Shown here: positions 1-45,307 of the stretch, one piece after another
Layout of the letters: each line of letters opens with the position of its first letter
Position numbering within the stretch: position 1 is the stretch's first letter
Origin: Phycisphaerae bacterium
Lineage (GTDB): Bacteria; Planctomycetota; Phycisphaerae; Phycisphaerales; SM1A02
Assembly (NCBI GenBank): GCA_018657585.1
Contig: JABHWX010000102.1
Coordinates: 1-45,307 of the forward strand
Direction: 5' to 3'
DNA: 45,307 bases
Translations under genes and position numbers: made by a program
The notes under the pieces: model-generated
What the model saw: only the letters and a program-made list of their open reading frames with translations
Database searches by the model: none
What the model was told of the DNA's origin: nothing

Positions 1-26
1 AGAGTGCGAGCAATGTCATTTCAACA

Positions 27-875
27 TCATACTCGTTTGATAATGGCTTCGGCTAGACGTTTTGCTGAATCCTCACAATGTCTAAAGAAAAGCGATGGTT
101 CAACGAGTTCAAGTTCGTTTAGAACTAATATTCCACAGTTGTCGCGAAGATAATCAAAACGTGCATATAATAAATCTTCATGATTCGGAACAGACAATAG
201 TGTTTGTTCCATCGTGGCAATTTCATCATCTGTAAATGAATACGGCATATCGATTGCGCCAAAATCATCCTGTACTCTGTAGTCACCTTCTACTGGTATT
301 TTTTGAACGCCGTGTGTAAACTTGCCATCTATAAAAATTGCAGTAAGTTCACCTTCGGTTTCCACGCTCTCTAAATATGGTTGCAACATCATGTCTTGAT
401 GTAGATTGTCATCAAGAAATTTCTGGGCATCTTCCAGTTCATCCATTGAAAACCTAAGGGTATCCGATGCGCATGCACCAACTTGCGGTTTGATGAACCC
501 TCGTAATGAATCAAACTGCTTGACTAACTGTAGAATGTCAACTTTTTTGTTTTCGTCAATCCAGATAGTTGGTGCAATTGTTGTGCCATATTGTTCAAGT
601 TCACGTAAGTATGATTTATGCGTGTTCCATTCAACGATAGAAGCATTATTGAATAGCCGAGGTACAGTTTTACACCAATTCACAAATCCAACTTTTTGCT
701 GGTGGTAGTCCCACGTTGTTCGAATTACTGAAATGTCGAATTTATTCCAATCGATAGAATCTGTCCAAGATGGGCAATGTACCTTTGCGCCTTTTTGTTC
801 GAGTGCTTTGATGAGGGGTTTGTCATCAACTTCCCACTCAGGCAGATTGGTACAACTTACAAGCGCGACGTTCAC
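27..875 (-). CDS. ATP-grasp domain protein (RimK / glutathione synthetase-like, resembles DcsG-type ligases)
   Basis: 282-aa ORF; 'RTTWDY', 'PRLFNNASIVEWNTHKSYL', 'FIKPQVGACASDTLRF' and 'LNELELVEPSLFF' are ATP-grasp-like; 4-nt overlap with upstream MFS gene. Confidence 0.8.
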   Translation of the reverse strand: MNVALVSCTNLPEWEVDDKPLIKALEQKGAKVHCPSWTDSIDWNKFDISVIRTTWDYHQQKVGFVNWCKTVPRLFNNASIVEWNTHKSYLRELEQYGTTIAPTIWIDENKKVDILQLVKQFDSLRGFIKPQVGACASDTLRFSMDELEDAQKFLDDNLHQDMMLQPYLESVETEGELTAIFIDGKFTHGVQKIPVEGDYRVQDDFGAIDMPYSFTDDEIATMEQTLLSVPNHEDLLYARFDYLRDNCGILVLNELELVEPSLFFRHCEDSAKRLAEAIIKRV

Positions 876-2170
876 GGAGTGTCCGTTTCTTTAAGCCAAC
901 GGCAGAGAATGGTTCCAACGACAAGAGAAATTGGAAGTAAAACAAGCGCCATCCTATAGTCGCTTGCTGTGTATGCATCAGTCTTTGAGGTTAAGTCAAG
1001 CACCGAACCAAATATTGGCTGTAATATAAAACCACCAAGCATGACAAAGAAATTAACGAAGGCGACTGCTGTTGCCTTACACGATGAACTGTGTTGTTCG
1101 ACAGCAGTAGCAAATGTAATTGCCTGTGCGCCTGCAAAGAATCCAGAAAGGATGAGGAAGACTACTGTTATCCAAAAGGGTAGAAATGAGGCAAGTAATA
1201 GCATACTCATTGATGCAGCGCATAAACCACCACCTAAGAATATTGGACGTCGTCTTGTCTTATATTTATCTGATAGCCATCCAAGTAATGGTCCGCCGAC
1301 TGCAAAGCCCAAGAATAACGTTGTCATTGCCCAAGCCGCAGATTCTTTAGAAACACCAGATGACGTAGCAATAAATTCGTCACCCCAAAGTGCTCCAAAT
1401 GTAGAGATAGGAACGTAAAGCAACAAACTAATAATCGATATGAGCCAAGTTTGCCCATTTGAAACAACTTCTCTAAGTCCTGCAAACATAGAGTCTTCCG
1501 ATTCTTGGTTTTCAATTTTTGCAATTTTCAGGAACCAATCGGGTCTTCTTGGAACAATCATCCAAATCATAATTGCAATTACTAAACCCACAAGCGCTGC
1601 TGTATACATTGCACTTCGCCAGCCATACTCTTGAACAGCAATTTCAAGTGGTGCTTGCCCTAGAGCTGCGCCTAACGTTCCAAGCGCTGCAGTCATTCCC
1701 ATAATGAATGCTAGTTTTCTTCTTGGGAACCATACGGTGGCGACGTAGACAGCACCAACGTATGCAAACGAAGAACCTATGCCGAGCATAATTCGTCCGA
1801 GTCCAAGAATTACAGTTGTTTCAGCAAGTGCGAAGGCAAGGCAACCGATTCCTGCGATTATTGCAGCGCTACTTAATAATTTTTTAGAACCGAATCTGTC
1901 AAGTGTTATTCCCACGATGAGTTGCATGGGAGCGTAAGCGAGGTAATACAAGCCCATCACAAATCCCAGCGTGGATGCATCCAATGCAAATTCATTTTGC
2001 AAGGTTCCTTCCATAACACTTGGAGCAACTCTTGCAAAAAATTCATAAAGGTAAAAGGATGCTGCAATTGCCCAGTAGAGCCACGGCATTGCCTCAGACC
2101 TTGCTTCGCGAGCAATTTTCCTTGCCTCGGCAAGCTCTCGGTCAATTTCTTCTCTTATTCGGTGGGGCAT
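872..2170 (-). CDS. Major facilitator superfamily transporter
   Basis: 432 aa, about 12 hydrophobic segments, MFS-like loop 'GWLSDKYKTRRRPIF' and 'LDRFGSKKLL'. Confidence 0.9.
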   Translation of the reverse strand: MPHRIREEIDRELAEARKIAREARSEAMPWLYWAIAASFYLYEFFARVAPSVMEGTLQNEFALDASTLGFVMGLYYLAYAPMQLIVGITLDRFGSKKLLSSAAIIAGIGCLAFALAETTVILGLGRIMLGIGSSFAYVGAVYVATVWFPRRKLAFIMGMTAALGTLGAALGQAPLEIAVQEYGWRSAMYTAALVGLVIAIMIWMIVPRRPDWFLKIAKIENQESEDSMFAGLREVVSNGQTWLISIISLLLYVPISTFGALWGDEFIATSSGVSKESAAWAMTTLFLGFAVGGPLLGWLSDKYKTRRRPIFLGGGLCAASMSMLLLASFLPFWITVVFLILSGFFAGAQAITFATAVEQHSSSCKATAVAFVNFFVMLGGFILQPIFGSVLDLTSKTDAYTASDYRMALVLLPISLVVGTILCRWLKETDTP

Positions 2171-3810
2171 ACTTCTATAGGAACGATTGTAAATTGGTCA
2201 ACATCGACAAGCCCCAAGTCGCTGAGTTTAAGTTTTGGAATGACTGACAGTGGCAAGAAACTTAGTGGCATAAATGGATCGTCAAGCGGGCAGCCAAGCG
2301 ATGCAATTGCCTTGAGTACGGCGTGCTGTTGCTCGATGACAACGTCTGGAGGAGAGTCTGACATAAGGCCCGCAATTGGCAAGGGTAGCATTGCAAGCAC
2401 CTTACCTCCCGAAACTACGCACTGCCCACCACCTGAATCAGCAATCGCAGTAGCAGCAATACACATATCTTCATCGTTGTCTCCAACAACCGCGATGTTG
2501 TGCGAATCGTGCCCAACCGTTGATGCAATTGCACCCCCGGTAAAAGCAAACCCGTGAACGAAACCGAGTCCAATATTTCCGGTGTTGTGGTGTCGTTCGA
2601 TGACTGCCATCTTTAACACATCTTCATCGGTTGTCTTGAGGTGAAGTTCCTCAGTAAAGAGTTGCCCTTGGATAAGCCCAATGACACGAACGAGTTCGCT
2701 TTGAACATGTATTGCGAATGATTCTTGTGTAATAGAAGAGGGTAGATGTACACTGTCTTTTGCAATGGTCCAATCTGTTGTGCATTCAATTTCAATAACG
2801 TTACCGTTATCAGCAACGAGCTTTCCATGGTGCCATGTTTGTTTTGGGTTCGGACTCTGCAAGTCGTCAAAGATAACGAGGTTTGCAAATTTTCCTTCTT
2901 CAATGGATCCAATGTCGTTGAGTTCGTAATGGTCTGATACGTGTTTTGTTGCAATACAAATAGCGAGTATTGGGTCAAGCCCAAGCGAAATGGCTTTTCG
3001 GATGATGTGATCGATGTGTCCCTCGTCGCGCAAATCAGCTGGGTGCCTGTCGTCAGTGCAGAAACATATCTTGTGTGCATTTTCTGGGGTGATGATTGGC
3101 AAGAGAGCTTCAAGGTTTTTTGCAGCACTACCCTCACGAATATATATTTGCATGCCTGCGTCTAGTTTTTCTTGCGCTTCTTTTTCTGTGATGGATTCAT
3201 GGTCGCTCGAAATACCAGCGGCAATGTATTTCAGTAACTCTTTTCCACGAAGTCCGGGGCAGTGTCCATCTACCTTGCCATGTCGCAGTCCCATTTTGAT
3301 TTTTTTGTGAACCTCTTCGTCATCGTGGATAACTCCGGGAAAGTTCATCATTTCTGCAAGGGCGATCACTCGTTCGTCTTCAAAAAGTGGTTCTAAATCA
3401 TCGCTGAGTAACACAGCTCCGCTGGTTTCAAGTGGGGAAGCGGGTACGCAGGAACTTGCAGCAAAATACGCATCGAACGGAATACCTTTTGCGTCATCCA
3501 TGATAAGTTTAATGCCTGCAATTCCAAGGACATTCGCAATTTCATGCGGGTCAAAAATGGCAGTAGTCGTTCCGTGGGGAAGGGTAAGTTGCACAAAGGA
3601 AGTTGGGGGGAGCATGGTGGATTCGACGTGCATGTGTGCGTCGATAAAACCGGGAGCAATATAAGCGCCGTTTACATCAATAATTTCTTGTGCTTCGGTA
3701 GCGTCGAACACGATTATTCCATCTTTGATTCCAACGTCAATATATTCAATCGAACGTGTTTGTACGTTGATGACTTTCCCGCCGCGGAGAATTGTGTCGA
3801 CTATTGTCAT
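2155..3810 (-). CDS. ade: Adenine deaminase
   Basis: 551 aa; 'GAYIAPGFIDAHMHVESTMLPP', 'HGTTTAIFDPHEIANVLG', 'CTDDRHPADL' and 'VGHDSHNIAVVGDND' are typical of the family. Confidence 0.95.
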   Translation of the reverse strand: MTIVDTILRGGKVINVQTRSIEYIDVGIKDGIIVFDATEAQEIIDVNGAYIAPGFIDAHMHVESTMLPPTSFVQLTLPHGTTTAIFDPHEIANVLGIAGIKLIMDDAKGIPFDAYFAASSCVPASPLETSGAVLLSDDLEPLFEDERVIALAEMMNFPGVIHDDEEVHKKIKMGLRHGKVDGHCPGLRGKELLKYIAAGISSDHESITEKEAQEKLDAGMQIYIREGSAAKNLEALLPIITPENAHKICFCTDDRHPADLRDEGHIDHIIRKAISLGLDPILAICIATKHVSDHYELNDIGSIEEGKFANLVIFDDLQSPNPKQTWHHGKLVADNGNVIEIECTTDWTIAKDSVHLPSSITQESFAIHVQSELVRVIGLIQGQLFTEELHLKTTDEDVLKMAVIERHHNTGNIGLGFVHGFAFTGGAIASTVGHDSHNIAVVGDNDEDMCIAATAIADSGGGQCVVSGGKVLAMLPLPIAGLMSDSPPDVVIEQQHAVLKAIASLGCPLDDPFMPLSFLPLSVIPKLKLSDLGLVDVDQFTIVPIEVCPTE

Positions 3811-4484
3811 TCTGTAGAGAGTTCTAATGCATCACCGGGTTCCATAACGAGCACATCAATCTCTTTTGGAGCAAAACGTGAAACGTCGACTTCGATTGGC
3901 GGCCAAGTGTTGTAGTGCATTGGAATTGCAGTTGGAGCTCCGATCATCTCTGCTGCTGCAGCGGCCATTTCTGGCCCCATTGTGAATCTGTCTCCTATAG
4001 GATACATGGCGATATCGGGTTGGTATATTTGCCCGAGAAGTTCCATGTCGGAGAAAAGGGCTGTGTCGCCAGCGTGGTAAATGACAGCACCTCCAAATTC
4101 AATCATGAGACCGCACGGCATACCCATGTATCTTCCGTTGTAACTTGATGAGTGGAATGCTTGGGTGAATGAGATTCCTCCAAACGGTGCTTCAATCCGA
4201 CCGCCTGGATTACCTGGTTCACATTTTTCGTGTCCTTGTTCGCCAAGGTATTCACATATTTCATACGCAGCAAAGACCGTCGCATCGTTCGCTTTAGCAA
4301 TTTCCTCACAATCGGCAAAGTGGTCAAAGTGACCATGTGTTACAGCGATATGAGTGCATTTCACATCTTCCGCAGAAATGGTCGCAACGGGATTATCTGT
4401 AAAGAAGGGATCAATGACGAGGTTATGAATCCCATCATCAAGCTGAAAACACGATTGTCCATGAAAGGTGAGGTTGATTGCCAT
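3807..4484 (-). CDS. Metal-dependent hydrolase, UPF0173-type metallo-beta-lactamase fold
   Basis: 225 aa; 'THGHFDHFAD', 'YHAGDTALFSDMELLG', 'PIGDRFTMGPEMAA', 'PMHYNTWPPI'. Confidence 0.92.
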   Translation of the reverse strand: MAINLTFHGQSCFQLDDGIHNLVIDPFFTDNPVATISAEDVKCTHIAVTHGHFDHFADCEEIAKANDATVFAAYEICEYLGEQGHEKCEPGNPGGRIEAPFGGISFTQAFHSSSYNGRYMGMPCGLMIEFGGAVIYHAGDTALFSDMELLGQIYQPDIAMYPIGDRFTMGPEMAAAAAEMIGAPTAIPMHYNTWPPIEVDVSRFAPKEIDVLVMEPGDALELSTE

Positions 4485-4517
4485 ATCCCCATCGTATCAT
4501 GCCACAGAGGAAAAGAG

Positions 4518-5240
4518 TTATTTGCGGCGTCGCCGTTTGCCTGTAAGGCCGGCGATCGTAAGCAAGGCAATTGCGCCAGGGGCAGGAACGAATTGGTATG
4601 AAAAAGCATACTGACCCATAAGTGAGAAATCGGCAGAGCCAGCCACGTCCCAATGGCTATCCTGAAAGGTGACAAATTGAATTGGTTCGCCAGCAAATTC
4701 TGTTAAATCGATATCGTATAAACTCACAGTCCCCGATCTCGCCTCTTCAACATTTCCCCAAGCGAATCCCGCTGAGGTCTGACCATGATCCCAACCGAGA
4801 TAAGAATTTACAAGTTGCGTTCCGTTTCCAAGGTCATACCAATCAGTTTGGCTTCCACTATCACCAGACGCAAACCAATCAGTGTTTGTACTAGTTGTTG
4901 CTGAAACACCTAAAAACTGATTCGGAGTGGATCCAATTGGGTCGTTGATTGGAATACCATCAAATAAACCAATGAATGACATACCAGCATCAGTACTTGC
5001 CAATATAAAAGTCAGTTGCCCAACAGTTTCAATGCCATCATTGTTGAGGGTTCCAGCAAGGATATCTAGGTCGCTCATCGAAAATTGATGATCGCTGCTC
5101 CCAAGGAGTCCATTGAAATCACCTGCATACATGTCATAAGTGCCATCCGAACTGCTTATGGTGAGATAATCAGCAAAAACCTGTCCTCCAAGACTAATGC
5201 ATGCAATGAGCGATAGTAGGGCTAGAGTGATTTTTGACAT
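4518..5240 (-). CDS. Secreted protein with PEP-CTERM-like (PAPGA variant) sorting signal
   Basis: 240 aa; N-terminal signal peptide and C-terminal 'VPAPGAIALLTIAGLTGKRRRRK'. Confidence 0.8.
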   Translation of the reverse strand: MSKITLALLSLIACISLGGQVFADYLTISSSDGTYDMYAGDFNGLLGSSDHQFSMSDLDILAGTLNNDGIETVGQLTFILASTDAGMSFIGLFDGIPINDPIGSTPNQFLGVSATTSTNTDWFASGDSGSQTDWYDLGNGTQLVNSYLGWDHGQTSAGFAWGNVEEARSGTVSLYDIDLTEFAGEPIQFVTFQDSHWDVAGSADFSLMGQYAFSYQFVPAPGAIALLTIAGLTGKRRRRK

Positions 5241-5350
5241 AGGAAGTCTTTATATCGGCGCTATTTAGCCCCAATCTGACTACTACTTCGGATTCAAGGC
5301 GCTACAAGTTCTTTAAAGATGCCCAATTAGACCGATTATCTTACCCATTG

Positions 5351-6796
5351 TTACAAAATTGGAGCGATAAGGCTAACTGCATTCTGCCATAACCGACGTG
5401 AAATGGACCATTGCTTTGGCAAATCGATAGGAATTTTGTGTGATTGATCAATGTATGTGTACTGTAACGTTCGTAGTTCTTTTGCAAATTTCGAATCATA
5501 TACAAGCATACTGACTTCAAAATTCAAATCTAAACTGCGGCGGTCAAGGTTTGCCGATCCTATAAGAGCAATTTCGTCATCAATAGTTACGGTTTTAGCA
5601 TGCAATAGTCCGCCTCTGTATTCATGTACTTGCACACCAGCTCGAAGCAAGTATGAATATCTGCTTCTGCTTGCAGCTTGCACAAGTCTCGAATCGTTTT
5701 TTGCAGGAAGCACAAGGTGTGTTTCGACACCTCGTTTTGCAGCAATGAGCAAAGCAGACTCTGTTGCATCATCAGGTGAAAAATATGGAGTAGTAATGAC
5801 AAGTTTCTGTTGCGCACTAAAAAAAGCAGTCTGAAGAAGTTGGCTTAAAGCTAAATTGGTACTGTTTGGACCAGTTGCCATAAGTTGCGCGGAGATTCCA
5901 TGGCAATTAGTATTGATTGGTTCTTTTAGTAGAGCGTCAAGATCTTCATCTGTATCCATAAACCAATCTTGTACAAAGATAGCTTGAAGTTCTCGTACGA
6001 TTGGCCCCGTTAAACGAACGGATGCATCAACCCAGGGCGCAAATTTTTTCTTTACAGCAAACTCTTTTTCAGCGATATTGTTCGACCCCATGTATCCGAT
6101 GGTGTTATCAATCACGGCGATCTTCCGATGGTTCCTCAAATCGACTCTGGCAAAAATTGCACGTAAAATATTTACAGGCAGTGCTTCGGCAACTTGTACA
6201 CCTGACTCTTTCAGTGAGCAATAAAGAGAAGAGTTGAAAAAACCTTTTGACCCAAGAGAATCAAGGAGTAGTCTGCACTGAACTCCACGGCGGTTTGCTT
6301 CAATGAGTGACTCTGTAATTATCTCACCTGCTTTATCGTCGAGCATTAGGTAATCAAGTAGATGGCATTGTTCTTTTGCGTTGCGGATGTCTTCTGCGAG
6401 AGATTCGATGAAGATATCTGATTCGCTAATTAACGTTGCATCATTCCCGCAGAGAACGGCAGAGCCTCCAATGGAAGAAGCAATGTGAGAAACAGAAAAA
6501 TATTTTTCTTGTGGTTGAATTACATGCGAGTTTGCATTTTGTATGTGAGGAGAAATACTTTGTGGTATTTCCTCCAAAATTTTCCTGTTTCGCTTTCTTC
6601 GTCTACTGCCTAATCTTCGAGTTCCAACAAGTAAGAAAATGAACGTGCCAATAAATGGCAGTGCGATAATCAAAAACATCCAAGCAATCTTTGCTGAATC
6701 GGATTTTTTCTTGCTTAGTAGCAGGACGCCAACCATCAGAAATTTTAGTAGCAATTCTGAAGTCAATAAAATAACTGGAAATGAGTTAGGAAACAT
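5351..6796 (-). CDS. cls: Cardiolipin synthase (phospholipase D family)
   Basis: Two HKD motifs, 'NHRKIAVIDNTIGYMGSNNI' and 'HAKTVTIDDEIALIGSANLDRRS'; N-terminal TM helices; start chosen at MFPNSF (ORF extends to 6928). Confidence 0.9.
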   Translation of the reverse strand: MFPNSFPVILLTSELLLKFLMVGVLLLSKKKSDSAKIAWMFLIIALPFIGTFIFLLVGTRRLGSRRRKRNRKILEEIPQSISPHIQNANSHVIQPQEKYFSVSHIASSIGGSAVLCGNDATLISESDIFIESLAEDIRNAKEQCHLLDYLMLDDKAGEIITESLIEANRRGVQCRLLLDSLGSKGFFNSSLYCSLKESGVQVAEALPVNILRAIFARVDLRNHRKIAVIDNTIGYMGSNNIAEKEFAVKKKFAPWVDASVRLTGPIVRELQAIFVQDWFMDTDEDLDALLKEPINTNCHGISAQLMATGPNSTNLALSQLLQTAFFSAQQKLVITTPYFSPDDATESALLIAAKRGVETHLVLPAKNDSRLVQAASRSRYSYLLRAGVQVHEYRGGLLHAKTVTIDDEIALIGSANLDRRSLDLNFEVSMLVYDSKFAKELRTLQYTYIDQSHKIPIDLPKQWSISRRLWQNAVSLIAPIL

Positions 6797-6831
6797 GCCC
6801 CCAAGATATGCGAAAAGAGAAGGCGAAGTAC

Positions 6832-7689
6832 TTATTTTCGATAGACTCGAGTAGGATTTGTTAAATCGAACTCTGATGATGAGTTTAAATCGATTCTTCC
6901 AGAACTTTCGTACATAGAGTTTATCCACTCGAGTTTCTTGTCAGCGAGAGACTCAAGCGATTTTTCTTGTCCGGGAGCTGATCCCCAGTTTAAACGGCTC
7001 GATGAATCAGAGATCAGCGTAAGTGATTTGTTCGATGGCCATTTGCCTAGGTTTATCTCAGTTACCTGTAATGCCCAAGGTTTGTTGTAGATGAGTTTCA
7101 ATACATCGAGTGCAGCCATGACATCTTCGCCATTCCATTGGAGACCAGGTCGTTGAGGTCGATCAAATTGCGGGAGCGAAATCGTAATGAAATGATACTT
7201 GGTGTCGACAATCTCTCCATTTCTTAATGGTAAACGTCGTCCACTATCATCGATATACACACTTCCTAATCCGTCGAGAACTCTTGCGTATGGAATAAGG
7301 AACGTAGCATCAACGACGGCTTCGTTTTCATCAACCCATCGCACTTGGTTTACATCAAGAAACCATCCAGTTGCAGCGAGTGCATCTGAAGTTTGAATCA
7401 GACTCTCTCTGCTCACCTCTGTTTTAGACAATTGAATTTTTGCTTTGTCTTGAAGTTCTTGGAGTAAAACCTTGTTGAGCCAAATAGGGGGTGAACTGAA
7501 TGTGACCGAAAAATCAGCAGCAGGGTGCTGAGTAGCTCGTAACTTTGGAACACTCATTGCAGTTAACGTGATAAGGCCTCCAATTGCGAGTGCCCAAGAG
7601 AGAACAACTGGAGACTTGAATATTTGACCAAGTGCTCCAAGAAGCGTTAATAGGCTATACGAGAACTTCTTTTTCTTCTTTCGTGCCAT
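6832..7689 (-). CDS. Putative FtsQ-like cell-division protein (divergent)
   Basis: One N-terminal TM after a basic tail (MARKKKKKF); soluble domain; sits directly after murC-murB-ddl, the usual ftsQ position. Confidence 0.55.
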   Translation of the reverse strand: MARKKKKKFSYSLLTLLGALGQIFKSPVVLSWALAIGGLITLTAMSVPKLRATQHPAADFSVTFSSPPIWLNKVLLQELQDKAKIQLSKTEVSRESLIQTSDALAATGWFLDVNQVRWVDENEAVVDATFLIPYARVLDGLGSVYIDDSGRRLPLRNGEIVDTKYHFITISLPQFDRPQRPGLQWNGEDVMAALDVLKLIYNKPWALQVTEINLGKWPSNKSLTLISDSSSRLNWGSAPGQEKSLESLADKKLEWINSMYESSGRIDLNSSSEFDLTNPTRVYRK

Positions 7690-7730
7690 AGCGTAGTACA
7701 CCATCGACTAGGAGGTCGTTACGACTTGAC

Positions 7731-8615
7731 TCAGCGTGCCATTGCGGCATGAACCAGTGATGCGCAGAGGGTATCCATCGTGATTCCAATATGCTTTGCA
7801 GCCATAGGAACAAGAGAATGGTTTGTAAAACCCGGCATAGTGTTGATTTCTAGCAACCAAGAGCCTCGGTCATCAAGGAGAAAATCAACTCTAGCTATAT
7901 CAAGGATATTCATTTCTTCATAAAGTTTCATGGCTGAGTTCACGCAATCGTATGTAGGCAGATTGGGTGAGATGACATATTGCGTGTCTTCGCTTTGATA
8001 CTTTGCCACAAAATCGTACGATTCGTTTGGTGGAATGATTTCAATAATTGGAAGTGGTTCTCCGTTAACAATTCCAACAGTCAACTCGCGACCCTGAATG
8101 TATTCTTCTGCTAAGAGTTGTTTTCGGGTTTTAAACAATTCAGTTTTATTAATTTGCACATCTTCGGTAGAATTGCAAAATTCAACGTCAACGCTTGATC
8201 CATCGTCAATTGGTTTGAGAACAAAGGGTAGTGGTAAATCGCATGTATCGTTCTCATTAAGAACACACCACTTTGGGGTTTGTATTCCTAGACCAATTGC
8301 TATTTGCTTTGTTGTGGATTTATCCATTGCAAGTTCAGCCGATTTGCTTGAGGAACCTACAAAAATTTTGCCTGCATTCTCAAGAAGTTGTTGGAGTGGC
8401 CCACCCTCACCAAACGGCCCATGCAATACAGGAAATACAATATCGCACTGAATGTTTGCAATATCCTCAAGGCTTGGGATGTCAATAATTTGTTCTTCTA
8501 CGAAGAACTCTCCTGAATTTTTGAGAGCTTGTGCCACAGCCATTCCAGAACGTATCGATACATCACGTTCGGCGTCTGGACCACCCATCAGAACAGTTAC
8601 ATGTTTTTTGCTCAT
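7731..8615 (-). CDS. ddl: D-alanine--D-alanine ligase
   Basis: 294 aa; 'VLMGGPDAERDVSIRSG', 'FPVLHGPFGEGGPLQ', 'LLEINTMPGFTNHSLVPMAA'. Confidence 0.95.
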   Translation of the reverse strand: MSKKHVTVLMGGPDAERDVSIRSGMAVAQALKNSGEFFVEEQIIDIPSLEDIANIQCDIVFPVLHGPFGEGGPLQQLLENAGKIFVGSSSKSAELAMDKSTTKQIAIGLGIQTPKWCVLNENDTCDLPLPFVLKPIDDGSSVDVEFCNSTEDVQINKTELFKTRKQLLAEEYIQGRELTVGIVNGEPLPIIEIIPPNESYDFVAKYQSEDTQYVISPNLPTYDCVNSAMKLYEEMNILDIARVDFLLDDRGSWLLEINTMPGFTNHSLVPMAAKHIGITMDTLCASLVHAAMAR

Positions 8616-9559
8616 TGATCTGTCTCAGAATTGCGAGACCAAACAACAACCTCTTGTTGTAAATGAATACCAGTATTATCAAAAACTCGCTTTTTTACTT
8701 CATGCATGATGGCAATGACATCTTGAGCTTTGGCGGTTGAATTGGTGGTAATGAAGTTTGCGTGTTGATGGCTAACCATTGCTCCGCCAATGCTGAACCC
8801 CTTTAGCCCAGATTCATCAATGAGTTTTCCCGCAGAAACACGTTCATTAATTTTGTTGATGGGGTTTTTAAATGCACACCCTGCTGAGGTGTCTGCAAGT
8901 GGTTGCATCGATTTCTTCCATGCAAAGATTTCTTTTATTGCATCACGAATAACGATTGGATCGTCAGGAGTTAACGTAAACGTGCCAGAAAGAATGATCG
9001 GTTCGGTGATATTGCTTTGTCTGTATTCAAAACAAAATTCATCTGAAGAATGCGAGATAAGTTCGCCATTTTCCGACAAACAAGTAATCGAGGTGAGGGA
9101 ATCAACTATGGAACCAAATTTGCCGCCAGCATTCATTTGTATGCCGCCACCAATGGAAGCAGGTATTCCAGAAAGTCCCTCAAGACCTTGAAGTCCCTCG
9201 CGAGCGGATTGCATAATCGTTTGGCTTAAGTCTGCGCCAGCCATACAGTGTAAATTATGCGCTGCGTTTTTCGCATCAACCGAACATGCCTTGAAGCAAT
9301 CGTGACTGAGCTTTATCACGACACCTTCTACACCATCGTCATCAACGAGGAGATTCGCACCCTTGCCTAATATTCGAAGAGGAATTCCAGCGTTGTAACA
9401 CTTTTTTACAATGCGAGAAAGCGCGTCAATTGATTGAGGAAGTGCGAGCACATCAGCAGAACCACCTAGATCAAAGTAAGTCATGTTTCCGATTGGTGCA
9501 TCGAATTGAATTTTGACATCAATATTTGTAAAAAAATCAGATTGGATGAGTGTGTTCAT
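8612..9559 (-). CDS. murB: UDP-N-acetylenolpyruvoylglucosamine reductase
   Basis: 'RILGKGANLLVDDDGVEGVVIKL', 'GLSGIPASIGGGIQMNAGGKFG', 'AGCAFKNP'. Confidence 0.95.
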   Translation of the reverse strand: MNTLIQSDFFTNIDVKIQFDAPIGNMTYFDLGGSADVLALPQSIDALSRIVKKCYNAGIPLRILGKGANLLVDDDGVEGVVIKLSHDCFKACSVDAKNAAHNLHCMAGADLSQTIMQSAREGLQGLEGLSGIPASIGGGIQMNAGGKFGSIVDSLTSITCLSENGELISHSSDEFCFEYRQSNITEPIILSGTFTLTPDDPIVIRDAIKEIFAWKKSMQPLADTSAGCAFKNPINKINERVSAGKLIDESGLKGFSIGGAMVSHQHANFITTNSTAKAQDVIAIMHEVKKRVFDNTGIHLQQEVVVWSRNSETDQ

Positions 9560-11028
9560 TGCTCTAATGAAATCTTGTTTTCTGAAACAAGCGCATGTGC
9601 AATCGAAGTGACAGGACCCGCTCCCATGATGACTATTAAATCTCCATCGCGAGCGGTCTTTTGGAGGTGAGTAATAATGTCTTCAAACTGATTGATGTGC
9701 TTCGCGTCTAATCCGTTTGCTATGAGTTTGTCAACTAGATCCTGTGAGCAAACTCTTTGTTGCTCAGTTTCTGAATCTCTCACAAAGTAGATGTGGGGAA
9801 CAATTACCTCATCTGCAGATGAAAAACTTTGTGCGAACTGGTCTAACAAGAACCTTGTTCGGCTGTGTTGATGTGGCTGGAAGACACAAATCAGTCGGTT
9901 TGGTAATTCTGCAGAACGAAGTGCTCGAAGAGTTATCTCTATCTCTGTGGGGTGGTGACCGTAGTCATCGTAGACAGTTGCGAATCCACTGTTCTTACAC
10001 GCGAATGTGCCAAGTTTTTGTAACCGCCTATCTAACCCAGTAAATTGTTCGAGTGGAGTCTTTACCATTTCCCAATCGAGTCCCAAGTGAACAGCAAGGA
10101 TAGCAGCGCCTGCAGCATTTAACGCATTATGAGAACCGGGCATTGGATTCGTCCATTGGATAGTCCACATGCCATCCCTAAGGATTCCAACGCGTTGTAC
10201 GCTTGGGTCAAAAATGATTTGGTAATCAGCTTCTGGATGAAAGCCAAAAGTTTCTACCTTGCACTTTAGACCGGGCGTGATGTTATTTCTATGCGCACCG
10301 TCATGGGCGATGAGCAAATACCCACCTTGGTCACTTTCCGGAATTCGTTTTGCAAAACCATGAAATGATTCTATTATTGCATCGAGTGATTGATAATAAT
10401 CGAGGTGGTCTTCTTCGATGTTATTGATAAGACCTAATTTTGGAAAATGATCATGAAATGACCGATTGAATTCACACGATTCGCTTATAAGAATCCCTGG
10501 TTTGCCTTTGAGAGGTCCATTGCAAATAGTTTCATTTCCCACTCTGCTTGAGCCGCCAATCTGAGCGCAGTTTGCGCCGACGATAAAACTTGGGTCAAAG
10601 CCACAGTCGAGCAGAATTGCGCAGAGCATGGATACGGTTGTTGATTTTCCATGTGTGCCAGCAACGCAGACTCCGGTGTTGCGAGTTTGAACGAACCCCA
10701 ACATTTGCGAATACGTGACGACAGGAATCCCAAGTTCGTCTCCTCTAGCAATTTCTGGATGCTCAGGCGGAATGGCTGCTGAGTGCACAAGAATGTCGAT
10801 ATTTTCGTGAATGGTGCTCCCATCTTGGACGGAAGAAATCGAGATGCCATCGCCTCTTAGTGCTCGTGTCACATCGCTTTCGATAGGATCTGTGCCTTGG
10901 ACATTTGCGCATAGATTGGTAAGAAGTCGAGCCAACCCACTCATTCCACACCCCCCGATGCCCACAAAATGGAAAAGTTTTCCTTGTACAGATTCAGAAG
11001 CAAAATCAGGAAGTGGCTGGGGCGTCAT
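9556..11028 (-). CDS. murC: UDP-N-acetylmuramate--L-alanine ligase
   Basis: 'FHFVGIGGCGMSGLARLL', 'VAGTHGKSTTVSML', 'YDDYGHHPTEI', 'CVFQPHQHSRT'. Confidence 0.95.
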   Translation of the reverse strand: MTPQPLPDFASESVQGKLFHFVGIGGCGMSGLARLLTNLCANVQGTDPIESDVTRALRGDGISISSVQDGSTIHENIDILVHSAAIPPEHPEIARGDELGIPVVTYSQMLGFVQTRNTGVCVAGTHGKSTTVSMLCAILLDCGFDPSFIVGANCAQIGGSSRVGNETICNGPLKGKPGILISESCEFNRSFHDHFPKLGLINNIEEDHLDYYQSLDAIIESFHGFAKRIPESDQGGYLLIAHDGAHRNNITPGLKCKVETFGFHPEADYQIIFDPSVQRVGILRDGMWTIQWTNPMPGSHNALNAAGAAILAVHLGLDWEMVKTPLEQFTGLDRRLQKLGTFACKNSGFATVYDDYGHHPTEIEITLRALRSAELPNRLICVFQPHQHSRTRFLLDQFAQSFSSADEVIVPHIYFVRDSETEQQRVCSQDLVDKLIANGLDAKHINQFEDIITHLQKTARDGDLIVIMGAGPVTSIAHALVSENKISLEQ

Positions 11029-11105
11029 CTGTAGATTCTATCGCCGTGATTCACTTGCTGCCTTGAACTTGGGCACCTTTCTTTTTCGATGTACAATTCA
11101 CATAC

Positions 11106-12470
11106 ATGTCCGATTTACACGCACAAATATTAATTGTTGATGACGAACCAGATCACGCCGAAGTCATGGCTGAATCTCTAAGAAGGCTTGGGCATGTTTG
11201 CACGATTGTAGATGGTTTTGAGAATGCTCAAGATGAACTCACAATGGGAACATTTGATGTCATTGTTACCGACATGGTTATGGAAGAGGAGCAATCTGGT
11301 TTAAAGGTACTAGAGTTTGCTAAGGAACATCAAGAGGGCGCAGCGACTATTGTTGTGACCGCCCACGGCGATATTCCAACTGCAAAAAAATCACTTCATG
11401 GCGGCGCTTACGATTTTATAGAAAAACCCCTTGACCTTGACGTTTTTCGAAACTTAGTGAATCGAGCTGCAGAGACTGTTATGCTTCGCCAACAAAACGA
11501 GAGTCTGAAGGGTCAAGTCGATTCTGCTTTTGGCTTTGAAGGAATCATTGGGGATTCGCCAGCGATAAGAAAAATCGTTGAACTTATACGCCAAGTTGCC
11601 CCGAGCAATCTCCCTGTACTTATCACGGGTGAATCTGGTACAGGAAAGGAATTGGTTGCCGCAGCAATTCATAACCAGTCTAAGAGAGCGTCGAAAAAGT
11701 ACGTTGCCTTTAATTGTGCAGGTCAAAGCGAGTCACTCCTGGAAGATCAACTTTTTGGACATGTCCGCGGAGCATTTACAGGTGCTGACCGAGATCGAGA
11801 AGGCGTCTTTGAATATGCAAACAGTGGAACGCTGTTTCTTGATGAAATTGGTGATATGCCTATTGCTATGCAAGCGAAGTTACTTCGAGTTCTTGAAACC
11901 GGTGATGTAGTTCGTCTTGGTCAAAATAGTGATCGTAAAACTGATGTTCGATTTGTCTCTGCGACAAACCAGGATTTGAAAGCTAGAGTGAAAAGTGGTG
12001 ACTTTAGAGAGGATTTATATTTTCGGATTAACGGTGCAGAACTCCATGTTCCACCTTTGCGTCAACGTCGAGAAGATATTCCGCTGCTCGTGAACCATGC
12101 GTTAGGTAAATTTTCTGCTGATATGGACTGCAACCGGCCAACAATTTCTGAACCTGCAATGATGAGGCTCGTTGCTTATGATTGGCCTGGAAATGTTCGC
12201 GAACTCTTTAATGTGGTTCATCGGATGGCCGTAACAGGAGAAGGTAATGTGATTACTCTTGCTCAGGTTCCAGATGAAGTACGAAGTTCCGAATCAGAAG
12301 ATTCATACGACGTTGGTAGCCTTGCAGGAATTGGTCTTGATAAATTAGAGAAAGAAGCGATTCGACAAACGCTCGCAATGACTGGTGGTAACAGAGAGCA
12401 GACTTCGAATTTACTTGGAATTGGTGAGCGAACTCTTTATCGCAAGTTAAAAGAGTACGGCATTAAATAA
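11106..12470 (+). CDS. Sigma-54-dependent response regulator (NtrC family)
   Basis: REC domain '[13 protein letters not shown]...VIVTDMVM', AAA+ 'GESGTGKEL', 'GAFTGAD', 'DEIGDMP', C-terminal Fis-type HTH. Confidence 0.95.
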
Positions 12471-12962
12471 TTACTGAATGGATCCTGTTGTAGGGTTAAT
12501 TGCAACTATGGTTGTCATTTCACTGCTCTGTAGTAGAAATTCTGCAGTTTGCGTAAAATCAACAAGCCCACCATTTGGGTCGAATGCAACCATGTTTCCT
12601 GTTGTATTGCACTGAATCGTAACGTCTGTAGATGGAGCTGCTGAGCCATATCCAAGTTGAGTTACAAGTATCTCTCCAGTAATTGGATCTGATAGGGGAG
12701 TATCGGGTTCATCAATTGTCGCAATACCCCAACCTTTTCCATTGGGGTCAACGAACAATGCTATTTCCTGCTCTGGACTTGCAATTGCAAGTATTTGAGC
12801 ATATTCAAGATCACTAACAAGTAAGCGTTTTGCAACATCGAGTTGAAGAGCATCATCATTTCCAAACATTGGAGCAGCAAGGGCTGCAAGTATTGCCAAA
12901 ATGCCAAGTGATAACATTAACTCGACAATCGTGAAGCCATGTTTTGGTGCGTTCGTTTTCAT
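12471..12962 (-). CDS. Prepilin-type protein, minor pseudopilin (GspH-like)
   Basis: N-terminal 'KHGFTIVELMLSLGILAILAALAAPMF'. Confidence 0.8.
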   Translation of the reverse strand: MKTNAPKHGFTIVELMLSLGILAILAALAAPMFGNDDALQLDVAKRLLVSDLEYAQILAIASPEQEIALFVDPNGKGWGIATIDEPDTPLSDPITGEILVTQLGYGSAAPSTDVTIQCNTTGNMVAFDPNGGLVDFTQTAEFLLQSSEMTTIVAINPTTGSIQ

Positions 12963-14671
12963 TGAAAGTTCACCATAGATAAATTATTGAAATATTCATC
13001 GCTCATATCATTCTCAAAATCATCCCAATTGAGATCATCCCAGTCAAACTGGTTAATATCATCGAATTGCGGAGGGGAGTAATTTCTGTTCGTTCCGTTG
13101 CTATGAGAATTATCGATTGTATTGTGAGCAACTCGGGCTAATCGTTCCCAACGACGAGCATCGGTGCCATGTACTACTATTTCGTAGATAACATCGTGAA
13201 GACGATCTGTTGGTTCATCTCTCCAATCAGCAAAATACGAATTATTTGCCATTGCATACGCGTCACTATCAATTGGGTACGAATCGATTGTTGCAAAGAA
13301 TGCTTGCTCAATCGATTCAAGTAGTGTGGGATTAAGTTCTGAGATTAGTTGAAGTTCACTCCGCAAACTTCCATTTTCGGTATAGAGCATTCCGTCAGTT
13401 TCCGCAAAGCCTCCGTGGTCAAGTGATTGGTCGTACAGGATACGAGAGGTTCCTCTGATGTTTACTTCCTCTCCTGCTACTCGACCACAAAGCGTAGAAG
13501 CGCCTCGCAATTCTATTTCGCAATCTGGAGCATAGAGTTCAGCTTTTACTAATGAAATGCCAGATATTTCCCAGTCATTTGAACCATGCCCATACAGTTG
13601 TACTCGGCTTGGATCCATCCAACTGTTTGAGGAATGACTTTCATCTCCAATACGGCTTGATTTTATCTTTAAGTCACCGCCAACATGGATAGCTAATGTA
13701 GCATCGTCAGCAAGCGTGATAGTTGTGTTTCTGAGTATGAGATCATCATCTACGCTAATGATGACATCACCAATAATGGTTATTGAGTGCCTACTATTGA
13801 GAGATAATACATCTACAGAATAGGTGCCTTCAGAAATATATGTGTCAGTACTATTGCTCCCGAAAGAGTGATTCAAAAACATGGGTGCGAAGTGGTCATT
13901 CCATGATCCATCACTATCGTGTTCATTACCAGCAGCGCTTAACTCAAAGGCTTTCCCCCCAGAAGGGGCTGGCGGTGGGTCAAAGAACGGTAATTGGTCA
14001 TTGAATTCAAATCGGCGTAGGTTTCTAGAGGAAAGCATTGATGAAGCATAATCATATGAATGAAGTTCTAAACTAGAAGTTGAAAATACGGTGTCGATTT
14101 GTACGGCCAATGGTTGTGTAGCAAGCGTGCCGATTTGAACTGTATTCTGTGTGTACGAAGGTGACGCAGTCCAGTTTTTAACGGTTGATGCATCGCTTAT
14201 TGTAATTTCGTCCTGAGCGAACACCGCGTATTCACTGTAGTCGACATCGAATTCATCATCATTAGGAATGATTGTTGCAGTTGCCTGTGTAATTTGAGTT
14301 CTTCCTTCAACAGTGGATAGGACGGTGATGTCAACTTCCATGGTAGATTCTGTAGGAGGCAAATCAGTTTCTTTATCGACGACTGTGATTGTAATAAAAC
14401 TATCTGAAAGTTGATAATCCTGAAGAATTACTCCATCGATGTGGTTGGTTCGCCAGTCTGCATTTGTTTCAAGGATTGCAATTGCTAGGTCGAGACCTGA
14501 CTCTGCAGCGATTCTCGCACGAGAAGCGGATGAAACATTAGTACTAATTGCAAGAGAGTTGTCTCGTGCGCTAAAGTAAGCAGTAGCCATTCCGCCAACA
14601 ACAAGAATAGCAATCATGACAAGCATCAAAGCAATACCACGCCTGCGATGTAATCGGGTTTGTGTGTTCAT
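12959..14671 (-). CDS. Pseudopilin-associated protein (GspK/PilX-like)
   Basis: 570 aa; 'RRRGIALMLVMIAILVVGGMATAYFS' N-terminus; between gspJ- and gspH-like genes with overlapping ends. Confidence 0.65.
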   Translation of the reverse strand: MNTQTRLHRRRGIALMLVMIAILVVGGMATAYFSARDNSLAISTNVSSASRARIAAESGLDLAIAILETNADWRTNHIDGVILQDYQLSDSFITITVVDKETDLPPTESTMEVDITVLSTVEGRTQITQATATIIPNDDEFDVDYSEYAVFAQDEITISDASTVKNWTASPSYTQNTVQIGTLATQPLAVQIDTVFSTSSLELHSYDYASSMLSSRNLRRFEFNDQLPFFDPPPAPSGGKAFELSAAGNEHDSDGSWNDHFAPMFLNHSFGSNSTDTYISEGTYSVDVLSLNSRHSITIIGDVIISVDDDLILRNTTITLADDATLAIHVGGDLKIKSSRIGDESHSSNSWMDPSRVQLYGHGSNDWEISGISLVKAELYAPDCEIELRGASTLCGRVAGEEVNIRGTSRILYDQSLDHGGFAETDGMLYTENGSLRSELQLISELNPTLLESIEQAFFATIDSYPIDSDAYAMANNSYFADWRDEPTDRLHDVIYEIVVHGTDARRWERLARVAHNTIDNSHSNGTNRNYSPPQFDDINQFDWDDLNWDDFENDMSDEYFNNLSMVNFQ

Positions 14672-15285
14672 GGTTGCTCCGTTGGTGGTTGGTGCAATCG
14701 GATAGATTCATCGATTACTGCGTCGTGCGTTATTCCAAAAGTAGATTCAAGTGAGAAACGAATACTGACATGAGTTGCTTCAAATGGCTCAGTTTCATTC
14801 ATCCAGAAATTGCATGAAGCAATAGCGTCAACAAGTGGGATTGATTCAACTAACCCTTCATCCTCAAAGGAATAAAGCAGGGATTCATAATCAGTATCGC
14901 TATCACATTCGGTATCGTAGGAGTCAATCATGGAATCGCTCCATTCCTCGGGAAAAACGATGAATTTCACGGCAAGAAGTTTGTTCTCCTCGTTAAATTG
15001 AATCCAACGAATCTCTGAAGCGTTGATAGTTTTGCTTTCTGTGCTGTCTTCGTGCCACAGCGTGATGTGTGAATTGTTTTTATCAACGATGCATCGTGAA
15101 GGGGCAATGTACGCACCAAGCCGTACTTGAGTTGTTGCTAATCGAATAGACGACTGTCTTCCGTCATCTTTTGATGTAAGGCTGTTTGTAGCAGCAGCCA
15201 TCATCGCTGCGATAGCTGCGCCGATGATTGCAGTGAGCCCAATAGCAAGGGTCATTTCTAACAATGATAAACCTCTGCGTTTCAT
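14668..15285 (-). CDS. Prepilin-type protein (GspJ-like)
   Basis: 'KRRGLSLLEMTLAIGLTAIIGAAIAAMMA'; overlaps neighbours by 4 nt. Confidence 0.7.
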   Translation of the reverse strand: MKRRGLSLLEMTLAIGLTAIIGAAIAAMMAAATNSLTSKDDGRQSSIRLATTQVRLGAYIAPSRCIVDKNNSHITLWHEDSTESKTINASEIRWIQFNEENKLLAVKFIVFPEEWSDSMIDSYDTECDSDTDYESLLYSFEDEGLVESIPLVDAIASCNFWMNETEPFEATHVSIRFSLESTFGITHDAVIDESIRLHQPPTEQP

Positions 15286-15731
15286 GATTGAGGCTCCGGT
15301 ATAAAACGATTTACAGAAGTTAGTTCTCTGCCATCCTTTGTAAATACTGAAACGGATACAGTTTTGCCTGTGATAAATACTAGGAGGGGCTCAACGTACA
15401 AATTAGTTTCAATGACAGAAACGGATCGGCCCAATACATCCCAATCTCCACCAATTGGAAGACCAGTTGCGTCAACAATTTCACCAACCTCTTCAGAGTA
15501 TCCATCCCATGAATCTATTGACTCCCAGGGCTCTTGCGAGAGTGTTGCAAGTAGAGACTCTGCGGCAATACTCGCGACTATTGTTGTTCGTGATTCAAGG
15601 CTCTGTTGTTGTCCACCAACAATTGCAGAGGTTATTGCAACTACGGCAACCGTAAGAATGGCAACGGCAATCATGACCTCTAGCAGAGCTAAACCACGCC
15701 TTTCAGAGGGATGTGAAGATAATGGATACAT
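15282..15731 (-). CDS. Prepilin-type protein (GspI/PilV-like)
   Basis: 'ERRGLALLEVMIAVAILTVAVVAITSAIVG'. Confidence 0.75.
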   Translation of the reverse strand: MYPLSSHPSERRGLALLEVMIAVAILTVAVVAITSAIVGGQQQSLESRTTIVASIAAESLLATLSQEPWESIDSWDGYSEEVGEIVDATGLPIGGDWDVLGRSVSVIETNLYVEPLLVFITGKTVSVSVFTKDGRELTSVNRFIPEPQS

Positions 15732-15983
15732 CGTTGAAGTAGAATCGAATACCTTTGAAGGGCAATCTTCTCTTGATGTATGAAATTGAGGTTTTAGGAT
15801 ATTGAAACCATCGTAAAACGCATGAATTGCCTATCCTCCCACTTGTTGAGTCCGATAACGAGAGCTTGGATTAGCTTGTTCTTTTGTATATATTGGGTGG
15901 TTCGCTGCATTTTTGACGAAAAAAAATAGTTCGTGCCCTTAAACCAATTGCAATGTTCTGCAGTCAGACCATAATGCCGACTT

Positions 15984-17585
15984 ATGCCGTGGCGGTTCTA
16001 CCGATACATGCTGTTTGACGTGCTGCGGCAATTTGCCATTACAGCCACCATCCTCGTAATTGTTGTTGCCTTTGGTGCGGCGATAAAACCTTTATCTAGT
16101 GAAAATTTGGTGAGCGGCTGGGACACCTTAAAGTATCTGTTTTTAGCAATAATTCCAATGCTCCAATTCGCATTGCCATTTGCAGGAGCATTTGCAGCAA
16201 CTATTTGTCTGCATCGAATGGCACAAGATAATGAGTTTATAGCGATGGCAGTTTGCGGACAATCATATATTCGTTTGCTAGCTCCAATGGCATTTTTTGG
16301 TGTGGTACTAACAATCATTGTTGCTGTATTGACGCAATCAATTATTCCAATGTTTATCGGAAAGATGGCGCAGGCTATCACCGCTGATCTCCCAAAACTT
16401 TTGAAGAGTTCCATTGAGCAAGAAACGCCTTTTGTACAGGGTGATTTAGTTATTTGGGCAAAGGATATTTTTCCAGGAGCAGATGGTCAGGAGGAGCGAA
16501 TGGCGCTTGACCAAGTTGCAGTAGCAAAATTAGACAGAGATGGAAGTGCCTCTATGTACTTCACCGCCTCAGCAGCAGTCATCGATATTGCGAGAGAGAA
16601 CAACGTAACTTCGCTTTCAGTAGAGATGAGAAATACTACACAGTGGACGCGTAGTGCAGAGGGAGCAGGAGTTTTAAAGGGTGCTCCCGAGGGTCGTCTC
16701 ACACACGAAATAAACTTACCTTCTTTAACCAATCAAAGGCTTACAGCACTGTCGATGGGTGATTTAAGAAATTTGCAAGAGCATCCTGAAGAATACAGTT
16801 ATGTAAAAAAAGCTGCAATTTCGTTAAAAACAAATCTATCGATATACGAATTTCAAACATCTATTCATAATCAAGTGGCTGAGACGGGGGAATTACAATG
16901 TGTTTCAGATGAAGGTGATCGAAGGTTCGTTATTGAGGCGGATGGATTTGATGAAGGGTTGTTTGTTGCTCCAATTAGAGTGACAGCAATTACCGATAAT
17001 GGCGATCGAAATGTACTGAATCCCGAACGAGCTTCGTTGGAGACTGAATTTGAACTAGGGGTGCTCCAGTCCACGACCTTAGTGATGAGAGATGTCGTTG
17101 TTGGAGTAGGAAAAATTGGTGAGAACCAGCGAGGCGAAATAGTGATCCCCTCATTGCAGATAATGGGGCTTTCTACTCAAGATGTTTCAGAAGTTGTTTC
17201 AACCCAATCTTTGCTTCAGCGTGGCGATCAATTGTCCCCATACAATCTAAGAATCAAAAATTCAGCAGCTAATTTGCGTAGGCATATTGTCGCGCTTGAT
17301 AATCATGTCGCTGGTCGAATCGGCCAGCGTTGGGCAGTTAGCATGTTGCCATTGCTTGCGATTCTGCTTGGAAGTGTTTTGGCTATTCGGTATACAAATA
17401 AGATGCCACTTGAGGTCTACGCACTAGTATTCGTGCCAGCAGTTATAGCCTTACTACTGGTTTTTTCTGGAGGCCAAATGATTCGGGACGCGAACGTTGG
17501 AACCGGTTTTTTTGTAATGTGGATTGGAAACATTGCACTTGTACTGTTTGTTATTTTGAACTGGTTAAAGTTGAGGGCAACTTAA
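15984..17585 (+). CDS. LptF/LptG (YjgP/YjgQ) family permease
   Basis: 533 aa; paired TM blocks at both ends with a large periplasmic domain; followed 1 nt later by a second permease. Confidence 0.85.
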   Translation: MPWRFYRYMLFDVLRQFAITATILVIVVAFGAAIKPLSSENLVSGWDTLKYLFLAIIPMLQFALPFAGAFAATICLHRMAQDNEFIAMAVCGQSYIRLLAPMAFFGVVLTIIVAVLTQSIIPMFIGKMAQAITADLPKLLKSSIEQETPFVQGDLVIWAKDIFPGADGQEERMALDQVAVAKLDRDGSASMYFTASAAVIDIARENNVTSLSVEMRNTTQWTRSAEGAGVLKGAPEGRLTHEINLPSLTNQRLTALSMGDLRNLQEHPEEYSYVKKAAISLKTNLSIYEFQTSIHNQVAETGELQCVSDEGDRRFVIEADGFDEGLFVAPIRVTAITDNGDRNVLNPERASLETEFELGVLQSTTLVMRDVVVGVGKIGENQRGEIVIPSLQIMGLSTQDVSEVVSTQSLLQRGDQLSPYNLRIKNSAANLRRHIVALDNHVAGRIGQRWAVSMLPLLAILLGSVLAIRYTNKMPLEVYALVFVPAVIALLLVFSGGQMIRDANVGTGFFVMWIGNIALVLFVILNWLKLRAT

Positions 17586-17586
17586 G

Positions 17587-18717
17587 ATGCGGAGATTGAC
17601 TTGGTACATCATGAAAAAAATGATAGTGAACTTTATAGTTCTCTTTACGTTGTTTTTTCTTCTTGGTGCAGTCATTGACATTATTGTTAATCTTGATGAA
17701 TTTGGAAAAACCGCTTCTGAAATATCTGCCGACGCTGGTTTCTTTTCGAAGATATTCAATGTTGTTCAAGTAGCTATTGGGTTTGAAGGTCCTCGCTTAT
17801 TTCAAGTATTTGCCTACCTTCATGGAGTAATCGCGATCGGTGCAATGGGATTTACTGCAGCAAGCATGTTGCGAGCACGCGAGTTTGTTGCGATTATGGC
17901 TGCAGGAATTAGTTTGCAGCGAATAGCACTTCCGTTTGTGTACGTAATGGCAGGAATAAGCGCTCTAGCTTTGGTGAATCAAGAATATATGTTGCCTCGA
18001 GTTGCACCATTACTTCTTCGAAACCACGATGAATCAATCGATAATGCAACAGCATCTTTTTCAGTCCCGTTTACAAAAGATAGTAATGGGGCTCTCCTTC
18101 TGGCACCATCGATTGATCCGAGTACTGGAATTATCACCGAGCCGTCGTTTCTAGAACGTGATGAAATTGGTAGGATGGTTCGTCAAATAAAAGCTACAAG
18201 TGCAACATGGGATACGAATACAGAGGAAGGTTGGATTCTTGAAGATGGTCTTGCTGTGGACATCGAATTTGACGAACAGACAGGGCAAGCAATAACATTC
18301 TCTCCCGTCAAAGTACATTATTATGAAACCAATTTATCCCCCCACATTCTGACGTTACGTCGGTATAGCCAATACGTCGGTATGCTTGGGATGACTCAAC
18401 TTAATCGAATGCTCGATACAAAAGGTGCCTTTGGAGATGAAACATTACTACTTCGTCACTGGTACTCACGTTTTTCTTCTATTGCAATGAACATACTCAC
18501 ACTTATCATTGTAATTCCGTTTTTTGTAACAAAAGACACAGTCGCCATTTCTAGACAAGCAGTAAAAAGTGGAGCAATCACACTTACTATTTTGTTTGGC
18601 GGTATGGTTGTTATGTTGATGCCAATTGCTGGAATACCCGCAATCGTGAGTGTGTTTCTCCCAGCAATTATTCTTATTCCAATCGCACTCCTGCGTGGTT
18701 TAACGATCAGAACCTGA
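17587..18717 (+). CDS. LptF/LptG (YjgP/YjgQ) family permease
   Basis: 376 aa; same topology as the upstream gene. Confidence 0.85.
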   Translation: MRRLTWYIMKKMIVNFIVLFTLFFLLGAVIDIIVNLDEFGKTASEISADAGFFSKIFNVVQVAIGFEGPRLFQVFAYLHGVIAIGAMGFTAASMLRAREFVAIMAAGISLQRIALPFVYVMAGISALALVNQEYMLPRVAPLLLRNHDESIDNATASFSVPFTKDSNGALLLAPSIDPSTGIITEPSFLERDEIGRMVRQIKATSATWDTNTEEGWILEDGLAVDIEFDEQTGQAITFSPVKVHYYETNLSPHILTLRRYSQYVGMLGMTQLNRMLDTKGAFGDETLLLRHWYSRFSSIAMNILTLIIVIPFFVTKDTVAISRQAVKSGAITLTILFGGMVVMLMPIAGIPAIVSVFLPAIILIPIALLRGLTIRT

Positions 18718-19635
18718 TGGGTTTATCAAGTGCTGGTCGAATATTCTTACATTAACTTTTTCGATAACCTTTTGCGCAATCTTCTCCATTTGGAAACGTT
18801 CTTGCGCCAACGTGGTTAGCCGTCGCATTTCATTTTCTACATCTTCAAAAATTGCAGTAGGAGTAGACGGAGTACCTGTAACGGTAAGCAGAACCCATCT
18901 GTCTCCAATGAAAATAGGCTCAGAGAATTCGTTGACTTTTGCAGTTGAAATTGATTCGCGGATGGTTGAAGGCCATGCTGGGTCTGAGGTTGATATAGGG
19001 TTGACGAGACCACCAAGCGATGCCGAAGGGTCAATGGAAACTTCAAGGGCAACGTCAGAAAACGTTTCGCCATCTTGTAATCGAACGATTGTTTCGTTTG
19101 CTTCTCCTAGCGTTGTTAAGACAATTATTCGTGCAGGGTACTTTGGTCCATGCACAATGGAATACATCCGTTTAACAGCTTCGTCACCTACCTCGATTTC
19201 ACTGGTAAGTTTTCGTAGTGCTGCGTTTCTCCAAAGAAGTTGAGATTTTCGTTCTGGACCAATACCTCGATCTTGAAGGATTTTATTAATCGAGTCCTCG
19301 TTAGTTCGTGAACTCAATGAAAGCAAAATATCTTCTTCATACCGAAGATCAGTTTGTAAAACTTCAAAACCATTTGTTGCAAGTTCATTTTCTAGTGCTG
19401 TAGTTAGGATTAAATCATCAAGAATTTCCTGCCCACTGCATTCCATAAGAGCAATCCACAAATCTTCTTGACGAATAGTACTATTATTGATTGTTGCAAC
19501 AATTGGCGATTTGACCTGTATCTTCATTGTTGCCTGCTGAATTGGAGGAGTAGCCTGTTTTTGGCAAGCAGAAGCGCTTAGAAAAAGGCATAACAGAAGG
19601 GGCAATCTGGACGCTACAATGGGTTGTATTAACAT
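18700..19635 (-). CDS. Parvulin-type peptidyl-prolyl isomerase-like lipoprotein (SurA/PrsA-like)
   Basis: Lipobox 'LCLFLSASAC'; rotamase-like region 'ARIIVLTTLGEANETIVRLQDGETFSDVALEVSIDPSASLGGLVNPI'; ORF can extend to 19665. Confidence 0.75.
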   Translation of the reverse strand: MLIQPIVASRLPLLLCLFLSASACQKQATPPIQQATMKIQVKSPIVATINNSTIRQEDLWIALMECSGQEILDDLILTTALENELATNGFEVLQTDLRYEEDILLSLSSRTNEDSINKILQDRGIGPERKSQLLWRNAALRKLTSEIEVGDEAVKRMYSIVHGPKYPARIIVLTTLGEANETIVRLQDGETFSDVALEVSIDPSASLGGLVNPISTSDPAWPSTIRESISTAKVNEFSEPIFIGDRWVLLTVTGTPSTPTAIFEDVENEMRRLTTLAQERFQMEKIAQKVIEKVNVRIFDQHLINPSGSDR

Positions 19636-20308
19636 GGCTAAGCAAAGGATACTCGTCTGCCCCATCTGTGGGGAGACTCAGCAAGAAACTTCAGTATGCA
19701 AAGTGTGCAGTAGCTCACTTGATGCAGATGGTTTGCTGCATGCAGAAGGGTCTATAGGTCCTTGGTGGGCAAGGGACCAGCAATCGCCCTTTAGCCCAGG
19801 TATGACCTACGATCATATTGCAGAATTGGCTCGTCGAGGGGATATAGAACGTCATACGATCCTGCGTGGGCCTACTACAAGGCAATTATGGAAAGTAGCC
19901 CGTAGGGTGCCCGGAATTGCCCACATCCTTGGTAGATGCCATAATTGCGGCGAGCATGTTGATCCACACGCACGTGCTTGTGATGCGTGCAATGTGCCAT
20001 TTTTAACGTTTAGAGACCGCAATAATTTTGGAGTGGATGTTACCGTTCCTTCAGAGGGGAAGTTTGATGGGATGTCTTCATTTCTTTCGGACACATCGAT
20101 TCTTGATACACAATCCACGCCTTTAACATTGCCGACTCGTTCTGAGGAGAGCAAGCACGCCGTTGAGGAAGGTATCGGTTCCCCCCAGTTCCATGCACTT
20201 CAACGGAAACTCAGGCAGGGTGGCAGGACAATTAAAATGCTGTCCATAGCGTTGACGATTTGTTTTATTGCCCTAGTCTTCGTTGTATTGGCATTGATAA
20301 ACCGCTAG
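19634..20308 (+). CDS. Double zinc-ribbon protein with GYF-like central domain and C-terminal TM helix
   Basis: 'CPICGETQQETSVCKVC', 'CHNCGEHVDPHARACDAC', central 'IGPWWARDQQSPFSPGMTYDHIAELARRGDIERHTILRGPTTRQLWKVA', tail 'MLSIALTICFIALVFVVLALINR'. Confidence 0.75.
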   Translation: MAKQRILVCPICGETQQETSVCKVCSSSLDADGLLHAEGSIGPWWARDQQSPFSPGMTYDHIAELARRGDIERHTILRGPTTRQLWKVARRVPGIAHILGRCHNCGEHVDPHARACDACNVPFLTFRDRNNFGVDVTVPSEGKFDGMSSFLSDTSILDTQSTPLTLPTRSEESKHAVEEGIGSPQFHALQRKLRQGGRTIKMLSIALTICFIALVFVVLALINR

Positions 20309-20505
20309 TTATTACCGGACTTTTCGCCTTCTTTCAACGGAGATTATCGTAAGTCGCATCATCCTGCCGATGGCAAGACGACCACATTGATTTGTGGCGC
20401 ACTCGGCAGCGTGGTTCATGCCGAATTGACCTCGGACAGGATGTCGCCTGCTGCAGTAGCGGGACACCGAAGGATTCATAGAACCAGACAAGGAAAGCCC
20501 AGAGA

Positions 20506-20949
20506 ATGAATGTACAAACGACTCGTTTCGGAACAGTCGAAGTTGACGACAGCAGAATCCTAGAGTTTCCCTCTGGGTTACTTGGCTTCTCAAGTTATAC
20601 GCAGTACGCACTTCTTCAACCAGACAACGATGGGTTATTCTTTTGGTTGCAGTCAACAGAGGCTGCAGAGTTAGCGTTCGTAGTAACCGATCCCTCCACG
20701 TGGGTTCCTGATTACCAAGCAACTGTTAGAAAAGAACAGATGGAAGATTTACAGCTTTCAACCCTAGAAACTGCGCAGACTTTTGTAATTGTAAATAAGT
20801 ATGACCAAACATTGACCGTTAATTTGCAAGGTCCAATTATCGTAAATTTAGCTAATCACCAAGCGATGCAATTAGTACTTGCTGACAAGAGGTGGACAAC
20901 TCGGCACGAAATCGTACGGCTCACTACACAGGAACGATTGACTGCATAA
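20506..20949 (+). CDS. fliW: Flagellar assembly factor / CsrA antagonist FliW
   Basis: 'TTRFGTVEVDDSRILEFPSGLLGFSSYTQYALL...FFWLQSTEAAELAFVVTDP'; upstream of csrA. Confidence 0.92.
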   Translation: MNVQTTRFGTVEVDDSRILEFPSGLLGFSSYTQYALLQPDNDGLFFWLQSTEAAELAFVVTDPSTWVPDYQATVRKEQMEDLQLSTLETAQTFVIVNKYDQTLTVNLQGPIIVNLANHQAMQLVLADKRWTTRHEIVRLTTQERLTA

Positions 20950-20968
20950 TTTTGAATAGACCATGCGT

Positions 20969-20986
20969 TCGCCCAGGGAAGGGCGA
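20969..20986 (+). promoter_or_regulatory. csrA leader hairpin with GGA in a hexaloop (candidate CsrA-binding site)
   Basis: TCGCCC-AGGGAA-GGGCGA. Confidence 0.5.
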
Positions 20987-21030
20987 CAGAGCTGCTTTTA
21001 TAGCAGCGTACCTTGAGGAAGGATCCTAAC

Positions 21031-21264
21031 ATGCTAGTGCTATCACGCCATAAAGACGAGACAATTATGATTGGTGACGACATTGAATTAACAATAGTTG
21101 ACATCCGAGGCGATAAGGTGAGGGTGGGAATTAAAGCCCCTTCTTCAATTCCTGTACATCGCAAGGAAGTTTACGACGCTATTCGAAAAGAAAATGAGGG
21201 TGCTTCAACCTTCGAGCGTTCTGACTTGAACGAGATTCCACCACCACGTATTGCCCGATTCTAG
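21031..21264 (+). CDS. csrA: Carbon storage regulator
   Basis: 'MLVLSRHKDETIMIGDDIELTIVDIRGDKVRVGIKAPSSIPVHRKEVYDAI'; SD GAGGAAGGA just upstream. Confidence 0.97.
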   Translation: MLVLSRHKDETIMIGDDIELTIVDIRGDKVRVGIKAPSSIPVHRKEVYDAIRKENEGASTFERSDLNEIPPPRIARF

Positions 21265-21297
21265 TTAACGTAACTTATTGGTAACACACAAGATAAG

Positions 21298-22533
21298 TTA
21301 ACTCGGAGTTGATTTATCCTGTGTGAGTGCGCGTTTAGTCAGCTCTTTGCCAAGTTCAACGCCGGGTTGATCGTATGGGTTGATTTTCATTATTCGCCCA
21401 GCGATAGCAACTGCATTTTGCCAAAGTGCGATGAATTGTCCTATTGAATGAGCGTTTAGAGAGGGCATTGTTAATGTCCATGTTTTTTGTCCTGCATCTC
21501 GCACGGCTTCCTCTGTGGCTACTTTTTGAGCATGGAGTAACGTTCCCAGTGATTTGCCACATAGCCAAGAGAGTGAGGTCGAGATGGGTTGGTCTCCAAG
21601 AGAGACATCAATTTCATCGGTAACTTCTACAAACCCAATCACTTTGTCGGTAGGACCCTCCCGCCAAAGCTGAAGCATACTGTGTTGATCAGTTGCGCCT
21701 AATGCGGTCATAGGTGAAGGCCCGACTCTCACCTTATCACTGTTCACCTTCCCAAGTGATTCAGCCCAGAGCTGTACATACCACTCTGAGAGTTGAACAA
21801 GACGATCGCAATATGGCATCATTACTTGAATGTTGAAGCCATCTTGCATTGCAGAAATGAGAGCAGTTGCTAAATCCCCAGCAGGATTGTTTTGCAGTTG
21901 CTTGCAGAGATCATCCATCTGTCTTGCACCATCGAGAAGTGGTTCGATTTCAATGCCACAGAGAGCGATTGGAAATAACCCGACTGGAGACAGTACGCTG
22001 AATCGTCCTCCAACTCCATCCGGTACGGGGAGAACTTCCCAGCCATTTTCAGTTGCGTATGATCTTAAATCACCGCTTTTTCCACAGATTGCAACATACC
22101 TTGCTGAAGGTAGTGCATTCTGGGTTGCCATCAATAGGGCGCCAATCTCAGCCGTCCCGCCAGACTTTGAAACTACAACTACAACTGTCTCAGAACTATC
22201 CGTTAGTTTTTTAATTGTGTTTTGGAAAGTATTTGGGTCAATATTATCAAGAACATATACATTCTTTGTGGCATTTTCTTTAAGTGCTTGGTAAAGCGCC
22301 TTAGTTCCAAGGGCAGATCCACCAATACCAAGGACAAGTATATTTTTGCAGGGTTGAAGTGAAGCAACAACTGCATCAATTGCAGATAGGTGTTCGCTTT
22401 GCATTGGTTCTCGCCACAATGTTCTCCATCGCTCATCATCCTTGCCAATATGATCGTTAGCAGAAATAATTGCATCTTTAGAACAGATGGTATTGTGGGT
22501 GTCAAAGTGTATTGTGAGTTCGATGGTATCCAT
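21298..22533 (-). CDS. pgi: Glucose-6-phosphate isomerase
   Basis: 'VLGIGGSALGTKALYQAL', 'VVVVSKSGGTAEI', 'NPYDQPGVELGK'. Confidence 0.93.
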   Translation of the reverse strand: MDTIELTIHFDTHNTICSKDAIISANDHIGKDDERWRTLWREPMQSEHLSAIDAVVASLQPCKNILVLGIGGSALGTKALYQALKENATKNVYVLDNIDPNTFQNTIKKLTDSSETVVVVVSKSGGTAEIGALLMATQNALPSARYVAICGKSGDLRSYATENGWEVLPVPDGVGGRFSVLSPVGLFPIALCGIEIEPLLDGARQMDDLCKQLQNNPAGDLATALISAMQDGFNIQVMMPYCDRLVQLSEWYVQLWAESLGKVNSDKVRVGPSPMTALGATDQHSMLQLWREGPTDKVIGFVEVTDEIDVSLGDQPISTSLSWLCGKSLGTLLHAQKVATEEAVRDAGQKTWTLTMPSLNAHSIGQFIALWQNAVAIAGRIMKINPYDQPGVELGKELTKRALTQDKSTPS

Positions 22534-22539
22534 ACGGGT

Positions 22540-23733
22540 TTACGTCAATGCTTGTTCTAAATCATTGATAAGGTCTCTGCAGTCTTCAATCCCAACACTC
22601 AGCCTAACGAGTCCATCTTCGATGCCGAGATCAGCCCTCATTTCCTGTGGAACTGAAGCATGCGTCATAATCGCAGGATGCTCGACGAGTGATTCGACTC
22701 CGCCAAGAGACTCTGCGAGCGAAAAGACTTGGAGTTTTTCAAGGAAGGATTTTGATTTCTCAATTCCACCATTCAGGACGCATGTAATCATTCCGCCTCC
22801 TGCGAGTTCATTATCGATGTGCATTTGTTTTTTTGCCACTTCGTGTTGAGGGTGGGAGGGGAGCCCAGGATAAATTACTCGTTCGATTTCTTTGTGTGAT
22901 TCCAACCAACTTGCAATAGCAAGTGCACTTTCGCAGTGGCGACGCATGCGGAGTGACAATGTCTTAATTCCTCTTAGCACAAGGTATGAGTCGAATGGGC
23001 TTAGGATTGGACCTGCTGAGTTGTGTACAAAACGAATTCGTTCTGCGAGTTGCTCATCTCCAGTAACAAGAATACCAGAGACGACATCACTGTGACCGCC
23101 AAGATATTTTGTTGCAGAATGCATCACAATATCGAACCCAAGATCAATTGGATGTTGTAAGGCTGGTGTGGCGAACGTGTTGTCACAAGCCAACAATATC
23201 CCTCGATCTTTTGCAATCGAAACAACTCCCGCAAGATCTACAAGTTTGAGCATTGGATTTGTTGGTGTTTCGATCCAGATGAGTTTTGTTTTATCCGTAA
23301 TCGCCGGCTCAAGCAATTGCAAGTTTGTGAGATCGATGAAAGAAAAGTTTAATCCAGCGGATCGTTGCTTTACTTGACTGAAGAGGCGATTAGTTCCACC
23401 GTATAGATCGTCCATTGCAATGACATGATCCCCAGAATCAAGAAGATCTAGTGTTGTTGAAACAGCAGCCATACCACTAGCAAAGGCAAAACCACCGTAC
23501 GATGCATCTTGTTCTTCTGTAAGGGTGGAACCCTCGAGCCGTGCGATGCATCGCTCTAGAGCATACCGTGTTGGATTATGGCTTCTTGTGTATTCAAACC
23601 CTTTGTGAACGCCCGGAGATTCTTGGGCGTAGGTTGATGATAGGAAAATAGGAGGCATCACTGCCCCTGTTACCTGTTCGTAGGATTGTCCAGCATGGAT
23701 TACTTTTGAATCAAAATGTGTGTCGTTCTTCAA
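22540..23733 (-). CDS. Cystathionine gamma-synthase / gamma-lyase (PLP)
   Basis: 'YTRSHNPTRYALE', 'MDDLYGGTNRLF', 'DIVMHSATKYLGGHSDVVSG', 'ESLGGVESLVEHPAIMTHAS'. Confidence 0.93.
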   Translation of the reverse strand: MKNDTHFDSKVIHAGQSYEQVTGAVMPPIFLSSTYAQESPGVHKGFEYTRSHNPTRYALERCIARLEGSTLTEEQDASYGGFAFASGMAAVSTTLDLLDSGDHVIAMDDLYGGTNRLFSQVKQRSAGLNFSFIDLTNLQLLEPAITDKTKLIWIETPTNPMLKLVDLAGVVSIAKDRGILLACDNTFATPALQHPIDLGFDIVMHSATKYLGGHSDVVSGILVTGDEQLAERIRFVHNSAGPILSPFDSYLVLRGIKTLSLRMRRHCESALAIASWLESHKEIERVIYPGLPSHPQHEVAKKQMHIDNELAGGGMITCVLNGGIEKSKSFLEKLQVFSLAESLGGVESLVEHPAIMTHASVPQEMRADLGIEDGLVRLSVGIEDCRDLINDLEQALT

Positions 23734-25124
23734 CGTGGCAACTGCTTTCTTAGATGTGTTATAAGATCAATTTTTGTAATGAGCCCTAAATAATTACCTT
23801 CATCAAATACAATAGCGACTTTATCTTCAGCGAAGAGGGGAAGGAGCGCTTCGATGGGGGCATTCGAGGGAAGTGTCGATAGTTCGGTAGTCATAAAGTC
23901 ACTTACGGGTTTTGAAAAGTTCTCATTGTCCTGAGTTACTGCCAGCAAAATATCGCTTTCGTCAAGAATTCCAACGACTTCACTATTGTCATTGAGAACT
24001 GCCATTTGGCTAATATCGTACAAGCGCATGTTTTTGATAGCTTGTATAACTGGTAGTGATTCAGTAAGCGTGAAATCTTCTTGGGAGGCATGCCTTCTCG
24101 CGATGAGATCTCGAAGGTCTCCATGGCTGTTACGGTTTATGAACCCCTGATCGAGCATCCAGTAATCATTGAACATTTTGCTTAGATATTTTGAGCCGTG
24201 GTCACACGCAAACGTGACAACTCTTTTTGGTTCGGTTTGTTCCTTGCACCACATTAAAGCAGCAGCAAGCAATGAACCGGTAGATGAGCCAGCAAGTACG
24301 CCTTCTTTGCGAAGCAAATCTCTAGCAATATTAAATGTATCTCTGTCGCTTACGTAGTACGCTTTGGATACAAGGTCAAGGTCAGTAATTGATGGAACAA
24401 AATCTTCTCCTATCCCTTCAACGAGCCACGAGCCTGCCGGAACAGTTTTGCCATCATTGACAAGTGGTGCGAGAACGGAGCCCTCTGGGTCAGCGAGGAT
24501 AATCTCGATATCAGGATTTTGTTCTTTTAAGTATCGGCCTACTCCAGTGATGGTTCCGCCAGACCCGACCCCAATAACTACTGCGTCGACATGCCGATCC
24601 ATTTGTTTCCAAATTTCTGGTCCAGTTGTTTTGTAGTGTGCCTCAACATTTGCGTCGTTTGAAAATTGATTTACAAAGTACCAACCATTTTCATCCGCAA
24701 GGCGTTTCGCAACATCTTGATAGTATTCCGGATGTCCCTTTTCTACATCACTCCGTGCCATAATAACTTCAGCGCCCATTGCTCGAAGATGAGCAATTTT
24801 TCCTTCACTCATTTTATCCGGAACAACAACAGTAATTTCATAGCCCTTGAGCGAAGAGATAAGCGCAAGCGAGATTCCAGTATTTCCAGCAGTTGCTTCA
24901 ATAATACGAACACCATCTTTAAGATGCCCGTCTCGTTCAGCTTTCTCAATCATGGTGATGGCTATGCGATCCTTTATGGATTGTCCAGGGTTTTGCGATT
25001 CAAGTTTTAAGAAAAGTTCGCATGGCCCTGCGTCGAAGCCGTGAATTTTTAACATTGGAGTTTTGCCTACTAGGTCTAAAACCGAGTCAACAACAACGAG
25101 GGAATCTTGGGTGAGTTCTTGCAT
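23730..25124 (-). CDS. Cystathionine beta-synthase with C-terminal CBS-domain pair
   Basis: 'LESQNPGQSIKDRIA', 'ATAGNTGISLAL', 'GVGSGGTITGVGRYLK', 'LAGSSTGSLLAAAL', then two CBS repeats. Confidence 0.92.
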   Translation of the reverse strand: MQELTQDSLVVVDSVLDLVGKTPMLKIHGFDAGPCELFLKLESQNPGQSIKDRIAITMIEKAERDGHLKDGVRIIEATAGNTGISLALISSLKGYEITVVVPDKMSEGKIAHLRAMGAEVIMARSDVEKGHPEYYQDVAKRLADENGWYFVNQFSNDANVEAHYKTTGPEIWKQMDRHVDAVVIGVGSGGTITGVGRYLKEQNPDIEIILADPEGSVLAPLVNDGKTVPAGSWLVEGIGEDFVPSITDLDLVSKAYYVSDRDTFNIARDLLRKEGVLAGSSTGSLLAAALMWCKEQTEPKRVVTFACDHGSKYLSKMFNDYWMLDQGFINRNSHGDLRDLIARRHASQEDFTLTESLPVIQAIKNMRLYDISQMAVLNDNSEVVGILDESDILLAVTQDNENFSKPVSDFMTTELSTLPSNAPIEALLPLFAEDKVAIVFDEGNYLGLITKIDLITHLRKQLPR

Positions 25125-25151
25125 CTGTGCAGTGTACTCTTATTAAAAAAA

Positions 25152-25177
25152 GGCGGTCACACAAAAGTGTGACCGCC
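25152..25177 (-). terminator. Rho-independent terminator of the pseudopilin gene
   Basis: GGCGGTCACAC-AAAA-GTGTGACCGCC, 11-bp perfect stem, followed on the minus strand by a T-run. Confidence 0.93.
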
Positions 25178-25200
25178 CTATAAAGGAAACAAAACAAATA

Positions 25201-26403
25201 TTATTTTGAAATAGTGTCTCGGCCACGAGCGCCGAATTTTGTATGGGTGTGTCCAGTCCACCTTACATCAGTAATTTCATTCGCATCAGCGTAGTAACCA
25301 TTTTCATTATCGAAAGTCATGTTTACGATTTGAAGACCGCCAAGTCGTTGAGGTCCGGGCATGTCTTGTACAGCAAGACCACTGTCAATCATAAAGTCAT
25401 TCATCATATATGTTTTCACTGAGCCATCCACAAATACGCATACTGGTTCTGAGTCTGGGTGTGCGTTGTAATGGCTTGGTTCGCAACCGTCGTAACAGCC
25501 ATCACCGTCAAGGAACCATGTTCCCATTGATGAAAGTCGCCGGCTACATTCGTTTGCAGAAAGGTTTTGTAACCAGTGGTGTTCCATGAGCCACGTTTTG
25601 TTTGCTGGGTATTTCGATTGCGAAATTGTTGGTGGCTTGAATCCGCGAGGTGAGTTCATTGGATCAGTTGGAAACAAGGAAGCTTCTATATAGTATTGGT
25701 AGACAACTGGGTTGTACATCAAACAAGGAGAGATACAGTAACTTGATGGTATGCCAAGCATATTTGATGTGATGATGTCATCTGCACCACTGTGTACTTC
25801 GTGCATGGCACTTGTTGGACAGTATGAACCAGAGTTATCTTCGCAATTCTCAATTGCTTTTAGTGGAACGGTGTCTTTTGGGGAGAAGTATGCGTCGTGG
25901 AGAGGTTTGCCTTCCATGTACTCAGCAACCTGTAAAGCGTTTGGGTATCGCCAAGTTCCGTAACCACGTTTTCCAGTGCTGCTAGTAGTGTCTCCACTTT
26001 CGAAACAATAAGGAGCGATACCGCCGGTTTCCCCGCCGCACCAAGTTGGTGTTCCAATGAAGTAAATATAACCATTGCCGTCGTATTCACCCAACTTAAT
26101 ACCCATTGGGTATGTGTTTGCTACTTGCAAGGAGTTGATTGCTGTTTCAATGCCCATTCCCAAACGAGAACCACTTGAGAGGTTGTCAGGTGCAGTTGTA
26201 AAGTTACGGTCGTTGTGGTCCGAAGCGTATGTTTGCAATGCAATCATGACTTGGTGCATGTTTGATTTTGATTGTGTTACCTTGGCACTGTCACGAGCTT
26301 TCTGAACAGCGGGAACCAAGATGCCTACGAGAAGAGCGATAATCGATATGACGACCAGCAACTCAACGATAGTGAAACCCGGTAAATGTTGCTTGTCTTT
26401 CAT
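25201..26403 (-). CDS. Prepilin-type protein, planctomycete pseudopilin-like
   Basis: '[34 protein letters not shown]'; late '[17 protein letters not shown]' resembles the H-Xn-DG motif. Confidence 0.85.
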
Positions 26404-26674
26404 GTGTTTGTTTCCTTCATGCGTTGTTATACATACGCCTTACACGTGGCCTCGGGTGCAAAAACCGTTGACCTTTTTATAAAATAAGGTAGAAAATAAA
26501 GTACTACCGTAATAATCTGCAAGCCTAAAGACATGTTAAGCGGGGGCTTGCCGAACAGCAACGAGCTACATCGCTCATCTGACCATGTGTATCATTGAGG
26601 AAAAGGGCTCTTCTGCCAAGGGAAAATATCTCAAAAAACGCGAGTTTTTTCGATTCTGGCACAAAAAACGTCCA

Positions 26675-27706
26675 TTATTGGTTATCACGGACAGAATGAA
26701 TGTGGTTTTGACCACTTTTCGTCAATTTTCGTCCTTGACGTGTTCGTGCAAGCATTCCTGCTTGAAGTAAATAAGGTTCAACAACGTCCTGCAGAGTGCC
26801 CGCATCTTCTCCCATGCTAGCCGCAATTGCCTCCACGCCGACTGGTCCACCTTCGTACGTTCCCTCAAGAGTAGCAAGATACGTTCGATCGAGAGTATCT
26901 AGTCCCGCTTCATCTATCCCCTCAAGTTGTAGTGCTTCATCCACAATCAAAGTATTTATGATGTCGTTATGTCGAACTTGTGCATAGTCACGAACCCTTC
27001 GCAAAAGTCGCAAAGCAATTCTTGGAGTTCCTCTACTCCTTGAAGCAATTCGACTGAGGGATTCTTTGTCAACATCGAGTATTTCTAACTTTGTACATGC
27101 TTGTTTCAAAATCGCTTCAAGTTCGTCACACTCGTAAAAACGTATGTTGTGAACGATACCAAAACGACTTCGTAGAGCAGCTGTAAGTAAACCCGCTCTA
27201 GTAGTTGCTCCAATAAGTGTAAACGGTTGCAAAGCATACGTGACAACTCTTGCGTGCATGCCAGAGTCGAGAGTGAAGTCAATTTTACAATCTTCCATCG
27301 CTGGATAAATGTATTCCTCAACGGCGGCGGGGAGTCTGTGAATTTCGTCAATAAAAAGCACATCGTTTGGCTCCATCCGTGTGAGTGTTCCAACCAAGTC
27401 ACTTCCCTTTGTAAGCGCAGGTCCAGAAGTAACCCAAGCACGCGTGCCAAGTTCATTTGCGATTACGTGAGCGAGTGTAGTTTTACCTAGACCTGGAGGA
27501 CCGTACAATAGTACGTGTTCCATTGGATCGTTTCGGTCTTTTGCTGCATTGAGTGCGATAGAAAGTCGTTCTCGAAGTTCGCTTTGCCCGAGATATTGAT
27601 CAAGTGTGGTTGGTCGAATGGATTGTCTAGGTTCAACAGAGTTGTTAGTACCAGAGGATGTGTCGCTATCCTGTTCGGTGGGTGAGATAATCCGTTCTCG
27701 TGCCAT
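26675..27706 (-). CDS. ruvB: Holliday junction branch migration helicase RuvB
   Basis: 'LLYGPPGLGKTTLAHVIANEL', 'LFIDEIHRLPAAVEEYIYPAMED', 'GATTRAGLLTAALRSRFGI'. Confidence 0.97.
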   Translation of the reverse strand: MARERIISPTEQDSDTSSGTNNSVEPRQSIRPTTLDQYLGQSELRERLSIALNAAKDRNDPMEHVLLYGPPGLGKTTLAHVIANELGTRAWVTSGPALTKGSDLVGTLTRMEPNDVLFIDEIHRLPAAVEEYIYPAMEDCKIDFTLDSGMHARVVTYALQPFTLIGATTRAGLLTAALRSRFGIVHNIRFYECDELEAILKQACTKLEILDVDKESLSRIASRSRGTPRIALRLLRRVRDYAQVRHNDIINTLIVDEALQLEGIDEAGLDTLDRTYLATLEGTYEGGPVGVEAIAASMGEDAGTLQDVVEPYLLQAGMLARTRQGRKLTKSGQNHIHSVRDNQ

Positions 27707-27739
27707 GTAGTTGAAGAGTAGCAGGTTACACTGGGTTCG

Positions 27740-27931
27740 TTAAGAACAAACAGCGATCGCTTCCTTCATTTGTTCTAGTCGTTGATGTAACGATCCAGTT
27801 AACCCTATAGAAAACCGCACAAGACCGGGCGAATTAGCCAAAACGATGCTGGTTTTGCAATTCGTCGATAAGCGAATGAGCCCGCGAGCATCAGCCATTG
27901 CTTGGTGGGGATCAAATGGGACAGCGGTCAA
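27740..27931 (-). CDS. Small hypothetical protein, possibly translationally coupled to rnd
   Basis: 63-aa ORF with TTG start in a TTGA overlap with the rnd stop codon. Confidence 0.4.
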   Translation of the reverse strand: MTAVPFDPHQAMADARGLIRLSTNCKTSIVLANSPGLVRFSIGLTGSLHQRLEQMKEAIAVCS

Positions 27932-29208
27932 GTCTGGTCACTCCTAGCTTCAAGTATTCCATTGTAAGAGAAGGTTAATTGATGTTCGCCGGCGATCATT
28001 GCAGAAAATTGGTTTGCTACTTTGCTTCTCCAACCTTTAAGGAGAGGTGAATCGTGTATTTCTTGTCCGTTACGAATCGAAAGGTACCACTCAGTGAAAA
28101 TGGGTCTGTTTGTGACGAGACCTGATGACAACTTGTTTCCAATACACCATGCATTAAAGAGTGACCATGCGCCGTCAAGTTCTTGGCGGACGACAGCGTC
28201 TTTTTCAATAGGGTCAGATTTTCGCAGGCGAAGAATTTCTTGTTCAGGTGATTCTGCAATAGCTTCCAGAATTTGTTTACCGTATTTGCTTGCCATATTT
28301 TTGGGGAACCCTCGCATTGAGGAGAGTTGCGTTACTGTTTCAACAGGTTTCTTTGCAAGAGCGAGGATGCATTCAGGTGGAATAATTGCACGAGTAGGGA
28401 GGTTCCGTTCAATAGCAATTTTTTCTCTTAGGAGTGCTATTGCCTGGATGCGCTGGAGTTCTTTTTTTCTTGGGGTTTTGTTTTTGCAAATTCTTTTTAC
28501 GACGTTGTGTAAATTGAATTCGTAAGTGTCCATACAAGAAAATTTTGAAAATTCGTCTTCTGCCCAATCAATTCGATTTAATGTATTAAGTTTAATCATG
28601 AAATAATCATGCACAGCAAGCAAATATCGAACATCATCTGCCGCGTAAATTTTTTGTCTATTGGATAATGGTCGCGCGTCCCACTGAGAAAAGGTGAAGT
28701 GCCCACCAACATCATGCTGGAGGATTGCTTCGATACTTTTTGTGAGAGAGAGTGGCCAGGGGAAACCGACAAGTCCTGCGGCAAGTTGTGTGTCAAAGAT
28801 AGCTTGTGGTGGCTCCCCCATGAGTCGTGTAACAGGGTCAAGATCCTGCGAAGCAGAATGCAGAATAACGATTATGTTGGGGTCGGTAATGAGCGAGTAG
28901 AGGGGGGCGAGATCCTTAATAGCAAATGGATCGATGAGCGAGACCATATCCTTGGTAGCAACTTGAATCAGGCAAGTAAATGGGTAGTAAGAATCTTCCC
29001 CAATAAATTCAGTATCGAATGCAAAAATACCATTTGTTTTGAGATTTTCGCAAAGATTCAAAAAATCCTTTTCTGTATCAATCCATTGCGCTTCATCGGT
29101 GGGGACATGTGGATTCCCCTCTAAAACAGGGGTAATAGTGCCCTGAGCATGAGATTCCTTGTGGCTCTGTTGCCGATGTTTTCGTCGATGTGATTGACTG
29201 TTTCCCAT
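27928..29208 (-). CDS. rnd: Ribonuclease D
   Basis: 'FAFDTEFIGEDSYYPFTCLIQVAT', 'LHSASQDLDPV', 'FDTQLAAGLVGFP', 'YAADDVRYLLAVHDY', HRDC-like C-terminus. Confidence 0.93.
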   Translation of the reverse strand: MGNSQSHRRKHRQQSHKESHAQGTITPVLEGNPHVPTDEAQWIDTEKDFLNLCENLKTNGIFAFDTEFIGEDSYYPFTCLIQVATKDMVSLIDPFAIKDLAPLYSLITDPNIIVILHSASQDLDPVTRLMGEPPQAIFDTQLAAGLVGFPWPLSLTKSIEAILQHDVGGHFTFSQWDARPLSNRQKIYAADDVRYLLAVHDYFMIKLNTLNRIDWAEDEFSKFSCMDTYEFNLHNVVKRICKNKTPRKKELQRIQAIALLREKIAIERNLPTRAIIPPECILALAKKPVETVTQLSSMRGFPKNMASKYGKQILEAIAESPEQEILRLRKSDPIEKDAVVRQELDGAWSLFNAWCIGNKLSSGLVTNRPIFTEWYLSIRNGQEIHDSPLLKGWRSKVANQFSAMIAGEHQLTFSYNGILEARSDQT

Positions 29209-29317
29209 TTAGACACATTCTATCAGAGGTCTAACGGAACCGTTTAAGGTATCTCTGCGAATTGAACTCTAAGAGAAGATGCCAACGAAGTTTTGGAGGG
29301 GAAAACTTCGTGGTAAT

Positions 29318-29355
29318 AAACAAGGAGTGCCGTGGTTATACGACACTCCTTGTTT
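29318..29355 (-). terminator. Terminator-like hairpin downstream of groEL
   Basis: AAACAAGGAGTGCCG ... CGACACTCCTTGTTT, one mismatch in 15 bp. Confidence 0.75.
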
Positions 29356-29375
29356 TTAATTTGGATGTGGTCTAC

Positions 29376-31004
29376 TTAATAGCCCATGTCGTCCATGCCA
29401 GCGTTTCCGCCAACCTTATTTTCTTTAAGGTCAGTAATTGCACAATCAGTTGTAAGCAAGAGACCGCTGATGCTAGCTGCATTTTGAAGAGCAACTCGTT
29501 CAACTTTTGTTGGAACGATGACGCCTGCTTTGATGAGATCTTCGTACTGACCAGTGAGTCCGTTAAAACCGAAGTTGTCGTTCTCAGCTTCGGTGACTTT
29601 TTGGCAAACAATTGAACCATCAAGCCCACAATTTTCAGCAATTTGACGTATTGGCGCACTTATTGCACGTCCAACAATATCAACGCCCAGCTTTTCGTCG
29701 CCTCGGGCTTTCTTGCGAGCACTTTCAAGTGCGCGTTTTGCTCGGATGACTGAAACGCCGCCGCCTGGCAAGATGCCTTCTTCTACTGCTGCACGGCAAG
29801 CGTGGAGTGCATCTTCGACTCGTGCTTTCTTTTCCTTCATTTCGACTTCTGTTGCTGCGCCAACGTTTATCTGAGCAACACCACCAGCTAATTTCGCTAA
29901 TCTCTCCTGTAGCTTTTCAGCGTCGTAATCGGAGGAGGTGTTTTCAATCTGTGCGCGAATTTGGTCAATTCTGCCTTTGATATCAGATGATGTGCCTGCA
30001 CCCTCAATAATAGTTGTGTTATCTTTTTCAACAGTAATTTTTTTAGCACGACCGAGTTGAGAAAGATCAAGTGACTCTAGATTCATACCGAGTTCTTCCA
30101 GAACAGGTTCACCGCCTGTAAGAATGGCAATGTCTTGGAGCATAGATTTTCTTCGATCGCCAAAACCAGGAGCTTTAACCGCGCATACTTTAATTGTGCC
30201 ACGAAGTTTGTTGACAACGAGAGTCGCGAGTGCTTCTGCGTCTACATCTTCTGCAACCACAAGAAGGGCTTTTCCAGTTTCAGCAACTTTACCTAAGATT
30301 GGCAGCAAATCCTTTGCAGTACTAATTTTCTTTTCATGAATGAGAACATAGCAATCGTCAAGATTTACTACCATGGCTGCAGTATCTGTGACGAAGTGAG
30401 GGCTTAGATATCCCTTGTCAAACTGCATGCCTTCAACGAGTTCTACATCAGTATCAAGCGATTGCCCTTCTTCGACGGTGATTACACCGTCTTTGCCAAC
30501 CTTGTCCATTGCTTTTGCAATGATGTTGCCAATTTCAGAGTCTTGGTTTGCCGCACAAGTTCCGACTTGTGCAATTTCACTGGAGTTTGTTACTTCATTT
30601 GACATTACTTTAAGTTCTGACACTATTGCTGCTACGCCTAAATCAACACCACGGCGGACTTGGTTTGCATGCGCGCCCGCAGTAATGTTTTTTAGGCCTT
30701 CTGTGAAAATGGCTTCTGCGTACACAGTTGCGGTTGTAGTACCATCGCCAGCGTCCTTGGAGCATTTTGAGGCGACTTCCTTAACCATTTGTGCGCCCAT
30801 ATTTTCCCAAGCGTCTTCAAGCTCAATCTCTTTCGCTACTGTGACACCGTCCTTTGTAACGGTTGGAGCTCCAAAAGATTTTTCAAGAATAACGACTCGT
30901 CCAGAAGGTCCTAACGTAGTTTTAACTGCTTTTGCGAGTTTTTGTATTCCATGGAGCATTTTTTCTCGTGCTTCAATATCAAATACTATTTGTTTTGCTG
31001 TCAT
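29376..31004 (-). CDS. groEL: Chaperonin GroEL
   Basis: '[33 protein letters not shown]', '[15 protein letters not shown]', '[16 protein letters not shown]'. Confidence 0.98.
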
Positions 31005-31027
31005 AATTTCTTTCTTTCTTCGGTTAG

Positions 31028-31252
31028 TTAGATGTCATCTCGAACTTGCCATGCGGCTGAAACGTGCGAGCTATCGATCCAAATATTGTTTGCTTTTGTT
31101 TTGATGTGAATTCCCTGAGAACTCGTTAGTTTCTCTACGAATTCTACATCCATGATTTCCAATTCATTATCTTTGCCATAGAACATCATGGAAAGTTCTT
31201 TGTTTGTTCCAACCATGTCATGTAATATTTCAAGAAGCGGTCCGCGTTCCAT
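31028..31252 (-). CDS. Small hypothetical protein between groES and groEL
   Basis: 74-aa ORF on the operon strand, filling the groES-groEL gap with short spacers; 'AAGGAACTCGC' SD-like sequence upstream of its ATG. Confidence 0.65.
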
Positions 31253-31270
31253 TGCGAGTTCCTTTCAGCG

Positions 31271-31561
31271 TTAATCAATAATGCCAAGGATGTCATCCTC
31301 AGTCATTATTAAATATTCATTGTTCTCAATTTTAATTTCTGTTCCCGCGTAAGAGGTGAACAATACATGGTCACCTTTTTTAACAGTAAATGGGATTCTG
31401 TCACCAGTATCTTGGTTGAGCCTTCCGTTCCCTACAGCAATAATCTTTCCTTCTTTTGGTTTGTCTTTTGCAGACTCTGGAAGATAGATCCCACTTTCTG
31501 TTTGTTGTCTTGCTTCTGCTCTTTGAACAAGCAGTTTGTCGCCTAATGGTTTTACGTTCAT
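31271..31561 (-). CDS. groES: Co-chaperonin GroES
   Basis: 'MNVKPLGDKLLVQRAEARQQTESGIYLPESAKDKPKEGKIIAVGNG'. Confidence 0.97.
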   Translation of the reverse strand: MNVKPLGDKLLVQRAEARQQTESGIYLPESAKDKPKEGKIIAVGNGRLNQDTGDRIPFTVKKGDHVLFTSYAGTEIKIENNEYLIMTEDDILGIID

Positions 31562-31619
31562 TTCATGTACTCCTTCTGTGTCTCGTGAAGTAGCGGTTGC
31601 TACCTCTGTTATCTCGTTA

Positions 31620-32114
31620 TTATTCTAATATCCTTGTCTGTGGCCAACGGTCAGAGTAGTGCTTTCTGAGCGCTCGATGAAGTGCATCGAGAAGGGTTTC
31701 TAACATGGCTGGACGGTCCACAACTGTGAAAGCACCTTCTTGCAGAGAGCGTGCCAAACTACGGGCATTTTCCCGAGCGGATGCTTGCCGCGGTCGAATG
31801 ACAATTGTAGGTGGTCGGGGCTGTAGGCGTCGTAAGATTTGAAGCACCCTCTCGCCACCAGGATTGCGGTTTGTTGTATTGTCTGTAAGTGGAATAGCAA
31901 GGTCAACAATTGCAATATGAATATCGTTGTTTTCAACTACTCGGACAGCTTCTTCCCCATTATTAGCCTTTAGCGCCCGTATTCCGAATGGACCTAGTAA
32001 TTGCGGAAGTTGGACAATAGATGAATTATCTCTCCAAGATGAGCATGTCAGAAGTAGATTAAGCCGTTTAGGTTGCTCTGTCTTGTTCTCTGAATTGGTG
32101 GGAAAAGTGTTCAT
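31620..32114 (-). CDS. Atypical CheY-like receiver-domain protein
   Basis: Receiver-like beta-alpha pattern with 'HIAIVDLAIPL'; lacks the N-terminal acidic pair; start at MNTFPTNSEN (ORF extends to 32135). Confidence 0.65.
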   Translation of the reverse strand: MNTFPTNSENKTEQPKRLNLLLTCSSWRDNSSIVQLPQLLGPFGIRALKANNGEEAVRVVENNDIHIAIVDLAIPLTDNTTNRNPGGERVLQILRRLQPRPPTIVIRPRQASARENARSLARSLQEGAFTVVDRPAMLETLLDALHRALRKHYSDRWPQTRILE

Positions 32115-32274
32115 GCTTACTCTTGTGAAACGCAAAAGCCGTGCCGTTCCAACCCCCTTTTTGTACTGTCAGAGCACATTTTTTACTTCTTCCGACTGCC
32201 TACTTGGCAGTCGATCTATAAGGTATTTTGATACGACACTCAATTGCTTGTAGGTGGTAGTATTCCCGACACCT

Positions 32275-33708
32275 ATGACTTACAAAACAAAAGCGACATT
32301 ACTGAGTTCAATTCTAAAGGATTTAGGTGGGGCGAGAACACCCGTTGGGGAGACTATTACCGTGCAGGGTTGGGTGCGTTCTAGAAGAGATTCAAAAGCG
32401 GGCTTATCGTTCATCCAGATTTCTGATGGGAGTTGTTTTGATTTACTTCAAATAGTTGCAAATAATGAGTTAGAAAATTACGAATCTGATGTATTACGAA
32501 TTACCACTGGGGCTTCGCTCGAAGTGACCGGTGAACTTGTAGAGTCTCAAGGCAAAGGGCAATCAGTAGAGTTGCAAGCGTCAAGCGTGAAGGTATTAGG
32601 GTTTGTAGAAGACCCAGATACGTATCCTGTCGCAGCAAAACGTCATACGTTCGAGTATTTGCGAACAGTTGCGCACCTTAGAACACGGACTAATACTTTT
32701 GCAGCACTTGCTAGAGTTCGTGATTGTTTGTCTCAAGCAGTTCATAGATATTTTCATAACAACCAATTCTTATGGGTACACACTCCTCTTATAACAGCTA
32801 GTGATTGCGAAGGCGCTGGTGAGATGTTCAGAGTATCAACACTTGATTTAGTGAATACGCCAATGACAGAAGAAGGAAATGTTGATTTTGACAAGGACTT
32901 TTTTGGGAAAGAATCTTTTTTAACAGTTTCAGGTCAGATTAATGTCGAGTCGTATGCATGTTCAATGAGCAGGGTGTACACCTTTGGCCCAACATTTCGT
33001 GCAGAAAATTCCAATACTTCAAGGCACCTTTCCGAATTTTGGATGATTGAACCAGAGATTGCTTTTGCAGATTTAAACGACGATGCCGATCTCGCTGAAG
33101 ACTTTTTGAAATCTATATTTACTGATTTGCTTAATGAGCGCTCGGACGATATGGAGTTCTTTCAACAACGAATCGACAAGGGGTGTATTGAACGGTTAGA
33201 GAATTTTGTTTCTGCAAGTTTTGAGCGAATGGAATACACGGATGCAATTACTGAGCTTGTAAAAGCCCAAGAGTCTGGAACAAAATTTGATTTTCCGGTT
33301 GAGTGGGGATGCGATTTACAATCGGAACATGAGCGCTGGTTAACTGATGAGCATGTAGGCAGACCTGTTGTTTTAATGAATTATCCTAAAGAGATAAAAG
33401 CCTTTTACATGCGGCTGAATGATGATGAAAAAACTGTTGCAGCAATGGATGTTTTGGCGCCCGGAATTGGTGAAATCATTGGTGGCTCTCAACGTGAGGA
33501 GCGATTAGAGGTGCTTGATCGAAGGATTGAAGAATGCGGTTTAGATTTGGAGCCGTATTGGTGGTACCGCGATTTACGCAAGTACGGTAGCGTGCCACAT
33601 GCTGGGTTTGGGCTTGGTTTTGAAAGAACAATCCTATACGCAACAGGAATGACCAACATTAGAGACGTTATTCCATTTTCGAGAACTCCTCGAAATTGTG
33701 ATTTTTAA
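32275..33708 (+). CDS. asnS: Asparaginyl-tRNA synthetase
   Basis: '[24 protein letters not shown]', '[47 protein letters not shown]', '[36 protein letters not shown]'. Confidence 0.97.
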
Positions 33709-33782
33709 GCAACAGACGTCCTATAACACTTTTTTATTACCGGTGAATCTTTGTTTATTCATGAATAAACAGGGTTATTTGA

Positions 33783-33992
33783 AACCAATCCTTTGATTTT
33801 GACGCTTCCTATATTCACGCAGATGGTCATGGCGGAGCGATCTTCTTAGGATTCCCAATTGAAGCTATGGCATCTGAGAGCCAGCCGCAATTGCTTACTG
33901 AAATCTCCGTTTGGATTGGCGGAGTTGAACCTCTTGCCCAACTGATTGCAATGGCGATGGCGTGCAACATTGCAGCCAATCGGTGTATTTGA
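33783..33992 (+). pseudogene. Start-less remnant of a secreted/amidase-associated protein C-terminus
   Basis: Open frame without a start: NQSFDFDASYIHADGHGGAIFLGFPIEAMASESQPQLLTEISVWIGGVEPLAQLIAMAMACNIAANRCI*. Confidence 0.5.
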
Positions 33993-34200
33993 TCAAACAA
34001 TCTATTAATCGGCGTCTGTTTTATCTTGTGAAGTACCAGTGGTTTACACTAACGAGGCAGTCCGATAATTGCATATCTAAAAATACACTCATGGCGCTTG
34101 TTTGGCTAAATGGGCACTAGACCCTCGTCCGATATCGCAAGAATTTTAAGATGTTTGATATTTGTCGAGAGAAGTTATGCCTACAAACGATTGTTAGTGA

Positions 34201-34307
34201 GTCCTTGGTTCAAGTTGCCATTGGTTGGCACTCCAAGGACGCTGTCTTTGACAGTTACTTTCCCGAGCTTCGTGGATAAGAAGCTCATGACGCAAAAGGG
34301 GTTTTGC
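34201..34307 (+). promoter_or_regulatory. Structured leader: four consecutive hairpins upstream of the B12-fold gene
   Basis: GTCCTTGG/CCAAGGAC with inner TGCCA/TGGCA; CTGTC/GACAG; GAGCTTC/GAAGCTC; GCAAAA-GGGG-TTTTGC next to the GTG start. Confidence 0.6.
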
Positions 34308-34308
34308 T

Positions 34309-35013
34309 GTGAACACTGATACTTTTATCGAAAAACTATTTCCACTTCTCATTACTGGCGATCGCAAGTCAGCTCGCGCGTGTGTCGCCGAAGCAATTAC
34401 TTGTGGTTGGACACCTGAAGAAATTTCAGAGAACGGTTTCTGGCCAATTCTAGATTCAATCAATACTCTTTATAGAAGTGATCAAATGACAAGCGTTGCG
34501 CATCACTACGCAACTCGCCTTCTTCGAAGTCTTGTCGATCAAGTGCAAGCAGGGTACACACAAAAGAATTCAAACAACAAATCAATTCTACTTTTCTGCG
34601 GTCCCAGTGAATCGGACGATCTAGCAGCGCAAATTGTTGCAGACCTTTGCGAAGCAGATGGCTGGGATGTTCGCTTTGGTGGCGGAGGTGTTCCATCGGA
34701 TGAAATTCTTGCAGAAACAAACGAATGCAAACCAGATGCACTATGTATGTTCTCATCAGCACCTTGTGATGCACCGCATATCCGAAATATAATAGATACA
34801 GTTAAATCAGTTGGGGCTTCGCCACATACCCAGATAGTTGTTGGCGGTGGGCTCTTCAATCGGGTCGAAGGTCTCGCAGAAGAAATTGGTGCAGATTTAT
34901 GGGCAAGTACACCAGCAGACTTGAAAACAAAAATTACAACAGAATCAGAGAGACGCGCAACGGAGGAACAGCGAACAGTTGGTCGAAATATTCGTCCTAG
35001 CAAAGCAGCATAA
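34309..35013 (+). CDS. B12-binding-fold regulator-like protein (degenerate cobalamin motif)
   Basis: Helical N-domain 'FWPILDSINTLYRSDQMTSVAHHYATRLL' and Rossmann-like C-domain 'SILLFCGPSESDDLAAQIVADLCEADGWDVRFGGGGVPSDEIL...QIVVGGGLFN'. Confidence 0.75.
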   Translation: MNTDTFIEKLFPLLITGDRKSARACVAEAITCGWTPEEISENGFWPILDSINTLYRSDQMTSVAHHYATRLLRSLVDQVQAGYTQKNSNNKSILLFCGPSESDDLAAQIVADLCEADGWDVRFGGGGVPSDEILAETNECKPDALCMFSSAPCDAPHIRNIIDTVKSVGASPHTQIVVGGGLFNRVEGLAEEIGADLWASTPADLKTKITTESERRATEEQRTVGRNIRPSKAA

Positions 35014-35041
35014 CAATCTGAAATAAACCCCTTTATTATCC

Positions 35042-35080
35042 AAATAACGCAATGAGTTAGTACTCATTGCGTTATTTTTT
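35042..35080 (+). terminator. Rho-independent terminator
   Basis: AAATAACGCAATGAGT-TAGT-ACTCATTGCGTTATTT, 16-bp perfect stem, followed by T-run. Confidence 0.92.
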
Positions 35081-35110
35081 GTACTATGCTTGTACGAAAG
35101 GTGGTTTGTT

Positions 35111-37663
35111 ATGAGAATTAAATATTGGCTGAATTTTGGTTTGTGCTTAGTTGTATCCCTTTGCGTGGCAAAGACATCACTAGCTCAGGGTATACCGCTT
35201 GCTGACCCAATTACGGTGAGGGAATTGGAGAAAATGTCCAATGACCTGAATCTTACCTTAGAGCAAAGCGAGGCTGTTATTTCAGTATACGACAGATACT
35301 TAGGTGATTTTACTCGAGTACTCGAGAACGAAGTACGAGATGTTATTGATGAATTTGCAATTGCTGCAGAATCTTTTGGCTTTATGAGTTTTAAAGTCAT
35401 CGAGCGAGAAATTGTTGACTCAATTGTTCGTAAAGCGCTTCGTGCGTTGAAAGCAATAGAAAAAACAGACGCTCAGTTTTACGATTCTATTTCTGGCATG
35501 TTGTCTGAAAAGCAGAGAGCTATCCTTGGCAGGGTTGCCTTAGAACGTAAAACAACACCATACAAACTAATTGTGTCGGAAATGTACGGCGGGTTGAACC
35601 CTGGTGGTCGGTCGCACTTGCGTCCATTGTTTAACAAATTTGATATAGAACCAACTGTAGAGATGGAAGAACTCTTGGATACTTACGATCAGCGATATTA
35701 CAAGGCAATGAAACAAGGTGTTGATGTATTAGTGAGAACGATTACGACTGCGTTAGATATGATTGATGAACTCGGACTCCAAGGTTTAGATCAACAAGCT
35801 CTCATGATGCGATTTATGACGGACGAGGCAGCAATCGAAGATTTAAAACGTCGTGGTGATATCTTACTAAAACCAATTAACGAACATGCTTATGAAATTA
35901 GCCAAATTAATTGGAAGACGTGGAACAAATTGGATTCGTTGTTAGATGAAGAAATTGCTTGGAAATTGCGAAAGTTCTATTTTCAACGTTCATTTCGCGA
36001 TGTAGTGAGGGGCGAGAAAAAAATAGAAAAATTATTTGGCGGAGCACTCAAGTTAAAGGAACTAAACGAAGGTCAAAAGGTTGATTTAGAAGATTTGGAA
36101 TCAACCTTTCAATCTAAATGGTCAAAGATGACAGAAGATTATGCTGACTTAATTGAACGTTCAAGACAAACACAAACAGTAGCGTCGTTAAGTCGAGAAA
36201 TTGGCACAGAGTTCGATGACCGCATTGCGTCGCTCGAAAATAAACGTGGAGAATACGTATCTAAAATAGAGTCTAGAATTCATGGTATTTTAGGGAAGGA
36301 ACTTTTAGCAATACTCCAAAACGATAAGAAAGAAGGCGCGCCACTTTGGTATGGCACGACAACAAATACAGATAAATCGGTCGCGACTTCAACATATGAA
36401 GTGCAGGTGATAGATGGTCAAGAAATGGAAGTTGCAACTACATCTACATCCAAATCTAGCGATGGAATTGTGACTATCGAAATCGATGACAATGCACTAA
36501 AAAAGAATTTATATGGCGGAGTAACACTTCCTGATTCAATCCCGCCCTCGTTCCCCGAACTGGCATCTCAAGTAGTTGGGTTAGATGAAAACGGAGAAAT
36601 GATTATTGACTCGGTTTACGAAGAGTACAGAGGTAAATACGATGCAACGTTTGACCAGATAAATCTGGAAGCACAAACCCTTATAAAAGAAGACATGACG
36701 GCAGCTGCACAGAAAAGAAAAATTAGAGAATTGACCCAGAAAGGCGCACAGAAAGTGGCAGAACTCGACATGTTGTTTTTTGAAGATGTTGTCGCAGTGA
36801 CAGGGTTAGACAAAGAAGATGCAAATATTAAAATGCTTGAGCATTACCGCCAAAGACAACGTACAGGAAGTCCAAATGACCCCTTTGGTTGGCGTGGTGG
36901 TGAAGGGGACACGATAGATCTCGTAGGTTTATATGTTATGTCCAAAGAATCTGAAAAATTACTAGGCGGATTACAAGAGGAAACAATAGTAGCAATTCGA
37001 AAATCTATGCAGAACTATCATGAATCGGTTAAAGACCAACATCAGTTGTATGCTGATGCGATGGGGCAGTTAGCACACTTAGAAGATGCTATGTATCTTA
37101 TGGAAGGTTCAGATCAGAATGGTGCTGTTGCGGAATCTATTCAACGAAGATGGCGAGAAACTTTTACTAATGTACGGGATTCAAAACGTGCACTGATGCT
37201 AGCTAATCAAGATGCTATGGCAATGTTATTAGAATCAGTTCCAGAATCGGATTCTTGGCGAGTGCGAATGGAATTTGTGAAACAAGCGTACCCAGATGTG
37301 TTTGATAAATCTGCGGATGCGACAAAATTTGTAACTGCTGCTCTAGTAATTCCCTCTCTAGAATCGTCACAAAAAAGTAAACTAGAGGACTTGGCTTCAA
37401 CGTATCGATTTAATTACTGGGATATTTGTGAAAAGATGATTGAAAACCACCAGTTAACAGCATCTGCAAAAAGTGGAACTAATCTAGTAAATAAAGAAGA
37501 GATTGATCGACAGTTGGAACTAGAATCACTTCGTTTTAAACGAAAGGAATTGAGCGATAGGTTGCAGATGAGGTTGCGGATGATTCTTACAGAGGACCAA
37601 GTGAAAGAAGTGCCTGGGTTGCGTCCAACAGTCGGCGCGCCATCTACATTTGGGATGAAATAA
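35111..37663 (+). CDS. Large secreted helical protein with internal repeats, unknown function
   Basis: Signal peptide 'MRIKYWLNFGLCLVVSLCVAKTSLAQG'; about 850 aa, charged and helical; ORF extends to 35090. Confidence 0.85.
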   Translation: MRIKYWLNFGLCLVVSLCVAKTSLAQGIPLADPITVRELEKMSNDLNLTLEQSEAVISVYDRYLGDFTRVLENEVRDVIDEFAIAAESFGFMSFKVIEREIVDSIVRKALRALKAIEKTDAQFYDSISGMLSEKQRAILGRVALERKTTPYKLIVSEMYGGLNPGGRSHLRPLFNKFDIEPTVEMEELLDTYDQRYYKAMKQGVDVLVRTITTALDMIDELGLQGLDQQALMMRFMTDEAAIEDLKRRGDILLKPINEHAYEISQINWKTWNKLDSLLDEEIAWKLRKFYFQRSFRDVVRGEKKIEKLFGGALKLKELNEGQKVDLEDLESTFQSKWSKMTEDYADLIERSRQTQTVASLSREIGTEFDDRIASLENKRGEYVSKIESRIHGILGKELLAILQNDKKEGAPLWYGTTTNTDKSVATSTYEVQVIDGQEMEVATTSTSKSSDGIVTIEIDDNALKKNLYGGVTLPDSIPPSFPELASQVVGLDENGEMIIDSVYEEYRGKYDATFDQINLEAQTLIKEDMTAAAQKRKIRELTQKGAQKVAELDMLFFEDVVAVTGLDKEDANIKMLEHYRQRQRTGSPNDPFGWRGGEGDTIDLVGLYVMSKESEKLLGGLQEETIVAIRKSMQNYHESVKDQHQLYADAMGQLAHLEDAMYLMEGSDQNGAVAESIQRRWRETFTNVRDSKRALMLANQDAMAMLLESVPESDSWRVRMEFVKQAYPDVFDKSADATKFVTAALVIPSLESSQKSKLEDLASTYRFNYWDICEKMIENHQLTASAKSGTNLVNKEEIDRQLELESLRFKRKELSDRLQMRLRMILTEDQVKEVPGLRPTVGAPSTFGMK

Positions 37664-40514
37664 CTTCTAACGGATGGATCAAGTTTACATTTTCAATACG
37701 TTTTGCTTGGCTTGCGCATGAAAAACCTGTCACTAATGTTTTTTTGTCCCTATGGATGTGCGGTGCCCAGTTTTGATTCCATATATGGATAGATTGTTCT
37801 TTGAATTCTTGTTGATGTCCAAACATACCACCCATGCCACAACATGCTGCCTGTTTTAGTTCTAAAGAGGCACCGATTGATTTAAATATTTGTTTCCATT
37901 GCATTTTGCTTTGCGGAGCTAGGGAATTTTCTATGCAGTGCGGGAGGAGTTCCCAAGTGCCCGAACAATGAATGGAAGAAAGATCCTGCTCAACGAGAAA
38001 CTCTTGGGGTAATAATACTTGGATGATTTTACTCGTAGCACTTTTGTATTCATCACGCCAAAGCAATGTTGCAGCAGGGTCTATTCCAACAATTGGAATG
38101 TGAGCACTTTGGAGTGGGTCCAGCCAATCCGTATTATTCATAGCAACCGATTTGAAGCGATTGGTATTCCCCCGAACATGAAACGCTTTGCCATTTGGTC
38201 GACAATCCAAAACGGCAACATTGTGTCCTAAGTGTGCAAGGATTTTATAAAGAGAAGTTAGAACATTTGATCGGAAATATGTCGTATAGCTGTCCTGTAG
38301 AATTGCAACAGAAGCGTTATTTTTAATTGCTTCAAAAGGTGAGCAACTATGTAATCGGTGTGTTCTATTTGCTTTTGGAGCATCAACAATACCAATAAGC
38401 GATCCTAAAAGTTTTGTAGGAAGTAATTTTCCTAGCGGTGAAGCAAGAAACGGAAGTATGCTCTCCATGTTGAACCACACGTGATCACGAATTGGTCTGA
38501 AGTATCTGCTGAAATAGAGAGCGTAAAACTCGCTGCGTAACGTTGGGATATCAATGTGCATTGGGCAATGCGTTGCACATGCTTTGCATGAAAGGCATCC
38601 TTCGAGAGCTTCGTACACTTCATGCGAGAAATCATTATTTGAACTTGATGCTTGTATTTTCTGAAAAAATGTCCCACTTGTTAATTGGTCTGAATCAACA
38701 TCTTTGATCCATGATCGGATTAACTCTGAACGTCCTCTCGGGCTATGCTTTGGGTCTCTAGTCGCTCGGTACGTTGGGCACATATTGTCAGAAAATAAAG
38801 AAGACTGACATTCACTATTACCATCGCATTGTTTTACTTGATCTAGTTGTGGAAGAGAAGATATAGATGCATCATGCTCGCCCCGTGTCGGTTCGTTCAA
38901 CCCTGCTAATGGCATCGAAACTTCAGGGAGTGCAACTTTTCCTGGATTCAATTGGTTATTTGGATCAAATGCCTTTTTGATTGCACACATTTGCTCCCAG
39001 ATGGCATCACCAAATACTATTGGTCCAAATTCACTTCTAAATCCCTTTCCGTGTTCGCCCCAGAGTATTCCTCCGTACGACTGGACAAGGGCGGCAACTT
39101 CCTTCGTTACGGTTTGCACAAGATCTCGATCAGTTGGCGTCTCCATATTCATTGCAGGACGAATGTGGATGACACCTGCGTCTACATGGCCAAACATTCC
39201 TGCGCGTAATGTATAGTTTGAAAGAAGTGCTTGAAAATCTCTGATGAATGGTGAAAGTGATTCTGGAGGTACTGCGCAATCTTCAACAAAGGGAATAGGC
39301 TTTTTGTTTCCAGTGATTGAGGATAGAAGTCCGACACTCCGAGACCGAAATGTCCAAGCGCTTTGTATTTCCGCTTTATCAGTCAAAATTGTTGCGTGAA
39401 TAATTTTTCCGTGTTCGTTTGTGAATGCAAGCGCTTGTTCTATTTTCGAATGTTCACCTGAGAATTCAACGAAAAGAATGGCACGAACATCATCTTTGCA
39501 ACTGCCAAGCAGTGGAGCAATTTCACTCCAACTTCGATCATGTCTAGCTGCTTCGATTACCATATCGTCGACGGTTTCGATAGCGCTAGGTTCGAATGTT
39601 GTGAGCGAAACTCCAGTTGTTAGAGCTTTATCAAATGAATCGAAGCAAAGGAGCAATAGTTGTCTGTGTTTTGGAATGTCCACACATTGCAGCAATGCAG
39701 AAGTTGTTACTCCAAGCGTCCCTTCTGATCCACAAAGAATTCTGTTGAGATGAAGCATCTGGCTGTCCAACGCCATTGGCAGGTTGTAACCGCTAATGAA
39801 TCGTGGAAGTACAGGCCAATGCTTTTCTAAGTGTGGTTGAGCACGTTCACATGCGCGTTGAACTTCTCCATACAGCAATCCCTGAAATTCCCCAGAGTCT
39901 TCTAAATGTTGAATCTCCTCAGTGCTTATCATTGAGGTCTGAATTGTTGAACCTCCAAGAAGGGCTGTGCGTAACTCCACTATGCAGTCGCTCATCTTGC
40001 CATAAACACTAGACCCTTTACCGGCAGAATCGTTTCCTATCATTCCACCTATTGTGGCTCTAGAAGCAGTGGCAACTGTTGGTCCGAGCATAACGCCGTG
40101 ATCCACAAGGGCAAGATTTACTGAATCGAGCACAGCTCCGCACTCGACAGTAACGCGTTTGCTGCCCTCATCAAAGTCTTGAATTTCATGAAGATGTCGT
40201 TTGCAGTCAAGAATAATGGAGGAAGTAAGTGTCTGCCCAGCTGTACTTGTTCCTGCACCGCGAGGTGTAATAGCTATAGAACGAAATTCGTTTCTTCCAA
40301 GTAATTTGAGAGCAAATGCAACACTGTCATGGTTTTTAGGAGAAAGCACTGCAGTTGGAGTCCGTTGCCAAATTGAATTGTCAGTTGCAGCAACAACCCT
40401 ATCACAGCGTTTTGTTGAAATATCTCCAACGAACCCACCAATGTCTAGTACATGCAAAAACCGTTGGAGTATATCTGTTGGGGGGGATAAATTTGGAATT
40501 TCATTGAGCATCAA
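37644..40514 (-). CDS. FAD-binding oxidase (GlcD/D-lactate or D-2-hydroxyglutarate dehydrogenase-like) fused to Fe-S domain
   Basis: 'ITPRGAGTSTAGQTLTSSIILD', 'GGMIGNDSAGKGSSVYGKMSD', 'HGKGFRSEFGPIVFG', 'FDPNNQLNPGKV', 'CLSCKACATHCPMHIDIPTLRSE', 'AACCGMGGMFGHQQE'. Confidence 0.92.
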   Translation of the reverse strand: MMLNEIPNLSPPTDILQRFLHVLDIGGFVGDISTKRCDRVVAATDNSIWQRTPTAVLSPKNHDSVAFALKLLGRNEFRSIAITPRGAGTSTAGQTLTSSIILDCKRHLHEIQDFDEGSKRVTVECGAVLDSVNLALVDHGVMLGPTVATASRATIGGMIGNDSAGKGSSVYGKMSDCIVELRTALLGGSTIQTSMISTEEIQHLEDSGEFQGLLYGEVQRACERAQPHLEKHWPVLPRFISGYNLPMALDSQMLHLNRILCGSEGTLGVTTSALLQCVDIPKHRQLLLLCFDSFDKALTTGVSLTTFEPSAIETVDDMVIEAARHDRSWSEIAPLLGSCKDDVRAILFVEFSGEHSKIEQALAFTNEHGKIIHATILTDKAEIQSAWTFRSRSVGLLSSITGNKKPIPFVEDCAVPPESLSPFIRDFQALLSNYTLRAGMFGHVDAGVIHIRPAMNMETPTDRDLVQTVTKEVAALVQSYGGILWGEHGKGFRSEFGPIVFGDAIWEQMCAIKKAFDPNNQLNPGKVALPEVSMPLAGLNEPTRGEHDASISSLPQLDQVKQCDGNSECQSSLFSDNMCPTYRATRDPKHSPRGRSELIRSWIKDVDSDQLTSGTFFQKIQASSSNNDFSHEVYEALEGCLSCKACATHCPMHIDIPTLRSEFYALYFSRYFRPIRDHVWFNMESILPFLASPLGKLLPTKLLGSLIGIVDAPKANRTHRLHSCSPFEAIKNNASVAILQDSYTTYFRSNVLTSLYKILAHLGHNVAVLDCRPNGKAFHVRGNTNRFKSVAMNNTDWLDPLQSAHIPIVGIDPAATLLWRDEYKSATSKIIQVLLPQEFLVEQDLSSIHCSGTWELLPHCIENSLAPQSKMQWKQIFKSIGASLELKQAACCGMGGMFGHQQEFKEQSIHIWNQNWAPHIHRDKKTLVTGFSCASQAKRIENVNLIHPLEVISSQM

Positions 40515-40540
40515 ATCGTGATGCTACCACGTGGGGCTCT

Positions 40541-40698
40541 CTAGCAGGTTCCCCACGATGCGATGAGTTGGAGCAAATCGTCAACCGCAACAGAGCCGTC
40601 GGCACTGAAGTCAGCAGAGCAACTGACCTCACTTGTATTGAACAAAACGGTGACAGCGGGTTGTGCATCACCAAATACAATTATCGAAAGCGCATGTG
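40541..40698 (-). pseudogene. Orphan VCBS/dockerin-like C-terminal fragment
   Basis: Minus-strand frame LTHALSIIVFGDAQPAVTVLFNTSEVSCSADFSADGSVAVDDLLQLIASWGTC*, resembling the adjacent protein's C-terminus. Confidence 0.7.
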
Positions 40699-43600
40699 TC
40701 AGCAGGGACCCCAAGCTCCAACGAGAGCGAGCAAATCACTCACATCAACAAGACCGTCGTTGTTGACGTCAGCAGCTGCATCATTAGAGCCCCATGCAGC
40801 GATGAGTGCGAGAATATCTCCTACTGCAACAGTTCCATCTCCATCGACATCTTCAGGGCAATCTACAACTACTGCTGTTGTATTGAGGAATAGAGATATC
40901 GCAGGCGATCTTGTTTTAGCGATAGGTGTAGTATTTACGAGACTAATAATATCTAGCAGACCATCATTATTAAAGTCACCGTGCTGTACCATGAGGGGCT
41001 CACTTCCATCACCAGTAGAATCACCTGCAGACAGGACTACAGTCGAAACGGTATCGTTACGAATAATGGTGAGAACTCGATTGCTTGTATCGCTGTCAAT
41101 TACTGACAAAACAAAATCATCGTCTCCATCATTATCGAAGTCTGCAACGACGATATCTGAAGGGCTAGATCCTACTGCAACCGTTGATGCGTTTCCGAGA
41201 ATTTCACCATTTCCATAGAAAATGGAGATACTTCCATCTGTCTCGTTAACAGTAATTGCATCGTCGAAACCATCGCTATCTAAATCAGCAAATGCAAATT
41301 CAACCGCTCCACTACCACTTGGCAACGGATTATCTACAGCATGTGTTAATGCATCGTAAATACCTGTTCCATCTCCATCAATGACACGCAGTACATTGCT
41401 TCCACCGCTGAGAATGACATGGTCAAAGTCCTTATCGTTATTAACATCACCTGGGAGAATGTCGTCAGGATAAGGAATGCCTTTTGAACTGAGATGGGTA
41501 AACGCAGTATTCACGTATGCAGTTGTGTTTTGAACAATAGACATGAGACCGGAATCACAAGCGACTGCTATGTCATCAAGAGTTAGATCATCTGGTTCTT
41601 CTTTAACGAAGTTGGCAATAGAGATATATTTCGGAGCTACATCAGTCGGAACTTCAATAGTCGTAAAAACACCACTTCCGTTATTCGTAAGAACAGAGAT
41701 AGAATCTGAGTAGTAGTTAGCTACAACTAGATCATTAGCAGTTCCGTCGTTACTTGCATCAATTAACGCAATATCAAGTGGCTCTATTCCTACTGGAATT
41801 GCTGGCTGTTGTGCGAAACCCTGCCAAACACCTTGAGACATGCCGTTATTGAGTAGGATGATTACATTTCCAAATCCAAAACTGGGATCCGACACAGTCA
41901 TCGCAAGATCCGTGCCGTTTATGCCATCGAAATCTGCAGCAACTATTTCGTTTGGTTCAAATGTGAGCGGATGCGTTGAGCCAGCATCAAATAGAATCGG
42001 CCCAGTCGTTTCAACAATTACCTCGTCACCGGTTCCTCGTAGACCCCTTGGAGTTGTCCAGCGTATACTTAGATTTGATGGCAAACCATTAGAGCAGACA
42101 GTGGTAGCCTCTCCAGTTGCAAAACCTGCAGTAATTAGATTAAAAGAATCACCTTCAATTGGTGAATAGTTTCCATCAAAGGACAGATTGATGGAACAAC
42201 TTAAATCAGCTATGCCAGATACCACAAGTTCATCGTAATCAGAACTAGAATTTGTTCCCTGAATATCAAAGTTAAGTGAGCCAATTGGCGGTTTATGAGA
42301 AGAACCATTTTCCTGCTGTGTTAAATCACCAGAAATGTACATTCTACCTATCTCTCTGCCGCCAGGATGTAGTTTTCCACTTTCATTTTGTACTTCGCCA
42401 TAATAGGTACCATTAAGATTAAACGTGCTGCCATCACCAATCCACATACCATTGTATGAAATTAGGTCGACATTATCTTTGATAGTTAAGTCGCCGCCCA
42501 ATAACTTTATTTGTGCATTGGATTCAACCATTCCAATGCCCTTGAAAGTTGCAGAAGCATCGTTGTAAGGTGAGCCAATTCTTAACGATTTCTGTTGATC
42601 GTATAAATATAGGCTATTGTCCATTAAATCAAATATTACATCTCCCTCTGTAATTATCATATTTTGAATTGATGTTGCTTGTCCAAATGTTACATTAGGA
42701 TCACTCCAATTAAACAAGGTAATACTTTGACTGTCCGGTGTTCCTGTTGGAAGCCAATTTTCTGAATCTGAAAACCAAGTACTATTATTAGCCGTCCAAA
42801 TATAGACACCATTGCTATCAGGCACATGTTCATAGGCACCCATGTCAACAACAGGTCCACCATTTGAGTTGTTTCCCGTGTCAACAGTATATGGGTCATC
42901 TAACAGTCGATCGCTAAAATCAAGATCCAAAGAACTGTAAGCATAATCGCTATTTCCAGCATCAATACATGGTGATTGTTGTAGCAAACGGAAATCCTCA
43001 TCTCCTGTGCCGGGCTCACCATCGCTGCCAAATTCATCCATAAAGATTGGATAGGTACTTATGTTTCCATTACCAGAATTTGAACTGTTCTGGATACAGT
43101 TGTAATGGCTCATCACTTCCGCACTATTGTGATAATAAATCTGACTATTATTGCCATTGACATCTTCATTACCCCAGAAGATATTGTTTGTTGCGGCTGC
43201 CGTCGAATTTTGACCAATAAGTAAACCGCCAACAAAATCTGCACTATTTTGAACAACCGTATTGCTATATAAGTACAGCATATATTCAGCAAAGATTGCA
43301 CCACCATTGCCGGAATTATTGCCAACCAATAAACAGTTATCAACTACAGTGACTCCAGAAGAATAGATTCCCCCACCACGATATACTGAATTGTTACCAG
43401 AAATAATACAGTGACTTAGTGTAAGTTGGCAGTTTTCAGTGTCCATTCCAATAGCGCCGCCATAGTCAGCAGAGTTGCCAACGAAATAACATCCTCGAAT
43501 TCTTGGGTTTGCGTTAGAACCAGGAACATAATTTGTAACTAAAACGCCGCCTCCAGTCAACTCATTGGAGCCACCATTTGCATTGCCTTTAACAATGCGA

Positions 43601-44502
43601 ACTCCATCAAGGAGGAGTGGGTTTCCTGAGAGATTATCGATGGTTACAACGTGATATGCATTTTCACTATTGTCACCACCAGAATCATCATTACCATTGA
43701 TATCTCCAGTTAAAAATACACGGTATGAATTCGGCATTCTTTCAGATATATCTGTTTCGTTACCAAGAAAGCCTCCATAGATTTCAACTCCTGAAGACAA
43801 TCTATAACTTGCTTTTCTTTTGTCAGTGGTTCCGTCAAGATCAGTTGGTGTATATATACCCTCTGCAATCCAAATTTGATCTCCACTTGAGGCAACATCA
43901 AGAGCGTCTTGTAGGTCAAGGAAGGCACTGGTCCAAGAGGTACCATTGCCGGGATTAGTATTATTTGCATTCACATACCACACATTTGACCCGCCATTAA
44001 GTTCAGTGACGGTGAGAGTTCCCTCACCAGTGCAACAGCCAGTAAAAGACCCAATCCGAATGTAATAATTAACATTTGCTGTGAGCGTATATTCAATTTC
44101 GGAATGATATGGCTGGCAGCCTGTGCCAGTAACAGCATCGCCGTTGCATGCCTTTTGAGTAAGCAAATAGCACTCATAGAAAGGGTCTGCTGAGTAAAGG
44201 ACTATTGAAGTGTCATAACTACTTGCGTCGCATGTTGAAAAACTATAGTCACCGTTGGTTGATGGTGTGAACTTAAACCAGATATCTGGACTGTAGTTCC
44301 AATCAAGATAGGTTCCTGCACACTGGCTGTCATCTGGATCTTGTTGCCAACTTGGAGTTGCATCAGTACTGTCAAACGAATTCGCTCCTACGTACGATGT
44401 TGTTGCGTCGGAACACTCATCGTTTGGTGGAGGACTTTGTGCGAGTGCCACACTAGAACTACTAAGTATTGCTACAAAAAATATTGAAATTGTCTTTTTC
44501 AT
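40699..44502 (-). CDS. Large secreted mosaic protein: PPC-like, parallel beta-helix, FG-GAP/VCBS repeats, dockerin-like C-terminus
   Basis: Signal peptide; 'YYIRIGSFTGCCTGEGTLTV'; 'WYVNANNTNPGNGTSWTSAFLDLQDALDVA'; 'VDMGAYEH'; repeated 'D.D.DG.DD' FG-GAP-like motifs; 'DVDGDGTVAVGDILALIAAWG...DVNNDGLVDVSDLLALVGAWGPC'. Confidence 0.88.
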   Translation of the reverse strand: MKKTISIFFVAILSSSSVALAQSPPPNDECSDATTSYVGANSFDSTDATPSWQQDPDDSQCAGTYLDWNYSPDIWFKFTPSTNGDYSFSTCDASSYDTSIVLYSADPFYECYLLTQKACNGDAVTGTGCQPYHSEIEYTLTANVNYYIRIGSFTGCCTGEGTLTVTELNGGSNVWYVNANNTNPGNGTSWTSAFLDLQDALDVASSGDQIWIAEGIYTPTDLDGTTDKRKASYRLSSGVEIYGGFLGNETDISERMPNSYRVFLTGDINGNDDSGGDNSENAYHVVTIDNLSGNPLLLDGVRIVKGNANGGSNELTGGGVLVTNYVPGSNANPRIRGCYFVGNSADYGGAIGMDTENCQLTLSHCIISGNNSVYRGGGIYSSGVTVVDNCLLVGNNSGNGGAIFAEYMLYLYSNTVVQNSADFVGGLLIGQNSTAAATNNIFWGNEDVNGNNSQIYYHNSAEVMSHYNCIQNSSNSGNGNISTYPIFMDEFGSDGEPGTGDEDFRLLQQSPCIDAGNSDYAYSSLDLDFSDRLLDDPYTVDTGNNSNGGPVVDMGAYEHVPDSNGVYIWTANNSTWFSDSENWLPTGTPDSQSITLFNWSDPNVTFGQATSIQNMIITEGDVIFDLMDNSLYLYDQQKSLRIGSPYNDASATFKGIGMVESNAQIKLLGGDLTIKDNVDLISYNGMWIGDGSTFNLNGTYYGEVQNESGKLHPGGREIGRMYISGDLTQQENGSSHKPPIGSLNFDIQGTNSSSDYDELVVSGIADLSCSINLSFDGNYSPIEGDSFNLITAGFATGEATTVCSNGLPSNLSIRWTTPRGLRGTGDEVIVETTGPILFDAGSTHPLTFEPNEIVAADFDGINGTDLAMTVSDPSFGFGNVIILLNNGMSQGVWQGFAQQPAIPVGIEPLDIALIDASNDGTANDLVVANYYSDSISVLTNNGSGVFTTIEVPTDVAPKYISIANFVKEEPDDLTLDDIAVACDSGLMSIVQNTTAYVNTAFTHLSSKGIPYPDDILPGDVNNDKDFDHVILSGGSNVLRVIDGDGTGIYDALTHAVDNPLPSGSGAVEFAFADLDSDGFDDAITVNETDGSISIFYGNGEILGNASTVAVGSSPSDIVVADFDNDGDDDFVLSVIDSDTSNRVLTIIRNDTVSTVVLSAGDSTGDGSEPLMVQHGDFNNDGLLDIISLVNTTPIAKTRSPAISLFLNTTAVVVDCPEDVDGDGTVAVGDILALIAAWGSNDAAADVNNDGLVDVSDLLALVGAWGPC

Positions 44503-44690
44503 CTTTACTCACCTTCGTATCCAAGGACCAGCCACATATTGTTGGAGTACAACCGTTTAATATGCCACATAACTAGTGCAAAATCGATATAAAACTGTGT
44601 TAATTATCCATCTTTTTCTTTTACCGTCCGATAGGCACAAATAACCGTGTTTTTGTAAAAAGACATGAGTGAAACGATCTGCTTTTCGAC

Positions 44691-44727
44691 TAAAAGAGCC
44701 CCGCATTTAATATGCGGGGCTCTTTTA
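44691..44727 (-). terminator. Terminator downstream of tRNA-Pro
   Basis: TAAAAGAGCCCCGCAT-TTAAT-ATGCGGGGCTCTTTTA, 16-bp perfect stem. Confidence 0.9.
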
Positions 44728-44728
44728 G

Positions 44729-44802
44729 TCGGGGTGACAGGATTTGAACCTGCGGCCTCTTGTTCCCAAAACAAGCGCTCTGCCAAGCTGAGCTACACCC
44801 CG
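44729..44802 (-). tRNA. tRNA-Pro (anticodon TGG)
   Basis: CGGGGTGTAGCTCAGCTTGGCAGAGCGCTTGTTTTGGGAACAAGAGGCCGCAGGTTCAAATCCTGTCACCCCGA folds as a cloverleaf; anticodon loop TTTGGGA. Confidence 0.96.
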
Positions 44803-44839
44803 CGTTTGCGGACGTGGCATTCTACAGGAAATCAACTGA

Positions 44840-45217
44840 TCAATCCCAGTTAAAAATGCCCTTTTTCCAAGCGTAGATATATGCCACAATGCTTGTACCA
44901 AGGAAAAATAGGATTCTCCCAAGGAATAGAGTGGCTTCTTCGCTGCCTTGGGCAAGTTGAGAAAAATCAACAGCCCATGGATAGAGGAATATGATTTCAA
45001 TATCAAAGATTAAAAATGTCATTGCAAGAATATAAAATCGAATGTTGAACCGCTTTCGGGCAGTTCCTATCGGATCCATTCCTGATTCGTATGTGGAGTC
45101 CTTTACATCGCCAGATCGTTTTGGTCCAAGCAATCCCGAAGCGATAATGTTAATGACACCAAAGCCAACCGCCATCATGATTATGAGAAGAACTGGTAAG
45201 TAATTAGTGAAGTTCAT
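44840..45217 (-). CDS. nuoA: NADH-quinone oxidoreductase subunit A
   Basis: 'YESGMDPIGTARKRFNIRFYILAMTFLIFDIEIIFLYPWAV'. Confidence 0.96.
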   Translation of the reverse strand: MNFTNYLPVLLIIMMAVGFGVINIIASGLLGPKRSGDVKDSTYESGMDPIGTARKRFNIRFYILAMTFLIFDIEIIFLYPWAVDFSQLAQGSEEATLFLGRILFFLGTSIVAYIYAWKKGIFNWD

Positions 45218-45271
45218 GAAGTAGGGATTGTACCAAATGCTGAAGTTTAATTAACCCCGGGTTAATAAAAA

Positions 45272-45305
45272 CCCCCCAAGGCGGTGGTGGGTCCGCCTCA
45301 GGGGG
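45272..45305 (-). terminator. Rho-independent terminator of an off-window minus-strand gene
   Basis: CCCCC-AA-GGCGG...CCGCC-..-GGGGG stem; minus strand continues into GGTTTTTATT. Confidence 0.8.
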
Positions 45306-45307
45306 AG

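Follow-up and report, generated by a model that had tools for sequence, protein, structure and literature searches.

Sequence comparison gives good support for a conserved, structured cis-regulatory leader, with the core of the Shine-Dalgarno (SD) sequence in a hairpin loop, upstream of a gene encoding a B12-binding-fold protein (34309–35013, + strand; 234 aa, GTG start codon). The gene lies in the 45,307-nucleotide stretch analysed here (the window), which belongs to a 1.9-Mb genome whose named relatives are Phycisphaerae/Phycisphaerales MAGs. The region is interpreted as the 5' untranslated leader, approximately 170 nt long, of the B12-fold mRNA, and it would act in cis on translation. Our preferred reading, to which we assign a probability of roughly 0.4, is that the leader is a translational operator that presents the SD in a hairpin loop and has a GGA hairpin of the CsrA type next to it. 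The region adds a selected regulatory leader, new to Rfam, before a photocobilin/CarH-like sensor gene of uncultured marine planctomycetes.

Structure and conservation of the leader

A first-pass annotation had described four back-to-back hairpins followed by the GTG at 34309, and every coordinate matched the sequence. On the + strand, these hairpins are P2 (34201–34240), in which the arms GTCCTTGG and CCAAGGAC (34201–34208/34233–34240) form the outer stem P2a around the nested stem P2b; P3 (34242–34254, CTGTC-TTT-GACAG); P4 (34265–34286, GAGCTTC-GTGGATAA-GAAGCTC), whose loop contains a GGA at 34274–34276 that is a candidate CsrA site; and P5 (34292–34307, GCAAAA-GGGG-TTTTGC), which closes one base before the start codon. 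The same annotation had placed an SD-like tract in the last hairpin; the core GGGG is indeed unpaired in the loop of P5, whereas the longer AAGGGG lies partly in the 5' arm and partly in the loop. The RNAfold check that it had proposed, carried out on 251 nt (z -2.36), recovered the stems of all four hairpins in the MFE structure and again in the centroid structure. The closing pair of P5 has a probability of 0.96 at 37°C.

Such a density of hairpins is rare in the window. The 111-nt stretch that holds them contains 23 bp in non-overlapping perfect hairpins, compared with a window mean of 3.3, and this content was equalled at only one other place in the 45 kb, where a terminator-like hairpin and a tRNA are found (approximately 44.7 kb). 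The MFE of the stretch was -43.6 kcal/mol versus -22.5 ± 5.6 for window tiles, three of 754 of which were as low.

The leader, taken from GTCCGATAT to the GTG, was compared among 12 same-genus orthologs. Its mean identity was 75%, versus 49% at the fourfold-degenerate sites of the B12-fold gene, and leader identity exceeded fourfold-site identity in all 66 genome pairs. Blocks that are invariant or nearly so include GTCCGATAT, TTTGTCGAG (34161–34169, + strand; invariant in the 12 genus genomes and found as TTTGTCCAGC in related genera), CGATT, the TGGAT of the P4 loop, and the entire P5, which occurs without mismatch once per genome. The CGATT is part of a conserved CGATTGT block (34188–34194, + strand), the last four bases of which (34191–34194) form the 5' strand of a tentative closing stem, P1, with its 3' strand at 34287–34290; one P1 pair is GC in five, AU in four and GU in two of the 12 sequences. 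A pseudoknot between the P4 loop and the CGATTGT block, which was judged by eye and had no covariation, was rejected.

In the alignment of these leaders (A2), 92.6% of the cells pair, and pairing fell to 45% when the partner was shifted by one base. Six pairs were changed on both sides, in 14 cells, versus 2.9 and 4.5, respectively, in shuffles; the 12 sequences are related, and these cells are therefore non-independent events. Covariation was contributed by P2a and P2b, both with compensatory changes; by P3, in which 100% of the cells are paired and a UA pair is changed to CG in three sequences; by P4, with compensatory changes in two pairs; and, tentatively, by P1. P5 never varies and is therefore uninformative by covariation. 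Stems without conservation or covariation at orthologs had been named beforehand as the outcome that would speak against a functional leader; conservation and compensatory changes are both present.

A covariance model built on the leader (R1) gave one strong match per genome in 12 of the 13 genus genomes, always at the B12-fold gene, and the remaining genome (G009) lacks both the gene and the leader element. In the rest of the family, including the family leaders, R1 detected nothing convincing; matches outside the genus had E values of 0.2–0.7, were located on other contigs and were discarded. By comparison of orthologs, the hairpins are thus shown to be selected RNA structures tied to one gene. 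An overlapping 69-aa frame spans the leader region in the window, as might be expected if the region were an unrecognised coding region, but in relatives the frames are interrupted by stops and by indels whose length is not a multiple of three. Together with the conservation and covariation, these comparative data refute a coding or uORF origin as well as chance formation of the hairpins, to which we give hardly any credence.

It is also conceivable, if improbable, that the structured leader works without a dedicated trans-acting regulator and sets mRNA stability, holds translation at a fixed low rate or unfolds in response to temperature. The SD hairpin P5 has marginal stability that depends strongly on temperature (-7.6 kcal/mol at 4°C and -3.7 kcal/mol at 37°C), which fits such a role; however, temperature dependence of this kind is common to every short hairpin, and a regulator-free leader leaves the invariant P4 loop and the enrichment of GGA in relatives (see below) unexplained.

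Upstream elements, known RNAs and the downstream gene

The probable 5' boundary of the leader is the promoter-like element GTCCGATAT (34127–34135, + strand), which is invariant in the 12 genus genomes and located 182 nt 5' of the GTG; transcription would begin just 3' of it. A second promoter-like copy, the exact match GTCCGATAA, is present at 34060–34068 (+ strand), and GCCGATAAT precedes the main copy in some same-genus relatives. The motif GTCCGATA was found in 17 of 41 family/order leaders, versus 0.1 in shuffles, and CCGATA-type elements in these leaders have a median distance of 178 nt to the start codon. Within the window, GTCCGATA occurs four times versus 0.68 expected, all on the + strand, and it is often intergenic. 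In two relatives, 10 of 11 intergenic copies are oriented toward a codirectional gene, a clear bias, but in the window's own genome the count is just 11 of 18 and the bias is not significant. For this reason the motif is termed only promoter-like, although a promoter role is likely.

We take GTCCGATA to resemble the FliA -10 element GCCGATAA, and a FliA/WhiG-family sigma factor is encoded in 25 of the 25 genomes searched. A canonical FliA promoter was nevertheless not adopted as an interpretation, because no TAAA -35 element was found at the leaders. Elsewhere in the window, GTCCGATAA also occurs at 15850–15858, in an intergenic and codirectional position 134 nt 5' of a gene for a 533-aa membrane protein (15984–17585). 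At 44626–44738, in the interval that separates a convergent gene from an opposite-strand tRNA, GTCCGATAG precedes a long GC-rich hairpin (ACTAAAAGAGCCCCGCAT...) by approximately 60 nt; this locus is possibly a small RNA or a bidirectional terminator.

At gathering thresholds, Rfam identified just one tRNA in the window, located elsewhere, and no described RNA at the leader. A permissive search of 33709–34400 (E up to 5) yielded three sub-threshold matches, none of them to a riboswitch and none within 34127–34311. On these searches, a cobalamin riboswitch, for which the first-pass annotation had seen no canonical B12 box, and any other Rfam RNA were rejected as the identity of the leader. The literature search found no report on Phycisphaerae riboswitches or on the leader of the B12-fold gene.

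A genus-specific metabolite riboswitch would be a junction aptamer of P1 to P4 in which the 3' strand of P1 abuts P5 and the ligand stabilises the closed state. The junction-like layout, the conserved unpaired blocks, the covarying P1 pair and the platform-like SD hairpin P5 are consistent with it, and a covarying conserved structure 5' of a gene is what a riboswitch of unknown class would present. We consider it unlikely, since the leader is absent from Rfam and confined to one gene in one genus, and P1 is weak and was not predicted when the window sequence was folded alone.

Pfam matches to B12-binding_2 and B12-binding confirmed that the gene downstream of the leader encodes a B12-fold protein. 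Orthologs are present in 57 of 61 relatives and in 159 of 181 family genomes. The protein has a fold match to photocobilin and CarH-type modules, the nearest solved folds being photocobilin, the B12 domain of a MerR-family protein, AerR, CarH and the AppA SCHIC domain. The DxHxxG motif for cobalamin binding by an axial histidine is absent from all 22 aligned orthologs, which makes this mode of cobalamin binding unlikely. Upstream of the leader, the interval at 33820–34000, which follows an asnS-like gene (32254–33708), contains what seems to be a degenerate remnant that includes an NGDG-type stretch, and in several relatives the gene 5' of the leader seemingly ends in an NGDG...DLLAVVGSWG tail. 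A plasmid search returned no match.

The motif QRTVG is invariant at the C-terminal end of the 22 orthologs, where it begins a basic tail (QRTVGRxRR), and this arginine-rich tail is disordered in the structural model. It is possible that the B12-fold protein binds to the leader of its own mRNA, perhaps by this tail, and represses its own translation, and the restriction of the leader to the B12-fold gene is in keeping with such an autogenous operator. We regard this as quite doubtful, since the protein has no known RNA-binding domain and, between genera, the tail QRTVG is kept whereas the leader sequence diverges, so that leaders of more distant orthologs are no longer alignable. A broader formulation, in which the leader represents an undescribed class of regulatory RNA in marine Phycisphaerae, either a junction that senses a metabolite or an operator to which the histidine-less B12-fold sensor itself binds, with P5 as the translational switch, is itself rather unlikely.

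GGA hairpins and the CsrA-FliW pair

CsrA binds GGA in hairpin loops, with the site consensus RUACARGGAUGU, and bridges sites 10–63 nt apart; it is antagonised by FliW, and the two proteins classically target flagellin (PMC7652899). Both genes are located in the window: fliW at 20506–20949 (+ strand; Pfam FliW, 2.9e-35), a probable part of the circuit, and csrA at 21031–21264 (+ strand; Pfam CsrA, 2.4e-24), the product of which is the candidate regulator of the leader. fliW and csrA are present in 13 of 13 genus genomes, each of which has two csrA homologs, one of those of the present genome being the copy in the window. No flagellin was detectable in the 13 genus genomes, though fliW-csrA is kept.

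The csrA leader (20961–21033) has a GGA hairpin followed by a second hairpin, with the SD GAGG within CCTT-GAGG-AAGG. The loop of the first hairpin is AGGGAA, and ATGGAA or AAGGAT in relatives; four pairs of its stem are altered on both sides among 13 genomes and the loop fits ANGGAN. The csrA leader resembles a textbook site of CsrA autoregulation. Among flagellin leaders of relatives (L170–L199), several have the SD in a hairpin directly before the ATG, for example GACAATC-AAGGAG-GATTGTC, as would be expected for CsrA control. Because of the covarying csrA hairpin and these flagellin SD hairpins, it is very probable that a CsrA able to bind GGA loops is at work in the genus.

A GGA in a hairpin loop is a hallmark of CsrA sites. 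The notion that GGA is a shared feature came from GGAT loops seen by eye in related leaders, and it was checked by scoring all 64 trinucleotides. In the hairpin loops of the 41 family/order leaders, GGA was the most over-represented of the 64 (40 versus 14.8 ± 3.4). Under a strict definition, 30 GGA hairpins were found in 23 of the 41 leaders, versus 5.4 ± 2.6 in shuffles, which corresponds to 3.66 per kb as compared with 0.58 per kb elsewhere in the same genomes; control leaders of other genes had 0.74 per kb, in 6 of 58. Among 32 leaders held out from the set in which the idea arose, 12 GGA hairpins were found in 10 leaders, versus 3.6 ± 1.8, an enrichment that is weaker, with none in several genera, yet above controls (p 0.015). 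These leader sets include one or a few leaders per genus, and some relatedness remains among them. An A two bases before the GGA was not enriched in the wider leader set, and the SD is AAGGAG in several other genera.

In the leader of the B12-fold gene, the GGA lies in the P4 loop, with TGGAT invariant and compensatory changes in the stem. The first-pass annotation had suggested either an undescribed cis-regulatory leader or a protein-binding operator. The former stands, on the strength of conservation, compensatory changes, a single copy at the gene and absence from Rfam; the latter is favoured by the GGA hairpins and by CsrA and FliW, which supply a candidate regulator on the evidence of sequence. 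With moderate confidence, we consider CsrA to be the likeliest effector. CsrA would dock on the P4 GGA loop, approximately 22 nt 5' of the SD GGGG, and either stabilise the closed SD hairpin or block the 30S subunit, and FliW would relieve the repression, as in other CsrA-FliW systems.

Several features argue against CsrA. The P4 loop fits neither ANGGAN nor, closely, RUACARGGAUGU: it reads GUGGAU, with G instead of the preferred A two bases before the GGA, in 11 of 12 genomes and AUGGAU in L004 only, and it is 8 nt long. P4 is the sole GGA hairpin of the leader in the genus, and no second GGA site was found at the SD or close by it at a distance that CsrA could bridge, the SD loop being GGGG in 12 of 12. 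The structure of P1 to P3 also exceeds what CsrA would need. If the CsrA reading is true, the CsrA-FliW circuit persisted after flagellin was lost and is used for a B12-fold sensor, and the role of FliW and CsrA in bacteria without flagellin becomes directly testable in vitro.

Comparison with known systems

Like cobalamin riboswitches (Rfam RF00174 and relatives), the leader precedes a gene with a B12-binding fold; it differs from them in its unrelated architecture and in having no match to them even in the permissive search. Another counterpart within the genus is the leader of csrA, which likewise consists of a covarying GGA-loop hairpin and then an SD able to sit in a short hairpin, although the csrA loop fits ANGGAN and the P4 loop is GUGGAUAA. 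The leader departs from the CsrA-repressed leaders of B. subtilis hag, where FliW takes part, and E. coli glgC in its GGGG rather than GGA at the SD loop, in the G two bases before the P4 GGA (11 of 12), in its additional hairpins P2 and P3, and in its target, which is a B12-fold gene and belongs to a genus that lacks flagellin. It shares with them a GGA hairpin loop shortly 5' of the SD, a structured SD region, and the presence of CsrA and FliW in the same genome.
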